Below the pieces are notes generated by a model. The model was not told the origin of the DNA. It worked only from the letters and a program-made list of their open reading frames with translations, and ran no database searches. DNA of 64,000 nucleotides from Butyrivibrio fibrisolvens. GTDB taxonomy: Bacteria; Bacillota; Clostridia; Lachnospirales; Lachnospiraceae. The stretch lies in the NCBI RefSeq assembly GCF_023206215.1, contig NZ_CP065800.1:3224001-3288000 (forward strand). The letters are read 5' to 3'. The position numbers were made by a program, and so were the translations under genes. Positions 1 to 64,000 of this stretch are shown piece after piece; the stretch's first letter is position 1, and each line of letters opens with the position of its first letter.

Positions 1-794
1 TTTACACTTACTTTAAAAGTCGCATTTCTGTTGAGTATATTAAGTGATATCGCTGATGAAGTAGGATTACTAAGCCCAAAGTTAAGAACTAGTATTTTTT
101 CTCCATCTCCTGCTACTACACCGCCTTGTGCACTCGATGAAGGATAGGCATTCATAACCGAATAACCGTTAAATGAAAGTTTAAGACCACCAAGTTCAGA
201 ATCCAGATCAGATAGGTCATCATCCGCAGCCGCTGTTTCTACTGTATTTTGCAGATCAGACCCGCTGTCATCCTGGTCCGTTCCTTTGTCAGATCCGTCA
301 TCATTTCCCTGACCACCAGATACATCTATAGAAACATCTGTACTGCTGTCTGTATCAGTATTATCGTCTTCTATACCTGCAACAATGTTATCATCTCCTG
401 ATTCAGGAACATCAATATCACTTCCTGTCTGGTCAATATTATCAGCATCAGGATCATCCGCTTCTGTATTACCTGCATCAACCACTTCTGTAGTCTGCCC
501 TTCACCAGCCTCAATCGCCATGTCGGCAAAAGCATTGGTAGTATCCACTGTCTTTTTTTCATCATAGTAAGGACCTTTATCAGAATTCTTGATAGCCACA
601 TAAGTCAGATCATCCACTACATTGTACGAATACTTCATAAGAAGCTCTGCTGCATAGGTTGTCACTTGATCGTATTCCTCTTTGTTCTCTTCTTTTGAGA
701 TGGGAATCGTATCATCTGTTGCGCATGCAGACATAAACAGAGAAACCGATGGAATTATTATGATCAATGATATTTTGGACAATAATCTCTTCAT
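1..794 (-). CDS. lipoprotein, C-terminus outside window
   Basis: A secreted lipoprotein of unknown function; about 264 codons are present and the gene runs off the left edge. The start at 794 has an AGGA Shine-Dalgarno 8 nt upstream. Residues 1-23 are a signal peptide (MKRLLSK, then a run of I/L) ending in an MSAC lipobox, so Cys24 should be lipidated. A long low-complexity linker rich in D, S, G and T follows, then a folded region reaching the edge (KILVLNFGLSN), which resembles the Ig-like beta-sandwich of small Firmicutes lipoproteins (inference). It lies 138 bp downstream of the histidine kinase gene on the same strand, so it could be read through from that operon. I do not recognise a specific family. 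Confidence 0.8.
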   Translation of the reverse strand, partial: MKRLLSKISLIIIIPSVSLFMSACATDDTIPISKEENKEEYDQVTTYAAELLMKYSYNVVDDLTYVAIKNSDKGPYYDEKKTVDTTNAFADMAIEAGEGQTTEVVDAGNTEADDPDADNIDQTGSDIDVPESGDDNIVAGIEDDNTDTDSSTDVSIDVSGGQGNDDGSDKGTDQDDSGSDLQNTVETAAADDDLSDLDSELGGLKLSFNGYSVMNAYPSSSAQGGVVAGDGEKILVLNFGLSNPTSSAISLNILNRNATFKVSV

Positions 795-932
795 TTTCTT
801 GTTCCTACTTTCATGAGCTATCACAACTTTTGTTCAGGTACCAATGTTTTCAGTAATGCCAAATCTTATGGTTAATATTTCATACTGCCTTCTGTAGTGT
901 CTTACTCATATCTGATCAAATCATGAACATGT

Positions 933-2432
933 CTAGCAGGTCTCAAGCTCAAACCAGAATTCAACACCTTTTTCGCAATTCACAACTCCATATCTTTGTC
1001 CCATTGAGTCCATGATAGCTTTCACTATCGACAGACCCACGCCGCTTCCGCCGTATTCTCTGGTTCTTGCTTTATCAACTTTATAAAACTTCTCCCAGAG
1101 ATGTTCAATACTATCTTGAGGAATTGGATCTCCAGTATTATAGACGGACACCCTAACTACTCCGTCACCTTTTTTGAATTTTATCTTTATTATCCTGTCT
1201 CCATCTATATGGTTTAGAGCATTGCTGTAATAGTTCTGAAGTACCTCCTCTACCTTGAATTCATCTGCCCAGACATATATCGGTTCAGAATCCTCTATCT
1301 GCACAGTGACATCTTTCTGCTTCGCTAATATATCGGCTGATTTGAGATAATTCTGAATAACCGCTACTATATCAAAGCGTTCAAGATTATAATTGTTCTT
1401 GCCAAATTCCAGCTCATTGAGCGTCATAAGCTGTTTGACCATCTTATTCATCTTGCCCGCTTCATCTACAATTACATCGCAGTAAAACTCCCTGCTTTCA
1501 GGATCATCATCTGCTATTCCATCCTGCAGTCCTTCTGCATATCCTTGGATCAGTGCAATAGGAGTCTTGAGCTCGTGAGAAACATTTGCAAGAAATTCAC
1601 TCCTCATCTTGTCTATCTTTTCTTTGGTTTCAATATCTTTTTTCAGTTCCAGGTTAGCTGTCTTCAATTCACGTATCGTTTTTTCAAGCGTTTCCGAAAG
1701 TTCGTTTATATTTTCTCCCAGAAGATCAAGCTCATTTTTATGTTTGCTCGTATATTTTGCATCGAAATCCAGTTCCTTCATCCTATTTGAGATTTCAGTA
1801 AGTTTACTGATTGGTTTAGTGATCCTTCTTGCCAGAAAAAAAGATAATAACGCCCCGATCAAAAGAATTCCTATCGCTACATAAGTCATAAAAGTATTGG
1901 AAATTCGTACACTGTCTTTAATTCCTTCCAGCGCACTTCTTATCATGAATACATTTCCATTATCCAAAAAGCCGAACATTTCCATATAATCAGTATCTGT
2001 TCTTGCATCTGTGTCTATTTGGAGAATATAATCGTCTTTTTGAATCAGTATCGTCGGATTATCACTATATTCAGATAACCCCAGCATGTTAGCCCATAGT
2101 TTTTTCTGAAGATAAAAATAATCAGGAGATGACGATTTTACGATGTTCGAATTTTCGTCCGCAACGATAACATCAATGTTATAGCGTTCACATATCCTCA
2201 TCAGTTCTATGTTAAAAGAATCCGAGGTAATGTCCCCTGAATTCATCGCATCATTGACGCTTTCATAAGCTATAGTTATTACATTAGCTTTATCATTTAT
2301 ATAATATTTTTCAAGTAATATATTATTAAAAAGCAAAACGCCGCCCACCATGCCTATTAAAAGTACTGCAAAGATAAGCATGAAGTCACGGCGAAGCGGT
2401 CTTTTTATTTTGTTTTTGTTATTATCACTCAT
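933..2432 (-). CDS. sensor histidine kinase, HAMP-HisKA-HATPase
   Basis: Membrane sensor kinase of 499 residues, partner of the response regulator directly upstream. TM1 is at about 18-38 and TM2 at about 180-200, enclosing an extracytoplasmic sensor of about 140 residues. A HAMP segment (ARRITKPISKL, from 201) and a coiled coil (240-275) lead to the HisKA H-box NVSHELKTPI with phospho-acceptor His286. The ATPase N-box has Asn404 (YYSNALNH). G1 is NTGDP (432-436) and G2 is GGSGVGLSIV (461-470). All catalytic residues are present. Start 2432 lies 5 nt after the regulator stop, with GAGG inside the end of that gene, which suggests translational coupling. The signal sensed is unknown. Confidence 0.95.
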   Translation of the reverse strand: MSDNNKNKIKRPLRRDFMLIFAVLLIGMVGGVLLFNNILLEKYYINDKANVITIAYESVNDAMNSGDITSDSFNIELMRICERYNIDVIVADENSNIVKSSSPDYFYLQKKLWANMLGLSEYSDNPTILIQKDDYILQIDTDARTDTDYMEMFGFLDNGNVFMIRSALEGIKDSVRISNTFMTYVAIGILLIGALLSFFLARRITKPISKLTEISNRMKELDFDAKYTSKHKNELDLLGENINELSETLEKTIRELKTANLELKKDIETKEKIDKMRSEFLANVSHELKTPIALIQGYAEGLQDGIADDDPESREFYCDVIVDEAGKMNKMVKQLMTLNELEFGKNNYNLERFDIVAVIQNYLKSADILAKQKDVTVQIEDSEPIYVWADEFKVEEVLQNYYSNALNHIDGDRIIKIKFKKGDGVVRVSVYNTGDPIPQDSIEHLWEKFYKVDKARTREYGGSGVGLSIVKAIMDSMGQRYGVVNCEKGVEFWFELETC

Positions 2433-2437
2433 AATAA

Positions 2438-3112
2438 CTATACCTCAAACTTATATCCCATCCCCCAAATAGTCTTTATCATGTCACCTTTATCTCCTAG
2501 TTTTGCTCTTAGTTTTTTTACATGAGTATCTATGGTTCTTGCATCACCGAAGTAGTCATAATTCCAAACATTATTCAGAATATTTTCTCTCGAAAGTGCG
2601 ATTCCTTTATTCTCAAGGAAATAAGTAAGCAGTTCAAACTCCTTAAAAGATAGTTCAATAGGGGTACCATCGATAGAAGCAATATGAGCAGATTTATTGA
2701 TAACGATACCGCCTTCTTCGATAGAATCTTCATTAGACGTCTGAGAGCTTCTTCTAAGTATAGCCGAAACTCTGGCAACGAGAATCTTAGGGCTAAATGG
2801 TTTAGATATATATTCATCCACTCCAAGTTCAAATCCCTGAAGCTCATCTCTTTCATCAGACCTTGCAGTCAGCATTATTATCGGGACTTTGCTGTACCTT
2901 CTTATCTCGCGACATACTTCCCATCCGTCCATCTTAGGCATCATCACATCAAGTATTATCAAAGATATACTCTTATCAGCAAAAAACTTGTCTATAGCTT
3001 CCATTCCATCACCGGCCTCTTCCACTTCATACCCGGCTTTTATCAGGAAATCACTGACAAGTTTTCTCATTCTGCTTTCATCATCTACTACTAAAATCTT
3101 AAGTTTATCCAT
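2438..3112 (-). CDS. OmpR/PhoB-family response regulator
   Basis: Transcription factor of 224 residues and first gene of a two-gene operon with the downstream histidine kinase. The receiver domain (1-120) has the acidic pair Asp10-Asp11, phospho-acceptor Asp55 (LIILDVMMPKMDG), Thr82 and Lys104 (SKPF). The C-terminal winged helix (about 130-224) carries the family signature ARTIDTHVKKLRAKLG followed by IWGMGYKFEV. The ATG is preceded by AAGGG only one base away. A much better GGAGG lies about 35 nt upstream, separated from the ATG by a small hairpin (AGACC ... GGTCT), so initiation may be atypical. Targets are unknown. Confidence 0.95.
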   Translation of the reverse strand: MDKLKILVVDDESRMRKLVSDFLIKAGYEVEEAGDGMEAIDKFFADKSISLIILDVMMPKMDGWEVCREIRRYSKVPIIMLTARSDERDELQGFELGVDEYISKPFSPKILVARVSAILRRSSQTSNEDSIEEGGIVINKSAHIASIDGTPIELSFKEFELLTYFLENKGIALSRENILNNVWNYDYFGDARTIDTHVKKLRAKLGDKGDMIKTIWGMGYKFEV

Positions 3113-3152
3113 TCCCTTAGTCAGACCTCTTTTACGGGTCTTCGCCTCCTTT

Positions 3153-3193
3153 GTATACTATACAGGGCTCACAACGACCATATATATAGTATA
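3153..3193. promoter_or_regulatory. inverted repeat upstream of the response regulator
   Basis: GTATACTATA (3153-3162) and its exact inverse TATAGTATAC (3184-3193) are separated by 21 bp, 41-81 bp upstream of the regulator start. The arms contain TATACT/TATAGT boxes that could serve as -10 elements on the minus strand. This could be an autoregulatory operator (inference). Confidence 0.4.
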
Positions 3194-3253
3194 CCCTTTA
3201 TATGTCTTTTTTGTGAAAAGATAAAAATCCTCCCTCAAACGTTTATATACAAA

Positions 3254-3910
3254 TCACTCCTCTTCAGAAGAGCTTCTAAAATCCTTCTTTGATTCAATTC
3301 CAAGTTCTTTCTCTTTTTCCTTCACTGCCTTCTCTCTCTCAGCAAGCTCCTCTTCCCAGGCTTCATACTCATCGGTTATAGTTTCTTTATAATTAAGCAC
3401 AGTAGTTGAACTGTTACTAGCAGCTATGAGGAACATCGCAATTACAAGGATTATCAGGAATATATTTAGAAAAAGAGAATACTGCAAAAATTTGGGGCTT
3501 TTCTTTTTCTCCGGTTTTTCTTTAACAATTTCCTTCGGAACATAATCATCAGGAGAAGTTGTATGTGTATAGATATGCTTTAGTTCTATAGATGGCATAT
3601 CAGACAGATCCCCTCCCTGGAGCATGACCTGACGACGCAAAAAAGACAGAAAGCTCCATCCAAGAGGCGTTCCAAATACTTTGTTCTGTATAGATTTAGT
3701 ATAGACTGTTTTAATATTGGCAAGACTGTTCAGTTTGACATGGGACTCCAGATACTCTATTTTTCTGGCATCGACTCTTGCTTTGTCTGCGTCTTCTTTG
3801 GTCTTAAACAAAAAGCCGCCAACATCAAGTGCATCATCAGTCTCTACAGGATCATTCTTAGCAGGCTCAGTATTTTTATCTGGAATTATATTGTCTCGCA
3901 AATCTGCCAT
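3254..3910 (-). CDS. hypothetical single-pass membrane protein
   Basis: Protein of 218 residues with no family I recognise. I place the start at 3910 (MADLRDN) because AGGAGG sits 5 nt upstream; a longer ORF adds seven residues without a ribosome site. Residues 1-140 are hydrophilic and probably cytosolic. A short KEKPEKKKS stretch precedes one transmembrane helix at about 141-160. The C-terminus (170-218) is a highly charged predicted coiled coil (EEELAEREKAVKEKEKE) ending in SSSEEE. It lies 142 bp upstream of the two-component operon on the same strand. Upstream are the hairpin array and long palindrome described separately. Confidence 0.8.
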   Translation of the reverse strand: MADLRDNIIPDKNTEPAKNDPVETDDALDVGGFLFKTKEDADKARVDARKIEYLESHVKLNSLANIKTVYTKSIQNKVFGTPLGWSFLSFLRRQVMLQGGDLSDMPSIELKHIYTHTTSPDDYVPKEIVKEKPEKKKSPKFLQYSLFLNIFLIILVIAMFLIAASNSSTTVLNYKETITDEYEAWEEELAEREKAVKEKEKELGIESKKDFRSSSEEE

Positions 3911-3985
3911 TGCAGCCTCCTGAAGATACACAATAACCCATTTTTCGCAAAATCATTATCCCCTCAGCAGCTAATTTTTTTGGGG

Positions 3986-4059
3986 GGATGTATTTCCATG
4001 TACAAATACAGGATGTATTTAGTACATGTATGGAAATACATGGATGTATTTCCATGTAC
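3986..4059. repeat. hairpin repeat array, copy 1 (about 1.5 units)
   Basis: About one and a half units of a repeat that recurs at 30661-30803. Each unit has two nested palindromes. One is GGAAATACAT joined to GATGTATTTCC. The other is CATGTAC, AAATAC, loop, GTATTT, GTACATG. The second stem keeps pairing between loci although bases differ (AAATAC/GTATTT here, GGATAC/GTATCC there), which argues for selection on structure. It lies 76-149 bp upstream of the membrane-protein gene starting at 3910. Confidence 0.8.
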
Positions 4060-4152
4060 TTCACTCTTCTATTTCGGCAGAAAATCCAATAATATCAAGA
4101 TTTTATTTTGTTTTATCCAGGATTTGCTTCAAACATACAATAAATAAGTTCT

Positions 4153-4471
4153 TGTTATCTGACTCAAACTTCGCACTTGCCAAACATACGCCACCCTCTG
4201 AGGCAGCGCCGATGCGGGTAGTTTATAATGCATTTTCATATCTTTTGAAGGTGTTATAAAATTCAGGAGCATGAGAGATGGATTTTTATATTCTTCTTAG
4301 GGTCTGCATGTCTGAGCGAAGCGAGTTTCAGACCCTAGAATATAAAAATCCAGATATCATGCCCTGAATTATAACACCTTCAAGATATGAAAATGCATTA
4401 TAAACTATCCGCATCGGCGTTGCCTCAGAGGGTGGCGTATGTTTGGCAAGTGCGAAGTTTCTGTTATCTGA
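4153..4471. repeat. long palindromic element A
   Basis: Imperfect inverted repeat with arms of about 140 bp (4166-4306 and 4329-4460) around a 22-nt loop (4307-4328, ending GCGAAGCGAGTTT). The inner part, from about AAATTCAGG outward of the loop, is shared with element B at 51780-52033, including a 4-nt TTCT bulge in the left arm and an internal loop. The outer arms are unrelated to those of B but still pair with each other. Direct repeats TGTTATCTGA at 4153-4162 and 4462-4471 bound the palindrome like a target duplication. It fills most of the 715-bp gap between glgX and the gene starting at 3910. No coding potential is evident. It could be a mobile foldback element, a cruciform or a structured RNA. 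Confidence 0.85.
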
Positions 4472-4625
4472 GTGTAATCAAGTCAATAAAACAAAAAAGA
4501 TTTTATTGCCGGATCAAAGTCCAGACAATAAAATCCTTTTTATTTTTATAAATACTTATTTCAAATCTACCACTTCGGCAGTGAAATATCCTCAAAGAAG
4601 CTTTTTAACTTGCTCTCATCCCTGA

Positions 4626-6794
4626 TCACGAATAATCTGTCGGGAAATTACCAACAAATACACTTACGCTTCGTGCTTTCAATATCCATCCCTCATCTGT
4701 CAGCGGTACAGGCCTATTATAAAAGAACTTGCCATCCGTAGCTCCTGTATTTATAGCAAGAGCCCAATATCCACCTCCGGGAAGCCCGGGAAGTTTTATA
4801 GCTATATCTTCCCAGAAAACATTGATCGCAATATATACTACATCATCATGACCTTTTTCTCTGGAAAAGCCTGCAAAACGGATACCAATCATTCTGCTAT
4901 CCTTAGTTATATTACCATTATAAGGATCTTCTACATGGCAACTTTCATAAGGAAGGCCGCATCTAGCAGGTTGTAAATCTTTTCTGATCGCAGGATGCCT
5001 TTTCCTAAACTGTATAGCATTTCTATAAAAATCATAGAAATCGTGGTTTTTATTAATAAGATCCCAGTTAAGCCAGGATATCTCATTATCCTGACAATAA
5101 GCATTATTGTTACCAAACTGGGTATTGGCAAACTCATCACCGGCAAGCAGCATTGGTGTACCTCTGGAGCACATAAGGATCGTAATGGCATTGCGCATCA
5201 TCCTAAAGCGCAGCTTTAAAATCTCAGGATCATCAGTCTCTCCTTCTTGGCCGCAGTTCCAGCTTCTGTTATCATCTGTTCCGTCAGTATTGTTCCATCC
5301 GTTAGCTTCATTATGCTTGCCATTATATGAATACAGATCATATAGAGGAAAACCATCATGACAGGTTATAAAATTGATCGATGAATTATAACCAACATAC
5401 TCACCACCATAAAGGTCCATGGAACCTGTGATCCTCTTTATTGCTTCCGGCGCAGACCAGTACTCACCCTTAAGATATGAACGAATGTCGTCACGGTATT
5501 TGCCGTTCCATTCAGCCCATCTGTTCCATGCAGGAAAACTCCCTACCTGATACATTCCACCTGCATCCCAGGCTTCTGCGATTAGTTTACAGTTGCCAAG
5601 GATAGGATCATAAGCAAGTCTCTGAATAAGAGGTGGCCTGTCCATTGGAGTACCATCCTCATTTCTACCAAGAATGCTCGCAAGATCAAAGCGGAATCCA
5701 TCCACTCTATAATCCTCAACCCAGTAGCGCAGGCAATTGACTATCATCTCCTGAACCAGTGGATTGTTACAGTTCACAGTATTGCCACACCCTGAGAAAT
5801 TGTAATATTTGCCGTCAGGTGTCAGCATATAGTAGATATTATTATCAAAACCTTTAAAAGAAATAAAGGGACCGTTCTCATTACCTTCAGCTGTATGATT
5901 GAATACAACATCAAGGATTACTTCTATTCCATTATCCTTAAATTCTTTTATAAGATTTTTGAGTTCAAGACCTTCGTAATTGTACTCGCCAACAGAAGCA
6001 TAAGCTGTGTTTGGTGCAAAAAAACTGACCGTGTTATATCCCCAGTAATCAAGCAAGGTTCGCCCGTTAACTTCTCTTTTATCCCTAGTCTCATCAAACT
6101 CGAAAATAGGCATCAGCTCTACTGCTGTTATTCCAAGATGCTTAAGGTAAGGCACCTTCTCCTTAAGTCCTTCAAAAGTTCCGGGATACCTTACACCGGA
6201 AGACGGGTCTTTGGTGAACCCTCTAACATGAAGCTCGTATATGATAGAGTCTTCCATGGGAGTTTCAAGCTGCCTTGTAGCATTCCACTCAAAGTTATTC
6301 CTTACTATTCTGGCTCTGTATATGCCATTTCTATTATCATTCTGTCCCCAGATGCGTTGCCCGCTTACAGCCTTGGCATACGGATCCAGAAGCATATGCT
6401 TTTTATCAAAAAGAAGCCCTCTTGACGGATCCCAGGGACCATCAACAGAATATGCATATTCAATATTCTCTATATCCAGTCCGAATACGATCATTGAATA
6501 TGTCTTACCGATTTTATAAGATTCAGGAAAAGGGATTGTTCCAAAAGGAGCAGAATCGCCTCTGTGGAATAACAATAATGTTATAGACTTGGCTCCTTTA
6601 GAATAGCATGTAAAATTAACACCATCAGGGATGACAGTGGCTCCGTTCATTTCATAATAACCAGGCCTGATACGAAAACCATTGATCTCATCAAGTGCCA
6701 GCATCTGGCGGTTTAGATCCATCTTTCTGAATTCTACACCGCGGTGCTCTCTGAGTACTTTTCTTTCTACTCTGCGTCTTCTGAACTCTTGCAT
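4626..6794 (-). CDS. glgX: glycogen debranching enzyme, GH13 isoamylase type
   Basis: Cytosolic alpha-1,6-glucan hydrolase of 722 residues that debranches glycogen or limit dextrins. An N-terminal CBM48-like domain (about 40-170) precedes the GH13 barrel. Conserved regions are visible: DVVFNH (295-300), GFRFDLAS with nucleophile Asp370, LIAEAWD with acid/base Glu407, and FITCHDG with Asp480. GTPMLLAGDE also fits the family. The length is normal for GlgX/TreX-type enzymes. The start ATG has GGAAGG upstream. The first 30 residues are very basic (MQEFRRRRVERK) and probably lie outside the fold. It appears monocistronic; element A lies 3' of it. Isoamylase is the closest alternative name. Confidence 0.93.
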   Translation of the reverse strand: MQEFRRRRVERKVLREHRGVEFRKMDLNRQMLALDEINGFRIRPGYYEMNGATVIPDGVNFTCYSKGAKSITLLLFHRGDSAPFGTIPFPESYKIGKTYSMIVFGLDIENIEYAYSVDGPWDPSRGLLFDKKHMLLDPYAKAVSGQRIWGQNDNRNGIYRARIVRNNFEWNATRQLETPMEDSIIYELHVRGFTKDPSSGVRYPGTFEGLKEKVPYLKHLGITAVELMPIFEFDETRDKREVNGRTLLDYWGYNTVSFFAPNTAYASVGEYNYEGLELKNLIKEFKDNGIEVILDVVFNHTAEGNENGPFISFKGFDNNIYYMLTPDGKYYNFSGCGNTVNCNNPLVQEMIVNCLRYWVEDYRVDGFRFDLASILGRNEDGTPMDRPPLIQRLAYDPILGNCKLIAEAWDAGGMYQVGSFPAWNRWAEWNGKYRDDIRSYLKGEYWSAPEAIKRITGSMDLYGGEYVGYNSSINFITCHDGFPLYDLYSYNGKHNEANGWNNTDGTDDNRSWNCGQEGETDDPEILKLRFRMMRNAITILMCSRGTPMLLAGDEFANTQFGNNNAYCQDNEISWLNWDLINKNHDFYDFYRNAIQFRKRHPAIRKDLQPARCGLPYESCHVEDPYNGNITKDSRMIGIRFAGFSREKGHDDVVYIAINVFWEDIAIKLPGLPGGGYWALAINTGATDGKFFYNRPVPLTDEGWILKARSVSVFVGNFPTDYS

Positions 6795-6852
6795 AAAAAA
6801 CCTTCCGCCTTTGTAAATGTTTTTAAACGCAAAACCTCATTTATAGTTTAAC

Positions 6853-6897
6853 ATAAAAAAACACCCCGGAAAACCAATTTGGTAAATCCGAGGTGTT
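6853..6897 (-). terminator. intrinsic terminator after the decarboxylase operon
   Basis: Read on the minus strand, AACACCTCGGA pairs with TCCGGGGTGTT (one mismatch) and is followed by seven T. It lies 63 bp after the stop of the 5S-like carboxyltransferase gene and ends the five-gene operon before glgX. Confidence 0.85.
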
Positions 6898-6959
6898 ATG
6901 TTTTTGGAATTATAAAAATATAGTAATAGTATACACTATATTCTCAACTAAAGCTCCTA

Positions 6960-8372
6960 TTAAGCAGGATATGCTCCGTTCTTAGTATCAGCCTTAGCAA
7001 GATCTACTCCGCTCTTCTGAGCTTCACGATACTTGAAGAAGTCTGTAGCAACCTGAGGGAATAATGCGTATGAAAGAACATCTTCATCGCATGTAGCCCA
7101 CTGCTTGCACTCTTCTCTGAACTTGTCCATCTGAGGCTCGATAAGATCTGCAGGACGGCATGTGATACGCTCTTCGTCGCCGATGCACTTCTTAACAACT
7201 TCAGGATCCATAGGCTTGATAGTCTGACCGTATTTACCTCTTACAAGGTCCTTGGTCTGCTCAGGAACGATCTTATATCTCTCGCCCATAAGGACGTTCA
7301 TAACTGCCTGAGTACCAACGATCTGTGATGAAGGTGTAACGAGCGGTGGCTCACCAAGGTCTTTACGAACTCTCGGTACTTCTTCAAGAACTGCTTCAAG
7401 CTTATCAAGCTTGCCCTGATCAGAGAGCTGCTTAGTAAGGTTAGAAAGCATACCACCAGGTACCTGATACATAAGAGTCTTGATATTAACACCAAGAACC
7501 TTAGTAGACATAAGTCCTGACTCAAGGCACTCTTCTCTGTATGGACGGAAGTGATCAGCAATCTTAGAAAGGATCTTCTGATCATAACCTGTATCGTATG
7601 GTGTTCCCTTAAGGGCTTCAACCATAACTTCTGTAGCAGGCTGTGATGTACCAAGAGCAAATGGGCTGATTGCGCAGTCGATGATATCAACACCGGCTTC
7701 AATAGCCTTCATGTATGTCATGCTGGCTACACCTGATGTGTAGTGAGTATGAAGTTCGATCGGGATCTTAGTACCGCTCTTTAATGCTCTGACAAGCTTA
7801 TCTGCTTCGTAAGGAAGAAGAAGTCCTGCCATATCCTTGATACAGAGTGAATCAGCACCAAGTGACTCGATCTCACCAGCAATTCTCTTCCAGTATTCAT
7901 CATCATAAGCACCGCCAAGTGTGTAGGAAAGAGCGATCTGAGCTTTTCCGCCATACTTCTTGCAGGCCTTTACAGATGTCTCAAGGTTACGAAGGTCATT
8001 AAGACAGTCGAAGATACGGATGATATCAATACCGTTCTCGATTGACTTAGCAACGAAAGCTTCTACTACGTCATCAGCATAGTGGCTGTATCCAAGAAGG
8101 TTCTGACCACGAAGAAGCATCTGAAGAGGTGTATTTTTGAAGCCTTCTTTAAGTTTACGAAGTCTTACCCATGGATCCTCTTTAAGGAAACGAAGGCATG
8201 AATCAAATGTAGCACCACCCCAGCACTCTACTGCGGCATATCCTACTTTGTCCATTGTATCAACAATAGGAAGCATCTGCTCTATTGGCATTCTGGTAGC
8301 GATCAGAGACTGATGTGCATCACGAAGGACTGTCTCGGTGATCTTTACCGGTTTTCTTTCAATATCAGACAT
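6960..8372 (-). CDS. oadA: biotin-dependent carboxyltransferase, OadA / transcarboxylase 5S type
   Basis: Cytosolic carboxyltransferase of 470 residues that exchanges CO2 between oxaloacetate or pyruvate and carboxybiotin. The HMGL-like TIM barrel starts with TVLRDAHQS (metal-site Asp18) and has the lysine motif CIKDMAGLL and the metal-binding histidines of ELHTHYTSG. A conserved carboxylase domain follows. The biotinyl domain found at the C-terminus of many OadA/PycB proteins is absent; biotin is carried by the separate protein at 9568-9924, as in the 5S subunit of Propionibacterium transcarboxylase. Last gene of the operon, 20 bp after oadB. Whether the physiological substrate is oxaloacetate or pyruvate cannot be read from sequence. 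Confidence 0.9.
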   Translation of the reverse strand: MSDIERKPVKITETVLRDAHQSLIATRMPIEQMLPIVDTMDKVGYAAVECWGGATFDSCLRFLKEDPWVRLRKLKEGFKNTPLQMLLRGQNLLGYSHYADDVVEAFVAKSIENGIDIIRIFDCLNDLRNLETSVKACKKYGGKAQIALSYTLGGAYDDEYWKRIAGEIESLGADSLCIKDMAGLLLPYEADKLVRALKSGTKIPIELHTHYTSGVASMTYMKAIEAGVDIIDCAISPFALGTSQPATEVMVEALKGTPYDTGYDQKILSKIADHFRPYREECLESGLMSTKVLGVNIKTLMYQVPGGMLSNLTKQLSDQGKLDKLEAVLEEVPRVRKDLGEPPLVTPSSQIVGTQAVMNVLMGERYKIVPEQTKDLVRGKYGQTIKPMDPEVVKKCIGDEERITCRPADLIEPQMDKFREECKQWATCDEDVLSYALFPQVATDFFKYREAQKSGVDLAKADTKNGAYPA

Positions 8373-8392
8373 AGATTTTCTCCTTTATAAAT

Positions 8393-9538
8393 TTAGATTC
8401 CGAATATCGCCATAAATGTACCGGCAACAACTGCTGTTCCGATTACACCTGCAACGTTAGGTCCCATAGCATGCATTAGAAGGAAGTTGGTAGGATCTGT
8501 TTCAGCACCAACCTTCTGAGATACACGTGCAGCCATAGGAACGGCTGATACACCGGCTGAACCGATAAGCGGATTGATGCTTCCACCACTGAAAAGATTC
8601 ATCAGCTTACCGAACAGTACACCTGCGGCTGTTCCTACTGCAAACGCAATAAGACCAAGAGCTACGATCTTAAGTGTAGCAACATTAAGGAATGCTTCTG
8701 CACTTGTAGAAGCTCCAACTGATGTACCAAGAAGGATAACTACAATGTACATAAGTGCATTAGATGCTGTCTCCTGAAGCTGGTGTACTACACCACACTC
8801 ACGGAAGAGGTTACCAAGCATCAGCATACCAATAAGCGGAGCTGTTGTAGGAAGGATCATGCAGACAACGACTGTAACAACAATAGGGAAGAGAATCTTC
8901 TCAAGCTGTGATACAGGACGAAGCTGAAGCATGCGAATCTTACGTTCCTTCTCTGTTGTGAAAAGCTTCATGATCGGAGGCTGGATGATCGGTACAAGTG
9001 ACATGTACGAATATGCAGCAACGGCAATAGGTCCAAGAAGAGTTGTGCAACCAAGCTTTGTAGCAAGGAAGATAGATGTAGGACCATCAGCACCACCGAT
9101 TATAGAGATAGAAGCAGCTTCTGTTCCGGAGAATCCCATAAAGATAGCCATAAAGTAAGCTGAGAAAATACCGAACTGTGCTGCTGCACCAAGCAGGAAT
9201 GACTTAGGGTTGGCAATAAGCGGACCAAAGTCGGTCATCGCACCTACACCCATGAATATGAGTGAAGGAAGGATAGACCATTCATCCAGCTTGTAGAAAT
9301 ATGTGAATAATCCACCGCCGCTTCCGTCTTCGGATATCTCGTGCATAATATCAGGATAGATATTAACAAGAAGCATACCAAATGCGATCGGAACAAGAAG
9401 CAGAGGTTCAAAATCATGGGCTATAGCCAAATAAAGAAATACGAACGCTACAAGAATCATAACATAATTGCCCCAGTAAAGGTTCTGGAAAGCTGTCTGA
9501 TTCCATAGATTCGAAAAGGTTTCAACGATTTTTTCCAT
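8393..9538 (-). CDS. oadB: sodium-pumping decarboxylase beta subunit
   Basis: Integral membrane subunit of 381 residues with about nine to eleven hydrophobic segments. In this family it decarboxylates carboxybiotin and couples this to sodium export. The conserved GGADGPTS loop is present with the essential Asp at 151. The second conserved region, [20 protein letters not shown] (321-340), carries the Asn, Ser and Arg residues implicated in sodium and proton movement in Klebsiella OadB (established for the family). Length is slightly shorter than enterobacterial OadB (about 430), as usual in Firmicutes. It lies between the biotin carrier and the 5S-like gene, 29 and 20 bp apart, so all three are co-transcribed. 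Confidence 0.95.
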
Positions 9539-9567
9539 TATTGTTCCTCCAGTAGAATACGTAACTA

Positions 9568-9924
9568 TTAGTTAAGTGTCGCAAGAACTGCTCCTGCTTC
9601 TACTGAATCACCTACTGCGCAGTCAATGCTTGCAACAGTTCCGTCTGAAGGAGCAACCATAGGAATCTCCATCTTCATAGACTCGATTGTAACAACAGCG
9701 TCACCCTTCTTAACAGCCTGTCCTACGTTAGCGTTAACCTTAACAACCTTTCCGGCTGCACCGGCTTCAACCTTGATTGAACCAGCACCAGCGGATGCCT
9801 TCTTAGCTGCAGGAGCTTTCTTAGGAGCTGCCTTTGGAGCTGCTGCAGGAGCTGCGCCGCCTGCACCTTCTTCTACTGTAACATCATATACGTTGCCATT
9901 TACGGTAATAGTATAGTTTTTCAT
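9568..9924 (-). CDS. biotin carboxyl carrier protein of the decarboxylase
   Basis: Protein of 118 residues carrying the mobile biotin. After a short N-terminal strand region ([15 protein letters not shown]) comes a flexible Ala-Pro-Lys linker (about 20-47), then a biotinyl domain (50-118) with the hallmark ESMKMEIP. Lys84 is the biotinylated residue. The size and the Ala/Pro linker match GcdC/MmdC or the 1.3S subunit of transcarboxylase. It should shuttle the carboxyl group between the 12S-like enzyme, the 5S-like enzyme and the OadB pump encoded around it. Confidence 0.95.
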
Positions 9925-10012
9925 GTTTATCCCTTCCTGCCGTATGTATAACGGCTTCGAAATTTTATGTGAATCCTGTAAATTCTTATCTTGTGTTGCC
10001 GTGAGGCATCAG

Positions 10013-10408
10013 TTATGCTCTGGCTCCGGAACGTCTCTTTCTAATAGAACGAACAACAAATCCATCACCGGATGCAGAAGCGTTACTTCCCTCATAAGCT
10101 GCGATAGCTGCTGCAATTACAGCAACAAGCTCATCATCATCAGAAAGATCCTCTTCTTCTACAACCTCAGGAGCTGCTGCAGGCTTGTTTGCAGGAGCTG
10201 GAGCAGGCTGTTTCTTACCGATCTTTCCGATCATAGGGAAAAGAGAAATGATCAGACTGATAAGAATAAGTACTGCAAATGCAGTTCCCATTCCAAGCAG
10301 TGTATTAATACCCGCATCAGCAAGAGCGTCAGCCATTGAAGTAGTTCCAGTTGCTTCAAGAGCTATAGGAAGATAAGATAAAGAACTTGTAAAAAATTCC
10401 ATCATCAT
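10013..10408 (-). CDS. OadG-like small membrane subunit
   Basis: Protein of up to 131 residues with one transmembrane helix at about 37-59, followed by a Lys/Pro/Ala linker and an acidic segment with DELVAVIAAAIAAYEG. This matches the gamma/delta subunits (OadG, MmdD) that anchor sodium-pumping decarboxylases. The C-terminus is basic (VVRSIRKRRSGARA). Three ATGs in a row (10408, 10405, 10402) follow AAGGAGG; the second or third has the better spacing, so the true protein may be one or two residues shorter. It starts 8 bp after the carboxyltransferase stop. Assignment is by topology and context more than by a strict motif. Confidence 0.8.
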   Translation of the reverse strand: MMMEFFTSSLSYLPIALEATGTTSMADALADAGINTLLGMGTAFAVLILISLIISLFPMIGKIGKKQPAPAPANKPAAAPEVVEEEDLSDDDELVAVIAAAIAAYEGSNASASGDGFVVRSIRKRRSGARA

Positions 10409-10416
10409 TTACCTCC

Positions 10417-11838
10417 TTATTTCGTTACATGCTTCTTTGCAGGTTTAGCTTCTCTCTTTGTAAAAAGCATTTCTAATGCACCGATAACATATTTTCTTGT
10501 ATCTGCAGGCTCGATGATCTCGTCAACATAGCCTCTTCTTGCAGCACTTACAGCGCTGTTCTGAAGCTTAGCATACTCAGCTGCGATCTCATTAACCTCT
10601 TCTGCGCTCTTACCATCACCGATGATCTTGGCAGCCATATCTGCTTCCATAGTTCCGATCTGGGAATCAGGCCAGCATACATTGATATCTGCCTTAGAGT
10701 TCATGATAACGAATGCGCTACCAAGAGCCTTACCTGTAACAACGTTAACCTTCGGAACAGAAGCATTACCAAGTGCAGAAACAAGTGATGCTGCATTCTT
10801 GGCAAGTCTTCTCTCCTCACATGTTGTTGCAAGGAATCCCTTTACGTTAGTGAATGTAACGATAGGAAGATCGAATGCATCGCAGAAACGTACAAAATCA
10901 GCAGCCTTCTCAAGACCGTTTGCTGTAAGAACTGCATCGAACTTCTCTTTTTCTTTACCATTTTCATCAAATACTACGCTGCGGTTTGCAACAGCACCTA
11001 CTGTAGCACCGTTAAGCTTGATGAATCCTGTAACCATCTCTTTAGCGTACTCTCTCTTTGTTTCAAAGAAAACGCCGTTATCTGAAAGAATTGAAAGTGC
11101 AAGTGCAGGATCTGCAACTGCTCCGTCAAAATTCTCAAGTGATCTGTTAAGATCATCAGCACACTCTTCATAGAAGTCGCTGTCTTCGTTATTGGAAGGA
11201 AGAAGACTTACAAGCTGACGAATCTCGTTGTAGATTGTCTCTTCATCACCAGCTACATCTACGATTCCAGTCTTAGAGCTCTGGAAATCAGCAGCTGCTG
11301 TGTCACACTTCTCTTCATAATTGCCTTTAATGGAATTTGGAGAATTAACGAAAAGCTTTCCGTTCTTGGTCTCCATGAATGTAAAATCAGAAAGTGCCGG
11401 TACAAGTGCCAGACCACCACCACAGCCACCGAATACAGCTGTGATCTGAGGAACAACTCCTGAAGCCTCAACCTCTTTAGCGTAGATCTCGCCAAAAGCT
11501 GAAAGAGCATCTGTTGCCTCCTGAAGACGCATACCTGTAGAATCAATAAGACCAATTACAGGTGCTCCCATCTTGACTGCCATATCGTAGATACGTGCAA
11601 TCTTCTTTGCATGCATTTCACCAACGGAACCGCCTAGTACACTTGCGTCCTGGCTGTATACATACACAAGGTTACCATCGATGACACCATATCCCGTAAC
11701 AACACCATCGGATGGAGTCTCTGACTGTTTCAGACCGAAGTCAGTGCTCCTTGCTGTAACCATAGCACCAATTTCGACGAAACTGTTCTCATCGAGTAAA
11801 GCATTAATTCTTTGACTCGCCTGTGAAGTACTACTCAT
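10417..11838 (-). CDS. acyl-CoA carboxyltransferase, MmdA / transcarboxylase 12S type
   Basis: Protein of 473 residues and first gene of the operon. Two crotonase-like carboxyltransferase halves are visible. The N half has the GGSVGEMHAKK and FGGCGGGLALVPAL loops that form the oxyanion hole and bind CoA. The C half has NVKGFLATTCEE and VVTGKALGSAFVIM. Family members decarboxylate or transcarboxylate methylmalonyl-, propionyl-, glutaconyl- or malonyl-CoA with biotin. It is shorter than typical MmdA (about 510-520), and the central region is reduced. Substrate cannot be decided from sequence; methylmalonyl-CoA is the commonest in this gene order. Confidence 0.85.
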   Translation of the reverse strand: MSSTSQASQRINALLDENSFVEIGAMVTARSTDFGLKQSETPSDGVVTGYGVIDGNLVYVYSQDASVLGGSVGEMHAKKIARIYDMAVKMGAPVIGLIDSTGMRLQEATDALSAFGEIYAKEVEASGVVPQITAVFGGCGGGLALVPALSDFTFMETKNGKLFVNSPNSIKGNYEEKCDTAAADFQSSKTGIVDVAGDEETIYNEIRQLVSLLPSNNEDSDFYEECADDLNRSLENFDGAVADPALALSILSDNGVFFETKREYAKEMVTGFIKLNGATVGAVANRSVVFDENGKEKEKFDAVLTANGLEKAADFVRFCDAFDLPIVTFTNVKGFLATTCEERRLAKNAASLVSALGNASVPKVNVVTGKALGSAFVIMNSKADINVCWPDSQIGTMEADMAAKIIGDGKSAEEVNEIAAEYAKLQNSAVSAARRGYVDEIIEPADTRKYVIGALEMLFTKREAKPAKKHVTK

Positions 11839-12037
11839 TTACTTACCTCCGTATAATATATGTTGACGTTAAAGCACTCGCAAGTAGAAACATATTGATT
11901 TGTTTGTGAAATGAAATCTCTTACATGTCCTAAAACTTGATAATGCCAAACTTTTCACAAATATTATTGTAACATAAACAAATCGGAAATAGTACAGTAT
12001 TTATAAGGATTTTTATATAATAACGCTTAAAAAATTT

Positions 12038-12117
12038 AATTGTATACACAATTAAATCTGTAATTGTGATATTGAAAGTATTCTTTTACTTTTTCCAATA
12101 TCAAAATTACAGATTTT
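12038..12117. repeat. two adjacent hairpins in the scpB-carboxyltransferase gap
   Basis: The 302-bp gap 11839-12141 holds two perfect or near-perfect inverted repeats. TTTAATTGT, ATAC, ACAATTAAA lies at about 12036-12057. A longer stem pairs AAATCTGTAATTGTGATATTG (12054-12074) with CAATATCAAAATTACAGATTT (12095-12115 region). Neither has a good T-run, although both sit 3' of scpB on the minus strand. They may act as a terminator or RNA stabiliser for the scp operon, or as an operator for the carboxylase operon starting at 11838. The remainder of the gap is AT-rich. Confidence 0.6.
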
Positions 12118-12141
12118 ATATTAGTAAACATGAAGATATGG

Positions 12142-12711
12142 TCAGATATCCAATTTGACATCTATCTCTTTTTCAGCCTCTTTTTTGAACTCTTCTGCAT
12201 GATCTATATCAATTGAAGGCAGATCATCGACAGATCTTACTCCAAAAGATCTAAGGAACTGTTCTGTAGTTCCGAACAAGATAGGTCTTCCGGGAGCATC
12301 CATACGGCCCAGCTCCTTTACAAGCTCGAATTCTACAAGCCTGTTAACAGCATGATCTGAATTGACTCCGCGGATACGCTCTACTTCAGCTTTGGTAACA
12401 GGCTGCTTGTAAGCAATGATCGAAAGAGTCTCAAGAAGAGAATCCGTAAGAATGTACTTCTTTGGTGAACTCGCAACCTTGATAAGCTGAGGATAAAAAT
12501 CCTTCTTGGTGCTAAGCTGCAGTGAATCTTCCAGTTCCAGCAGATTTATTCCGCTGTCATTTTTTTTATATTTATCTTTAAGATACTCTATCTGTTCTTT
12601 TACTTCTTCTATACTTTCTTCAAGAGCATCTGCAAGCTTGGACACTTCAACAGAATCTCCCATTGTAAAAAGAATAGCCTCAATAGCTGCTGCTCCTTCT
12701 TTCTTTTTCAT
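12142..12711 (-). CDS. scpB: segregation and condensation protein B
   Basis: Cytosolic condensin accessory protein of 189 residues. Two winged-helix domains are expected. Conserved ScpB stretches are present: IEAILFTMGDSV near the start, LLETLSIIAYKQPVTKAEVE in the second winged helix, GVNSDHAVNRLVE, and GRPILFGTTEQFLRSFGV. Its stop ends the three-gene metallophosphoesterase-scpA-scpB operon. The ATG follows the scpA stop after one base (TGA T ATG), so translation is coupled. ScpB dimers bridge ScpA and SMC in chromosome segregation (established). Confidence 0.95.
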   Translation of the reverse strand: MKKKEGAAAIEAILFTMGDSVEVSKLADALEESIEEVKEQIEYLKDKYKKNDSGINLLELEDSLQLSTKKDFYPQLIKVASSPKKYILTDSLLETLSIIAYKQPVTKAEVERIRGVNSDHAVNRLVEFELVKELGRMDAPGRPILFGTTEQFLRSFGVRSVDDLPSIDIDHAEEFKKEAEKEIDVKLDI

Positions 12712-12712
12712 A

Positions 12713-13522
12713 TCAGCTCTGCTCCTTTTCTAATTCCATAGCTGTCTTAACCGCCTCTTCCTCGTCCATCTCTTCACCAAACTTATTTGAAGTTATGGTT
12801 ATATCCGCAAAAGTGTCATCCTGAGTCACAGTAACTTCTCCAAGTTTGATCTCTTCTAAGATTACAAGAAACGCAACAATGATCTCAGCCTTAGTTGCTT
12901 GTTCCTGCAAGAGTTTTCTAAAGCTGAAGCTCTTATGTTTTCTGACATAAGCTTTAATAAAAAGAGTCTTCTCATCAATATCAACAGACTCTCGTTCAAT
13001 TCGTCCGAACGTACTTCTAACAGGATCGATCTTATCTTCCTGCCTTCGAATCAATTCCTGGAATATCTCGTTTAGTTTCTGAAGATTGTTATCACCAACA
13101 AGCTCCGCGTAATCTATAGGAGGTTCATAAGACGTAACTTCTGAAGGAAGGTTCTGCTTACGATAAAAATACATATCGCCGCCATCGAATCTCTGCGCCA
13201 GCTCTCCCGACAGATACTTGAACATCTTGTGCTCAAGGAGTTTTTCAACAAGTTCTGCTCTTGGATCCTCCTCTTCGCCTTCTTCATTGACTTCGCGAGG
13301 AAGCAGCATCTTGCACTTTATATCCATAAGTTCAGCCGCCATGACCAGAAATTCACTGGTAACATCCATGTCCTCTTTCTCCATAAGGCTAAGGTATTCA
13401 AGATACTGAGCTGTGATAGTGGAGATCGGAATATCATAAATCTCAACTTTATTTTTATCTATAAGATGAAGCAGAAGGTCCAAAGGTCCTTCAAATGCCT
13501 CAAGCTTAACTTCAAGTGACAT
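12713..13522 (-). CDS. scpA: segregation and condensation protein A (kleisin)
   Basis: Kleisin subunit of the SMC-ScpAB complex, 269 residues. The N-terminal SMC-binding helix bundle begins with the diagnostic FEGPLDLLLHLIDKNKVEIYDI (the FxGPLDLLL signature), followed by ITAQYLEYL and AAELMDIKCKMLLP. The C-terminal winged helix that binds the SMC head includes VVAFLVILEEIK-like residues (IIVAFLVILEEIKLGEVTV). Start and upstream stop overlap as TAATG with the metallophosphoesterase gene, a classic coupling arrangement. An acidic insertion (NEEGEEEDPRAE) follows the first domain. Confidence 0.95.
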   Translation of the reverse strand: MSLEVKLEAFEGPLDLLLHLIDKNKVEIYDIPISTITAQYLEYLSLMEKEDMDVTSEFLVMAAELMDIKCKMLLPREVNEEGEEEDPRAELVEKLLEHKMFKYLSGELAQRFDGGDMYFYRKQNLPSEVTSYEPPIDYAELVGDNNLQKLNEIFQELIRRQEDKIDPVRSTFGRIERESVDIDEKTLFIKAYVRKHKSFSFRKLLQEQATKAEIIVAFLVILEEIKLGEVTVTQDDTFADITITSNKFGEEMDEEEAVKTAMELEKEQS

Positions 13523-14418
13523 TACTGTGCCTCCCCATTATCAGCTTCAAGGTCGATCACCACAAGTTCTCCGGGATTAAATACCCTGATAGGAATAGTA
13601 TGTGTCCAAAGCCCTCTGGACAGAACCATGGTATGACCACCTATCTTAAACAATCCGCCATCATATTTTGGAAAAAGAATAAGTGCCGGAGATATTACAC
13701 CTCCAAGCAAAGGAAGTTTTATGATACCTCCGTGAATATGGCCTGACAAAACAAGGTCTGCTCCCCACTTTGCATATTTAGGAAAATACTGGGGATTGTG
13801 TGCTATAAGAAGATTAAATCTATCTTCATCAGGTTTGCCTATCATGCTATCAAGATAATCATCCTTCATTCGGCGTATGATAACTTTCCTGAAATATTCA
13901 TGAGGAAGCTCAAGACCTGTTATCCTGATACCATATTCATCAAGAAACATCTTATCATTGTTCAAAAGATTCACGCCAAAACTGCTCATATCATTGATAT
14001 ATGTATCATAAAATTGCCCAAAGCCTTCATAATACCAGTTAAGCTCACTTTCGTGATTGCCATTTGCTGCATACACAGGATATCTGGATGCAAGCTCTCT
14101 GACAAGTCCCTTCTCTAAAGGCCATGTCTTACGAGGCGAAGAGCCTGTAAGAATGTCTCCTGAAAAGACAATGATATCAGGATTTAGTTCATCTATAGCT
14201 TTGATAAGGTTCTTGTTATCATCGCCATACTGCCAGCCGTGAATATCAGATAAATGGCATATTCGAAGACTTTTTTTAAGCTTAGAACTCTTTACGTTAT
14301 ATTTTCTAATAACAAATCTTTTTGAATTATATATACTGTTACAGATACCTATAACAGCGCAGACAATGATCAGTATGATCAGAATTTCCAATATTTTAAT
14401 CAGCAAATTAAAACCCAA
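13522..14418 (-). CDS. membrane-anchored metallophosphoesterase
   Basis: Protein of 298 residues with an N-terminal transmembrane helix (about 7-29) and a calcineurin-type phosphoesterase domain. Metal ligands are visible: LSDIHG (Asp58, His60), FSGDIL (Asp88), GNHES (Asn121-His122) and later LIAHNPQ and SGHIHGG. This matches the YkuE/YaeI-like subgroup, some members of which act on lipid-linked phosphodiesters (family knowledge; substrate here unknown). It heads the operon with scpA and scpB. The catalytic domain lies after a single N-terminal helix, so its side of the membrane cannot be settled from sequence. Confidence 0.9.
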   Translation of the reverse strand: MGFNLLIKILEILIILIIVCAVIGICNSIYNSKRFVIRKYNVKSSKLKKSLRICHLSDIHGWQYGDDNKNLIKAIDELNPDIIVFSGDILTGSSPRKTWPLEKGLVRELASRYPVYAANGNHESELNWYYEGFGQFYDTYINDMSSFGVNLLNNDKMFLDEYGIRITGLELPHEYFRKVIIRRMKDDYLDSMIGKPDEDRFNLLIAHNPQYFPKYAKWGADLVLSGHIHGGIIKLPLLGGVISPALILFPKYDGGLFKIGGHTMVLSRGLWTHTIPIRVFNPGELVVIDLEADNGEAQ

Positions 14419-14495
14419 CTTTCGTGAAATGTATTGCTACTATGTAATCTATTGCAAATATAAAACATAATTGCAATCATAAAGCTACCATGATA

Positions 14496-14533
14496 AAAGA
14501 AAAGCCCTTGATTTTATATAAAAACCAAGGGCT
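14496..14533 (-). terminator. intrinsic terminator after rpsU
   Basis: On the minus strand AGCCCTTGG and CAAGGGCT pair around TTTTATATAAAA (the stem extends to about 13 bp) and are followed by TTTCTTTT. It lies 9 bp after the rpsU stop and separates rpsU from the metallophosphoesterase operon. Confidence 0.9.
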
Positions 14534-14541
14534 GTATTTCT

Positions 14542-14718
14542 TTAGTTGTATTTACGCTTTCTAGCAGCTTCAGACTTCTTCTTACGCTTTACGCTAGGCT
14601 TCTCGTAATGTTCTCTCTTACGAATCTCCTGCTGGATACCAGCCTTAGCACAACTTCTCTTAAAACGACGAAGTGCGGAGTCAAGTGTTTCATTCTCTTT
14701 TACTATAACTGTTGACAT
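14542..14718 (-). CDS. rpsU: 30S ribosomal protein S21
   Basis: Small basic ribosomal protein of 58 residues. The translation begins [20 protein letters not shown] and ends with a very basic tail ([15 protein letters not shown]), which matches S21 over its whole length. Motifs SCAKAGI and [12 protein letters not shown] are typical of Firmicutes. GGGAGG lies about 11 nt upstream of the ATG, a slightly long spacing. The gene has its own sigma-A promoter (14810-14838) and a terminator just downstream, so it is monocistronic. Confidence 0.97.
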
Positions 14719-14809
14719 ATATTCTCTACCCTCCCTTCAGTCCCGTTACATTATTGAACTGATCGGGTTATTTACTTAAGTTAAATCAATTTAACTCACA
14801 GCATTTAAA

Positions 14810-14838
14810 ATTATATACTGTTTTATTTCGATAGTCAA
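14810..14838 (-). promoter_or_regulatory. sigma-A promoter for rpsU
   Basis: TTGACT (14838-14833), a 17-bp spacer and TATAAT (14815-14810), reading toward rpsU. Transcription should start about 85 nt before the rpsU ATG. The leader holds nothing else that I recognise. Confidence 0.85.
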
Positions 14839-14858
14839 GGGGGTCTTTGACATCTTTT

Positions 14859-17591
14859 TTACTGGATCTGACCGGCAAGCACTTCAGCAGCCTTCTTGAG
14901 GGCATCTTCGATACCTGCAGGATTCTTACCACCAGCCTGAGCCATGTTAGGACGACCGCCACCGCCGCCTCCTACCATAGGAGCTATCTCTTTAACAAGA
15001 TTGCCGGCATGTGCACCCTTCTTAACAGCTGAGTCAGAAGCCATTGTCATGATGCTGACCTTGCCACCATTATCACTCATAAGAACTACAACGCAGTCTC
15101 CAAGCTTCTCTTTAAGAGAATCTCCAAGTTCACGAAGTCCGTTCATATCTACATCCTTAAGTGACTTAGCTACAAGCTTAAGACCCTTAACATCTACAGC
15201 ATCATCAGCTGCATTACCAAGAGCTTCCTTGGCAGCGCTGCTCTTTAAGGACTCGTTCTCGCTCTTAACAGCTTTAAGTTCTTCCTGAAGCTTCTTGATG
15301 TGATCATACAAAGTATCTGGTGTAGCCTTGAGAAGAGCTGCTGCATCCTTGGCATTTTGCTCAAGCTCTTTGTAATACTCTGTTACATTGCTGCCTGTGA
15401 TAGCTTCAATACGTCTAACGCCTGCAGCAACACCGGACTCAGAAAGGATCTTGAACTGGCCGATCTGTCTTGTATTTGATACATGTGTACCACCACAAAG
15501 CTCTATAGACCAGTCACCCATGTTAACAACTCTTACGCTGTCACCGTACTTTTCTCCGAACAGAGCCATAGCACCTGACTTCTTAGCTTCTTCAAGAGTC
15601 ATAACCTGTGTATTAACATCAAGTTCAGCTGCAATCTTCTCATTTACAAGCTCTTCAACCTTCTGGATCTCAGCAGGTGTCATTGCCTTAAAGTGAGAGA
15701 AGTCGAATCTTGTACGATCTGCATCCTGATATGATCCAGCCTGCTCTACGTGTGTACCAAGCACCTCACGAAGTGCCTTCTGCATAAGGTGAGTTGCAGA
15801 ATGATTACGGCATGTAGCCATACGACCATGCTTGCAAACCTTAAGTGTAACCTTATCTCCTGTCTTGAACATACCCTTAACAACGCGGCCTATCATAGCG
15901 ATCTTAGATCCGGCAACATGCTCTGTACTCTCAACCTTGAATACAGCAACCGCCTTATCATTGCAGCTATCGCAGCCAAGTGCATCATGCTCAGCGCTGT
16001 CAACATCAGCAGGATACAGGAAAATCTTACCATGATCTCCTACCTGACCACCCATTGTTCCATAGAAAGGTGTCTGGGAAGTTATGATCGCACCTGTCAT
16101 TCCATCTGTAAGAGCATCAGCAACAGCATTCTCTGCATCTTCATCAGCAGCATGCAGCTCAGCCATAGCTACGATAGTAGAATCAGCTACAAGCTTATCA
16201 TAGCCGATAAACTCTGAATTGATACTAGGATCAATATCTTCGTATACAGTTGCATCAGCGCCCATGTAGTTACTTACTTTACGAGCAGCTCTAGCTGTAT
16301 CACGCTGATTCTTCATAGCCTTTTCGAATCCTTCTGCATCTACTAAGAATCCGTTCTCAGCAAGGATCTCTTCTGTAGAATCAAGAGGGAATCCGTATGT
16401 ATCATATAATTTGAATGCATCTTCACCTGACAATGTATTCTTGCCGGCAGCCTTAAGCTCTTCCTGCATATTTGCAAGGATCTCAAGACCCTGTTCGAAC
16501 GTCTTCTCGAATTTATCCTCTTCCTGACGGATAACATTAAGGATGAAGTCCTTCTTCTCCTCAAGCTCAGGATAACCATCCTTAGAACCTGCAATTACAG
16601 AAAGTGCAAGCTCAGGAAGGAATGAACCGCTTATTCCAAGCTTTCTTCCATGTCTTACAGCGCGGCGGATGATTCTTCTAAGAACATATCCTCTTCCTTC
16701 GTTGCTAGGCATGATACCGTCTGAGATCATGAAAGTAGTAGAACGGATATGATCTGTTACGATACGAACAGATACATCGCTTTCTTCTGTTCCTTCTGCT
16801 TCATACTGTACGCCGCCTGCCATCTCGCAGATCTTATCACGAAGAGCTTTAATTGTATCTACATCAAAGATTGATCCAACATCCTGAACTGCAACAGCAA
16901 GTCTTTCAAGACCCATACCTGTATCAATGTTCTTCTGTACAAGGTCTGTGTAGTTGCCATGTCCATCATTGTTGAACTGAGAGAATACAACGTTCCATAC
17001 TTCCATGAAACGATCGCCTTCTCCGCCCAGTACATCCTCAGGACCTGTACCGTATTTCTCACCGCGATCATAGTAGATCTCTGTACAAGGACCGCAAGGG
17101 CCTGAACCATGCTCCCAGAAGTTATCTTCCTTACCAAGCTTTATGATACGCTCAGCAGGAATATGCATCTTATCAGTCCAAATCTTGAAAGCCTCATCAT
17201 CATCCACATATACAGAAGGATACAGACGCTCTGCATCAAGACCTACAACCTCTGTAAGGAATTCCCATGCCCACGGAATAGCTTCTTCTTTGAAGTAGTC
17301 TCCAAAAGAGAAGTTACCAAGCATTTCAAAGAATGTACCGTGGCGAGCTGTCTTACCAACATTCTCAAGGTCACCTGTACGGATACACTTCTGACAAGTA
17401 GTAACTCTGCGCTTTGGCGGAACCTCCTGGCCTGTGAAGTAAGGCTTAAGTGGTGCCATACCTGAGTTAATGATAAGAAGTGAATTATCATTATGTGGTA
17501 CAAGTGAAAAACTATTCATACGAAGATGATCTTTGCTCTCAAAGAACTTAAGATACATCTCACGAAGTTCATTAACACTATATTTCTTCAT
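14859..17591 (-). CDS. alaS: alanyl-tRNA synthetase
   Basis: Charges tRNA-Ala; 910 residues. I place the start at 17591 (MKKYSVNELREMYLKFF) because AAGGAA lies 5 nt upstream; the longer frame adds 11 residues with no site. Class II catalytic core motifs are present (FFESKDH, GMAPLKPYF, GNFSFGDYFKEEAI, GRGYVLRRIIRRAVRHG). The editing domain has zinc ligands HSATHLM and ELCGGTHV. The C-Ala/DHHA1 domain ends with the glycine loop MVGGGGGGRPNMAQAGG. The length is normal. It has its own promoter downstream of a terminator after glyS, so the two synthetase genes can be transcribed separately. Confidence 0.97.
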   Translation of the reverse strand: MKKYSVNELREMYLKFFESKDHLRMNSFSLVPHNDNSLLIINSGMAPLKPYFTGQEVPPKRRVTTCQKCIRTGDLENVGKTARHGTFFEMLGNFSFGDYFKEEAIPWAWEFLTEVVGLDAERLYPSVYVDDDEAFKIWTDKMHIPAERIIKLGKEDNFWEHGSGPCGPCTEIYYDRGEKYGTGPEDVLGGEGDRFMEVWNVVFSQFNNDGHGNYTDLVQKNIDTGMGLERLAVAVQDVGSIFDVDTIKALRDKICEMAGGVQYEAEGTEESDVSVRIVTDHIRSTTFMISDGIMPSNEGRGYVLRRIIRRAVRHGRKLGISGSFLPELALSVIAGSKDGYPELEEKKDFILNVIRQEEDKFEKTFEQGLEILANMQEELKAAGKNTLSGEDAFKLYDTYGFPLDSTEEILAENGFLVDAEGFEKAMKNQRDTARAARKVSNYMGADATVYEDIDPSINSEFIGYDKLVADSTIVAMAELHAADEDAENAVADALTDGMTGAIITSQTPFYGTMGGQVGDHGKIFLYPADVDSAEHDALGCDSCNDKAVAVFKVESTEHVAGSKIAMIGRVVKGMFKTGDKVTLKVCKHGRMATCRNHSATHLMQKALREVLGTHVEQAGSYQDADRTRFDFSHFKAMTPAEIQKVEELVNEKIAAELDVNTQVMTLEEAKKSGAMALFGEKYGDSVRVVNMGDWSIELCGGTHVSNTRQIGQFKILSESGVAAGVRRIEAITGSNVTEYYKELEQNAKDAAALLKATPDTLYDHIKKLQEELKAVKSENESLKSSAAKEALGNAADDAVDVKGLKLVAKSLKDVDMNGLRELGDSLKEKLGDCVVVLMSDNGGKVSIMTMASDSAVKKGAHAGNLVKEIAPMVGGGGGGRPNMAQAGGKNPAGIEDALKKAAEVLAGQIQ

Positions 17592-17617
17592 GACTGTTCC
17601 TTTCAAAAGGCTTTGTT

Positions 17618-17646
17618 TATACAAAGTCTCAATAATATTATCTCAA
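17618..17646 (-). promoter_or_regulatory. probable sigma-A promoter for alaS
   Basis: TTGAGA (17646-17641), a 17-bp spacer and TGTATA (17623-17618) point to alaS. The -35 lies within the AT-rich tail of the glyS terminator, so terminator and promoter overlap. No T-box (no specifier stem or GGTGG-type antiterminator) fits in the short leader of about 20 nt. Confidence 0.6.
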
Positions 17647-17656
17647 AATAATATTT

Positions 17657-17689
17657 GCGTAAGATCCGCATCTATTGCAGATCTTACGT
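17657..17689 (-). terminator. terminator-like hairpin after glyS
   Basis: On the minus strand ACGTAAGATCTGCAAT pairs with ATGCGGATCTTACGC around a short loop (one G-T type mismatch) and is followed by AAATATTATTTT. It begins about 25 bp after the glyS stop. Confidence 0.7.
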
Positions 17690-17714
17690 CAAATATCTTC
17701 AAATCCTGCATTTA

Positions 17715-19133
17715 TCAAAAAGCAAACTTCTCTTCAAAGAACTTATCAAGCTCTGCGATAGGCCATCTTACATTGCCTTCAGAGTACTCGATCTGCTTCA
17801 TGGTATCACGCTCACGAATTGTTACGCAGTGATCTTCTTCAGAATCAAAGTCATAAGCTATGCAGAAAGGAGTTCCGATCTCATCCTGTCTTCTGTATCT
17901 CTTACCGATAGATCCGCGATCGTCATACTCGCAGTTCCACTTCTTGGAAAGCTGGTCAAATACCTTCTCAGCATTCTCTGAAAGCTTCTTGGAGATAGGA
18001 AGAACAGCGATCTTAACAGGAGCAAGAACAGGATGAAAGTGCATAACTGTTCTTACATCGCCGCCCTCAATTTCCTCTTCATCATATGCTGCGCACAGGA
18101 ATGCAAGAGCAACACGGTCTGCACCAAGTGAAGGCTCGATAACATAAGGGATATAACGCTCTTTTTTCTCTTCATCAAAATATGTAAGATCCTGAGCTGA
18201 TGTTGTCTGGTGCTGACTAAGGTCATAATCAGTTCTGTCAGCGATACCCCAAAGTTCACCCCAGCCAAATGGGAACTTGAACTCGATATCTGTTGTTCCC
18301 TTTGAATAGAATGCAAGCTCTTCAGGATCATGCTCACGAAGACGCATCTCATCTTCCTTCATACCAAGCTCAACAAGGAAGTCTCTGCAGAAATTCTTCC
18401 AATACTCATACCACTCAAGATCAGTTCCGGGCTCGCAGAAGAACTCAAGCTCCATCTGCTCGAACTCACGTGTTCTGAATGTGAAGTTACCAGGTGTGAT
18501 CTCGTTACGGAAGCTCTTACCGATCTGACCGATACCAAAAGGAAGCTTCTTACGAGTTGTACGCTGTACATTCTTGAAGTTTACGAATATACCCTGTGCT
18601 GTCTCAGGACGAAGGTATACAGTATTCTTAGCATCCTCAGTTACACCCTGGAATGTCTTGAACATAAGGTTGAACTGACGGATATCAGTAAAATTGTGCT
18701 TGCCACATGAAGGGCAAGGAACATTATTATCGTTAATGAAATCCATCATCTGCTGCTGGCTCCAGCCGTCAACTGATGACTCAAGTGTGATATTGTTCTC
18801 AGCAGCAAAATCCTCAATGATCTTATCTGCTCTAAAACGCTCATGGCACTCCTTACAGTCCATCAAAGGATCAGAGAAGCCGGCAAGATGTCCTGATGCA
18901 ACCCAAGTCTGAGGGTTCATAAGAATCGCGCAATCAACACCTACATTGTATTTGTTCTCCTGAACGAATTTCTTCCACCATGCCTTCTTGACATTATTTT
19001 TGAATTCAACACCAAGTGGACCGTAATCCCAAGTATTTGCAAGACCTCCGTAAATCTCAGAACCGGGGAAAATAAATCCTCTGCCCTTAGCCAGTGCAAT
19101 TACTTTGTCCATTGTCTTCTCTTCTGCTTTCAT
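17715..19133 (-). CDS. glyS: glycyl-tRNA synthetase, dimeric type
   Basis: Single-chain class II synthetase of 472 residues that charges tRNA-Gly. Family motifs are [17 protein letters not shown] near the N-terminus, a zinc-like CPSCGKHNF, the [15 protein letters not shown] motif, [17 protein letters not shown], and [16 protein letters not shown]. The C-terminal anticodon-binding domain contains [13 protein letters not shown] and [20 protein letters not shown]. This is the alpha2 (eukaryote-like) form, not the GlyQ-GlyS tetramer. The start at 19133 has AGGAG 9 nt upstream; a second Met seven codons in is less favoured. Confidence 0.97.
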
Positions 19134-19160
19134 TTCCTTAATCTCCTGTATCTTTATTCG

Positions 19161-19784
19161 TTAATCTGCTTTCAGTACAATATAACACAAATCGTCCTTA
19201 GTTGCAGATAAATCTACGTTTTTACTACCATTAAAAGAGCTCCCTTCAGGAGCATAAGCTATTTTGCCATAGGAATAGAATCCTATCTTCTCATTCATGA
19301 CAATAACTGTCTGATCCTCTGAGATAAGCTTAACATCTATCTTCTGACCCTTAGAATCAACCAGTGTAGACGGAAGGCTGTATCCAAGTGCCTTCATATC
19401 TTTATAAGAGCCATAGAAAAGAGTAACCTGATTAAAATCCGCATAAGAAGCCGTATCCTTATATGTCATTGTGACACGTACATTCTTATCTTCAGTTACG
19501 GCATCCTGAAAAGTAATAAGATCCTTACCTTTGGTTGAATTGTACTCATTGACTTGACTTTCAATATCAGTTTTCAATTCACCCAGATCATAGTAAGGTG
19601 CCGAGAAATCCTCGACTATAGTACTTATTACCTGTCCGTCCTTGCCCACATATACGGCAGTGCTATCAGACTTAGTAACATCCATACTCTTACCGCATCC
19701 GGTCAGTGCAACTGCCATAAACACGGCTGCACAGATTATCTTACGTATATGAAGTTTATAACTATTATCCGCACAATTAACCAT
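19161..19784 (-). CDS. hypothetical lipoprotein
   Basis: Secreted lipoprotein of 207 residues, family not recognised. The start is at 19784 (MVNCADNS) with GAGG 6 nt upstream; an upstream in-frame extension of 66 codons has no ribosome site and unlikely composition. The signal peptide runs to the lipobox LTGC, so Cys30 should be lipidated. The mature part has alternating beta-strand-like segments (RVTMTYKDTASYADFNQVTLFYGSY) and may form a small beta-rich domain. It is 27 bp upstream of glyS on the same strand. Its leader contains copy 1 of a repeat that also precedes the malic-enzyme leader and partly the gntR gene. Confidence 0.8.
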   Translation of the reverse strand: MVNCADNSYKLHIRKIICAAVFMAVALTGCGKSMDVTKSDSTAVYVGKDGQVISTIVEDFSAPYYDLGELKTDIESQVNEYNSTKGKDLITFQDAVTEDKNVRVTMTYKDTASYADFNQVTLFYGSYKDMKALGYSLPSTLVDSKGQKIDVKLISEDQTVIVMNEKIGFYSYGKIAYAPEGSSFNGSKNVDLSATKDDLCYIVLKAD

Positions 19785-19788
19785 ACTT

Positions 19789-19843
19789 AACCTCATGTCG
19801 CGATCATAGCGAGTTACTATTGGCTGAAATTGGTGGAGCTCGC
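19789..19843 (-). repeat. leader repeat carrying a Shine-Dalgarno, copy 1
   Basis: About 55 bp similar to 54961-55015 and partly to 57281-57305. Read toward the gene it runs GCGAGCTCCAC ... ACTCGCTATGATC ... CATGAGGTT. The conserved GAGG at its 3' edge is the ribosome site of the lipoprotein gene at 19784. Outer GCGAG/CTCGC bases can pair. Confidence 0.6.
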
Positions 19844-20053
19844 GGCACCAATTCGCTATGCCTGCTGTCTTTCCTAATGATGAATAAACTCTAAAAGTCC
19901 GTAATATGGCCCTTAGCTCTTCTTTTATATATTCACAGCGCCAAAAATGCGCGCAGAATGCGCACTTATGTAATATCTTCATGTGAATACATACATTACA
20001 TGATTATAATAGAGCCATGACCTTTTTTCAACTTTTTTAAAGTTTAGTCATGG

Positions 20054-20737
20054 TCATATAAGTTCACGTTCCACGGTGCTTAATATTTCAAGGCTTTTGA
20101 GCTGCCTGTCAACAAAATGTTCCCGATACATCCTTGTTATATCTATCAGCTCTTTAAGTGCCTGATCGCTTAGTCTGAATGTAAAAAGACTTTTTAGATC
20201 AGAACCGCTTATATGCTGCATTGCAAGCTTTACTGCATCGCTATAGCCTCTGTTTTCAGGAACTCCCGGATATTGACCATCAATAACAAGTGCCCGAAGT
20301 TCAAATATACATCTGACAAGCCTCTTATCAAAAGCATCTTTGGTAAGAGCAGTAAGTGAAAGATATAAAAGCTTTAATAGCTCAGTCTCATCGCTGTTTT
20401 CCGTCGCATAATAATCCGCCAGTTCCAGAAGATAAGTTCCATAGCAGGTATCTTCCAGATTCCGGCGGAAAGGTTCGAAATAATTGATGATATCTGTTTC
20501 AATTATATTGTAGGAACTTTTCCCTTCGTATAAAGTAAAAGTTCCATAGCAAAATGGTTCGACATTGCCGGAAAGCTTGCCTCCCGGCTTTCTTGCGCCT
20601 CTTGCAAAAGCACTGATCTTGCCACGCTCCATAGTAATGATCGTAACAGTAAAATCATATTCACCAACAGGCCTGTGCTTTATGACAATGCCGTTTACAG
20701 TAAGTCTGTTGTCCTGATCAAATGTCTCTTTCATCAT
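20054..20737 (-). CDS. recO: DNA repair protein RecO
   Basis: RecFOR-pathway annealing and loading protein of about 227 residues. The N-terminal OB fold begins TVNGIVIKHRPVGEYDFTVTI and contains ISAFARGARKPGGKLSGNVEPF, the family hallmark. A helical C-domain follows (LLELADYYATE, RCIFELRALVIDGQYPG). The four-cysteine zinc site of many RecO proteins is not visible; only an isolated Cys remains. The gene overlaps the end of era by about 20 bp. A TTG at 20743 is possible, but the tandem ATGs at 20737 and 20734 are more likely starts; none has a strong ribosome site, which suggests coupling to era. Confidence 0.9.
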   Translation of the reverse strand: MMKETFDQDNRLTVNGIVIKHRPVGEYDFTVTIITMERGKISAFARGARKPGGKLSGNVEPFCYGTFTLYEGKSSYNIIETDIINYFEPFRRNLEDTCYGTYLLELADYYATENSDETELLKLLYLSLTALTKDAFDKRLVRCIFELRALVIDGQYPGVPENRGYSDAVKLAMQHISGSDLKSLFTFRLSDQALKELIDITRMYREHFVDRQLKSLEILSTVERELI

Positions 20738-21644
20738 AGCCAAAATGCTTCATCTGCGAACTGTCATCTCTCCAGTTCTTACGAACTTTAACCCACAGTT
20801 TCAAATTAACCTTGCACTGAGTCATATCTTCAATATCAACTCTGGCCTGGCTTCCAATCTTTTTGAGCATAGCACCGCCCTTACCTATGACTATTCCTTT
20901 ATGAGAATCCCTTTCACAGATAATGGTAGCGTCTATATCCAGAAGCGGCAGACCGTCGTCAGACAGATAGCCTTCTCTTTCTCTCATTCTCTCAATAGTA
21001 ACAGCGATTCCATGCGGAACTTCATCCTGAAGGAGTCTAAGAGCCTTTTCACGGATTATCTCAGCTGCAATATCACGCTCAGGTTCCTCTGTTACAGTAT
21101 CCTCATCATAAAGAGCAGGACCATATGGAAGATATTTGCATATAACATCCATAAGGGTATCGAGATTCTCTTTTTTCCTAGCTGAAACAGGAACTATATC
21201 AGAAAAGTTCAGCTCACTTTTGTAAGCATCTATGAACTTTGGCAACTGGTCCTTTTTGACTGTATCAATCTTATTGATAACAAGAACTACAGGCTGTTTG
21301 CATCTTTTGAGCTGCTTAATGATATATTTTTCACCTTGTCCTATGAAATCTGTCGGCTCTACAAGCCACAGAATCATATCAGCATCTTCCAGAGTCTTCT
21401 GAGCTATGTGAAGCATATAAGATCCAAGCTTATTCTTGGTCTCATGTATACCCGGCGTATCAACGAAGATCATCTGACAGCGATCATCCGTATATACTGT
21501 TTGAATACGTCCTCTGGTAGTCTGGGGCTTATTGGAGGTGATGGCTATCTTCTGGCCTATCATATTGTTCATAAGAGTGGACTTACCAACATTAGGACGC
21601 CCAACCAGTGCTATAAATCCTGTTTTAAAACTATTACTATCCAT
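20718..21644 (-). CDS. era: GTPase Era
   Basis: Essential ribosome-assembly GTPase of 308 residues that binds the 3' end of 16S rRNA. The P-loop is GRPNVGKST (15-23), the G3 motif DTPGIHE and the G4 motif NKID. The effector region holds TSNKPQTTRGRI. The C-terminal KH domain contains GIVIGKGGAMLKKIG. The start at 21644 (MDSNSFK) has AGGAAA 8 nt upstream; a GTG two codons earlier is too close to that site. It begins 18 bp after the M16 peptidase stop and overlaps recO at its end, so the three genes form an operon. Confidence 0.97.
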   Translation of the reverse strand: MDSNSFKTGFIALVGRPNVGKSTLMNNMIGQKIAITSNKPQTTRGRIQTVYTDDRCQMIFVDTPGIHETKNKLGSYMLHIAQKTLEDADMILWLVEPTDFIGQGEKYIIKQLKRCKQPVVLVINKIDTVKKDQLPKFIDAYKSELNFSDIVPVSARKKENLDTLMDVICKYLPYGPALYDEDTVTEEPERDIAAEIIREKALRLLQDEVPHGIAVTIERMREREGYLSDDGLPLLDIDATIICERDSHKGIVIGKGGAMLKKIGSQARVDIEDMTQCKVNLKLWVKVRKNWRDDSSQMKHFGYDERDI

Positions 21645-21662
21645 AAACACACTTTCCTGTTA

Positions 21663-24581
21663 TCAGAGTTCTTCGACTTTGTCAAAAAGATCTCTGTGCT
21701 GATTAATCTTTTCACTTGTACCAACTACGCAGATACTGTTATCTTCTTCAAAAGCATCTACATAATCTGCAAGCTTCCTGATATCCTCTACAGTTACATC
21801 AAGTATCTGGTCACGATGCTCCTGAAGCTTATCAATATCTACATGGCACATGTAAGCCATAAGGCCATAAGAGCCTTTTGCGCTAGGTGTCTTAGGTGTA
21901 TCAAGCTCTCCTATCGCACCTATAACAAATCCTGTAAGTGTACGCTCATCTGCTTCATAATTCCTTACAAAATCAGAAACCTGACGGAACACATCAAGAC
22001 TTCTCTTAAGATGAGGATCTCTATAAGTTACAAAATATGAGTCTCCATTAGGAGAAGCTCCGCCCATAACGCCGTATGCTCCACCCTTTACACGGATATT
22101 GTTCCACAAAAAGTCATATCCCATCATAACCTGAAGGACACGAAGCGCTCCTGTATACTCAAGTCCGTTCTTTCTAAAGTTGCCCGCAAGCGCAGTATAC
22201 TGAACCTGCCCCGGAGTCTTGAACGCATCATTGCTCTTTACAGGTACAAATTCAAGTCGGCCCTTCTGACAATCCTGAGTATAAAGGTTATCAGCAAATT
22301 CAGCCACCTTCGCTTCTATCTGGCCGTAGTTCTTCTTATCTGTAGTAAAGCTTACAAGAAGATTCTCTTTACGGAAAAGAGTCTTCATAAGCTCAGAAAG
22401 CTTTTCAACAAGCTCTTTGTGAGCAGCCTCATCATAATGCTTAGCATACTTTTGAACAAGGCGATATCCTGTTATACCGGACAGATTCTCAGAAACATTG
22501 CCTGTCTTAGAGAATCCCGCTGCAGCATGAAGAGCAGCAGCACGATGTCCTGCCGTCTGAAGATCTGCTTCCATATGTGACATCTTCTCATCAAGGATCT
22601 CCTTCATACGCTTCATATCATCGATTTTTGAAGTCCTTATGATCTCAGTTGCAAGATCAAATGCATGATCTATATTTGAAGGAAGGACCTTGACTGCAAT
22701 TTCAAAAGTTGTAGCGAATTTTGACAGATCACGTCTGTCAGAGTAAGTACCGATACTTGCTGTGAATCCGCCTGTTTTCATGTTGATCTCATTATAAAGA
22801 TCTCCATAAGAATAATTCTTGGTATCTACAAGTCCAAGTACAGACTTAAGGATTCCTGAATATTTAAACAGTTCATAAGGAACATCTTCCATTCGAAATA
22901 CGAAGTTAAGATAATCTATACCATTTGTAAAAATATCATGGAATAAGAGTATATTATCCCCAACCTTCTTTTCCTCATAGATGAAAGGCTCTACGTTTCT
23001 TCTAAGATCCTTTCTTGTAAGCATAGGAATCTTCTTGAGATTCTCTTCCAAGTCAGGAGCTTCCTGATATTCCTTAAGCTCGGCAGTTTCGCGAACGATT
23101 CTGTCTATATCTTCCTTAGTAAGGCTTTCCTTATACTTTTGAAGCTCTGCAGATTTTGCAGCTTCTTTTTCTTCATTAAGGCCCTTTACAGGATTCATGA
23201 TAAACATACTTGAATGAGTATTATCTAGAAGATATTCCTGTATAAGTCTTTCGAAGTAATCGCCTTCTATCTCATCTCTAAGTGCTTTATAGGTATCTCC
23301 TGCTTCGATATGAATAAAAGGCTTCATGTCGTCATAGAGCCAGCTGTCAAGGACCTGAAGTCCATATAAAAGTCCCTTAGGGAATCTTCCAAAGTCCGCT
23401 TCTCTGTACTTAAACTCATCTACGTTGATGGCAGCTTCAAGAGCCTTCTTATCAAGGCCTTCCTTAACTGTCTTTTCAAGGCACTCAATGATTGTCTGTT
23501 TGAAAAGATCTGCCTGATCAGCATTTGCATTCTTGGCAATTACAGAGAAAAATGGCTGAAGTACACCATTTTCATATTCGCTGTAGACATCTTTACCAAT
23601 ACCCTTATCAATAAGAGCCTTCTTAAGAACAGCGCCGGGTGCAGAAACAAGACAATAATCAAGAACATCAAATGCCACATAGAGCTTTCTGTCAAGGCTT
23701 GTTCCAACAGACCAGTTCATAGTCAGATATGTATTATCTTTAAGATCATCTGTCTTAAGAATGGAATAGTCCTTGTGAACAACAGACTGCTTCTCAAAAG
23801 GCTTCTGCATCTTGATACTTGAATCAATATCAAGATGATCAAAATGTGACAGATAATTCTCGTCTATATAAGTAAGCTTCGATACCATATCCATATTTCC
23901 ATACAGATAGATATAGCTGTTGGACGGATGATAATATCTTCTGTGGAAATCAAGATACTGCTCATATGTCAAAGAAGGAATAACGTCCGGATCACCGCCT
24001 GACTCAATATTATAAGTATTGTCAGGATAAAGAGAGTTCATGATACCCTTATCAAGAATATCATCCGGTGATGAATAAGCGCCCTTCATCTCGTTATATA
24101 CAACGCCGTTGATTTTAAGATCATCATCAGCGCTTTCCATCTCATAGTGCCAGCCTTCCTGCTTGAATATCTTATCTGTTTTATAAATATTGGGATAAAA
24201 AACAGCATCAAGATATACATGCATAAGATTCTGGAAGTCAGCATCATTGCAACTTGCTACAGGATATACAGTCTTATCCGGATATGTCATTGCATTAAGG
24301 AATGTATTAAGTGAACCCTTGGCAAGTTCGATAAAAGGATCCTTAACAGGAAAATCCCTTGATCCGCACAAAACTGTATGCTCAATGATATGCGCAACAC
24401 CTGTAGAATCTGTCGGAGGTGTACGGAAACCTATATAGAAAACCTTGTTTTCATCATCATTTGGTAAAAGAACTACACGAGCCCCTGTCTTTTTATGCTT
24501 TAAGATATAACTATCTGTTCCAAGGTCATCTATTCTTCTATGCTCTAAGACCTCGTAAGCAGTCAATTCATTAACTGTCAT
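21663..24581 (-). CDS. M16C zinc metallopeptidase, PreP/falcilysin-like
   Basis: Large soluble inverzincin of 972 residues, the bacterial counterpart of mitochondrial presequence protease, expected to degrade unstructured peptides in an enclosed chamber. The inverted zinc motif HxxEH is present as HIIEHTVLCGS in the N-terminal catalytic domain, followed by the FIELAKGSLNTFLNAMTYPDKT stretch typical of M16C. The central M16C-associated linker and a second pseudo-peptidase half are intact (QVMMGYDFLWNNIRVKGGAYG near the C-terminus). The length matches the family. It is the first gene of the operon with era and recO. No signal peptide is seen, so it is probably cytosolic. Confidence 0.93.
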   Translation of the reverse strand: MTVNELTAYEVLEHRRIDDLGTDSYILKHKKTGARVVLLPNDDENKVFYIGFRTPPTDSTGVAHIIEHTVLCGSRDFPVKDPFIELAKGSLNTFLNAMTYPDKTVYPVASCNDADFQNLMHVYLDAVFYPNIYKTDKIFKQEGWHYEMESADDDLKINGVVYNEMKGAYSSPDDILDKGIMNSLYPDNTYNIESGGDPDVIPSLTYEQYLDFHRRYYHPSNSYIYLYGNMDMVSKLTYIDENYLSHFDHLDIDSSIKMQKPFEKQSVVHKDYSILKTDDLKDNTYLTMNWSVGTSLDRKLYVAFDVLDYCLVSAPGAVLKKALIDKGIGKDVYSEYENGVLQPFFSVIAKNANADQADLFKQTIIECLEKTVKEGLDKKALEAAINVDEFKYREADFGRFPKGLLYGLQVLDSWLYDDMKPFIHIEAGDTYKALRDEIEGDYFERLIQEYLLDNTHSSMFIMNPVKGLNEEKEAAKSAELQKYKESLTKEDIDRIVRETAELKEYQEAPDLEENLKKIPMLTRKDLRRNVEPFIYEEKKVGDNILLFHDIFTNGIDYLNFVFRMEDVPYELFKYSGILKSVLGLVDTKNYSYGDLYNEINMKTGGFTASIGTYSDRRDLSKFATTFEIAVKVLPSNIDHAFDLATEIIRTSKIDDMKRMKEILDEKMSHMEADLQTAGHRAAALHAAAGFSKTGNVSENLSGITGYRLVQKYAKHYDEAAHKELVEKLSELMKTLFRKENLLVSFTTDKKNYGQIEAKVAEFADNLYTQDCQKGRLEFVPVKSNDAFKTPGQVQYTALAGNFRKNGLEYTGALRVLQVMMGYDFLWNNIRVKGGAYGVMGGASPNGDSYFVTYRDPHLKRSLDVFRQVSDFVRNYEADERTLTGFVIGAIGELDTPKTPSAKGSYGLMAYMCHVDIDKLQEHRDQILDVTVEDIRKLADYVDAFEEDNSICVVGTSEKINQHRDLFDKVEEL

Positions 24582-24734
24582 AAATACTATAATTCCCTTC
24601 TTTTTGTTCTCATATCATTATCTCCTCCCAAAGGAAAAGACTATATTAACTAATCATTGTCATTGATCATGTGGCGCTTAAGTTATTTCCAAAATATAAT
24701 CAGATCAAAAACATATAAACCAATATACGCTCGA

Positions 24735-26864
24735 TCAGAAAAGATCAAAATCATCTCCTGCAGAGACTTCAACATCAAATTCTCTGTTAGTGATGACTTT
24801 ACGTCCAACCTTCAGTTTGCCTGAAGGATTGTGCATCTTGGACATAGTGCGTCGCCTTTCAAGAAGCTCCTGTTTTCCAAGCCTTGGAAGCTCATCTTCT
24901 TCTGTATCCATAGGAACCACCATTCCTTCCGGAACAAAACGTGTGATCTTCTCATCATCAAATGAAGGATCCAAAGTACCTTTCAGTGATAAATCCAGGT
25001 CATCTGGCTTGTTAGCATCTGCTACTTTAATATCTGTAGTATTGTCTAATAAATCAGCGCCATTTTCAAGTACCTTAAGCGAATTGGGATCGTCTGACTG
25101 AATATCTTCAAGTTTCTGCCCTTTTACTATATTTTCTTTTTTCTGGTTATCCTCAGGTTCTCCTGCATTTTTATTCGAAGTATCTTTTTCAGCATCCTCT
25201 ATAGTATGTTCTTCTTCAGTTTTTTCTATAGACTGCTCATCTTCGGATTCTTCTGCAGTCTGTTTGATTTCCGATTTCTCTTTAGCCTGCTCGTCTTCAG
25301 ATTTGCCTACAGTCTGCTTATCTTCAGATCTTTCTATGGACTGCTCATCTTCGGATCCTTCTGCAGTCTGTTTGATTTCCGATTTCTCTTTAGCCTGCTC
25401 GTCTTCAGATTTGCCTACAGTCTGCTTATCTTCAGATCTTTCTGTGGACTGCTCAACTTCGGATCCTTCTGCAGTCTGCTGATCTTCAGATTTCTCTTCG
25501 TCGCCCTCAGCTTTGAGTGAATCATCCGCGCCTTCATCTAAAGGCTCGAACACAACTACATCTTCTTCATTTTCAGATGCATCATCAAAATCATCATTAC
25601 CAAACAACAGTTCAAAATCAGAAGTATCATACGAAGTAAACATGCAGGCAAGTCCTCCTCCGATCACTATAATGCACATAAGTGTCATCATTCTGAGTGT
25701 ATTAACGCCAGTCTCCCCCATCACAGGAGATACAATGCATACCAATAGTGCCGGAAGCATAACAGGCGCAAGACGTGTAGTCTTTTTATGGAAAAGAAAA
25801 GCAAATGACGAACAAAGCATGATTATAGCAAGTATAAGATACAAAACTGCGTAAACCGATGAGCTCGATTCGCCAATAACTTCAAAACTCTCTATCGAAA
25901 GAACATCTGCAAAATACTTGGAAGACCATCTGTAAAGTGCAGGTCCTATAACATCATATCCGTCCCACACTATCAAAGTCAGCATAAAGCCACAAACAGC
26001 TCCGGGGATAATACATGCAAAGCTCTTAAGCACCTCTTTTATCTTCTTAAATACAAAAAGAAGAAGCAGCATAGGGCTCCAGAACAGGATGGTTCCGGCA
26101 TCTATATAGAATAATGCACCAAGTCCGATTCCAAGTAAAAAATATAGTAAAAACCTGACTGCAGACTGACTTTTCTTTGCTCTTGTCATGTTTTTAAAAT
26201 ATATTGCCAAAAAGATAAGCTCAAGAGCAACGAAAATCTCAAAGAAAGAAGCTGCATCAAGTATATGAACCGTGATAAATGGCGGAAGGAACATAAGAAG
26301 AGACAGGACAATTATAGACGCAACCCGTCCGGTCATTATCCTCACTGCCACCCCTATAAGGATAAAAAAGATCATCCTTACAACTATCTGATATACTATG
26401 GCTGCTATCACGATATCTCCAGTGAAATACAGCACCGTTCTCATGATGACCAGATAAAAAAGCTTCCAGATAGAATCAGCTGTGATGATCCCTCCTTTTG
26501 TAACAGAAGCCGTTTCAAACAGCATTATGCCTGTCTTTATGTAAACTCCATCGTTATAGAGAATAACGCTTCTAAGAACTATCCCTCCAATAAGGACAAG
26601 TGCAAATAATATCAAGTAAATAAGATTAGAATTTAATTTTTTCCCCTGCATAAAGTAAACCGAAAGTCTGTCAATTAAAAAGGATACAACAAGACACGTG
26701 CCTGTCACCAGGGCTGTGAACAGCCCGGTAAAAAGCATCGTTTCAGTTGTATCCGAAGTAGGAAAGAGACCGGAATATAACCCAAATACAGCAATCAGTA
26801 ATACATTAAATGTAGCAAATAAAGCCCAGATAACATACGAAGATACATCCTTCTTCAGTATCAT
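24735..26864 (-). CDS. polytopic membrane protein with acidic repeat tail
   Basis: Protein of 709 residues in two parts. Residues 1-415 hold about eleven hydrophobic helices, with a charged extracytoplasmic loop after the third (YNDGVYIKTG) that recalls GT-C glycosyltransferases (inference only; no catalytic motif proven). Residues 420-709 are cytosolic, acidic and low in complexity. They include two full copies and a partial third copy of a 36-residue repeat (SEDKQTVGKSEDEQAKEKSE and neighbours) and end in conserved-looking short segments (LPRLGKQELLERRRTMSKM and AGDDFDLF). The ATG follows GGGGGA. It lies upstream of M16C-era-recO on the same strand and downstream of yebC. No function assigned. 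Confidence 0.75.
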   Translation of the reverse strand: MILKKDVSSYVIWALFATFNVLLIAVFGLYSGLFPTSDTTETMLFTGLFTALVTGTCLVVSFLIDRLSVYFMQGKKLNSNLIYLILFALVLIGGIVLRSVILYNDGVYIKTGIMLFETASVTKGGIITADSIWKLFYLVIMRTVLYFTGDIVIAAIVYQIVVRMIFFILIGVAVRIMTGRVASIIVLSLLMFLPPFITVHILDAASFFEIFVALELIFLAIYFKNMTRAKKSQSAVRFLLYFLLGIGLGALFYIDAGTILFWSPMLLLLFVFKKIKEVLKSFACIIPGAVCGFMLTLIVWDGYDVIGPALYRWSSKYFADVLSIESFEVIGESSSSVYAVLYLILAIIMLCSSFAFLFHKKTTRLAPVMLPALLVCIVSPVMGETGVNTLRMMTLMCIIVIGGGLACMFTSYDTSDFELLFGNDDFDDASENEEDVVVFEPLDEGADDSLKAEGDEEKSEDQQTAEGSEVEQSTERSEDKQTVGKSEDEQAKEKSEIKQTAEGSEDEQSIERSEDKQTVGKSEDEQAKEKSEIKQTAEESEDEQSIEKTEEEHTIEDAEKDTSNKNAGEPEDNQKKENIVKGQKLEDIQSDDPNSLKVLENGADLLDNTTDIKVADANKPDDLDLSLKGTLDPSFDDEKITRFVPEGMVVPMDTEEDELPRLGKQELLERRRTMSKMHNPSGKLKVGRKVITNREFDVEVSAGDDFDLF
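25225..25478. repeat. in-frame 108-bp tandem repeat
   Basis: Units at 25225-25332 and 25333-25440 are nearly identical, and a partial third runs from 25441 to 25478. The period of 108 bp is exactly 36 codons, so copy-number change keeps the frame of the acidic tail of the surrounding gene. Confidence 0.9.
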
Positions 26865-26916
26865 TTCCGATCCCCCATTTTTTGAATTTTAAGTCCCTAA
26901 ACCCTTATTAAAGTAA

Positions 26917-27657
26917 TCAGTCCTCGTCTGGCTCATCCCAGTTGTGATATACGTTCTGTACATCATCATCTTCATCAAGCATGTCAAGAATCCTTCTAAG
27001 GCACTTAACGTTCTCCTCGTCTGTAACCTGAACATAGTTCTGAGGAATCATAGTAACCTCTGCAGAAACAGTCTCAACCTTAGCATTGTTAAGAGCTTCA
27101 ACTACAGCCTGGAATGCATCAGGAGCTGTAAGGATCTCATAAGAATCCTCTTCTTCCTTGAAATCATCAGCGCCGGCATCAAGTACTGCCATCATAAGGT
27201 CATCAGCTGACATTGCGCACTCTTCCTTATCAATGATGATCTGACCCTTCTTATCGAACATGAAAGATACGCAACCAGGTGTTCCCATAGAACCCTTACC
27301 CTTTGTGAATGCGCTCTTTACATTAGCAGCTGTACGGTTTGTATTATCTGTAAGAGTCTCAACTATGATAGCTGTTCCGCCAGGACCGTATCCTTCATAA
27401 GTGAACGCCTTATAATCAACGCCTCCGTTCTCACCGGAAGCCTTCTTGATACCTCTTTCGATTGTATCGTTAGGAACGTTGTTGGCCTTAGCCTTTGCGA
27501 TTACTGTAGCAAGTTTGAAATTGTTAGACGGATCCGGACCGCCTTCCTTAACAGCAACTGCAATCTCACGTCCGATAACTGTGAAGATCTTACCCTTAGC
27601 AGCGTCGTTCTTCTCTTTCTTATGCTTGATGTTTGCAAATTTTGAATGTCCTGACAT
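26917..27657 (-). CDS. yebC: YebC/PmpR/TACO1 family protein
   Basis: Protein of 246 residues with the conserved start MSGHSKFANIKHKKEKNDAA and the motifs GPGGTAIIVETLTDN, GCVSFMFDKKG and MIPQNYV. Family members bind DNA or ribosomes. Recent work ties several of them to translation of proline-rich stretches (family knowledge); older annotations call them transcriptional regulators. The length is standard. AAAGG sits 8 nt before the ATG. The gene is flanked by the acidic-tail membrane protein and the CorC-like gene, all on the minus strand. Confidence 0.95.
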   Translation of the reverse strand: MSGHSKFANIKHKKEKNDAAKGKIFTVIGREIAVAVKEGGPDPSNNFKLATVIAKAKANNVPNDTIERGIKKASGENGGVDYKAFTYEGYGPGGTAIIVETLTDNTNRTAANVKSAFTKGKGSMGTPGCVSFMFDKKGQIIIDKEECAMSADDLMMAVLDAGADDFKEEEDSYEILTAPDAFQAVVEALNNAKVETVSAEVTMIPQNYVQVTDEENVKCLRRILDMLDEDDDVQNVYHNWDEPDED

Positions 27658-27716
27658 CTTTATAACCTTTCCTTTTCCTAAAATAAATATTATTACGAAG
27701 CTTTCAGCCTCGTGAT

Positions 27717-29075
27717 TTAAACAATAATTTTTTTGACACCAACACTGGTGATCATATGATTCTGAACTTCCAAGATACTGAAGTTGTAACCATCTATCGT
27801 AACATCGTATTTCTCATCCTCTTCAGGTATCCTGTCCATCTTCGAAATCAGAAGACCATTCAGAGTTTCAAACTCATCCTCATGAAGATCTATTCCGAAG
27901 CGCTTCTCAACTGTCTCAATAGGAGTCCTTCCAAGAGCCACAAACTCTCCGGGTTTGCCGGAAGGTGTGATAAAACTCTCATCTTCGTCATATTCATCCA
28001 TGATATTGCCGACGATCTCTTCAAGGATATCTTCCATAGAAACAAGACCTGCTGTCTGGCCATACTCATCAATAACTATCGCTATCTGAGTCTTTGTAGA
28101 CTGCATACTGTGGAACAATGACTCTATATTCCTTGTCTCAGGCACATACATAGGCTGACGCATAAGTCCCTTGATCTGCCTTATTTCCTTTTTCTCATTG
28201 CCGGATTCAGAGTCCTTCTGAACCGCATCTCTTATATGAACTATACCGATTATATGATCGATATTATCAAGGAATACAGGAAATCTTGAATTATTGCCCT
28301 GAAGCATGAATGAAATCGCATCTTCAAGGCTCATAGTTCCTTCGATTCCGCATATATCATTACGATGGGTCATGATATCCCTAACTTCCTTGTCAGAAAA
28401 TTCAAATATATTGGTTATCATGTCGGCTTCAGAATCCTGAAGCACTCCCTGCTCCTGACCTTCGGAAACCATCGACTTTATCTCTTCTTCTGTAACATCT
28501 GTATCATCATCAAAATCTCTGATACCGCACAGATACATGATTCCATGCACAGTTACTTCGATAATACTTGTAAATGGCCTCAAAACCGCCATAAGTATCT
28601 TGATAAACGGGCTTAGAATCATGGCCCAGACTTTAGGATGTCTTCTGGCAAGCTTCTTGGGAAGCAGCACTCCGATTGAAAGAAATACATACAAAAGCAG
28701 AAATGCTACTACTGCCTGGCCCAAAACAGATGCTACGAGTTCATTGAGTGAAAAGATAAATCCTCCAACAACGATCCCGAAACGTTCTACATAGAAGCGT
28801 CCGATTATGATATTCAGTATAAAAACAAAAAGCTGTACAGTATTAACATATTCTGTCGGATTATTCATAAGTTCCGACAAAAAGATGCCACTTTTGCTGC
28901 GAATCTTTTCGTTTTGGTCTTCGGATGGTTCTTCACCTTCCTCTTCAGACTCGCTAAAGAGGTCTTCTGCTTTTAGATTATGCAGAGCTGCGCCAAAACC
29001 GTACACGATCACGTCCAGCACGAGTAATACGAGCAGTCCGATAAAATAATAGGCAGAGGGTCCGCCATCATCCAT
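27717..29075 (-). CDS. hemolysin/CorC-type membrane protein (DUF21-CBS-CorC)
   Basis: Integral membrane protein of 452 residues. A DUF21/CNNM transmembrane region (about 1-190) is followed by a CBS pair (about 225-340: MTHRNDICGIEG, FPVFLDNIDHIIGIVHIRD, IAIVIDEYGQTAGLVSMEDI) and a C-terminal CorC_HlyC domain (about 365-445: LGRTPIETVEKRFG, ETLNGLLISKMDRIP). Members are implicated in magnesium or cobalt efflux; the hemolysin name is historical. EEIVGNIMDEYDEDE is the typical bridge between CBS and CorC. It has its own sigma-A promoter. AGGAG precedes the ATG by 10 nt. Confidence 0.93.
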   Translation of the reverse strand: MDDGGPSAYYFIGLLVLLVLDVIVYGFGAALHNLKAEDLFSESEEEGEEPSEDQNEKIRSKSGIFLSELMNNPTEYVNTVQLFVFILNIIIGRFYVERFGIVVGGFIFSLNELVASVLGQAVVAFLLLYVFLSIGVLLPKKLARRHPKVWAMILSPFIKILMAVLRPFTSIIEVTVHGIMYLCGIRDFDDDTDVTEEEIKSMVSEGQEQGVLQDSEADMITNIFEFSDKEVRDIMTHRNDICGIEGTMSLEDAISFMLQGNNSRFPVFLDNIDHIIGIVHIRDAVQKDSESGNEKKEIRQIKGLMRQPMYVPETRNIESLFHSMQSTKTQIAIVIDEYGQTAGLVSMEDILEEIVGNIMDEYDEDESFITPSGKPGEFVALGRTPIETVEKRFGIDLHEDEFETLNGLLISKMDRIPEEDEKYDVTIDGYNFSILEVQNHMITSVGVKKIIV

Positions 29076-29157
29076 ATAAATTCATCTCCTTTTTGGTCAA
29101 AAAAATTGTTTGATACATAACAGTTTGCGTGCCTCTGCACACAAAACGTCAACTTAA

Positions 29158-29186
29158 ACTATAACATTGTGATACTTACTAGTCAA
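29158..29186 (-). promoter_or_regulatory. sigma-A promoter for the CorC-like gene
   Basis: TTGACT (29186-29181), a 17-bp spacer and TATAGT (29163-29158), giving a leader of about 75 nt to the ATG at 29075. Confidence 0.8.
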
Positions 29187-29221
29187 GGTCGAGGCTTTGC
29201 CGCCTTGTCGCATTATCGCCT

Positions 29222-30637
29222 TTATTTGTATTTGCCCATAGCCTCTTTATATTGGCGGTTTATTTCGGTTATTGCTGAAGAGTCGCCTTCGAAGTTGTCC
29301 GGGTGGTAGAGTTTAGCGAGGGAATGGTATTTCTTGACTATGCCGTCGCGGGATTTACAGCCTGCAAAGAAGTCGAAGGTTGAATAGTTTCCGGAAGGTC
29401 TTTTAGGATCAGACGAACTTCTGCTATCAGATTTCTGATAGTATGACTGATTTTGTTTCTGCTTTTGATGATCATAGCTACTTTCAGATTTATAACTACC
29501 ATATCTATTATAACGGTCATCGTCATCTATACGTTCGTAACGATCCTCATCCTTATCCTGATCATAATCATCATAGTTATCGTCATCGTCATCATCATAA
29601 TAGTCATCATAACGTCCGCTACTATATCTTTTATTCCATCTTCCTCTGCGGAATCTGTCGTCCTCTTCGTCCTTTTCTTCCAGGTCTTCTAATCTGTCAT
29701 AATAGTCTTCATAGTAGTCATCATAATTTTGCTGACGTTTTTTTATTTTCTCAAGCCTTCTTATTTCTTTTCTTGATAAACGTTTACCTTCGTAATCCGC
29801 ATATCCCATTCTGTCGTAATCTTCTTCGTCATATGCCTCATCATATTCTGCTTTGTCTGTTCCGAAGGTGTCATTTTCGAATTCGTCGTGATGGCGTTTT
29901 AGCCAGTCCTGATAGGAGTCTTCGTATTTAGGATCATAAAAGGGTTTGGTATGAAAAAGAAAACAATATCTTCTTCTAAATTGTCTGAATGGAGTAGTCA
30001 TTCCGAAGACGCTTCTGAATATATAGATAGCAAGGTCTACTATTATCGCTATTCCCAAAAAGTTAACGCCGCTTGCTGCTGCCGATAATAGTAATAGTCC
30101 GAGGAAAATAGGTATTCCTATTAGTATAGTTATTGCCCAGGCTATGATGCTGTAAGCTTTCTGCTCGCTTTTTTCCAGTATTCCTTCCCACCAGGAAGTA
30201 ACTGCTTCAAGGAGTGTCTGAGTTACTTTCTCGGATATATCATTTACGCCATTTTCTATATTTTGCTGTAGGCCATTTGCTATATTATTGGAAATCTCTC
30301 CTGAAAGGTTATCTGCTATACTATTGGCAATGTCTCCGGATACGCCATACGAGCTGTCAGCCTTAGCCACCAGGTTTTCATCCTGAAGGTACTCTATATC
30401 ACAGGCATGAACATAGCTTTCTACATACTCTTTGGCCTGTCCTATATAATCATTGCCGGTAAAATAACCTGCGCATTCAAATACAACAAGAGCTGCCAGT
30501 ACGATACCGGCAGCCGGGAATAGACACAAAAACAGTTTATAAACATTCCAAATAAGCCTAAACATCTGTTTAAGCAGCCATGCGTATGCTTTTAGTATAG
30601 TCATGAAAATAGTAACAAGTACACTGGTAAAAAGCAT
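29222..30637 (-). CDS. membrane protein with C-terminal J-domain
   Basis: Protein of 471 residues. Hydrophobic helices lie near the N-terminus (about 5-60) and at about 163-215, with an amphipathic predicted helical region between them (SGDIANSIADNLSGEISNNI). A long cytosolic low-complexity linker rich in Asp, Tyr and Arg follows (about 240-410), then a short C-terminal J-domain (about 415-471) with FDFFAGC, YHSLAKLYHPDN (the HPD motif) and INRQYKEAMGKY. The HPD tripeptide implies recruitment of DnaK to the membrane (inference). This is not a canonical DnaJ; glycine-rich and zinc-finger regions are absent. The promoter region and start are next to hairpin array copy 2. Confidence 0.8.
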   Translation of the reverse strand: MLFTSVLVTIFMTILKAYAWLLKQMFRLIWNVYKLFLCLFPAAGIVLAALVVFECAGYFTGNDYIGQAKEYVESYVHACDIEYLQDENLVAKADSSYGVSGDIANSIADNLSGEISNNIANGLQQNIENGVNDISEKVTQTLLEAVTSWWEGILEKSEQKAYSIIAWAITILIGIPIFLGLLLLSAAASGVNFLGIAIIVDLAIYIFRSVFGMTTPFRQFRRRYCFLFHTKPFYDPKYEDSYQDWLKRHHDEFENDTFGTDKAEYDEAYDEEDYDRMGYADYEGKRLSRKEIRRLEKIKKRQQNYDDYYEDYYDRLEDLEEKDEEDDRFRRGRWNKRYSSGRYDDYYDDDDDDNYDDYDQDKDEDRYERIDDDDRYNRYGSYKSESSYDHQKQKQNQSYYQKSDSRSSSDPKRPSGNYSTFDFFAGCKSRDGIVKKYHSLAKLYHPDNFEGDSSAITEINRQYKEAMGKYK

Positions 30638-30660
30638 AAGTAGGTAACCTCAAAAATTAT

Positions 30661-30803
30661 TATGAAATACACGGATGTATTTCCATGTGCGGATACAGGA
30701 TGTATCCAGTACATGCCCGGAAATACATGGATGTATTTCCATGTACCGGATACAGGATGTATCTAGTACATGTCCGGAAATACACGGATGTATTTCCATG
30801 TAC
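30661..30803. repeat. hairpin repeat array, copy 2 (about 2.5 units)
   Basis: Two and a half tandem units of about 57 bp, same family as 3986-4059. Each unit contains GGAAATACAY-GGATGTATTTCC and a long hairpin CATGTAC, CGGATAC, AGGAT, GTATCTA, GTACATG. It fills the space between the end of alr (3 bp away) and the start of the J-domain gene, so it could end alr messages, form the leader of the J-domain gene, or be a REP-like element. Confidence 0.8.
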
Positions 30804-30805
30804 GA

Positions 30806-31995
30806 TTATCCCTTAATATACAACCTTGGGATTCTTGGATTAAGATCGCAGGCAAGCTCGTAATTAAAGCGTCCGCTCAAGTTTCCAAGTTCTTCAATTG
30901 ATATATGCTGATCGCCGCTCCATCCTATAATAGTGACTTCATCATTTTCCAAAGCTTCAGGGATTCTACTTATATCAACCATGAACTGATCCATGCATAC
31001 ACGTCCAAGGATAGGTGCTTTATGACCGTGGATAAGGACATAGCCTTTATTAGAAAGGCTTCTTGGATATCCGTCGCCGTATCCAACAGGGATAGTAGCA
31101 ATCCTTGTGGGCTTATCTGTAATATAGGTTCCGCCATAGCTAACAGCAACACCCGCAGGTACATCCTTAATATAAGCGATGTGGCTATACAGTCCAAGTG
31201 CAGGCGTGATCTTCACTTTGTCTGTAGGAACATCCTCAGAAGGCTTCATTCCATACATTGTAACTCCGGCTCTTACCATATCCATCTGAGCCTGCGGGAT
31301 ACTTATGATGCTGGCAGAATTCGCGCAGTGATGTAGAGGAATCCTAACGCCGTTTTCTTTTTCTACTCTTTCTATAAAAGCTGTGAATATATCTTTTTCT
31401 CTATAGCATCTGTAAGGTCTTTCTCATCAGCTCTGGCAAAATGAGTGAAGATTCCCTCAACTTCGATGTGCTTCATGGAGAGCGCCTTCTTAACAAAGAG
31501 AGCACCCTCATCATTAGGACGAACACCTATTCTGGACATAGATGTATCAACCGCAATATGAACCTTAACTTTGCAAGTCTCAGACCTCTTTGCAGCTCTT
31601 TCTTCAAGCTGCTCAAGCTGATCATATCTGAACACCGCCGGTCTTATATCATTTTCAATAAGGGAATCGTAAGAGAAAGGAAATGTATATCCCAGGATCA
31701 GTATAGGTTTTCTGATTCCATTGTCCCTAAGCTCCATCGCCTCTTCGCAGGTTGCACAGGCGTATCCCCAAATATAGTCCTCTGATTCAAGTAGTTTTGC
31801 AATTGGTACTGCTCCAAAACCGTAACCATCAGTTTTGATAACTGCGATCATCTTGGTTTCAGGCTTTAAATTGTCATGCATTGAATGCATATTTGAAAGA
31901 ATTGCATCAAGATCAACTGCAGCACATACCCTCGGGTATTTTAATGCCATCTCCTTAGAAAGATTCTGTCTGCTAACTATTTCATGTGAGTTCAT
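30806..31995 (-). pseudogene. alr: alanine racemase, single-base frameshift
   Basis: PLP-dependent conversion of L- to D-alanine for peptidoglycan. The N part (31995 to about 31398) holds the PLP lysine in AVIKTDGYGFGA and the substrate region VKVHIAVDTSMSRIG. The C part holds HHCANSASI, GVTMYGMKP and the catalytic-tyrosine region VGYGDGYPRSL. The frame breaks at a five-base A-run (31394-31398); a sixth A restores a continuous protein (EKKDIFTAFIERVEKENG) of normal length, about 396 residues. No other damage is seen. Either the base call is wrong, the mutation is very recent, or slippage rescues it. Loss of a sole alr would be serious, so miscalling is quite possible. The ribosome site is weak. 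Confidence 0.85.
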
Positions 31996-32071
31996 TTTAT
32001 AAATACGCTTTCTATCTTAATGAATTCAGAGATTGCCCAATGACCATATCTTTTAATAATCCGAGAAAACA

Positions 32072-32136
32072 GCTCCTATAATCCAAAGACAGTTTCTACG
32101 ATCAAAAAATATTTTCTATGATCCAAAAACAATTTC
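32072..32136. repeat. three degenerate 21-22 bp tandem repeats
   Basis: Consecutive units resembling CTATGATCCAAAAACAATTT (first unit CCTATAATCCAAAGACAGTT) lie between the nnr stop and the alr start. They are AT-rich with no obvious function. Confidence 0.5.
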
Positions 32137-32148
32137 TTAATTCTATTA

Positions 32149-33759
32149 TTATTTTTCCGGAAGAACATTTGCAAGTTCCTTTATTATATCACTTGCTGTC
32201 ATATAATACTCTCCCACTCTGGAAGCCGCACGATTGCCGGCAAGACCGTGTATGAAGGTTCCAATGCAGGCAGTCTGGAAGGCTCCAAGCTTCCTTGAGC
32301 TCAAAGCTCCGATTATCCCTGCAAGCACATCGCCTGATCCTGCAGTTGCCATGCCACTGTTACCTGATATATTAACATACATCTGCCTCTTACCGGCTCC
32401 CGCCACGACAGACCTTGCATCCTTACATATTACTACACAGTTATAATACTCCGAAAGTGCCAAAGGCCACTTCAGCATATTTTCCTTAACATCATAGACC
32501 GTAACAGGCTCAGGACGTTCATCGCCAAATGCAGCATTGTAAAGCCTTGCAAACTCTGCAACATGAGGAGTTATCACAAGCTGCTTGTCTTTAGAGTCAG
32601 AATAGGCTCTTGCAAGCTCACTTATATGTCTATCTTGTGCTATCAGAGTAATAGCATCTGCATCCGCAACAAGGAACTTGTCATAGTGTTCTAGTACGAT
32701 GCTAAGGATGGCCTTAGCAACCATTCCTGTTCCAATCCCTGGGCCTATAACTATAGCGGACGCCCACTTCATGTTTTCAATAAGTATATCTCTGATCTTG
32801 TCTATATTGCTGTCAGTCTCAATATTGGCATATGAATCAAACATTGCCTCAGGAATACTGCTCTTAATAGCTTCTACATTAGCAGGTGTCGTAAATACTT
32901 TGACCATACCGGCGCCTGTATGGAACGCTGACTTGGAACACAGAAGGCATGCGCCCGTAACCTTATCGCTTCCGGCAATGACTAAAACCTTGCCGAATGT
33001 TCCCTTATTACCATAGCCAACTCTCCTTGGAAGAAGGTCTTCGGGACCCTCATCAAAGAAAAAATATTCAGGAAGATTCCCAAGAAAACCGTCCACTGTA
33101 ATACCGACATCTTCTACAAATAACTGCCCGCAGTACTCAGTGCCGGGGTACAGCAGCTGTCCCATCTTGGCAAAATTAAATGTAACAGTAAGGTCCGCCT
33201 TAACAGCAAGAAGATGAACACTTCCCGTATCAGTATCTATGCCGGATGGAATATCAACAGCAACAACAAGTGTAGACTCGTCCTTGAGCTTCTTGCATTC
33301 ATTGATATACATTATAGCTTCGACATATTCGCCTTCTACATCTTTGGTACATCCGATTCCAAGGACAGCATCTACTATGATATCCCATTCCATTTGTGAT
33401 TTGGTGGCTCGTACATTGGAAAAAGTGTCCATTGGAATATTGTACGCCTCTGCGCATTTCTTCTGGGATGCAGTATCAGGGTTAGAGTCCTTGTCATCAA
33501 CAAGAGCTATCTGCACTCTGTAGCCATGCTGATACAAAATCCTTCCGATAGCTATCCCGTCACCGCCATTGCCGCCGTGTCCTGCAACGATCAGAACATT
33601 AAAAGCTCTGGAAGTGTGCATAGCTCTCTTCCACTCACCGATTCTGGCAGCAACAGCCAGAGCAGCTCTTTCCATAAGCACGATGGATGGAACCCCAAAG
33701 TGCTCTGAAGTATTACGATCGCATGTTTTCATTTCTTTGGCTGTTACTAAATACTGCAT
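32149..33759 (-). CDS. nnr: bifunctional NAD(P)H-hydrate epimerase/dehydratase
   Basis: Metabolite-repair enzyme of 536 residues. The N-terminal YjeF_N/NnrE epimerase domain (about 1-215) shows VLIVAGHGGNGGDGIAIGR and DAVLGIG. The C-terminal NnrD dehydratase domain, ribokinase-like (about 240-530), shows VLVIAGSDKVTGA, IVIGPGIGTG, DADAITLI, VITPHVAEFARL and the closing NSGMATAGSGDVLAGIIGAL. Together they convert damaged NADHX/NADPHX back to NAD(P)H (established for the family). Upstream of alr on the same strand. GGGGA precedes the start. Confidence 0.95.
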   Translation of the reverse strand: MQYLVTAKEMKTCDRNTSEHFGVPSIVLMERAALAVAARIGEWKRAMHTSRAFNVLIVAGHGGNGGDGIAIGRILYQHGYRVQIALVDDKDSNPDTASQKKCAEAYNIPMDTFSNVRATKSQMEWDIIVDAVLGIGCTKDVEGEYVEAIMYINECKKLKDESTLVVAVDIPSGIDTDTGSVHLLAVKADLTVTFNFAKMGQLLYPGTEYCGQLFVEDVGITVDGFLGNLPEYFFFDEGPEDLLPRRVGYGNKGTFGKVLVIAGSDKVTGACLLCSKSAFHTGAGMVKVFTTPANVEAIKSSIPEAMFDSYANIETDSNIDKIRDILIENMKWASAIVIGPGIGTGMVAKAILSIVLEHYDKFLVADADAITLIAQDRHISELARAYSDSKDKQLVITPHVAEFARLYNAAFGDERPEPVTVYDVKENMLKWPLALSEYYNCVVICKDARSVVAGAGKRQMYVNISGNSGMATAGSGDVLAGIIGALSSRKLGAFQTACIGTFIHGLAGNRAASRVGEYYMTASDIIKELANVLPEK

Positions 33760-33828
33760 ATGTCCCCTTTTTGCTTATTATGAATGAGTCAGTACTAATT
33801 ATTGACCAATTACGAATAAGCCAGTACA

Positions 33829-34476
33829 TTACGTCTGTATGGATCCTGACCCCGGAGTTCTGATCCTGTGATTTCTCTCGGGATCATATTCCATATCGAA
33901 TATATCTATAACTTCAGGTCCGAAGATATCATGCATATATGAATACAGGTTGAAATTCTCCATCTCACCTTCCTGAAGTCTAATGACCTGTTTCTTGAGC
34001 TCTTTTCTCGTATTGGATAGCCACTCATCGATCTCGTTGATCTCATCTGTATTGCGATGAAGTCTTTCGTAGCATACAGACATGGATGCAACCATAACCT
34101 TATAATTGAGCTGATATATCTCTCTGGGAAGCCCCAAAAGCTGATCTTCAAGCTCTTCGATCTGGGAATTGCAATCTCCTATAAGTCTCTTCCTGTCATC
34201 AAGTTCCTTACCCGCGGACTTATCGCCCTTATTAAGCCTGTCAGATATGCCTATTACTTCATCAAGAAGTGTCTTCTTAAGGCGCTTTATATCCTTGATC
34301 TTTTGCTTGAACCTAGCCTGCTCATCCACAAGCTTATTAAGCTCATCGGCAAGAGTCTGCAGCTCATCACTAACACCCTCTTCACCAAAGAGCATCTTCC
34401 ACTTCTCATCAGTTGTTACAATTGGTATATTCTTGCCAAGTAGAGCCGGCATATAGACATCTTCTTCTCTGGACAT
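33829..34476 (-). CDS. hypothetical coiled-coil protein
   Basis: Protein of 215 residues, not recognised. The start is at 34476 (MSREEDVYMPALLGK) with AAGAGGAAGG just upstream; a GTG 21 bp earlier is less likely. Residues 40-110 and 140-180 are charged heptad-like helices (LADELNKLVDEQARFKQKIK, SQIEELEDQLLGLP), predicted to form coiled coils. The N-terminal MPALLGKNIPIVTTDEKW is hydrophobic and probably folded. No signal peptide or membrane helix. It lies between rex and nnr on the same strand. Confidence 0.75.
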   Translation of the reverse strand: MSREEDVYMPALLGKNIPIVTTDEKWKMLFGEEGVSDELQTLADELNKLVDEQARFKQKIKDIKRLKKTLLDEVIGISDRLNKGDKSAGKELDDRKRLIGDCNSQIEELEDQLLGLPREIYQLNYKVMVASMSVCYERLHRNTDEINEIDEWLSNTRKELKKQVIRLQEGEMENFNLYSYMHDIFGPEVIDIFDMEYDPERNHRIRTPGSGSIQT

Positions 34477-34654
34477 AGCATCCTTCCTCTTAGGCACGAC
34501 TATATCTCAAACAACGAAAACCTGCATTTAGTATTTCGGATAATCCCCCGATTTAATTTAGAATATACTAAAACTCTTCACTTCGACGGACCGGTATATC
34601 CAAAGTCTTTAGAGAAAGCTCTATACTTATTATACTATATTTCATCAATATAAA

Positions 34655-34698
34655 TGACAGGCCGCCGGAATCACCTAAGTCCCGGCACAGCCTGCCAA
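34655..34698 (-). terminator. probable terminator after rex
   Basis: On the minus strand GGCAGGCTGTGCCGGGA pairs imperfectly with TTCCGGCGGCCTGTC around a short loop and is followed by ATTTATATT. It begins about 28 bp after the rex stop. The T-run is weak. Confidence 0.55.
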
Positions 34699-34726
34699 TC
34701 ACTATCGATTTATATATTGCCCAAAA

Positions 34727-35374
34727 TCACTTCTTACCGCCATGGAATCTTTCATAACGGTTAATGTTGTATGACAGCTTCATAAGGCTGTCTGAAAGAT
34801 GAACATTCTCAACCTGAACATTCTCCGGAACATCAAGATCCACATGAGCAAAGTTCCATATTGCCTTGATGCCTGCCTTAATAAGTCTGTCGGCCATTGG
34901 GACTGCCTGCTCCTTGGGAATTGTGAGAACTGCGATATCGATATTGTTCTTCTTGATAAAATCCTCGATCTCTTCTATCGGACGTATCTCAACATCGCCA
35001 ATCATCTTGCCTTGAAGAGCCGGGTCACGGTCAAATGCACCCTTGAAAACAAATCCTCTTGTTGAAAAATTGGTATAACCCGCCAGAGCTGTACCAAGAT
35101 TACCCGTTCCTATAATGATGAGCTGGTGCTTCTTATCAATGCCAAGTATCTTACTGATCTCATCATACAGATACTCTACATTATAGCCATAGCCCTGTTG
35201 TCCAAATCCACCGAAATTGTTGAAATCCTGCCTTATCTGTGAGGCTGTAACCTTCATTATGTCAGAAAGTTCCTGAGATGAAATCCTCTCTACTCCGCTA
35301 GCCTTAAGCTCACCAAGATATCTGAAATAACGGGGCAGGCGGCTGACTACTGCCTGGGATATTTCTTTATCCAT
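34727..35374 (-). CDS. rex: redox-sensing transcriptional repressor Rex
   Basis: Dimeric NADH-responsive repressor of 215 residues. The N-terminal winged helix (1-80) contains RLPRYFRYLGEL, ISSQELSDIMKVTASQIRQD and the family stretch FGGFGQQGYGYNV. The Rossmann NAD(H) domain has GTGNLGTALAGY and DIAVLTIPKEQA. In clostridia it controls fermentation and butyrate genes by the NADH/NAD ratio (established). GGAGG lies 7 nt before the ATG. A strong promoter and a possible autoregulatory operator are just upstream, and the ABC-F gene is divergent. Confidence 0.97.
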   Translation of the reverse strand: MDKEISQAVVSRLPRYFRYLGELKASGVERISSQELSDIMKVTASQIRQDFNNFGGFGQQGYGYNVEYLYDEISKILGIDKKHQLIIIGTGNLGTALAGYTNFSTRGFVFKGAFDRDPALQGKMIGDVEIRPIEEIEDFIKKNNIDIAVLTIPKEQAVPMADRLIKAGIKAIWNFAHVDLDVPENVQVENVHLSDSLMKLSYNINRYERFHGGKK

Positions 35375-35399
35375 GCGCCTTCCTCCTGATCTGTTATTA

Positions 35400-35452
35400 T
35401 TGTTAATTTTGTATCACTCTATAATTGTAGCGAATCGTTAAACTTTAGTCAA
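35400..35452 (-). promoter_or_regulatory. rex promoter with candidate Rex operator
   Basis: TTGACT (35452-35447), a 17-bp spacer and TACAAT (35429-35424) read toward rex. Just downstream, at 35417-35400, lies GTGATACAAAATTAACAA. It matches the clostridial Rex consensus TTGTTAA-N4-TTAACAA fully in the right half and at four of seven positions in the left. It would cover the transcription start, consistent with autoregulation (inference). Confidence 0.55.
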
Positions 35453-35563
35453 TTGAAATTATATCCTAATCAGTGTAATATATTGCTGTTATGAATAAAA
35501 TACAAGGCCAGCCATTTCAAGACTGAGCCTGCATTTCAAAGCACAAATGATGCGAGGTATATC

Positions 35564-37591
35564 ATGTTACTTTCATGTCACAATATATGTAAATCTTTCG
35601 ACGGTAAAGACATCTTAAAAGGTGTTTCTTTTCACATAGAAGCAAATGAAAAAGCAGCTATCGTCGGTATTAACGGAGCCGGCAAGACTACACTTTTAAA
35701 GATAATAACAGGGCAGCTGTCACCTGACGAAGGCGAAGTTGTTTTTGCCAAGGATACAAGTTTTGGATACCTGGCACAGAACCAGAACATAGATTCAGGC
35801 AATACGATCTATGATGAACTTAAGCTTGTCAAAAAAGATACGATAGAGCTTGAAGAGAAGATCCGCGAAGCTGAAGAACAGATGAAGGTCCTTACAGGAG
35901 ACGACCTTACAAAGCTCATGAATGACTACACCGCAATGACTCACCACTTCCAGCTTATCGACGGATACGCCTGGCAGAGCGAAGTCGCCGGAGTAGCCAG
36001 AGGTCTTGGCTTTACAGATGAAGAGTTCGGAAAGTCCATCAGTACCCTCTCCGGAGGCCAGAAGACAAGAGTTGCCCTTGGTAAGCTCCTTCTCCAAAAG
36101 CCTGACCTTATCATCCTTGACGAGCCCACCAACCATCTTGATATGAATTCCATACAGTGGCTTGAGACCTATCTTCTCAACTACAAGGGCGCCGTACTGA
36201 TCGTATCCCACGATCGTTACTTCCTTGATAAGATAGCAGGCAAGATCGTCGAGATCGACCAGACAAAGGCCGGCATCTACAACGGCAACTACTCTTTCTA
36301 TGCTACAGAAAAAGAAAAGCGCCGCGCTATAGCATGGCACGCCTACATCAATCAGCAGCAGGAGATCAAGCACCAGCAGGAAGTAATCGATAAGCTTAAG
36401 AGCTTCAACCGTGAGAAATCCATAAAGCGTGCTGAGAGCAGGGAAAAGATGCTTGAGAAGATCGAGCGTATCGAAAAGCCTACAGAAGTTGATGATGAGA
36501 TGAAGATAAAGCTCACACCATCCTGCGTATCAGGTAATGACGTACTAAATGTAGAAGGCATCTCCAAATCCTTTGAAAATGCCCACCTTTTTGAGAATAT
36601 ATCATTCGAAATAAAAAGAGGCGAGCGCGTAGCGATCATCGGCGATAACGGAACCGGTAAGACCACAATGCTCAAGATCATCAACGGTCTTCTTCCTCCT
36701 GATGCAGGCAAGATAACCCTTGGCGTCAAAGTTCACCCTGGTTACTACGATCAGGAACACCACGTGCTTCATGATGAAAAGACTCTTTTTGAAGAAATTT
36801 CAGATGAGTATCCAACTCTTAATAATACAGAGATAAGAAATACGCTTGCTGCCTTCCTCTTTACTGGCGAAGACGTATTTAAGCGTGTCGGCGACCTCTC
36901 CGGTGGTGAAAAGGGTCGTATGTCACTTGCAAAGCTTATGCTCTCTGAAGCTAATCTCTTGCTTCTCGATGAGCCTACAAACCACCTTGATATTACAAGT
37001 AAGGAAGTTCTTGAAAGTGCTCTTAACGGCTATGAGGGAACTGTCCTGTACGTAAGCCACGACAGATACTTCATCAACAAGACTGCTACCAGGATCCTGG
37101 ATCTTACAAACGGCGTACTTGTTAACTATCTTGGTAACTACGACTATTATCTCGAGCACCATGATGAGCGTATGGCTCAGATCCTTGCAGGTAATCAGTC
37201 TGCTACTGCTACCGCTGCTGCAAGCGGAGTACTTCTTGGAGGCCAGAGCGTTTCTAGCTTAGGAAGTACAAATACTTCATCTGCTTCAGGTTCGATCAAA
37301 GCTAACAGCTTCCAGTATGCAGGTGACAGTGCCGATGCTACAGACGGCAAGGCCGACTGGAAAGCCCAGAAAGCCGCTGCTGCCCAGCAGAAGAAGAAGG
37401 AAAAAGAGCTTAAAGCCTGCGAAGAAGAAATCGCAAAACTTGAAGAGCGTAACGAAGTCCTGAATGAAGAAATGTCCAGACCTGAGATCGCAACAGACCT
37501 TGCAGAACTTCGTAAGCGCACGGACGAGCAGGAAGACATAACAGCAAAACTCGAAGTACTGTATGATAAGTGGGCAATGCTTTCTGAGTAA
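35564..37591 (+). CDS. ABC-F family ATPase
   Basis: Soluble protein of 675 residues with two ABC domains and no membrane part, acting on ribosomes as a translation factor or antibiotic-resistance-type protein. Domain 1 has Walker A GINGAGKTT, signature LSGGQKTR and Walker B LIILDEPTNHLD. Domain 2 has GDNGTGKTT, LSGGEKGR and LLLLDEPTNHLD. The inter-domain P-site linker is charged and helical (about 245-310). A Ser/Thr/Ala-rich linker leads to a C-terminal coiled coil (about 605-670: KKKEKELKACEEEIAKLEER). The layout is closest to YdiF/Uup-like housekeeping ABC-F proteins; resistance function is not evident. GAGG precedes the ATG. Divergent from rex. Confidence 0.93.
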   Translation: MLLSCHNICKSFDGKDILKGVSFHIEANEKAAIVGINGAGKTTLLKIITGQLSPDEGEVVFAKDTSFGYLAQNQNIDSGNTIYDELKLVKKDTIELEEKIREAEEQMKVLTGDDLTKLMNDYTAMTHHFQLIDGYAWQSEVAGVARGLGFTDEEFGKSISTLSGGQKTRVALGKLLLQKPDLIILDEPTNHLDMNSIQWLETYLLNYKGAVLIVSHDRYFLDKIAGKIVEIDQTKAGIYNGNYSFYATEKEKRRAIAWHAYINQQQEIKHQQEVIDKLKSFNREKSIKRAESREKMLEKIERIEKPTEVDDEMKIKLTPSCVSGNDVLNVEGISKSFENAHLFENISFEIKRGERVAIIGDNGTGKTTMLKIINGLLPPDAGKITLGVKVHPGYYDQEHHVLHDEKTLFEEISDEYPTLNNTEIRNTLAAFLFTGEDVFKRVGDLSGGEKGRMSLAKLMLSEANLLLLDEPTNHLDITSKEVLESALNGYEGTVLYVSHDRYFINKTATRILDLTNGVLVNYLGNYDYYLEHHDERMAQILAGNQSATATAAASGVLLGGQSVSSLGSTNTSSASGSIKANSFQYAGDSADATDGKADWKAQKAAAAQQKKKEKELKACEEEIAKLEERNEVLNEEMSRPEIATDLAELRKRTDEQEDITAKLEVLYDKWAMLSE

Positions 37592-37622
37592 TACAGGTTA
37601 TAGATTGTTATAAAACTAATAA

Positions 37623-37664
37623 AAAGAGGGTGTTATCTTCTATTCCAGAAGATTCACCCTCTTT
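37623..37664. terminator. bidirectional terminator
   Basis: AAAGAGGGTG, TT, ATCTTCT, loop, AGAAGAT, T, CACCCTCTTT forms an almost continuous 17-bp stem. On the minus strand it is followed by TTTTTATTAG and serves the genes at 37670-38282. On the plus strand it lies 32 bp after the ABC-F stop but has a poorer T-run. Confidence 0.8.
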
Positions 37665-37669
37665 AAGTA

Positions 37670-37831
37670 TCACTCAATTTCTTCTATTGTCAGGTCAGGA
37701 AAGAGCCTGTCGCTCTTGATCTCGCTGCCGTTATTCTTTGAGCAGAAAGCCACTCCTTTATACTCAATTGTTTCGCCAGCTTTAATGGTAATGACTTCCT
37801 TATCAATAAAGTTCAGCGAGTGCGGGATCAT
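37670..37831 (-). CDS. small overlapping ORF, 53 residues
   Basis: The ORF starts at an ATG inside the 3' end of the gene at 37803-38282 (overlap 29 bp, different frame) and ends just before the bidirectional terminator. The translation MIPHSLNFIDKEVITIKAGE continues to SDRLFPDLTIEEIE. The composition looks coding, and it fills the gap between that gene and its terminator. It could be a separate small protein translated by coupling, or the true C-terminus of the upstream protein after a frame change. No family recognised; the ribosome site is weak. Confidence 0.45.
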   Translation of the reverse strand: MIPHSLNFIDKEVITIKAGETIEYKGVAFCSKNNGSEIKSDRLFPDLTIEEIE

Positions 37832-38282
37832 CAAATTCAATCTCTTCTTCAGTTGAATATGGTACGCCGTCTTTCACACCCTGAACCAATCTGCATGGAC
37901 CATCAAGATAATATGCTTCAATCTCGTAATCCACTGGATCTGCCTCTATTATGTAATCTGCTAAAGCTCTGGCTGCCTTTTCTGTGCTTTCATCTCCGGA
38001 ATTTCCGCCAATAGCAGGGCCTGTAGGGCCACAATAAGCATATAGATAAAACTTCTCGCCATTTTCAGCTTCTGCACAGAGATTATAACTGTACATATTC
38101 TCAAAATTTTTGGTTAAATATGAAGGCTCCCCAAATCTAGCCTTTAGCTGTCCAAATGCAAGTGGAATTTTAGATTCCATTTCTTTTGCATACTTAAAGA
38201 AATCGTAAATAGCGCAAATATGTGCGCCTCCATTAAACTCCTTTTGTTCTTCCTCTGTCTGAACTCTGAATTTGTATTCCAT
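37803..38282 (-). CDS. hypothetical cytosolic protein
   Basis: Protein of 159 residues, family not recognised. It begins MEYKFRVQTEEEQKEF and is acidic, with several aromatic residues and no signal peptide or membrane helix. The segments FGEPSYLTKNFENMYSYNL and FYLYAYCGPTGPAIGGNSGD suggest a compact alpha/beta domain. GGAGG lies 8 nt upstream of the ATG. A small overlapping ORF follows in the same operon. Repeat-derived debris lies upstream. Confidence 0.7.
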   Translation of the reverse strand: MEYKFRVQTEEEQKEFNGGAHICAIYDFFKYAKEMESKIPLAFGQLKARFGEPSYLTKNFENMYSYNLCAEAENGEKFYLYAYCGPTGPAIGGNSGDESTEKAARALADYIIEADPVDYEIEAYYLDGPCRLVQGVKDGVPYSTEEEIEFDDPALAELY

Positions 38283-38401
38283 AGCCTTTTCCTCCTAGTA
38301 GTAGTTTTTATGCGACAAATCAATTGTACTATCGATTATTATTCGATTCTTCTAAATCCGACGAAACGACATTTTTATATTACGAAATGCATCAAAACAT
38401 T

Positions 38402-38490
38402 TTATTCATCCTTGCGTTTGAAATCCAATTCGAAATCCATATCAAATCCGTCCGGAGCCCAGTTAATAGTACCAGGTTCAATAAACTCAA
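38402..38490 (-). pseudogene. gene-tail remnant related to the 52-53 kb genes
   Basis: An open stretch ends in FIEPGTINWAPDGFDMDFEL and DFKRKDE before a stop. Its first part copies the end of the MreB-like gene at 52048 (a 24-bp identical block, 38463-38486 against 52058-52081). Its second part resembles the tail of the lipoprotein at 52724 (WAPEVFEMVFELDFK). There is no start codon or ribosome site, so I read it as a mosaic fragment. Confidence 0.6.
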
Positions 38491-38495
38491 TGTTT

Positions 38496-38630
38496 ATGAA
38501 CCTCCGCAATCAGAAGTGCAAAATATATGCTACCGAGCTGCTGACAACAGAGGCAACAAAGATCATGAATGATTTCTACAAGCTATTTAAGATCTCCTGC
38601 CCTGCAGAGGTGTCGTTGAAACGTGGTTAG
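38496..38630 (+). CDS. short ORF fragment, 44 residues
   Basis: The plus-strand ORF MNLRNQKCKIYATELLTTEA ... CPAEVSLKRG has amino-acid composition like real coding DNA but no ribosome site and no recognised family. It lies in a region of debris and may be the end of a lost gene. Confidence 0.25.
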   Translation: MNLRNQKCKIYATELLTTEATKIMNDFYKLFKISCPAEVSLKRG

Positions 38631-38653
38631 AAAAGTTGGTCGGGAACTATAGT

Positions 38654-39736
38654 TTAAGACTTGCTCTTATCATAGGCGATCTGCTTGAAGAGATTGAAAA
38701 GACCGCTCTTGATAGCATTATTATCATGATCTGCGCCTGTAATCTCGTACCAGATGTGGTCAGCGCCGTTAGCTTCTAAAAGCTCATGATACTGCTTTGG
38801 ATATGTTCCAACTACTGAATCCCTGCTGCCGCAGCAGACAATGAATACATCAGGCTCTACTGCGCCATCTGCAAATTTCATCTCGCTCTCTTCGATCATT
38901 CCCTCGTGAGTCATGAATTTATCTGTTGTAGGAACGATTCCCGGTGCTGCAGAGATTGCACATACATAACCAAAGAGCTCAGGTCTTTGAAGCGTGATAT
39001 AGATTGTCTCTCTGCCGCCCATTGAAAAGCCTGCAAGATAAGTATTTTCTCTACCTGTAAGAATTGAATATTCGCTCTCAATGTGAGGCATCAGGTCATT
39101 AACAAGATCGTTGATGAAATTGTCGTAAGGAAGAACGCTCTCGCTATCAAAACCAGGCTGCTGGTAAGGATCAGATGTTGCGTACATGTTAGGACATACA
39201 ACGATTGTCTCTTCGATGAGTTCATCAGCCGCCATATTACCTACGATCTCTTTGATCCTGTTCTCTCCATCTGAGGAAAAAGAGTACTCGTTTCCAAAGA
39301 TACCATGTAAAAGATACAAAACCGGATACTTCTTATCTTCGCTATAATCTGCAGGAAGAAGAATACTGTAACCCCTCTCCAGTCCACAGGTTTCAGAATA
39401 ATAAGTTGCATGTGTGAACTCGCCGTATTCTACATCACCGCGCTTTGACTCGATCATTAATGGACATCTTTCATCAATCTCATCATTAAGAACGAACTCT
39501 GTGTCAGCACCTTCTGAGTCATCCTCTGTCTTTATTCCTGAAGCAAAAGAGCTTAAGTCTTCACTGCTGTTATCTGTAGCTACGCTACTCTCCCCGGTGC
39601 TATTTGCTACTTCCATGCTTATTTCTTCGTTACTGTTTTCTGCTCCCATACCGTTGTCCCCCTGTGAATTTGCACCACATGCACATAGTGCCGTTATAGC
39701 TAATGCCAATATAATTGATATACTTTTCTTTTTCAT
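38654..39736 (-). CDS. secreted esterase lipoprotein, esterase D / CE1 type
   Basis: Exported alpha/beta hydrolase of 360 residues. The start is at 39736 (MKKKSISIILALAITALCAC) with AGGGG 6 nt upstream; the longer frame is unsupported. The lipobox LCAC makes Cys20 the lipidated residue. An acidic Ser/Asn-rich linker (about 21-100) precedes the esterase domain: oxyanion region LLHGIFGNEYS, nucleophile elbow GFSMGGR with Ser238, an Asp in CCGSRDS (about 306) and the histidine in GADHDN (about 337). Feruloyl and acetylxylan esterases of rumen bacteria have this form, so a role in plant cell-wall breakdown is plausible (inference); substrate unknown. Confidence 0.88.
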   Translation of the reverse strand: MKKKSISIILALAITALCACGANSQGDNGMGAENSNEEISMEVANSTGESSVATDNSSEDLSSFASGIKTEDDSEGADTEFVLNDEIDERCPLMIESKRGDVEYGEFTHATYYSETCGLERGYSILLPADYSEDKKYPVLYLLHGIFGNEYSFSSDGENRIKEIVGNMAADELIEETIVVCPNMYATSDPYQQPGFDSESVLPYDNFINDLVNDLMPHIESEYSILTGRENTYLAGFSMGGRETIYITLQRPELFGYVCAISAAPGIVPTTDKFMTHEGMIEESEMKFADGAVEPDVFIVCCGSRDSVVGTYPKQYHELLEANGADHIWYEITGADHDNNAIKSGLFNLFKQIAYDKSKS

Positions 39737-39876
39737 AACCAGCCCCTTTGAACTGAAAGAATAAACAGTCACAACTAGTACTACTATTATCAAATCATTT
39801 GCATGATTTATCATTATAATCATGTAAAAAGCCGCTCACAAGCCATATATTGCTATAATCATGCTATTGGCATTCA

Positions 39877-40038
39877 TTAATTCGAGTTATATCTTTCAAG
39901 CTCCTTTTTAATTTCCAAATACTCATCAACTTGTTTTTGGATCTCTTCATCATCATAAGGAAAAAGAGCCAGCCCCTCTGGACTGACCCTCATAAACTTT
40001 GGCAAACCCTCACCAATGTTGATTATCCGGGAAAACAT
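39877..40038 (-). CDS. doubtful small ORF, 53 residues
   Basis: The ORF MFSRIINIGEGLPKFMRVSP ... YLEIKKELERYNSN overlaps the end of the DUF3592-like paralogue in another frame. The C-terminal half is charged and helix-like. No ribosome site is seen, so it may be a gene remnant or a displaced tail. Confidence 0.3.
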   Translation of the reverse strand: MFSRIINIGEGLPKFMRVSPEGLALFPYDDEEIQKQVDEYLEIKKELERYNSN

Positions 40039-40494
40039 ACGTATATGAATGTGTTTGGGGAGCAGTAGTTTCAATACTTGATCGTAAAGACCATATCAAA
40101 AGCGAAAGCATCAAAAACAATGCGATTACAAATAGACTATACCCAGCATAGAATTTATATTTTCTCCAGTTGATATCTGATTGGATTTCATGGACTCCTT
40201 CCGGATCATATATATAAACAACGATATTAGCTCCAGGTTTTAGACCTTTTTCACTGGTGCATACTTCTCCTTCCAGCGTCTTGCCTTTATAATCATAGCT
40301 AACATTATATGTCTCATATATCTCACCACACCTACTATTTATCTTAACAATCTCTGTCCCTTTACTATCAATGACCTTTCCTCTAAACTTTTAGATTTCT
40401 TATATCTTATTCCTAAAATCAAATTTATAATTGCCCAAAAAATAAATACCGATATAAAAAAACCTATTCCTAAATAACCACCCAATGCTCTCAA
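40010..40494 (-). pseudogene. DUF3592-like membrane protein paralogue, frameshifted
   Basis: Tandem paralogue of the next gene. It begins at a TTG (40494) with GGAGGAAG about 5 nt upstream and one hydrophobic helix, then breaks at a four-base A-run (40389-40392 as T on the plus strand); the paralogue has five. Adding one A continues as KKFRGKVIDSKGTEIVKINS, then CGEIYETYNVSYDYKGKTL, YIYDPEG and HEIQSDINWRKYKFYAGYSL, parallel to the intact copy, and a second helix. The protein would be about 161 residues. Miscalling or a recent mutation are equally possible. Confidence 0.7.
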
Positions 40495-40621
40495 AAAACT
40501 TCCTCCTTGAAAAAACTATCATTAAATGTCTCTTTATTATTCTCAATAAATTATTTGTTATATTCATAAGAATTATAATAGCTACCAACAGTTACTTTAT
40601 TTTTATATTGGCTATCATAAT

Positions 40622-41038
40622 TCATTTGGTCCATGCCCCATAAAAAAGCAAAAACATCAATAATATAACTATAATTCCCACAGCACACGCAGCAAATATT
40701 TGAAATTTCCTCCATCCGATATCTGATTGAATTTCATGAAGATTATCCGGATCATATACATAAACATCTATCTTATCTCCACGTCTTAACCCTGTTTCAT
40801 CTGTGCAAACCTCGCCTCGAAGTGTCTGGCCATTATATTCGTAACAAACATCATATGTTTCATATATTTCACCACAGCGGCGACCAAAATAAACTATCTC
40901 TGTGTCTATACTATCAATAACTCTTCCTTTAAACTTTTTGGATTTCTTATATTTAATTCCAGAAATCATATCCACCATTACCAAGAGTAATACAAATGGT
41001 AAAAATGCTAATCCCCAACAACTTGAACTTGTCATCAT
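40622..41038 (-). CDS. DUF3592-like small membrane protein
   Basis: Protein of 138 residues with a helix near each end (about 7-25 and 110-130) enclosing a soluble beta-rich domain (FKGRVIDSIDTEIVYFG, YDVCYEYNGQTLRGEV, IDVYVYDPDNLHEI). This resembles DUF3592-type proteins; function unknown. I place the start at 41038 (MMTSSSC) because AAAGG lies 5 nt upstream; a longer ORF adds 20 residues without a site. The frameshifted paralogue lies 127 bp downstream, so the pair arose by tandem duplication. Confidence 0.75.
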   Translation of the reverse strand: MMTSSSCWGLAFLPFVLLLVMVDMISGIKYKKSKKFKGRVIDSIDTEIVYFGRRCGEIYETYDVCYEYNGQTLRGEVCTDETGLRRGDKIDVYVYDPDNLHEIQSDIGWRKFQIFAACAVGIIVILLMFLLFYGAWTK

Positions 41039-41154
41039 ATTAACCTTTCTATATTCAAAACAAAAATACAATTGATATATGAGGCCTGCATATATCATAA
41101 CGATACATAGCTTACCATATAGTATCTTTGTAAATAAATAATAATCGCAGCAAA

Positions 41155-41197
41155 AAAAGACGTATAATTCATGTACTCACAGGCTATACGTCTTTTT
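41155..41197. terminator. bidirectional terminator of the ASCH-GNAT gene
   Basis: AAAAAGACGTATA (41155-41167) and TATACGTCTTTTT (41185-41197) form a 13-bp perfect stem with A/T runs on both sides. On the minus strand it ends the C-terminal half of the interrupted GNAT gene. Confidence 0.85.
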
Positions 41198-41227
41198 AAT
41201 ACTGCTGTTATTCTTTTACTAAATCAT

Positions 41228-41482
41228 TCAGTTCAGACGGATCCTGTATCTTTCAAGATCTACCTGATCACATTCTAAAAATACTGTTTCGATATACTCT
41301 CCGCCATTTGCAAGAATTGTCTTTTTACTGGCTTCATTTGAAGGAATACAGCTTACTCCTATTTCATCAAATCCAAAGCTCTTAAGAAAATCCAGCGCTT
41401 TAGCAAGCATTCTCTTTGCATATCCTTTCCTTCTCTCTGAAGGTCTGACTGAATAACCAACATGTCCTGTGAACTCTTTCAT
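41228..41482 (-). pseudogene. GNAT acetyltransferase, C-terminal half of a split gene
   Basis: The ORF of 84 residues starts MKEFTGHVGYSVRPSERRKG, which is the acetyl-CoA-binding core of a GNAT fold (VGYSVRPSERRKGYAKRM, the R/Q-x-x-G-x-A loop), and continues with the later strands (IGVSCIPSNEASKKTILANG). The N-terminal half of the fold is missing, and a stop lies directly upstream. The missing half is the tail of the ORF at 50654-51550. Joining them across the 13-bp att repeat gives the in-frame sequence VLTE-R-MKEFTGHVGYS. The gene was therefore split by the 9.3-kb element between them. Confidence 0.85.
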
Positions 41483-41484
41483 TC

Positions 41485-41497
41485 TCTCTTAGAGAAC
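41485..41497. repeat. attL core of the integrative element
   Basis: TCTC-TTA-GAGAAC on the plus strand. It matches 50803-50815 except for the 3-bp centre, which resembles a coupling sequence as in Tn916-type integration. The arms TCTC/GAGA are inverted relative to each other. Confidence 0.75.
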
Positions 41498-41543
41498 TTT
41501 TTCACTGCCTTAAGTGCCTTGTTTTGGGCATTTCTAGGGCGAG

Positions 41544-41569
41544 TTGCTGTTTACCTGCTGCGTACGGTA
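41544..41569. repeat. arm-type repeat near the left end
   Basis: TTGCTGTTTACCTGCTGCGT followed by ACGGTA. Very similar, in the same orientation, to 50647-50684 beside the integrase stop. Probably bound by the integrase N-terminal domain. Confidence 0.6.
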
Positions 41570-41736
41570 GAAAGCTCAGGGCTACTGTATGCTGCTGGCG
41601 GCAACTTTAATAACCGCGATCAAAAATAATACTCTGATTTTATTCTCTACTCATTAAATCTTTGTCTGTCTTTTGTAAGATTATCTTCCGGAATAACGTT
41701 CCACCATCCATCCCGATAATTGAGATGTTTTCTGTC

Positions 41737-42054
41737 TCATTTTGCTTTCTTTGGTTTCTTATCCGGAAGTTCAGCATACATACCATTCAACAGTTCCAAA
41801 ATCAAAGCCTTGTCATCAAAACTATCAAATACATGCATCAGAGTCTTTGAACCTTCATACGGATAACGCAGTTCAGACTCCGCAAGCATTCTGTCCGATG
41901 TCGGCGTTCTCTTTAGAAACAGTTCATTATCGCAAATGTCACCTATCAGTTTTCCATTGAGGTATACAAGATACCCGCCCATCATAGATTTTATGACAAT
42001 ATCACCGGCTGCAGATAAAGCCTCACGAACATATTCATTATATTCACTCACCAT
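41737..42054 (-). CDS. TfoX/Sxy N-terminal domain protein
   Basis: Protein of 105 residues covering a single TfoX_N domain: VREALSAAGDIVIKSMMGGY, LVYLNGKLIGDICDNELFLK and a C-terminal helix. Proteobacterial TfoX regulates competence, but stand-alone TfoX_N proteins in Firmicutes have no proven role, so I do not infer competence. GGGGG lies 6 nt upstream of the ATG. It is cargo of the integrative element. The C-terminus is basic (DKKPKKAK). Confidence 0.85.
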   Translation of the reverse strand: MVSEYNEYVREALSAAGDIVIKSMMGGYLVYLNGKLIGDICDNELFLKRTPTSDRMLAESELRYPYEGSKTLMHVFDSFDDKALILELLNGMYAELPDKKPKKAK

Positions 42055-42200
42055 AGTTTTCCCCCATCAAACTGCTGATTAGTCGCTCTACATTGTATTC
42101 CGGTAAAATTGACCAAAGACCTTTATAAACAGCAAATATTTATGCATGTTTTATGCAAATATCTTGTTTTCCATATGAGTTCTCTCCCATTATGGCCCCC

Positions 42201-42617
42201 TCATGGCTGTGTCATAAGAATCTTAATCAGTTCTGCAAAGCTGACTATTTCCTGTACAGTTGTGTATTCTTCAGTTGTATGTATGTTATGCATGGGACCA
42301 TATATATTAAGGCCATCCATCCCGTGTTTTATCAGTGAATTAATGTCACTTCCTCCAAAGGATTTCTTTGCTGCGGCTCTCTTTCCCTGTTTCTCTAAGG
42401 CTCTTTTATAACTGTCTAAAGCACTTCCAGACCTGGCATTGACGTCTATCTTGTAAACGGTGATTCTCTCTTTTTTATCTACCCAGAGCTCTGCACCCGC
42501 TCCTACCGCATCCTCTGAATAAATACTTTCTACATGATCCATTGTCCGATACGCATCTACATGTACGCCACTTCTTATCTCGCCTTTTATAATGCATCTT
42601 TCCGGTACAGCATACGG
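42201..42617 (-). pseudogene. M20-family peptidase, C-terminal remnant
   Basis: An open stretch from about 42617 translates as YAVPERCIIKGEIRSGVHVD ... MDHVESIYSEDAVGAG and ends LNIYGPMHNIHTTEEYTTVQ followed by EIVSFAELIKILMTQP. This is the dimerisation-lid end and C-terminal metal-binding part of an M20 (PepT-like) peptidase. The N-terminal two-thirds with most metal ligands is missing, and a stop lies upstream, so it is a truncated remnant within the cargo region. Confidence 0.75.
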
Positions 42618-42692
42618 TCAGTTAATATTAAGTTGAACAATTATTACCTGATTGGATATGTTCATCTATATGAATCACTCGTATATTAAAGA

Positions 42693-43913
42693 TCAGATAT
42701 GATCCTCCACCCAGTCCATAATGATCTCCGAGCCGGTCGCATAGCCACCCATCTGGGTATGGCACTGCGCAGTGCTGTCATCATCAAACAGAATATAATC
42801 CTTGTTCCTTGCATTCGGTAGAGCGTCATAAAGTTCCTTAGCAGCTCCGAATGTCATCTCAGCCGTACCATCAAGGATTAAAACTTCACACTCCACCTTG
42901 TCCAGTATTTTTGTGTTATCATACTTTTTCAATTCATCTACGACTGATTCCTCCGGCACTCCATGCTTCCATGCATAATCTTCCAGCATAACACTCATGA
43001 ACTTTGGGCGCATCTTTGACGGCATCTTTTGCAGCATTGCCAGTCTCTCTCCAATTCCTTTCCCCCAACTGATATTTCCGGGATCTGCAATGATCAACTT
43101 TATTCTTTTGTCAAACGCTGCTACTCTCGGCATCAGGAAACCACCAAATGAAAATCCCATACATGCTATGCGAGACATATCAACACAATCCATCGTTTCA
43201 GCATAATCAAGAACAGGTCCCATAACCTTTTCCCAGTCCGGGCGGAACTTCAAATTCTGAAATCGAAGGGCATACCCCTGTCCTGGTCCATCGTAGGTAA
43301 GACAGTGTATTCCACGTTTTAATGCAGCATCAAACATCCATCTGGTATCTACAGCCCAGGTATCCCTGCCTGGAGTAAGCACCAGAAGCGGAGCCTTATC
43401 CCTTTTTGCATAAGGAGATTGGTAGAAATGACCCGGAAGATAAGTCCCCTCATATGGGATCTCCACATATTTCCCTGGATACCCTGACAGCGCCAGCGAT
43501 TTCTCATAACAGTCAAAGCTATGCCTTGTATATTCTTCCATCTTAGGAGAATGCACATCCTCCATATACATGGTTGCCATACGGTAATATGTTGACGCAC
43601 GAAGATACGCAGTAGATGCGCTAATCTTCTTTTCATTTTTCTCAGAGTTCTGTGCCCTCGTTTTAAGTTTTGATGCAAGATCAGCCCACGTATTCTCCCA
43701 ACTGTCGGTTTCCTTGTCATTCAAACGGCTTACAACCTCGAACGCTTCTCCGGCATCCGCCATGCCAAGATAGCAGAGACCCATCACATGCTTCATAATG
43801 GCATCCGTCATGATCCCGTCCGTAAACTTAAGCTCAGACCAATGATTGCCTGAGATTGACTGTATGCTCGGTCCTTTTGACATTGAACCGTTGTTTTTCT
43901 TTAAAATACTCAT
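42693..43913 (-). CDS. alpha/beta hydrolase, FrsA/prolyl-oligopeptidase-like
   Basis: Cytosolic hydrolase of 406 residues. An N-terminal helical cap (about 25-140) is followed by an alpha/beta core: LLVLTPGRDTWAVD, LTYDGPGQGYAL, nucleophile elbow GFSFGGF (Ser in IACMGFSFGG), DGTAEMTFG and a C-terminal histidine region (STAQCHTQMGG). It resembles FrsA-like and 2,6-dihydropseudooxynicotine-hydrolase-like esterases; substrate unknown. GGAGG is 7 nt before the ATG. A TTGAC-NN-GTCAA operator sits 21 bp upstream of the start, so it is probably repressed by the MarR protein encoded two genes upstream. Confidence 0.85.
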   Translation of the reverse strand: MSILKKNNGSMSKGPSIQSISGNHWSELKFTDGIMTDAIMKHVMGLCYLGMADAGEAFEVVSRLNDKETDSWENTWADLASKLKTRAQNSEKNEKKISASTAYLRASTYYRMATMYMEDVHSPKMEEYTRHSFDCYEKSLALSGYPGKYVEIPYEGTYLPGHFYQSPYAKRDKAPLLVLTPGRDTWAVDTRWMFDAALKRGIHCLTYDGPGQGYALRFQNLKFRPDWEKVMGPVLDYAETMDCVDMSRIACMGFSFGGFLMPRVAAFDKRIKLIIADPGNISWGKGIGERLAMLQKMPSKMRPKFMSVMLEDYAWKHGVPEESVVDELKKYDNTKILDKVECEVLILDGTAEMTFGAAKELYDALPNARNKDYILFDDDSTAQCHTQMGGYATGSEIIMDWVEDHI

Positions 43914-43933
43914 TGAGGTACCTCCTTATTCAT

Positions 43934-43945
43934 TTGACTTGTCAA
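43934..43945. promoter_or_regulatory. MarR-type operator upstream of the hydrolase
   Basis: The perfect palindrome TTGACTTGTCAA lies in the 85-bp gap between nitroreductase and hydrolase. It is identical to one of the two sites in the marR promoter (45138-45149). Confidence 0.7.
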
Positions 43946-43998
43946 CTGTGTTTTTGAATAAAAACCGGCAGTCGCATTCTGTGTCTGCCGGCCTTATT

Positions 43999-44652
43999 TC
44001 ATTCCCACGCAAAATTATCTTTTCCTGCTCCAAGCTCAAAATGGTATTTCACAAGGCCAGTATCCACCCCGGTAAAGATTCCATTATCACAGGAAATGGA
44101 AACCTTGCTTTCTTTTCCGCTTATAGTAAATGCCTGCTTTGCCAACGCCGTAGGTGCCAGAAGTGCTGCATCCACACCATTCTTAAACCACTCGGGCACT
44201 TCTCCGTCATAAGTACTGACATCGGATGCCTTCTTAGACTTATGCGGCACCCCCTGTGTCTGACCATAACCTACAGCAATGATCCCCACCGGTTTTGCTC
44301 CCTCTGCCTTCTCCTGTGCTCCCTTCCTGTTAAAGGTTCCACCGACCCACCATGTATTCAGCCCCAGTGTCTGCGCATACAGCATAAGGTCTGCGCCGCA
44401 ATAGCCACATAGTTCATCAGCACCTTCCGGACCCGCCATAATGAAAAAATTGTTCACGCCCTTGGCCAGGATCAGCTTAATCACGCCCGGAACCGCAGTA
44501 TTATCATTTGTCATGAGCTTAATGGATAGTCCAAACTGCTCATTATTTTTTCTTACGCGGTCATTCAGTTTCGTCACGACATCCTCCGGGATAGCTTTAT
44601 CCGTGTATTTACGCACCATATGCCGTTCTAACATTGCCTGTTTCATATCCAT
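43999..44652 (-). CDS. nitroreductase-family flavoprotein
   Basis: FMN-dependent oxidoreductase of 217 residues. The N-terminal MKQAMLERHMVRKYTDKAIP is the usual nitroreductase start (R-x-x-R-K-Y/F). FIMAGPEGADELCGYCGADL and LNTWWVGGTF match the flavin-binding core. VGIIAVGYGQTQGVPHKSKK is the C-terminal signature of the NfrA/TdsD-like subgroup. The start is set at 44652 by GGAGGG 7 nt upstream. It follows marR by 15 bp, so the two are co-transcribed. Together with the hydrolase it forms a MarR-controlled detoxification-type set (inference). Confidence 0.9.
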   Translation of the reverse strand: MDMKQAMLERHMVRKYTDKAIPEDVVTKLNDRVRKNNEQFGLSIKLMTNDNTAVPGVIKLILAKGVNNFFIMAGPEGADELCGYCGADLMLYAQTLGLNTWWVGGTFNRKGAQEKAEGAKPVGIIAVGYGQTQGVPHKSKKASDVSTYDGEVPEWFKNGVDAALLAPTALAKQAFTISGKESKVSISCDNGIFTGVDTGLVKYHFELGAGKDNFAWE

Positions 44653-44667
44653 ATAAAATCCCTCCAT

Positions 44668-45090
44668 TTACTGATTGATTTCCTTTGCCCGCTGCGACAT
44701 CTTCTTTAACTGAGCAGCAAAGACTTCTGCTTCCTTTTGCGTCATGTCCTGTGTAATAAAATCCACCCATTTCTTCTGAAGCTCACGGATCCGCGGCTCT
44801 GCGTTCTTCGCCTTATCAGTCAGATACACCCTTTTTGCCCGGTAATTTTCTTCATGCGCTTCCCTGCGGACAAGCCCTTTCTTCTCCATTCCCTGGATAG
44901 TTCTTGTCGTTGCCGCCTTATCTACGGTAATCACAGCTGCCATCTCCTCTTGGGTAAGTCCGTCTCTATTATACAGCTGTGAAAGGTACATCAGCTCCGA
45001 TGCTGTAATCTCAACATCAGATAGTTCATGACCAAAGAACAAATTCAGCTGACGCATCAACACAGATATATATGTTCCTGCTTTTAACAT
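44668..45090 (-). CDS. MarR-family transcriptional regulator
   Basis: Winged-helix regulator of 140 residues: helical dimerisation start (GTYISVLMRQLNLFF), recognition region RDGLTQEEMAAVITVDKAAT and TRTIQGMEKKGLVRREAHEE, wing (YRAKRVYLTDKAK) and C-terminal helix. GGAGG precedes the ATG. Its promoter contains two TTGAC-NN-GTCAA palindromes, and a third lies before the downstream hydrolase, so autorepression and control of the neighbouring enzymes are likely. The ligand is unknown. Confidence 0.93.
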   Translation of the reverse strand: MLKAGTYISVLMRQLNLFFGHELSDVEITASELMYLSQLYNRDGLTQEEMAAVITVDKAATTRTIQGMEKKGLVRREAHEENYRAKRVYLTDKAKNAEPRIRELQKKWVDFITQDMTQKEAEVFAAQLKKMSQRAKEINQ

Positions 45091-45109
45091 TTTAATTCCT
45101 CCATCTCAG

Positions 45110-45149
45110 TTGACAAGTCAATTGTACTAAAATTGTATTGACTTGTCAA
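45110..45149 (-). promoter_or_regulatory. marR promoter with twin operators
   Basis: TTGACA (45149-45144), a 17-bp spacer and TACAAT (45126-45121) form a near-consensus sigma-A promoter. The palindromes TTGACTTGTCAA (45138-45149) and TTGACAAGTCAA (45110-45121) overlap the -35 and flank the -10, 28 bp apart, which is ideal for autorepression. Confidence 0.8.
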
Positions 45150-45202
45150 CTGAAAATTCAAAAAAAGCCAGCTGACAGACAAAACTCCATCAGCCGCAAT
45201 TA

Positions 45203-45631
45203 TTACACTCTCTGGCAGAAATCCAAACTCAGCCAGCCAATCCCGCTTTTCAGTTTCCCCCAAAGAGAAGCCCACGCACCACTGGAAGTAGTCACAATGG
45301 TATAAATACCCAGAGGACAGAACTGAACCCTATCATAGTTGGTTCCCGGACCTTTCTTGATATTCAGATCACTGATCTTCACCTGTACCAGAAACGGCAC
45401 CTTCACCGCAGGCTCCGCCGTTTTAGGCTCATACACCACCTTGCCGTCAGCATCGAACACCTTATATCCAGGATTCTGATCTGCACACTTCTTCGCATTG
45501 GCAAGAACCTTGTAAGTGCCCTTCTGACTCTTACTATCCGCCCATGTCTTCCTGACACGGTACCACTTGACCGTCTCGCCGCCAGAATCCTCCGCGTCAT
45601 ACGGCGTCAGCTTCCGCTTCTCGATATACAT
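45203..45631 (-). pseudogene. amidase/lysin C-terminal fragment with SH3 domain
   Basis: The ORF begins MYIEKRKLTPYDAEDSGG and contains a cell-wall-type linker repeat (YRVRKTWADSKSQKGTYKVL, then DADGKVVYEP) and an SH3b domain (VKISDLNIKKGPGTNYDRV, GIYTIV, WGKLKSGIGWLSLDFC). This is the C-terminal half of an N-acetylmuramoyl-L-alanine amidase as found on prophages and conjugative elements. The catalytic half is missing, and there is no ribosome site. It is debris in the cargo region. Confidence 0.7.
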
Positions 45632-45633
45632 TG

Positions 45634-45759
45634 ATGAATGACGGGGAAGCAAGCAGAGTTTTTGTGGGTGACGATGCAGAAATACTTAACACCCCTTCAT
45701 GGGTTGATGTGCAGATTAAGCAGATTAAACTGAAAGTTAATCTATTCAGAAATACTTAA
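45634..45759 (+). CDS. doubtful 41-residue ORF
   Basis: The plus-strand ORF MNDGEASRVFVGDDAEILNT ... KLKVNLFRNT has plausible composition but no ribosome site. It overlaps the junction between amidase debris and the relaxase terminator. A 12-bp direct repeat (CAGAAATACTTA) occurs at both ends of its second half. Confidence 0.2.
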   Translation: MNDGEASRVFVGDDAEILNTPSWVDVQIKQIKLKVNLFRNT

Positions 45760-45827
45760 ATTTTTACTTTGTAGCAACTGTTTATAATTATACCTATATC
45801 TACCATCCTGTTCAATATTATGTGCAT

Positions 45828-45850
45828 AAAACAAGGGCGTTTTCACGCCC
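45828..45850 (-). terminator. terminator after the relaxase gene
   Basis: GGGCGT and ACGCCC pair around a 4-nt loop (45835-45850) and are followed on the minus strand by TTGTTTT. It lies 24 bp after the mob stop. Confidence 0.75.
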
Positions 45851-45873
45851 CTGCCTATTGCACTATCAGTTAT

Positions 45874-46955
45874 TCATCTCTCAGGTCTTTGATTATTCCT
45901 ATTAAGATTAGGGACTTGTTGCTCTTTTCTCTGATCAACTATCGCCTGGCTTTCTCTTAGCTTTTGCAAAATGCTTGTTTTAGCCTTTTCAGCTACCTCA
46001 GGCTTCTTGGTCTTATCCCACCATTCCTTGAATGTTCTGAAGGCTTTCGAGACTAGTTTTCCCAGTGTGGTCTTAGGATTTTCGAGTGTTGCGTATCTCA
46101 TGAATTCCTTTTTCATTTCTGTATTTACCACTGAGTCCACATATTGGTTAACTGTGCTTTCAATGTCCTCCTTCATTTCTTTAGCCGTTCCGTCCAGAGC
46201 TTCAATCTGTGTCTCCTTCTCCTGGCACTTATCTTCCAGCTTTTCATATTCTTGCTGCTTTAGCCTTAAGTAGAATTCTTTTGAGAAGTCGCTATTCCTT
46301 CCTTTTTCCTTTGGCTTTAAGGTTTCATCTCCAAAGATCTCCGGGTGGTCTATCATCTGATGCTCTACAAAATCGTGCATTAGATCTTGTATTTTTTCTA
46401 GTCTCTCCTGATCAAACACTTTTGTTTTTGCCACCTGTTTGCTTAGTCCTCGTTTGTATCCTGTTGCTACCGGAACTCCTACTACGTGCATATGAGGTGA
46501 ATCCTCATCCAAGTGTGTTACCGCCGATGCGATTTTGAATTCCGGAACTATCTCTTTTACATATTCAAGCTGATCTCTCAAGAGTGGCTTCATTGCATTC
46601 CACTGCTCTCTCGTCTTATCTGCCCAGAATTCCTTATCCCCTACTTGGAGAATTACCTCCGTAGCCACATCATTCTTTTTTTACTTTCGGATACATACTC
46701 CAGATAGTCAGGAATCTGTCTGTCACTTCTTTTACCTTTGTTGTATTCCGCAAGTGCCTCAGAGAATTCCCTTTCATAAATCTCTTTTACATCATCGAGA
46801 ACATTTACTTCACTCCCGACTTCCACTTCGATCATTTCTTCGTTATACTCTTCGCTTTGAAATAATCGAAGATTGTGTTTGCTCACCGAAACCACATCTC
46901 GCGTTTTAGTGAGCGAATGCTTCTTACATGAAATGTGAAATGTCACTGTTATCAT
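45874..46955 (-). pseudogene. MobV (Mob/Pre) relaxase, frame break at A7
   Basis: Plasmid-type relaxase that nicks oriT and covalently holds DNA for mobilization. The N part starts at 46955 (MITVTFHISCKKHSLTKTRD) with AGGAG upstream and includes KHNLRLFQSEEYN. The C part contains the HUH-like metal motif HLDEDSPHMHVVGVP, GLSKQVAKTKVF and a coiled-coil tail. The frames join at a seven-A run (46676-46682 as T on the plus strand). A -1 slip there, or one extra A, gives SKKKNDVATEVILQVGDKEF as one protein of about 360 residues. Runs of this kind are known slippage sites, so expression by slippage is possible; miscalling or mutation are alternatives. Confidence 0.85.
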
Positions 46956-47010
46956 AAACAAACTCCTTTCGTAATATTTTTTGCCGCCGGCAGGCCCCTC
47001 GAGAGCCCCC

Positions 47011-47138
47011 GGATAATGATGTGTAATGTCATTATCCATAGAGGGTTACCCATAACGACACGTTATGGGAAGCTCGCTCCGCTCGCCTGCCAAGCCATTC
47101 ATTCCTTGGCTGATTATTACCGGAGCGTGTCACGCTCC
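47011..47138. other. candidate oriT region
   Basis: Between the relaxase and the accessory gene lie three inverted repeats: GGATAATGA/TCATTATCC (47011-47037), CCCATAAC/GTTATGGG (47049-47069) and GGAGCGTG/CACGCTCC (47122-47138). MobV relaxases normally act on such repeats directly upstream of mob. The nick site is not identified. Confidence 0.6.
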
Positions 47139-47159
47139 CGTTCAATCCATCAAGGGAAA

Positions 47160-47393
47160 TCACCATCTAAAATCCCTGTGCATTCCCACCATATCGAGGT
47201 AGTCCTGACGAGCTTTTTCCTTCTCCTCTTCTGTGGGTGCTGTCTTGAACTTTGAATAGATTTCATGCCTCACTAGTTTTTCCATCTTGTCTTCAAGTTC
47301 TTTTTTGATCAGATCAGTATCTTCATCAAACTCAAAGACCAGTAATCGTACCAGCCTTATAAATAATTCCTGTGATATCTGTACGTTTTTCAT
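47160..47393 (-). CDS. small mobilization-module accessory protein
   Basis: Protein of 77 residues starting MKNVQISQELFIRLVRLLVF with AAGGGA just upstream (start 47393; nine extra residues possible). It is helical and charged, with KLVRHEIYSKFKTAPTEEEK and DYLDMVGMHRDFRW. Very similar small proteins, often annotated as complexin-like, sit between relaxase and replication genes of clostridial mobilizable elements; their role is unproven. A DNA-binding or relaxosome role is an inference from position. Confidence 0.7.
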   Translation of the reverse strand: MKNVQISQELFIRLVRLLVFEFDEDTDLIKKELEDKMEKLVRHEIYSKFKTAPTEEEKEKARQDYLDMVGMHRDFRW

Positions 47394-47500
47394 TCGTCCC
47401 TTTCTTCTAGTCCGCAACAATGCAGTGTCTTTATCTTTTTACAACCTTGCAATCTTAAGAGTGTAACTTCAGATACCTTACATTGTTGCGGTCTTGATTA

Positions 47501-48475
47501 TCATTCGTTCTCTTTCAATATCCAGTACCAGGTATTGTTGATTCTCCTGGCTTTTATCCCAAGTTCATTTTTGGCTATCTCCAGAGTTCTTTTTGATATA
47601 TCCTCTTCTTTAGCCAGTTCTACTGCCTCGTTACTTGGGATCATATTATGGTCTTCAGCCAATTCTCTCAGAAGAGCTATCGCCTTTTCCTGCTTATTCG
47701 CTTTCGGTGCAATTCCTCCGAGAACTTCGTCTGCGGTTATTTCATAATCTCCAATCCACTCGAATCCCTTTTCTGATAATCTGAAGGCCTTTGAATGTCC
47801 AAATGCTGCTAAGTTGTTCTTTATTTGGACTATTGCCCTTAGTTCCGGTTCTCCTTCTATCCTTCCTACCAGCAGGACACTTCTTGCTACTGCGTAGAAG
47901 TCAATTGATCCCATCCCTCTATAGGCTGCCTTGTTTCCGGAAGCCTTGTTCATGTGTCCGATTAGGATGATTGCACATTTGTACTTCTCCGCCAGAGCTC
48001 CCAGCTTCTTAGTCATATCTCTTGCTTCGTTAGCTCTATTCATATCCATTCCGCCTCCGAGATATGCCTGTAGTGGATCCAGAATCAAGAGTTTTGCTCC
48101 AGTCCTTATGATTGCCTGTTCAACTCTCTCATCTACCATTGATAGCGATTTATCACTCTCATCTATCACATGGATTTTGGAGCAGTCAGCCCCGGCACCT
48201 TCAAGTCTTGGCTTTACTGTATCAGCCAGTCCGTCTTCTGCTGTCTGATATATGATGTTTATTGGTTCCTCACTCTGCAGACCTGTATCTAACGAAATTC
48301 CTTTTGATAACTTCGCTGCTGCATTTAGTACAAAAGTTGTTTTTCCATCTCCGGGATCTCCCTGAATGATGGTAAGCTTTCCATATGGTATAAACGGATA
48401 CCATAGCCAGGAAACTTCTTCAGCTTCTACATCTGACATCTGGATAAGCTTTAATTCTGGTTTGCTTGTTTCCAT
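47501..48475 (-). CDS. RepA-like AAA/RecA-fold ATPase
   Basis: ATPase of 324 residues. Walker A is GDPGDGKTT, Walker B LLILDPLQAYLGGG, with downstream ILIGHMNKASGNKAAYRGMG typical of hexameric RepA/DnaB-like helicases (AAA_25). A C-terminal winged-helix-like tail follows (ALLRELAEDHNMIPSNEAV, SKRTLEIAKNELGIKARRIN). In clostridial mobilizable elements this protein supports replication of the circular form (inference from family and context). GGAGG lies 6 nt before the ATG. The 129-bp leader is crossed by a divergent promoter and terminator that define a probable antisense RNA. Confidence 0.88.
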   Translation of the reverse strand: METSKPELKLIQMSDVEAEEVSWLWYPFIPYGKLTIIQGDPGDGKTTFVLNAAAKLSKGISLDTGLQSEEPINIIYQTAEDGLADTVKPRLEGAGADCSKIHVIDESDKSLSMVDERVEQAIIRTGAKLLILDPLQAYLGGGMDMNRANEARDMTKKLGALAEKYKCAIILIGHMNKASGNKAAYRGMGSIDFYAVARSVLLVGRIEGEPELRAIVQIKNNLAAFGHSKAFRLSEKGFEWIGDYEITADEVLGGIAPKANKQEKAIALLRELAEDHNMIPSNEAVELAKEEDISKRTLEIAKNELGIKARRINNTWYWILKENE

Positions 48476-48502
48476 TTTGATTCCTCCAATCTTACTTTTT
48501 TG

Positions 48503-48531
48503 TTGAACTTGGCCGGAACCCTTGCTATACT
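48503..48531 (+). promoter_or_regulatory. sigma-A promoter for an antisense RNA
   Basis: TTGAAC (48503-48508), a 17-bp spacer and TATACT (48526-48531) on the plus strand, opposite to the flanking genes. No plus-strand ORF follows, only a terminator about 65 nt on. Confidence 0.75.
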
Positions 48532-48537
48532 TTATTT

Positions 48538-48600
48538 AATCGAATTTACAAAAGCTCCGGCTTTTCATTCACTCTCTTGTTACCAGCAAGAGAGTTTTTT
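48538..48600 (+). ncRNA. candidate antisense (countertranscribed) RNA of the replication gene
   Basis: The predicted RNA of about 60-65 nt starts just after the promoter at 48503-48531. It contains a small hairpin (AAAGC-TCCG-GCTTT) and ends in a strong intrinsic terminator: ACTCTCTTG (48571-48579), loop, CAAGAGAGT (48587-48595), then six T. It is fully complementary to the leader of the RepA-like mRNA. This arrangement is like the ctRNAs that set plasmid copy number (pT181, pMV158 families). Existence is inferred from promoter plus terminator only. Confidence 0.6.
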
Positions 48601-48604
48601 CATT

Positions 48605-48841
48605 TTAGACTGCTTCTGGACTAAAGTATCCAATCTCTTCCCATACCTTTCTGTCTGGACAATAGTAGTTGTATTCACTAGAATTCTCTTTCTTCATGGC
48701 ATATCCAAATTTGAATATCCCCTGCTGGATTCCAATTCTTACGAACTGTGCATCCTTGTGCATTGCCTCGGCAACCTCAGTTATAGGAACATTTCTACCG
48801 GTAAATCTTGGTAGTTCTACATATAACTTTTTGTCTTCCAT
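48605..48841 (-). CDS. excisionase-like small DNA-binding protein
   Basis: Protein of 78 residues starting MEDKKLYVELPRFTGRNVPI with GGAGG 8 nt upstream (a longer ORF is unsupported). The segment ITEVAEAMHKDAQFVRIGIQ looks like a helix-turn-helix of the MerR/Xis type, followed by a beta wing (KFGYAMKKENSSEYNYYCPD). It is expressed from a strong promoter facing away from the XRE repressor. Excisionase or replication-initiation helper are both possible. Confidence 0.65.
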   Translation of the reverse strand: MEDKKLYVELPRFTGRNVPITEVAEAMHKDAQFVRIGIQQGIFKFGYAMKKENSSEYNYYCPDRKVWEEIGYFSPEAV

Positions 48842-48862
48842 ACTTTTCACCTCCCTTCTTTC

Positions 48863-48982
48863 AAAATACGAATTATCAGTTCGTATTTTGATAATACGTC
48901 TTAGTAATTCATTTGTCAACACAAAATATGTATTTATAATTCGTATTACGTTCTTGCAATTCGTATTACTACATGTTACAAT
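48863..48982. promoter_or_regulatory. divergent switch region with repeated operators
   Basis: The minus promoter is TTGACA (48919-48914), a 17-bp spacer and TATTAT (48896-48891), toward the excisionase-like gene. The plus promoter is TTGCAA (48954-48959), 17 bp and TACAAT (48977-48982), toward the repressor. Operators sharing TTCGTATT are AAAATACGAA/TTCGTATTTT (48863-48889, just after the minus start) and direct copies at 48940-48949 and 48960-48969, the latter inside the plus spacer. This is a lambda-like repressor control region. Confidence 0.75.
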
Positions 48983-49000
48983 TCACACAAGGAGGTCAGT

Positions 49001-49527
49001 ATGATGAATAATAGATCTGATATTGGAAATAGAATTAAAGAAGCCAGAAAAGCTCAGCACCTCAGTCAGACTGAACTGGCTAACAGACTAGGTAAAACTA
49101 TGCGTACCGTACAGAAATATGAAAGCGGTGAAATAGAGCCTTCAATAGGTGTACTGAATGAGATCGCAAGTATTCTTAACATCTCTCCGGCAGAACTTAT
49201 TGGATATCAGAAGAAGAACATCACTTTAGATACACTCTCAGATGTCCTCTATGTTCTAAACGAATTAAATAAAAAGCAGGTCTTCACTTTAATATAGACG
49301 TAAATCGCCCGCCAAAAACTGAAGAGTGGAGCTGTAGCCTTAAATTCATAGGAAACGATGAAGCAGCAGAAAACAACGCAGATCTCTGCCTTTTTCTGGA
49401 AAGATACGCAGATGAACGAGAAAGCCTTGAACAAGGCCTATCAAATGAAGATAGATTTAATCACTGGTTTGAAACAGAACTTGCATACTACGCAAATGTA
49501 GCATTGCCCGATAAGAAAGGTGATTAA
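49001..49527 (+). pseudogene. XRE-family repressor, frameshifted
   Basis: Helix-turn-helix repressor, start 49001 with AAGGAGG 5 nt upstream. The N-terminal HTH reads IGNRIKEARKAQHLSQTELA and MRTVQKYESGEIEPSIG. As read, the frame stops at 49297 after 98 residues. A single extra A in the five-A run 49271-49275 lets it continue (NKKAGLHFNIDVNRPPKTEE ... ETELAYYANVALPDKKGD) to 49527, giving 175 residues with no further stop. The extension is clearly coding in composition. It probably represses the divergent promoters and excision. Confidence 0.75.
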
Positions 49528-49581
49528 GGGACTATCCCCTTTTTCATAAATTACCTGAGCATCAAAGGAGGTCGATATTAT

Positions 49582-50634
49582 TTGAAATTACCAAACGGAT
49601 ATGGAAGTGTTATGAAAATGTCCGGGAAACGCAGAAAGCCCTATATGGTAAGAGTAACCACCGGATGGACCATTGATCCGGAAAAAGGTACCAAAAAGCA
49701 GACGTACAATGTCATAGGATATGCTGAAACCAAGCAGGAAGGCTTGCAAATGCTATCAGATTATCATCAGAATCCATTTGATACAAAAGCAGCCAAAATG
49801 ACATTCTCAGACGTATATAACGCCTGGTCTGAAGCAAAATATCCTACAATCTCTAAATCCAATGTGCATGGGTATACAGCCTCATATAACGTATGTGGCA
49901 CCCTTTACAACAAAACTTTTAGAGATATAAGGCTGGCAGAGCTTCAGAATGTCATTGATACCTGCGGAAAGAATTATCCTACACTCCGTAAGATCAAAGT
50001 CCTTTTCAATCAGCTTTACGATTATGCCCTTAAGAACGATATCTGTAACAAGGACTATTCCGAATTTGTAGATATCCTCAAGTATAAGGACAAAAATCCA
50101 AATAAGGTTGAGAGAGATATCTTTTCAAAAGCTGAGATTGACAGGCTATGGGAACTCAAGGATGATCCGTTCTACCAGACAGTACTGATGCTGATTTACA
50201 ACGGCTGTAGAATATCTGAACTACTGGATTTGGAAAAGAAAAATGTTCATCTTGAAGAACAGTATTTCGATGTGATACTAAGTAAGACTGAAAATGGTAT
50301 CAGAAAGGTTCCTATAGCAGATAAGGTTCTACCATTCTACAAAGCCTGGTATGAATCCTCTGACTGTGAATACCTTCTTCACACAGATGACAACAAAAAA
50401 TTCACCTACAGGAACTATAAAGACAGCTACTGGACACCACTAATAGAAAACCTTGGTATGGAGCACAATCCTCATGATACTAGGCATACCTGCATATCAA
50501 TGCTGGCGGAAGCTCATGTGGATCCTACAATGATCAAGAAAATCGTAGGACACTCCGGAGCAATGTCTCTGACAGAGAAAGTGTACACACACCTTGATAT
50601 CCAGTCTCTGGTAGAAGCAATTAACAAAATCTAA
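49582..50634 (+). CDS. int: tyrosine-family site-specific integrase
   Basis: Integrase of 350 residues, starting at a TTG with AAAGGAGG about 10 nt upstream. An N-terminal arm-binding region (1-65), a SAM-like core-binding domain (about 70-165) and a catalytic domain follow. Catalytic residues are Arg210 (NGCRISELL), Lys235, His298 and Arg301 (HDTRHT), His324 (VGHSG) and nucleophile Tyr335 (VYTHLD). All are present. It lies at the right end of the element, about 170 bp from the attR core, with arm-type repeats just after its stop, as in Tn916-like systems. Confidence 0.95.
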   Translation: MKLPNGYGSVMKMSGKRRKPYMVRVTTGWTIDPEKGTKKQTYNVIGYAETKQEGLQMLSDYHQNPFDTKAAKMTFSDVYNAWSEAKYPTISKSNVHGYTASYNVCGTLYNKTFRDIRLAELQNVIDTCGKNYPTLRKIKVLFNQLYDYALKNDICNKDYSEFVDILKYKDKNPNKVERDIFSKAEIDRLWELKDDPFYQTVLMLIYNGCRISELLDLEKKNVHLEEQYFDVILSKTENGIRKVPIADKVLPFYKAWYESSDCEYLLHTDDNKKFTYRNYKDSYWTPLIENLGMEHNPHDTRHTCISMLAEAHVDPTMIKKIVGHSGAMSLTEKVYTHLDIQSLVEAINKI

Positions 50635-50646
50635 GGCTTGAGAATT

Positions 50647-50684
50647 TTGCTGTCTACCTGCTGTTTACTCGCTGTTTACGGTAC
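50647..50684. repeat. arm-type repeats near the right end
   Basis: Three near-copies of GCTGTTTAC: TTGCTGTCTACCTGCTGTTT followed by ACTCGCTGTTTACGGTAC. The same motif and orientation occur near the left end at 41544-41569. Confidence 0.65.
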
Positions 50685-50733
50685 AAAATTTTCTGCGTTT
50701 CACCACAACTGAATACAATTATAGATAAAAGAA

Positions 50734-50764
50734 AAACCCCAGAAACACTGAGTTTCTGAGGTTT
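50734..50764. terminator. bidirectional terminator at the right end
   Basis: AAACCCCAGAAAC and GTTTCTGAGGTTT pair around a short loop. On the minus strand it is followed by TTTTTCTTTT, stopping read-through from the truncated ASCH-GNAT gene. On the plus strand it follows int. Confidence 0.75.
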
Positions 50765-50802
50765 GAAATTTCTTTTGTATTCTCTCGAATAATAAATAAT
50801 TA

Positions 50803-50815
50803 TCTCAGTGAGAAC
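50803..50815. repeat. attR core of the integrative element
   Basis: TCTC-AGT-GAGAAC on the plus strand, matching 41485-41497 except for the 3-bp centre. Reading the gene through GTTCTC-ACT-GAG and then AGA-ATG-AAA of the left side restores its frame. Confidence 0.75.
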
Positions 50816-51597
50816 GTTGTGGACCTGCATGCAGCCTACCATTTTCATATCTGATTTTCTAAAGACCATAAGGACATTGCCCCAGGCGCCGTGCTCATCT
50901 GCTTCTCTGCTTGGATTCGCCCAGCCTATACAATGATCGACATACTCCTTCATATCAGACATTCTTTTCATAGAAAAGCATCCATCAAAGCTTGAATCCG
51001 CATCAAGCATCTCCTGCCTGTAAGCAGCAATCTCATCTGCAAAATCCATAGAAGGCTCTAAAAATAAAAGCTCATCTTCGTCTTCATCAGCCTGACCTGC
51101 CACATATTCAAGTGAGAACTTTTCACAGATAACTCTGGACTCTTCTGTAAATTCTATTCCGTATTCCTCTGCCTCTTCTTCAAAAAACTCTTTATGAACT
51201 TCTCTCCAGTATTCTAGAGATCTGTCACCCTCTCCTTCAGAATATGCATGATATGGAGGCACTTCATTAAACTTTCTAATGTATACATCATAATCTCTTA
51301 TAACGCACATTGCTTCATCTTTGCTGTTTAATAAAACGCTGTATTCACCAGCTTCCGGAATCTCGTCAAGCTCTCCTTCAGCTTCATATGCATCGTAGAG
51401 ACTTGCTGTTCCAAACTTCTTACCTTCAAGTACAAGCTGTAAGAGCTTATCGCCTTCCTCATCTTCACCAAACCCCCATGCTTCATAGGGGGTATTTATA
51501 TTTATTCCTTTTTTAGTACAAAATTCTTCCCATAACTGTTCTGCTGTCATATATGTCTCCTGGATTGTCCAATATATGAGAAATGCTAATATAATAA

Positions 51598-51672
51598 TCA
51601 GCTAAATATATAGAGGACAATCATACCTCTTTCTTGTGTAGTTTCATTAGTTTTAGTCATTGTAAATTTCAT
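51598..51672 (-). CDS. 24-residue ORF with strong ribosome site
   Basis: The ATG is preceded by AAAGGAGG with 6 nt spacing and encodes MKFTMTKTNETTQERGMIVL followed by YIFS. It lies 48 bp upstream of the ASCH-GNAT start on the same strand, after a perfect 13-bp palindrome (GCTCACCGTGAGC, 51689-51701). It could be a leader peptide or a small membrane-active peptide. Nothing similar is recognised. Confidence 0.4.
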   Translation of the reverse strand: MKFTMTKTNETTQERGMIVLYIFS

Positions 51673-51779
51673 AATTATCCTCCTTTCTGCTCACCGTGAG
51701 CTTAAACCTATATTTATAGCAACAAATTCATTGTACATATATAAGAACACATGTCAACCACTATCTCCGCACACGCAAA

Positions 51780-52033
51780 GTGGCTCAATGCCATAGCAGT
51801 CCTGAGGCTGGCAGCTGATAAATGATTTTGGGGTCTCTGAAAATTATATTAAATTCAAGAGCGTGATAGATGGATATTTATATTCTTCTCAGGGTCCGCA
51901 TGCCACCGCGAAGCGAGTTTCGGACCCTAGAATATAAATATCCAGATATCATGCCTTGAATTTTATATAATTTTCACGACCCCAAAATCATTTATCAGCT
52001 GCCAGCCTCAGGACTACTATGGCATTGAGCCAC
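51780..52033. repeat. long palindromic element B
   Basis: Inverted repeat with arms of about 115-119 bp (51780-51898 and 51921-52033) and a 22-nt loop ending GCGAAGCGAGTTT. The inner core matches element A (4153-4471), including the left-arm TTCT bulge and internal loop. Several base pairs have changed on both sides together (for example GGATAT/ATATCC here against GGATTT/AAATCC in A, and GGTCCG/CGGACC against GGTCTG/CAGACC). The outer arms (GTGGCTCAATGCCATAG and so on) are unrelated to A yet pair with each other. It occupies most of the 375-bp gap between the 24-residue ORF and the MreB-like gene. Confidence 0.85.
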
Positions 52034-52047
52034 GTCCCCTCACATTA

Positions 52048-52668
52048 CTACAACTGATTAATAGTACCAGGTTCAATAAACTTTTTCTCAGGGACGACAT
52101 TCCATCTTTTACAGCTATCTAAGTATTCCTGATAAAAGCTTCTTGCATATCCCGAAGGATCATTTTTAGTAACACGCAGTACACATCCTGTATCTTTGCG
52201 ATTCTCAAGAGCTTTTTCTATACACTCATCCCAAGTCATTGAATCAGTTCTTTGTGTTACTGAAGCTCCCATGAACTGAACATCTTTGAAGTTTCCGCCA
52301 CCAGCCAGTATAATTGCATCCTCATATGCTCTTATGTTTATAGGTGAAACGGGTTCATCGACACATATTAGCACCGATTTTTTTATAAAAAGATGTTTTT
52401 TGCATACATATTTATGGTACATCCACGAAAAAAGCTGCTCCGTACAAACATAATCAATTATCTCTCCACGCATTATTGGCGCAACAAGCTTAAGATCAGG
52501 ATTCGTACCATCAAAACTTAGACATTCATTTCCCAATGCCACAAGCTTTTCAGCTTTTGAATTGTATATAACCAGCCCTTTCTCCTCATGAGTTTCACCT
52601 GTCTTGGGATTTAATATTCTGATATCTGCACATTCATCCAGTGCCTTTTTTATACTATTGCTATACAC
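52048..52668 (-). CDS. MreB/actin-like domain protein, truncated form
   Basis: Protein of 206 residues, start GTG with AGGAG upstream. Residues 30-135 resemble the first subdomains of MreB: GLVIYNSKAEKLVALGNECL (compare the MreB stretch after phosphate loop 1), PIMRGEIIDYVCTEQLFSWM and VLICVDEPVSPINIRAYEDA then IILAGG. The later actin-fold halves with phosphate loop 2 and the adenosine motif are absent, and the N-terminal phosphate loop is not clear. It may therefore be an accessory or degenerate actin-like protein. The last residues FIEPGTIN are duplicated at 38.46 kb. Confidence 0.5.
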   Translation of the reverse strand: MYSNSIKKALDECADIRILNPKTGETHEEKGLVIYNSKAEKLVALGNECLSFDGTNPDLKLVAPIMRGEIIDYVCTEQLFSWMYHKYVCKKHLFIKKSVLICVDEPVSPINIRAYEDAIILAGGGNFKDVQFMGASVTQRTDSMTWDECIEKALENRKDTGCVLRVTKNDPSGYARSFYQEYLDSCKRWNVVPEKKFIEPGTINQL

Positions 52669-52723
52669 GTTTGACTCCTAAATATCTTTTAAAAACAACT
52701 TTGAAAATGAGGACATTAAAAAA

Positions 52724-53263
52724 TTATTGTTCAACTTCGGGCTTGAAATCCAATTCGAAAACCATTTCAAATACTTCCGGGGCCCAGTCTCCCTTAAGCT
52801 CACCATTATCAAAAGTCAAAGTCACACCGTCGCCACAGAAATCTTTAAGAGTGATCTTATCTCCACTGGTCTTGATATCTCCTGACTCGTCAATATTAAA
52901 AGGGTAAAGATAAGAGCGTTGCATAATATCATTGACATAGGCATTTTCTGATTGATAACCGCCAACCTTCCAGTAGCCTGAATTTTCTTTAGTAAATTCT
53001 CTGAGGATTTCTTCAGCTTCTTTTTTATCAACAATAATAGTATATTCACCATCAGAAATCTCAAGCTCATAAGGAACAATAACAGAGCCTTTATAATCAT
53101 ACTTATAGTTTTTGTTACCGTAATGCGCTTCATTCATGACGTCAATCCAAAGTTCTGTAAGATCAACATCTGCGGTGTATTTCCCATCATAATTTCTGCC
53201 ACAACCAATCAGTGAAAGAGCCATGGTTGCTGTAATTAAGAGTGCTGTGATTTTTTTCTTCAT
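52724..53263 (-). CDS. hypothetical lipoprotein
   Basis: Secreted lipoprotein of 179 residues. The signal peptide MKKKITALLITATMALS ends in lipobox LIGC, lipidated Cys21. The mature part contains DGKYTADVDLTELWIDVMNE, a Lys/Glu-rich middle and a beta-rich end (ITLKDFCGDGVTLTFDNGEL) finishing WAPEVFEMVFELDFKPEVEQ. The tail motif recurs as a fragment at 38.4 kb. Function unknown. GGAGG-like AGGAAA lies before the ATG. It is 55 bp upstream of the MreB-like gene on the same strand. Confidence 0.75.
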   Translation of the reverse strand: MKKKITALLITATMALSLIGCGRNYDGKYTADVDLTELWIDVMNEAHYGNKNYKYDYKGSVIVPYELEISDGEYTIIVDKKEAEEILREFTKENSGYWKVGGYQSENAYVNDIMQRSYLYPFNIDESGDIKTSGDKITLKDFCGDGVTLTFDNGELKGDWAPEVFEMVFELDFKPEVEQ

Positions 53264-53359
53264 TTTTCCTCCAAATAAAACTTAATTCCTCAATCATTGA
53301 TACGTTTTTTATACTATCAACAGCTGTGCCTGTTACTCTAAACAAGTCATCTGATTTGA

Positions 53360-53545
53360 TTAATCATAGGTATTGGCAGCTTCTATCATAGCTGCTTTTC
53401 GCCAGTAGATAAGCATACCACAAGAATCATTAGTTCCCATACCATTTTTAAATATCTGTGGAAAGCCATTTGCTAAGTTTTTGGCTTCTTAGGCATTATA
53501 CCAATCATCAGTTTTTAAAACTTCAATATCTGACGGAAAGACATT
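53360..53545 (-). pseudogene. degenerate coding remnant
   Basis: The open stretch SDIEVLKTDDWYNA, stop, EAKNLANGFPQIFKNGMGTN then CGMLIYWRKAAMIEAANTYD ends at 53360. Apart from one in-frame TAA it reads as a protein with good composition, so it looks like a decayed gene. No start or ribosome site was found. It lies in the 393-bp gap between the malic enzyme gene and the lipoprotein gene. Confidence 0.5.
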
Positions 53546-53571
53546 TTAATACGACGAAATGCATTTTCCAG

Positions 53572-53612
53572 AAAAAAACTACAACTCAATGATAAAAACC
53601 ATTAAGTTGTAG
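53572..53612 (-). terminator. intrinsic terminator after malic enzyme
   Basis: On the minus strand CTACAACTTAATG and CATTGAGTTGTAG pair and are followed by seven T. It begins about 45 bp after the malic enzyme stop. Confidence 0.9.
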
Positions 53613-53656
53613 CCCATTGATTTAGTATTTATTTGTATTAGTATTCTTGCCAATAT

Positions 53657-54829
53657 TTAGATTCTGGCAACACCAGTTTCTCTGGCTGCTTTAGCTGTTG
53701 CAGTTGCAACGGCTTCTTTTACCCTAGGATCGAATGCCTTTGGAAGGATGTAGTCTGCGCAGAGTTCTTCGTCGGATACGAGGGATGCGATAGCTTTAGC
53801 TGCTGCGATCTTCATCTCGTCGTTGATCTCAGATGCTCTAACATCGAGGGCTCCGCGGAAGATTCCAGGGAAGCAGAGTACATTGTTGATCTGGTTAGGA
53901 TAGTCGCTTCTTCCTGTTGATACTACTGCTGCGCCTGCTGCCTTGGCTTCGTCAGGGAAGATTTCAGGAGTAGGGTTAGCGCATGCAAAGATGATAGGAT
54001 CTTTAGCCATAGAGCGAACCATGTCCTGAGTAAGTGTTCCGGGAGCAGATACTCCGATGAATACATCTGCGCCCTTTATTACATCTGCAAGTGTTCCCTT
54101 TTCCTTATCGAAGTTAGTGATCTTGGCCATCTCTTCTTTGATAGGGTTAAGGCCTTCTCTGCCTTCATATATAGCGCCCTTACGGTCTGTCATGATGACA
54201 TGCTTAAGTCCCATAGCCATAAGGAGCCTTATGATAGCGATTCCTGCTGCGCCTGCACCGCTTGTTACGATCTTGATATCTTCAATGTTCTTGCCAACAA
54301 CTTTAAGGGCATTCATAAGTCCTGCAAGTGTGATAACTGCTGTGCCGTGCTGATCATCATGGAAGATCGGGATGTCACTTACTTTTTTGAGCTTCTCTTC
54401 GATCTCGAAACATCTTGGAGCTGAGATATCCTCAAGGTTGATACCGCCAAATGAACCAAGAAGGAGGGATATAGTCTTAACGATCTCGTCAACATCCTTA
54501 CTTCTTACGCAAAGCGGAAATGCATCAACATCGCCAAATGCTTTAAAGAGTGCACATTTACCTTCCATAACAGGCATACCTGCTTCTGGTCCGATGTCAC
54601 CAAGTCCAAGAACTGCTGTTCCGTCAGTTACAACTGCAACTGTATTCCAGCGTCTTGTAAGCTCGTAGCTCTTATTTATATCCTTCTGAATCTCAAGACA
54701 AGGCTGTGCAACACCCGGAGTGTATGCAAGGCTCAGGGCTTCTGATGAATCAACAGGAGCACGGAGCGCAACCTCAATCTTTCCCTTCCATTCGTAGTGC
54801 TTATCAAGTGATACCTTTGCGTAATCCAT
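53657..54829 (-). CDS. malic enzyme (oxaloacetate-decarboxylating)
   Basis: Cytosolic enzyme of 390 residues converting malate to pyruvate and CO2 with reduction of NAD(P). The N-terminal domain has SLAYTPGVAQPCLEI, TAVLGLGDIGPEAGMPVMEG and the catalytic lysine region GKCALFKAFGDVDAFPLCV. Metal ligands are in ISAPRCFEIEEKLK and PIFHDDQHGTAVI. The Rossmann domain has VTSGAGAAGIAIIRLL and FACANPTPEIFPDEAKAAGA. This is the short bacterial form without a phosphotransacetylase domain. NAD versus NADP use is not decidable here. AAGGA precedes the ATG. The leader contains a 17-codon ORF and a repeat. Confidence 0.95.
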   Translation of the reverse strand: MDYAKVSLDKHYEWKGKIEVALRAPVDSSEALSLAYTPGVAQPCLEIQKDINKSYELTRRWNTVAVVTDGTAVLGLGDIGPEAGMPVMEGKCALFKAFGDVDAFPLCVRSKDVDEIVKTISLLLGSFGGINLEDISAPRCFEIEEKLKKVSDIPIFHDDQHGTAVITLAGLMNALKVVGKNIEDIKIVTSGAGAAGIAIIRLLMAMGLKHVIMTDRKGAIYEGREGLNPIKEEMAKITNFDKEKGTLADVIKGADVFIGVSAPGTLTQDMVRSMAKDPIIFACANPTPEIFPDEAKAAGAAVVSTGRSDYPNQINNVLCFPGIFRGALDVRASEINDEMKIAAAKAIASLVSDEELCADYILPKAFDPRVKEAVATATAKAARETGVARI

Positions 54830-54903
54830 TTTAGATCCTTTCTAGAATAACTATTATCTTTTGTCTGGCCAATACTATTGGCTGACAAGTTATCATTTGT
54901 CTT

Positions 54904-54957
54904 TTAGTTATCTCTTTTTAAGATTGTGTCATGTTGATATTTATATTTTGGCTTCAT
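54904..54957 (-). CDS. 17-codon leader ORF before malic enzyme
   Basis: The ATG has GAGG 4-5 nt upstream, provided by the leader repeat at 54961-55015, and encodes MKPKYKYQHDTILKRDN. It stops 74 bp before the malic enzyme start. It may be a leader peptide or simply a by-product of the repeat bringing its own ribosome site. Confidence 0.35.
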   Translation of the reverse strand: MKPKYKYQHDTILKRDN

Positions 54958-54960
54958 TTT

Positions 54961-55015
54961 AACCTCATGTAATGAGCATAGCGAGTGACTAATGGTTCAA
55001 ATTAGTGGAGCTCGC
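54961..55015 (-). repeat. leader repeat carrying a Shine-Dalgarno, copy 2
   Basis: Same family as 19789-19843: toward the gene it reads GCGAGCTCCACTAATTTG ... CACTCGCTATGCTC ... CATGAGGTT. It is followed by a 17-codon ORF and then malic enzyme. A shorter third version precedes gntR at 57281-57305. Confidence 0.6.
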
Positions 55016-55096
55016 AACGTCAATTTAGGTTTGAAAACGGAATATTTTCATTTTTGATCAAACAGTCAAAAAACAAGCCTAAACAATAATAACACA

Positions 55097-55120
55097 AAAT
55101 CCGCAACAAGTGCGGATTTT
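55097..55120 (-). terminator. terminator between icd and malic enzyme
   Basis: AAAATCCGCA (55097-55106) and TGCGGATTTT (55111-55120) form a perfect 10-bp stem with a 4-nt loop. T-runs exist on both strands, better on the plus. It follows icd by about 130 bp. Confidence 0.75.
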
Positions 55121-55136
55121 TATCATTAACAACAGT

Positions 55137-55227
55137 AAACGACTTTAGAAAATGTTTTATGCCTGTTATCCAATGCTGACATACAGGGCATTTGATAACT
55201 TACAAAGTGCATTCTCTTAAGTCGTTT
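55137..55227. repeat. imperfect inverted repeat 3' of icd
   Basis: AAACGACTTTAGAAAATG (55137-55154) and CATTCTCTTAAGTCGTTT (55210-55227) are inverted repeats (16 of 18 positions) enclosing a second weaker stem (GCCTGTTATCC with GGATAACAGG-like bases). It is in the 421-bp gap 54830-55250 together with the leader repeat, small ORF and terminator. Function unknown. Confidence 0.55.
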
Positions 55228-55250
55228 ACTATACCTACTTGCAAAAAAGG

Positions 55251-56456
55251 TCACATATTCTCAAGTGTCTCTTTGATTGCAAGAATGAAATCTTCTGTAT
55301 TCAGTTTCTGTGTATTCTCAAGAGTTGTCATAAGCTGAAGATCACCTGTCATCTTGCCGCTTTCGATAGTAGACAGAGTAGCCTTCTCAAGCTTGTCTGC
55401 AAACTCCATAAGCTCTTTATTACCATCAAGCTCTCCGCGCTTTCTAAGAGCGCCTGTCCATGCGAATATAGTAGCAACAGGGTTAGTAGATGTCTCCTCG
55501 CCCTTAAGATGCTTGTAATAGTGTCTTTGAACTGTTCCGTGTGCAGCTTCGTATTCATATACTCCGCTTGGAGATACCAGAACAGAAGTCATCATAGCAA
55601 GTGAACCAAAAGCTGATGATACCATATCACTCATAACATCACCATCGTAGTTCTTACATGCCCAGATGAATCCGCCCTTAGACTTCATTACTCTAGCTAC
55701 AGCATCATCGATAAGTGTGTAGAAATATGTTATGCCTGCTTTATCAAATTTATCTTTATAATCTTTTTCGTAAACCTGATCAAAGATAGCTCTAAAGTCT
55801 GCATCATAGGTCTTACTGATAGTATCCTTGGTTGCAAACCATACATCCATCTTAGTATCAAGTGCGTACTGGAAGCAGCTATGTGCAAAGCTTTCTATGG
55901 ACTTGTCCTTGTTATGTATTCCCTGGATGATTCCGGGACCGTCAAATTCCTGGATTGTCTCACGGATTTCTTTGCCATCAGCGCCTGTAAATACAAGCTC
56001 AGCTTTACCAGGTCCCGGAACCTTGATCTCTACGTTCTTGTATACATCGCCGTAAGCATGACGGGCAAGTGTTATAGGCTTTTCCCAAGTACGAACATTA
56101 GGATCGATGCCCTTGACCATGATAGGTGTACGGAATACTGTACCATCCAGGATCGCACGGATAGTACCGTTAGGGGACTTGTACATTTTCTTAAGATCAT
56201 ATTCCTTAACTCTGTCAGCGTTAGGTGTGATAGTTGCACACTTAACTGCTACGCCGTATTTAGCTGTAGCATTGGCAGAATCGATTGTTACCTGATCGTC
56301 AGTCTCGTCTCTGTGCTTAAGACCAAGATCATAATACTCTGTTTTAAGATCAATATAAGGTGTAAGAAGGTGCTCCTTGATAAGTGCCCAGATTATCCTG
56401 GTCATCTCATCTCCGTCCATCTCAACAATTGGTGTAGTCATCTGGATTTTAGCCAT
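55251..56456 (-). CDS. icd: NADP-dependent isocitrate dehydrogenase
   Basis: Homodimeric enzyme of 401 residues oxidising isocitrate to 2-oxoglutarate and CO2. Start at 56456 ([20 protein letters not shown]) with AGGAG 8 nt upstream. Signatures are [48 protein letters not shown] [20 protein letters not shown] with the metal-binding aspartates, and [19 protein letters not shown]. This is the eukaryote-like subfamily II form, not the E. coli type. It is 112 bp downstream of gntR and, with Re-citrate synthase, supplies 2-oxoglutarate for glutamate and NADPH. Aconitase is not in the window. Confidence 0.95.
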
Positions 56457-56568
56457 TAAATCTTCTCCTGTCATGAATAAAAAACAATAGTTACATTTAA
56501 ATTTAGTTCTTTTTTCAAAAATGATCAGAACTTTTCTAATATCATTAATTGTTTAGTCTTAATATGCA

Positions 56569-57276
56569 TTACTTCTTTTCAGAATCTTCTCTATCATCAC
56601 TATAAAGATCATACAATCCGTATTTGACCATATTGGAATACGCATTGATCATATGCTGGTTAGCAAGCTGCTCGGCAAGATCTGCATTCTTGTCCTTGAT
56701 AGCAAGCATGATCTGTTCATGTTCCTTGTTGGATACAGGCCCTCTGTTGGTAGACAGGGTCTTCTGCCTGATCCTAAGTACATACTGATGGAAATCCTTA
56801 AGCGTATGCTCTAACATCTTGGAATGACATGATTCATACAAAATTGTATGGAATCGGTTATCAAGCTCCGCAAGCTGATCCATATGTCCCTTGGCTGCAT
56901 GGAATTCTGAAAGGTATACTACCTCTTCCATCTCTTCCATCTGCTCCTTGGAGATATTCTCGCAGGCCCATCTTGCGCACAGACCCTCAAGTTTAGAGCG
57001 GATCATGTATATATCTTTTACATCATTTGCATGTATTCCGGTAACATATGCTCCTCTATTGGGGATGATCTTAATAAGACCTTCCAGTTCAAGCTGTCTG
57101 AATGCTTCACGAACAGGAGTTCTTGAAACTCCAAGTTCCTTGCCTATAGCTACTTCTTTTAACTCTTCATTGTCCTTGTACTTACCGCTTAGAATATCTT
57201 CGCGAATCTTGTGGAACACTCTGCCCCGTAAGGAGTACTTATCCATCTCTTCGGGATTCAATTCTTTATTTGCCAT
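56569..57276 (-). CDS. GntR-family regulator, FadR/FCD subfamily
   Basis: Repressor of 235 residues. The N-terminal winged helix contains LRGRVFHKIREDILSGKYKD, AIGKELGVSRTPVREAFRQL and ELEGLIKIIPNRGAYV. The C-terminal FCD ligand domain has YMIRSKLEGLCARWA, ELDNRFHTILYESCHSKML and EHEQIMLAIKDKNADLAEQL with metal-binding histidines. The start at 57276 (MANKELNPEE) has GAGG 6-7 nt upstream; an earlier start is unsupported. It lies between Re-citrate synthase and icd on the same strand and probably controls them. A GntR-like palindrome lies before the citrate synthase gene. Confidence 0.93.
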   Translation of the reverse strand: MANKELNPEEMDKYSLRGRVFHKIREDILSGKYKDNEELKEVAIGKELGVSRTPVREAFRQLELEGLIKIIPNRGAYVTGIHANDVKDIYMIRSKLEGLCARWACENISKEQMEEMEEVVYLSEFHAAKGHMDQLAELDNRFHTILYESCHSKMLEHTLKDFHQYVLRIRQKTLSTNRGPVSNKEHEQIMLAIKDKNADLAEQLANQHMINAYSNMVKYGLYDLYSDDREDSEKK

Positions 57277-57280
57277 ATTC

Positions 57281-57305
57281 AACCTCATTATACCGAGTGA
57301 TTGGC
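57281..57305 (-). repeat. leader repeat, partial copy 3
   Basis: TCACTCGGTATAATGAGGTT directly before the gntR start matches the 3' part of copies 1 and 2 and again supplies the GAGG ribosome site. Confidence 0.4.
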
Positions 57306-57312
57306 TTCACTC

Positions 57313-58737
57313 TTATACTTCATTTAAGACATTTTCCATGCCCAGCTCTTTTTGAACATTCCCGATTTCAGTAACAAGTTCTTCGTCAGTTAATACAGTA
57401 ACTCTTCCATCTGCATACTGCTTGTCTACCCACTCTTTGATCTTTATAACAAGTGGAGACTTTTTATCCATAGCATTATCATCCTTGAGATGATAATGAA
57501 TGTTGATCCAGTGTGCTATGCCCGCAAGGCCGGAAGTATTGCTTACAGCACTTATCGGAGGTCTTCTGAGGAACTTCTCTGTATCGAAGATATTGTAGAT
57601 TTCTTCGTTCTTAAGAAGACCGTCAGCATGGATACCTGCCCTTGTAACATTGAAATTCTTGCCTACAAAAGGAGTCTGTGGCGGAATATGGAATCCGATC
57701 TCTTTCTCATAATACTCTGCAAGGTCAGTTATCACCTGAGTATTCATGCCGTTAAGGCTGCCCTTAAGCTGGGCATATTCAAATACCATAGCTTCAAGAG
57801 GTGTATTACCTGTACGCTCTCCAATTCCAAACAAAGAGCAGTTAACACCGCTGCAACCATAGATCCAGGCAGTAGTTGAGTTGGTAACAGCCTTGTAGAA
57901 GTCGTTGTGACCATGCCACTCCATAAGCTCTGATGGAACGCCACCATTAGTATTAAGTGCATATATGATACCCTGTACACTTCTTGGAATAACAGCACCT
58001 GAGAAATTGACGCCATATCCCATTGTATCACATGCGCGGACTTTTATCGGTATATTATATTCTTCTTTTAACTTCATAAGCTCGATACAGAAAGGAACCA
58101 CGAATCCGTAGATATCTGCACGGGTTATGTCTTCAAGATGGCACCTGGGGCTTATACCCTCATCAAGGCAGGAGCGGATGACAGAAAGGTAATGCTCCAT
58201 AGCCTGTCTTCTGGTCATCTTGAGCTTTAAGAAAATATGATAATCTGAACATGATACCAGAATGCCTGTCTCTTTTAGACCTATCTCTTTGACCAGCTTA
58301 AAGTCTTCCTGACTTGCACGGATCCAGCTTGTAACCTCAGGGAACTTGTAGCCCTTCTCAAGACATTTATAAACCGCATCCCTGTCTTTCTTACTATACA
58401 AAAAGAATTCTGACGCCCTTATCATTCCATTAGGTCCGCCGAGCTCATGTAGCATATCATAGATTCTTACTATCTGCTCTGTAGTATACGGCGCACGTGA
58501 CTGCTGACCATCACGAAAAGTTGTATCTGTGATCCATATATCCCTTGGCATATTGTGGGGAACGATACGATCATTGAATGGAATCTTAGGAATTTCCTCA
58601 TAAGGGAACATGTTTCTGAAAACGTTCGGCTTCTGGACATCGTCTAAGATATACATGTGCTCTTCAATCTGAAGAAGATTGTTCTTAGAATTCATCGATA
58701 CCGGACGATTCTGGAATGCGTTATTATCCTGCCTCAT
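57313..58737 (-). CDS. Re-type citrate synthase (HMGL / isopropylmalate synthase family)
   Basis: Protein of 474 residues of the homocitrate/isopropylmalate synthase superfamily: TTFRDGQQSRAPYTTEQIVR (catalytic barrel start), ECH-type PRCHLEDITRADIYGFVV, and WHGHNDFYKAVTNSTTAWIY with metal-binding histidines, then GERTGNTPLEAM. The pattern and the long N-terminus match the Re-citrate synthase of Clostridium kluyveri. Together with isocitrate dehydrogenase downstream this is the oxidative route from acetyl-CoA and oxaloacetate to glutamate. Homocitrate synthase is a less likely alternative because no lysine-alpha-aminoadipate genes are nearby. An operator-like palindrome lies 71 bp upstream. 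Confidence 0.8.
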   Translation of the reverse strand: MRQDNNAFQNRPVSMNSKNNLLQIEEHMYILDDVQKPNVFRNMFPYEEIPKIPFNDRIVPHNMPRDIWITDTTFRDGQQSRAPYTTEQIVRIYDMLHELGGPNGMIRASEFFLYSKKDRDAVYKCLEKGYKFPEVTSWIRASQEDFKLVKEIGLKETGILVSCSDYHIFLKLKMTRRQAMEHYLSVIRSCLDEGISPRCHLEDITRADIYGFVVPFCIELMKLKEEYNIPIKVRACDTMGYGVNFSGAVIPRSVQGIIYALNTNGGVPSELMEWHGHNDFYKAVTNSTTAWIYGCSGVNCSLFGIGERTGNTPLEAMVFEYAQLKGSLNGMNTQVITDLAEYYEKEIGFHIPPQTPFVGKNFNVTRAGIHADGLLKNEEIYNIFDTEKFLRRPPISAVSNTSGLAGIAHWINIHYHLKDDNAMDKKSPLVIKIKEWVDKQYADGRVTVLTDEELVTEIGNVQKELGMENVLNEV

Positions 58738-58807
58738 TGCAGCTGCCTCCCTGATAGTAATAATGAAAATAAACGTAGATTTTTAAGTGGAATTTTATTT
58801 GTGCATA

Positions 58808-58819
58808 ATTGTATACAAT
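58808..58819. promoter_or_regulatory. GntR-type operator palindrome
   Basis: ATTGTATACAAT is a perfect 12-bp palindrome 71-82 bp upstream of the citrate synthase start. It fits the TTGTATACAA pattern of FadR-subfamily operators and could be the site of the GntR protein encoded downstream (inference). Confidence 0.5.
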
Positions 58820-58942
58820 CATACGATTTGTGTCAAGGCAGTAAATTTCACGTCTTTGGATCATTACAAAATTAATTATGTATTCCATATGTTTTGTTCC
58901 GATATATAATTTAGAGTAAACGATCAAAAAAGGATACTGTGT

Positions 58943-59800
58943 ATGTCTAATAACGCAAATAAGAGCTATTCTGAATTTTTGTCTTACATATTTATTATTA
59001 CAGGTGCACTGATGGCAAGCTTCTCTGTTGCCTGTATACTTCTGCCCAATGACGCACTCGACTACGGAACTGCCGGCCTTGGCATCATCGCAAGTAAGCT
59101 GACCGGTTTAAACTTGTCTGCATGCGTATTTGCTGCTTTTCTCCCATTTATAATCGCTGGCTTTTTTGCGCTTGGAACACATTTTACTATCAAGGCTCTT
59201 ATAGGATCTGCCGTTTATACCATAGGCCTTGAAATTTTTGAGAATATCCCCTTCACCCTTGATACTGAGCATTTTATAGCAGTAGCTTTTGGCGGTGCTA
59301 TTCTGGGCGGAGGATTATCTATGATCCTGAGATTTGGAGGCTGCATAGACGGCTCTGAGATCCTTGCCAACATTGTAGTAGACAAGGTATCTGAGAAGAC
59401 AGGCAAGAATATCAGTATGACCTCTATACTGGTATCCTTCAACATCATGGTATACGCCCTTGCTTTTTTCCTTCTAAACCAAAACAGCGCCCTTCTAGGT
59501 CTCCTTGTATATATAGTTGCTTCCTCCATAATCGATCACTTCACAGATCACTTCGAGTCAATTAAGCGAGTCACCATCATTACCAAAAATCCTGACGCCA
59601 TGATCGATAAGATAAGAAATGATATGAAGAAGACCTGCACTGTAATGAACTCCTACGGAGCCATAGCAGGCAAGAACAAGACTGTCATCTGCTACGTGAC
59701 TTATTTTGAGCTGAGAAAACTAAGAGATATAATAGATTCATTTGAAGAAAAAGCCTTTATAACAGTATCTACAATAGATGAGATCCATATCAAGAGTTAG
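58943..59800 (+). CDS. YitT-family membrane protein (DUF161-DUF2179)
   Basis: Protein of 285 residues with five to six transmembrane helices (about 10-190): IFIITGALMASFSVACILLP, GTAGLGIIASKLTGLN, FGGAILGGGLSMILRFGGCI with DGSEILANI, and LLGLLVYIVASSIIDH. A C-terminal DUF2179 domain follows (VTIITKNPDAMIDKIRND, CYVTYFELRKLRDIIDSFEE, FITVSTIDEIH). The family is widespread in Firmicutes; transport function is suspected but unproven. Monocistronic, with two terminators downstream. Divergent from Re-citrate synthase. Confidence 0.93.
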   Translation: MSNNANKSYSEFLSYIFIITGALMASFSVACILLPNDALDYGTAGLGIIASKLTGLNLSACVFAAFLPFIIAGFFALGTHFTIKALIGSAVYTIGLEIFENIPFTLDTEHFIAVAFGGAILGGGLSMILRFGGCIDGSEILANIVVDKVSEKTGKNISMTSILVSFNIMVYALAFFLLNQNSALLGLLVYIVASSIIDHFTDHFESIKRVTIITKNPDAMIDKIRNDMKKTCTVMNSYGAIAGKNKTVICYVTYFELRKLRDIIDSFEEKAFITVSTIDEIHIKS

Positions 59801-59835
59801 GATAGCAAGATACTTATCAAATAGTTTTAATGATT

Positions 59836-59878
59836 AACTTCCCACTTGGACGGACCGGCATCCCCCAAGTGGGAAGTT
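59836..59878 (+). terminator. hairpin after the YitT-like gene
   Basis: AACTTCCCACTTGG and CCAAGTGGGAAGTT form a perfect 14-bp stem around a 15-nt loop, 36 bp after the stop. The T-run is short (TTTG). Confidence 0.7.
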
Positions 59879-59892
59879 TGAGTGAATAATAA

Positions 59893-59932
59893 AACAGAAG
59901 GTTTGATGCCCCCCAGCGCCAAACCTTCTGTT
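59893..59932. terminator. bidirectional terminator between yitT-like gene and EF-G paralogue
   Basis: AACAGAAGGTTTG and CAAACCTTCTGTT form a perfect 13-bp stem. It is followed by TTTTTTG on the plus strand and by TTTTATTATT on the minus strand, ending both convergent genes. Confidence 0.9.
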
Positions 59933-60005
59933 TTTTGTTTTTTGCAGTCAGCACCCCCAGTGCTTATCTGCAACTTAGATAACCTTTTTACCTTCTCTAA
60001 AAAAG

Positions 60006-62099
60006 TTAATCATCTGACTCGCTATCTGCTGCAACCTTAGCTGCTCTAGCCTCAACCTCTTTGGCCTGAACATCTGAAGGGCACTGCTCGTAGCGGGCAA
60101 ATTCATATTCGAAATCTCCTGCACCACCAGTAATAGAACGAAGCTGTGTGCAGTATCCGTACAATTCCATCTGAGGAACATCGGCTGATATAACCTGCTT
60201 GCCACCGCCTATAGGATCCATACCTGTTACGCGGCCGCGGCGCTTGTTGAGATCGCCCATAACATCACCTGTGAAGTTATCCGGAACTGTAACCTTCAAA
60301 GTTACGATAGGCTCAAGGAGAACAGGTGTTGCCTTCATGAATGCGTCCTTGAATGCCTGTCTTGCTGCAACCTTGAATGCCATTTCTGAAGAATCTACAG
60401 GATGATAAGATCCGTCATAAAGTGTAGCCTTAACGCCTACAACAGGATATGCTGCAAGAGGACCTCTTTGAACAGACTCTGCAAGACCCTTTTCAACTGC
60501 AGGGAAGTAGTTCTTAGGAACTGCACCGCCGACAACTTCTTCTGCAAACTCATAAGACTTAGTCACATCTCCAAGAGGCTCAAAGCGCATCTTAACGTGA
60601 CCATACTGGCCATGTCCGCCTGTCTGCTTCTTATATTTGGATTCAACATCAGCATTCTTACGGATAGTCTCGCGGAATGCAACCTTCGGCTTTGTAAGGT
60701 CTATCGCAACCTTATACTCATTGAGGAGTTTAGACGCGATTACATCTATATGCATATCACCCATACCATAGATAAGTGACTGATGATTCTCAGCATCATT
60801 GACTACTCTCATGGTAGGATCTTCTGCCTGGAGCTTAGCAAGAGACTGTGCGATCTTATCAATATCACTCTTGTTCTGAGCATGATATCTCTGACAGGTA
60901 TATGGTGTGGAGATATTCATCTTAGCATACTGTACAGGTGTAGCCTTGGTAGCAAGAGAATCGCCTGTGCTGATATCGAGCTTCTGAAGAGCACACAGAT
61001 CACCTGCATGAACCTCAGATATCTCAGCAGTCTTGTTACCTCTAAGGAGGTAGAGTTTGCCGATCTTGACTTCTTCATCCTTATTAGGATCATACAGCAC
61101 ATCATCTGTCTTAAGAACACCTGAACGAACCTTGATAAGTGAATACTTACCAATAAATGGATCGATGATGGTCTTAAATACAAATGCTGTCTTAGGCTTT
61201 GAGAAATCGAAGTTAGCTTCGAATATCTCATTAGTCTTAGTATTGATACCGCTCATCTTACGGTTCTCAGGACTTGGCATGTACTTAACGATATCATCAA
61301 GAAGTGTATATACACCTTCACAATATATAGATGAGCCCTGCTCTACAGGTACTATGCTACCATCACATACATTGGTTCTAAGCGCTGATCTGATCTCATT
61401 CTCAGAGAATGTCTCTCCGTTAAAATAACGTTCCATGAGATCTTCACTTGTTTCTGCAACTGCTTCCATAAGAGTATCTCTATAGGAAGCAAGGTATTCT
61501 TTACTATAATCCGGAACATCCATAGGAGTTGCTTCTTTATTTTCCCAACGGAAAGCCTTCTCCTGAATTACATTAACGTATCCTATAAGCTTCTCATCTT
61601 CACGAATAGGAAGATTGAAAGGCGCTATCTTCTTACCGAATTTATCTACTAAATCCTGGACGACCTGACGATATGAAACTTCATCGATATCCATATCTGA
61701 AACATAGATCATACGAGGAATATTGTATTCTTCGCACAGATCCCATGCCTTCTGAGTTCCAACTTCTATGCCGCTCTTACCTGATACAACGATGATAGCT
61801 GCATCGGCTACGCTTATAGCTTCCTCAACTTCTCCAACGAAATCGAAGAAACCGGGAGTATCAAGAATATTGATCTTACAGCCATCCCATTCGATCGGGA
61901 TAGTAGATGTACTGATGGAAATCTTACGCTTTTGTTCTTCTTTGTCATAATCGCTGACGGTATTGCCATCATCGATAGAACCAAGTCTTGATGTAACGCC
62001 GGCAAGATAACACATAGCTTCCGCCAGAGTTGACTTACCACAGCTTCCATGTCCAAGCAACACAACGTTACGAATCTTGTCAGTGGTGTAAACGTTCAT
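60006..62099 (-). CDS. elongation factor G paralogue (EF-G-like GTPase)
   Basis: Translational GTPase of 697 residues with full EF-G domain order. G1 is GHGSCGKST (16-24), G3 is DTPGF (80-84), but G4 reads VSDMD (133-137) where canonical EF-G has NKMD. Domain II has GKLYLLRGNKTAEISEVHAG-like elements. Domains III-V are present (KLQAEDPTMRVVNDAENHQS, KKQTGGHGQYGHVKMRFEPL, GDVMGDLNKRRGRVTGMD, MELYGYCTQLRSITGGAGDF). The effector loop is shortened (SIDDGNTVSDYDKEEQKRKI). This is the EF-G-like group found as a second copy in many Firmicutes; the main fusA is not in the window. Function is unproven, possibly ribosome rescue or recycling. Confidence 0.88.
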   Translation of the reverse strand: MNVYTTDKIRNVVLLGHGSCGKSTLAEAMCYLAGVTSRLGSIDDGNTVSDYDKEEQKRKISISTSTIPIEWDGCKINILDTPGFFDFVGEVEEAISVADAAIIVVSGKSGIEVGTQKAWDLCEEYNIPRMIYVSDMDIDEVSYRQVVQDLVDKFGKKIAPFNLPIREDEKLIGYVNVIQEKAFRWENKEATPMDVPDYSKEYLASYRDTLMEAVAETSEDLMERYFNGETFSENEIRSALRTNVCDGSIVPVEQGSSIYCEGVYTLLDDIVKYMPSPENRKMSGINTKTNEIFEANFDFSKPKTAFVFKTIIDPFIGKYSLIKVRSGVLKTDDVLYDPNKDEEVKIGKLYLLRGNKTAEISEVHAGDLCALQKLDISTGDSLATKATPVQYAKMNISTPYTCQRYHAQNKSDIDKIAQSLAKLQAEDPTMRVVNDAENHQSLIYGMGDMHIDVIASKLLNEYKVAIDLTKPKVAFRETIRKNADVESKYKKQTGGHGQYGHVKMRFEPLGDVTKSYEFAEEVVGGAVPKNYFPAVEKGLAESVQRGPLAAYPVVGVKATLYDGSYHPVDSSEMAFKVAARQAFKDAFMKATPVLLEPIVTLKVTVPDNFTGDVMGDLNKRRGRVTGMDPIGGGKQVISADVPQMELYGYCTQLRSITGGAGDFEYEFARYEQCPSDVQAKEVEARAAKVAADSESDD

Positions 62100-62422
62100 A
62101 TCCTGTCCTCCAGTATGTAATTATTTTGGGTAAAATGCAGATAAAACTAGATTCTCCTCCCACATGTCCCATGTATATATTTTACAAACTTTTGCCTTGT
62201 ATGGCAAGAAAAATGTGCATTTGCAATAAAACGTTTTTTCAAATACTAGTGTTTTCTTATATATAATTATGATAAAATCTTAAATAAGTGAATAATAGTC
62301 AAATTACATCAATATACTTTTAATATTTTTAATAATAAAAATATGACTTACTCAATATCGTACATAATTGTTATTGACCGATATTTACTGCAATAGTCAT
62401 CACAGAAATATCTATTTTACAG

Positions 62423-62451
62423 TTGTCTTTCGCAGTTTAAAGTGTTATAGT
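62423..62451 (+). promoter_or_regulatory. sigma-A promoter for tyrA
   Basis: TTGTCT (62423-62428), a 17-bp spacer and TATAGT (62446-62451), 50 bp before the tyrA start. The rest of the 401-bp gap 62100-62500 is very AT-rich and shows no ORF, repeat or riboswitch that I recognise. Confidence 0.65.
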
Positions 62452-62500
62452 ATTAAAAATGTCATTTAATAAAAATCTTTGAATAATATCTGGACTTAAT

Positions 62501-63592
62501 ATGGAAAACTTAACTTGTGGATTTATAGGACTTGGCCTTATCGGCGGATCTATGGCCAAGGCTCTCAAAAACGGCAACAAAAATCTTACTATAATAGCTT
62601 ATGATGTAAACCTTGAAACCCTGGAGATGTCCCGCGCAGACGGCATCACAGACGAGATATGCACTGAAATAGATGAACGTTTTCTAAAATGTGACTATGT
62701 CTTTTTGTGTGCACCTGTAAAGGTCAATATAGCCAATATTGATAAGATATGTAAATACTTAAAAGAAGATGCTATCCTGACTGACATAGGATCTGTAAAG
62801 ACGAAGATCCATGAACGCATCCATGAACTTTCCCTTGATGATAAGTTCATAGGCGGTCATCCTATGGCAGGAACAGAGCGAATAGGGTATATCAATTCTA
62901 AACCTATAATACTTGAAAATGCTTATTATATCCTTACCAAGACTCCAAAAACTTCTGATAAGAAGCTGAACGCATTCTACGATCTTGTCAAGAGTATGGG
63001 TGCCATTCCTCTTGTAATGGATCACAAGCAACATGACTATATCGTAGCTGCCATATCACATGTTCCTCATGTGATCTCAGCTTCACTTGTGAATCTTGTC
63101 AGGAATTCCGATTCTGAGAACGGCCTTATGAAGCTAACTGCAGCAGGCGGTTTTAAGGATATAACAAGGATCTCCTCTTCATCTCCTGTCATGTGGCAAC
63201 AGATATGTCTTACCAATACTGAGAATATTTCAAGCCTTTTGGGAAAATATATAGATTCTCTTCAGGATATCAAAGATAAGATCGACAAGGGTGATGGAGA
63301 CAGCATTATAAGTTTTTTCAAAGATGCAAGAGAATACCGCGAATCCTTCATCGACTCTTCAGGCGGACCTATCAAAAAGGTATATACCATTCATATTGAT
63401 ATTGCCGATCAGCCCGGCGTCCTTGCCACAGTTGCTACGCTCCTTGCTGTTCACAATATCAACATCAAGAATATTGGCATTATTCATAACCGCGAGTACC
63501 AAAGCGGAAGTCTGCAGATAGAGTTTGGAGATGAGCACGATCAGCTCGAATCTATCGCACTTCTTAAGTCACATGGCTATATCGTTAACTGA
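62501..63592 (+). CDS. tyrA: prephenate dehydrogenase with ACT domain
   Basis: Tyrosine-pathway enzyme of 363 residues that oxidatively decarboxylates prephenate to 4-hydroxyphenylpyruvate with NAD. The Rossmann start is CGFIGLGLIGGSMAKAL. The catalytic region includes LTDIGSVKTKIHE and GGHPMAGTERIGYIN with the catalytic histidine, plus AAISHVPHVISASLV. The C-terminal ACT domain (about 295-363: YTIHIDIADQPGVLATVATL and NIGIIHNREYQSGSLQIEF) gives feedback control by tyrosine. The ribosome site is weak. It is followed by aroA after 187 bp. Confidence 0.95.
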   Translation: MENLTCGFIGLGLIGGSMAKALKNGNKNLTIIAYDVNLETLEMSRADGITDEICTEIDERFLKCDYVFLCAPVKVNIANIDKICKYLKEDAILTDIGSVKTKIHERIHELSLDDKFIGGHPMAGTERIGYINSKPIILENAYYILTKTPKTSDKKLNAFYDLVKSMGAIPLVMDHKQHDYIVAAISHVPHVISASLVNLVRNSDSENGLMKLTAAGGFKDITRISSSSPVMWQQICLTNTENISSLLGKYIDSLQDIKDKIDKGDGDSIISFFKDAREYRESFIDSSGGPIKKVYTIHIDIADQPGVLATVATLLAVHNINIKNIGIIHNREYQSGSLQIEFGDEHDQLESIALLKSHGYIVN

Positions 63593-63779
63593 TAATTGTA
63601 CTATCTCGTTTATATTCATCCAATATAACAGATATACAAAGTTATAGATATACAAGCTTACAGCTAAAGCCATCTTGATTATGATAAGTTCAGACCAAAC
63701 ATACCTATATACTTATAGGTGTATATCATGACTATTAAATCAATGCAATAAATATAATCTCACAATAAGGCAGGTTACT

Positions 63780-64000
63780 ATGATCAAATTAACAAGTGCA
63801 CCAAAACCACTCAAAGGTGAGGTATACGTCCCCGGAGATAAGTCCATCTCCCATCGCAGCATTATGTTCGCTGCTCTTGCAGAAGGCACCTCACAGATTA
63901 CAGGCTTCCTTGAAGGTGCCGACTGTCTGTCAACAATTGATTGTTTCAGGAAGATGGGAGTACTCATCGAGCGCTCCGACAGGCCGCTTAACGGCGTTCC
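63780..64000 (+). CDS. aroA: EPSP synthase, 5' part only
   Basis: 3-phosphoshikimate 1-carboxyvinyltransferase of the shikimate pathway; the first 73 codons are in the window. It begins [20 protein letters not shown] and has the conserved [18 protein letters not shown] that binds phosphoshikimate and phosphoenolpyruvate, then [25 protein letters not shown] precedes the ATG. It lies downstream of tyrA, forming an aromatic amino-acid cluster that continues beyond the right edge. Confidence 0.93.

Follow-up and report, generated by a model that had tools for sequence, protein, structure and literature searches.

A probable MITE-like mobile hairpin with a separately conserved tip in Butyrivibrio fibrisolvens

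Two long palindromes in the window, the 64,000-nucleotide stretch of Butyrivibrio fibrisolvens DNA analysed here, raise the question of what kind of element would share its centre, but seemingly not its arms, between two loci. Element A (4163-4461, plus strand) has arms at 4166-4244 and 4382-4460 (79 nt, 97% complementary) and element B (51780-52033, plus strand) at 51780-51835 and 51978-52033 (56 nt, 98% complementary). These arms are the first two entries in an inverted-repeat listing of the window, and both palindromes are as the first-pass annotation described them. The core that it reported as common to the two is equally real, including a 22-nt apical loop ending GCGAAGCGAGTTT (4307-4328 in A and 51899-51920 in B, where it reads CATGCCACCGCGAAGCGAGTTT) and a TTCT bulge; it occupies 4255-4375 of A and 51847-51967 of B, where the covariance model R1, built from 23 cores, scores 146.6 and 130.3 bits, respectively. 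The claimed compensated base pairs between copies also hold up, with 31 of 43 pairs changed on both sides compared to 11.6 in shuffles, a figure obtained from alignment A2 (112 rows, 104 distinct, 4 antisense), which is fitted to the structure and as such favours covariation. The positions 4153 and 4471 given earlier as the ends of A are the outer limits of a 10-bp direct repeat, TGTTATCTGA, found in exact copies at 4153-4162 and 4462-4471, between which lie the left (AAACTTCGCACTTG, 4166-4179, plus strand) and right (4447-4460, minus strand) terminal repeats of the element, both matching a common terminus. No open reading frame of at least 80 aa overlaps A or B.

The genome to which the window belongs (G000; 4.45 Mb in two contigs) contains many copies. 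A first-look search with the core of A returned 124 candidates, and all 40 of those scored were matched, while R1 recovered 108 sense cores scoring at least 85 bits. Two fragments near 47 bits come next on the sense strand, and all other matches are these palindromes read in antisense. The flanks of C1:7604 and C1:4112417 are identical and the spacing is repeated at C1:2206/4107021, which makes it probable that one copy is duplicated at the contig ends and that 107 are distinct. Contig C1 seems to have a terminal redundancy of ~11 kb (near 1-11400 and 4104814-4116214), with two repeated features at equal spacing. Arms pair well in 105 of 110 places (the 108 copies and the two fragments; arm-pairing filter), with an aligned length mostly of 110-150 bases and an identity of 0.85-0.99, the exceptions being truncated, interrupted or misaligned copies. 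Based on our ORF calls, nearly all copies are intergenic, in every gene orientation, and the few gene overlaps involve short low-scoring frames or closely adjoining genes; by the same calls, genes are abutted more by the right end of the element than by the left (66 vs 25, p 2e-5). Copies separated by less than 1 kb form 11 pairs, every one of them in minus-then-plus order with the left ends facing, and of the 16 pairs separated by less than 3 kb, 12 show this order. One close pair of this order in G000 is formed by C1:1106722 and C1:1107226. Among 61 sampled genomes of the genus, seven, G000 included, gave matches at 1e-10, from two to at least 59 per genome; one of them, G060, holds 15 core matches, two of which are antisense.

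The first-pass annotation held that the arms outside the core are unrelated, which is true of A against B (62% identity, approximately background) but not of the family, in which arms are mostly common to many copies. Single-linkage comparison of 153 copies from G000 and the sister species G042 (156 minus three truncated or interrupted) placed 149 copies in three arm families of 74 (I), 39 (II), and 36 (III) at 72% identity, leaving four singletons; at 80% identity the families split into groups of 45, 25, 20, and smaller, and 46 of the 153 copies are singletons. A is one of 36 family II copies in G000, and B belongs to family III, 33 members of which are from G042 and three from G000. The argument that a normal MITE would have the same arms arose because the comparison set a member of family II against a member of family III, which has only three representatives in this genome. 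The suggestion of variable hairpin cargo is likewise unsupported. Many matches with locus-specific arms would, by the first-pass annotation, have supported a new element class; the cores were there (108 in G000), as were empty orthologous loci, but the arms are not locus-specific.

A 14-bp terminus, AAACTTC[GC]CACTTG, lies at a near-constant distance from the core in many copies, and this pattern has 193 matches in G000 at up to one mismatch compared to one for the reversed control. By arm family, both termini can be identified in 30 of the 74 copies of family I, 28 of the 39 of family II, and 5 of the 36 of family III, and terminal inverted repeats (TIRs) common to copies are present in 54 of the 110 places in G000 (both ends within 3 mismatches), being weak for family III. 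The A-type terminus is unrecognised in B (5 and 6 mismatches), and its want of a terminus or target repeat is in keeping with the small fraction of its family with both ends recognisable; its core, its arm family, and the few family III copies that keep the terminus indicate that B belongs to the mobile element. At the 54 two-ended places, identity between 8-bp flanking direct repeats is 0.479 compared to 0.382 in shuffled partners (sd 0.020; maximum 0.444 in 200 shuffles), at an offset that is the best of 49 tried and with the shuffle null taken at that offset only. The direct repeats are AT-rich, 7-10 bp in single cases, and not constant in length.

Comparison with G042 reveals insertion in both genomes. 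Element A is absent from its syntenic place there, where the neighbouring amylase-like protein is 96% identical to that of G000. An empty site in G042 (L399) corresponds to the copy C1_1054489, with ATTAATT present singly in G042, and ATTAATT and ATAAATT around the element in G000. In the reverse direction, L245 in G000 is empty relative to the element-bearing G042 locus L376, with flanks 97-99% identical; the element at L376 has AATAGATA at its left side and AGTAGATA at its right, and its right terminus is incomplete. Eighteen young copies were queried for empty sites. Of these, 12 had a G042 match, and an alignment spanning the insertion point was obtained for one; the intergenic DNA of the remaining matches is diverged or unmatched and allows no decision either way. 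At least 7 of the 48 G042 copies are in places also occupied in G000 (six pairs plus L362/L106), a lower bound since a DNA match of 250 bases was required. The arms of these seven syntenic pairs are 0.83-1.00 identical in four and 0.62-0.68 in three (median of all pairs 0.65), and the latter three, whose arms are at background identity, may reflect separate insertions or replaced arms instead of orthology. Unrelated arms in the same intergenic region of G042 and G000 were observed at L378/C1_549718, L389/C1_171143, L362/C1_3433417, and L408/C1_2592464, the G042 copy at L408, one of the 12 matches above, having family III-like arms (family judged by eye). Such elements represent either repeated insertion at one place or replacement of a whole hairpin.

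We propose that A and B are examples of a MITE-like mobile hairpin of about 300 bp, neither autonomous nor coding, the arms of which are kept complementary by template switching and the core of which is functional (probability approximately 0.7). For families I and II, mobility as a MITE-like hairpin has good support from the many copies, the 14-bp terminus in two arm families, the AT-rich direct repeats, the two empty sites, the few positions shared with the sister species, and the remnants described below. The mobilising enzyme would act in trans. Hairpin-mediated template switching would keep the arms complementary at the DNA level, allowing them to drift as a pair into families, and tips would occasionally be exchanged between copies. 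The apical core of ~120 nt (22-nt loop, GCGNAGC, and fixed bulges) would be the part under function, as a single strand of either RNA or DNA, and is probably bound by the mobilising or another factor; function as a single strand is suggested by a far greater tolerance of G.U than A.C on one strand and by the recurrence of the loop across phyla.

Paired change in the arms is visible among 22 family II copies, in which six private changes (in four copies) affect both arms and 25 affect one arm, compared to about 0.03 two-arm changes expected from independent mutation by our estimate. Outer-arm mismatches read on the sense strand comprise 185 G.U and 160 A.C (p 0.2), indicating no clear strand bias, with the one-arm changes of family II leaning to G.U (28 vs 17 A.C). 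At C1_1124460/L358 the element is inverted between the same flanks, with arms 0.95 and tips 0.97 identical. In the parts of PMC8604942 and PMC8794818 covered here, template switching between inverted repeats leads to the same arm homogenisation and spacer inversion, although the inverted repeats of those studies are in yeast coding genes and RNA genes and the element here is a mobile repeat. Many copies have lost their centre and persist as internally deleted remnants. Among the 100 TIR matches listed of 193, 44 are core-less, and at 17 of 26 core-less sites the TIR is accompanied by another within 2 mismatches, with a span of 42-75 bp in 15 cases; allowing 4 mismatches raises the count to 23 of the 26, but a random control passes in 33%. 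One collapsed copy is found in the window as a 45-bp palindrome (59835-59879, minus strand), with both termini within 45 bp and the core lost.

The tip behaves as a unit apart from the arms. Core columns with one dominant Watson-Crick pair contain 21 G.U and 4 A.C cells (p 0.0009, our tally), for which reason the sense strand seems to be constrained as a folded strand, and this bias may partly reflect shared ancestry. The loop heptamer GCGNAGC is present in 94 of 108 G000 copies and in all 48 G042 copies; as DNA, GCGAAGC forms an extraordinarily stable mini-hairpin according to the parts of PMC6582339 covered. Compared with its G042 ortholog L386, B has identical arms (1.00) and nearly identical flanks, but a tip only 0.72 identical, the variant differing on both stem sides between GATAGATGGA and CCAGATATC. 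A similar, weaker difference is found at C1_559949/L364 (arms 0.84, tip 0.78), while C1_584852 and C1_3578485 have identical tips on arms that are 63% alike. Such exchange is occasional, given that tips mostly follow arm families (nearest tip in another family for 8 of 149 copies, compared to 74 with shuffled labels), and could be ordinary gene conversion.

The same loop is found far outside the genus. The exact 19-mer GTCTGAGCGAAGCGAGTTT, corresponding to 4310-4328 of A, was detected in at least 120 stretches from several phyla in a scan of one genome per species, compared to a chance expectation of about two in 257 Gb by our estimate; the 80 matches listed include Burkholderiales, Lysobacter relatives, Bacteroidota, delta-proteobacterial groups, Pasteurellaceae, Selenomonas, and Lachnospiraceae. 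Of 117 usable matches (127 minus ten within 150 nt of a stretch end), 94 have the loop closed by a stem of at least 5 bp, compared to 13% when the arms are drawn from different loci. Most commonly, 2 or 3 nt separate this stem from the loop on the left side and no nucleotide does so on the right, the arrangement also seen in A and B. For longer arms, 82 of the 117 exceed the 99% shuffle line. The stems themselves differ widely (93 distinct left 9-mers). Pairing of 90-93% of cells in 72 chosen loop stretches is an inflated figure, because the rows of the alignments concerned (A3 and A4; 37 and 35 of 102 non-redundant) were chosen for having their best stem begin 2 or 3 nt away from the loop. 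Loop counts allowing up to one mismatch, taken in 18 selected genomes, include 70, 60, and 139 compared to 0, 8, and 38 in reversed controls; no enrichment over the control was seen in G071 (65 vs 44) or G069 (1 vs 1), and G046 has no loop at this threshold despite six matches to the core model. The idea of a common neighbouring gene was set aside after a comparison around 120 loop-bearing stretches: several recurrent protein clusters coincide with the loop itself and represent translated repeat sequence, and the widest neighbouring-gene cluster (19 loci) lies at scattered distances from the loop.

A MITE of one genus leaves this recurrence across phyla unexplained. A loop that recurs on unrelated arms in distant bacteria hints at a common partner. 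We tentatively suggest that mobile hairpins of different phyla form a class defined by the tip (a single conserved loop of about NNTGTCTGAGCGNAGCGAGTTT with bulges below) and not by terminal repeats, in which a widespread and undescribed factor would recognise the folded strand and spread or maintain the hairpins, and the arms could be any self-complementary sequence; we consider this broader proposal possible but less likely than not.

Searches for a mobilising enzyme covered two protein families, Y1_Tnp and RVT_1, and 26 core-less sites read by eye, and found neither an autonomous copy nor a matching transposase; no transposon-length TIR pair was recognised at the loci read among the 100 TIR matches listed of 193. 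RAYTs are longer Y1_Tnp proteins, and none of that size was found in G000, where three Y1_Tnp matches have open frames of 137-157 aa; larger Y1 proteins are encoded elsewhere in the genus and by several of the genomes with the loop. The statement that the window holds no reverse transcriptase extends to the whole of G000, which has no RVT_1 match at E 0.001. Among element- or loop-bearing genomes, 6 of 11 have an RVT_1 match, and G060, G062, G064, and G070 have none. No Rfam family matched the element at gathering score in the window and 18 loop-bearing loci (one 6S RNA was found elsewhere in L139), and a permissive search of three elements gave sub-threshold matches only, on long hairpins. 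Literature searches by loop strings, 3' motif strings, and words returned no description of the element in the papers listed, within a scope that leaves out most subscription papers and all bioRxiv preprints.

Alternative explanations were weighed against these observations. That the arms are inverted copies of flanking DNA, produced by reverse transcription or fold-back synthesis at each insertion, was suggested by arms that are long and nearly perfect and by two window copies that look private. It is now very improbable, as the arms are common to 36-74 copies at 72% identity and, in 54 two-ended copies, stop at a conserved terminus beside direct repeats; these common arms and conserved ends largely refute it for families I and II, and the lack of an RVT_1 match in G000, G060, G062, G064, and G070 also counts against it. 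A reverse transcriptase is rejected for G000 on this basis. Hardly more credible are ordinary bidirectional transcription terminators kept between genes. Abutting gene ends are 3' in 66 cases and 5' in 25 by our ORF calls, as such terminators would have it, yet neighbouring genes overall face the element with their 3' and 5' ends equally (108 and 107), and terminators account neither for conserved termini, direct repeats, and empty sites nor for a loop conserved across phyla.

A REP-like element whose single-stranded DNA is mobilised by a Y1/HUH transposase (RAYT or 'TIRYT') ranks equally low in our estimation. RAYT genes flanked by long TIRs, some partly self-complementary, are known from the parts of PMC3733652 covered, and a GCGNAGC loop would suit single-stranded DNA. 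Against this, the Y1_Tnp frames of G000 number three and reach only 137-157 aa, 3 of 15 loop-holding genomes have no Y1 match, the loop is near only 1 of 60 Y1 loci, and the elements end in direct repeats. Orientation bias between contig halves is also absent, which is a weak replichore test since neighbouring gene strands suggest that the origin is not at the contig start. A RAYT or TIRtron reading was rejected for G000 but may apply elsewhere, larger Y1 proteins being present in other genomes. A structured non-coding RNA with variable stems, acting in trans or as a UTR element and mobile only secondarily, is unlikely but the most serious of these alternatives. It draws on the sense-strand G.U tolerance and covariation of the core, the cross-phylum conservation of the loop, and the orientation of copies abutting gene starts (22 sense vs 3, our ORF calls). 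It is at odds with outer arms that show no clear strand bias, with the scarcity of both G.U (12 of 528 cells) and A.C (4 of 528) in the cross-phylum stems, with the few positions shared with the sister species, and with the lack of an Rfam match above threshold. The corresponding suggestion of the first-pass annotation may apply to the ~120-nt core.

The mobile hairpin proposed here resembles MITEs in being short, non-coding, multicopy, and intergenic, with terminal inverted repeats, direct repeats at the insertion, and empty orthologous sites. It differs from them in that a single long hairpin, having fixed bulges and a conserved domain at its apex, makes up the entire element, one kind of tip is carried on three arm families, family III is mostly without the terminus, and no parent transposase was found in the two families searched (Y1_Tnp and RVT_1). 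REPs, BIMEs, REPtrons, and TIRtrons, which are associated with RAYTs, are likewise multicopy extragenic palindromes, often in inverted pairs; however, REPs are 20-40 bp compared to about 300 bp for the element, which ends with direct repeats in a genome without a RAYT-size Y1. The REP/RAYT system has a GTAG or CGTC tag at one end (parts covered of PMC3733652). The unusual feature of the element is a tip that is conserved apart from the arms, exchangeable, and common to several phyla. Small mobile hairpins are common and poorly understood, and G000 and its sister species exhibit arm symmetry, inversion, tip exchange, insertion, and collapse together, making the source of 'compensatory' pairs in a repeat testable. 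If correct, a tip-defined class predicts a conserved binding partner that could be found with a single short hairpin, and would explain at one stroke a large number of palindromic repeats that lack annotation.

Immediately 3' of the loop hairpin, many of the loci read in Proteobacteria and Bacteroidota have a pyrimidine-purine motif similar to CTTTCTTTGGTTACTTTCTTTGGC...GCAAAGAAAGTAAC. It resembles the intrastrand triplex motifs of PMC4666352, the triplex being our reading, and the parts of that paper covered do not describe a hairpin with this loop; nothing triplex-like was seen in A or B. A 3' motif around TTTCTTTGGTTACTTTCTTTGG follows the loop hairpin at L149, L154, L169, L221, and others. 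Loop hairpins on several further contigs (L234, L236, L190, and L165) have very long arms in which an outer internal loop recurs, its left side TTTGCAG-like and its right side GAAAC. A different inverted repeat, of the ATGTATTTCCATGTAC type, is found beside A at about 3985-4065 of the window, a similar sequence is present to the right of copy C1_376451, and a related string near C1_2919124; based on its occurrence at these three places, it probably represents a second repeat family.
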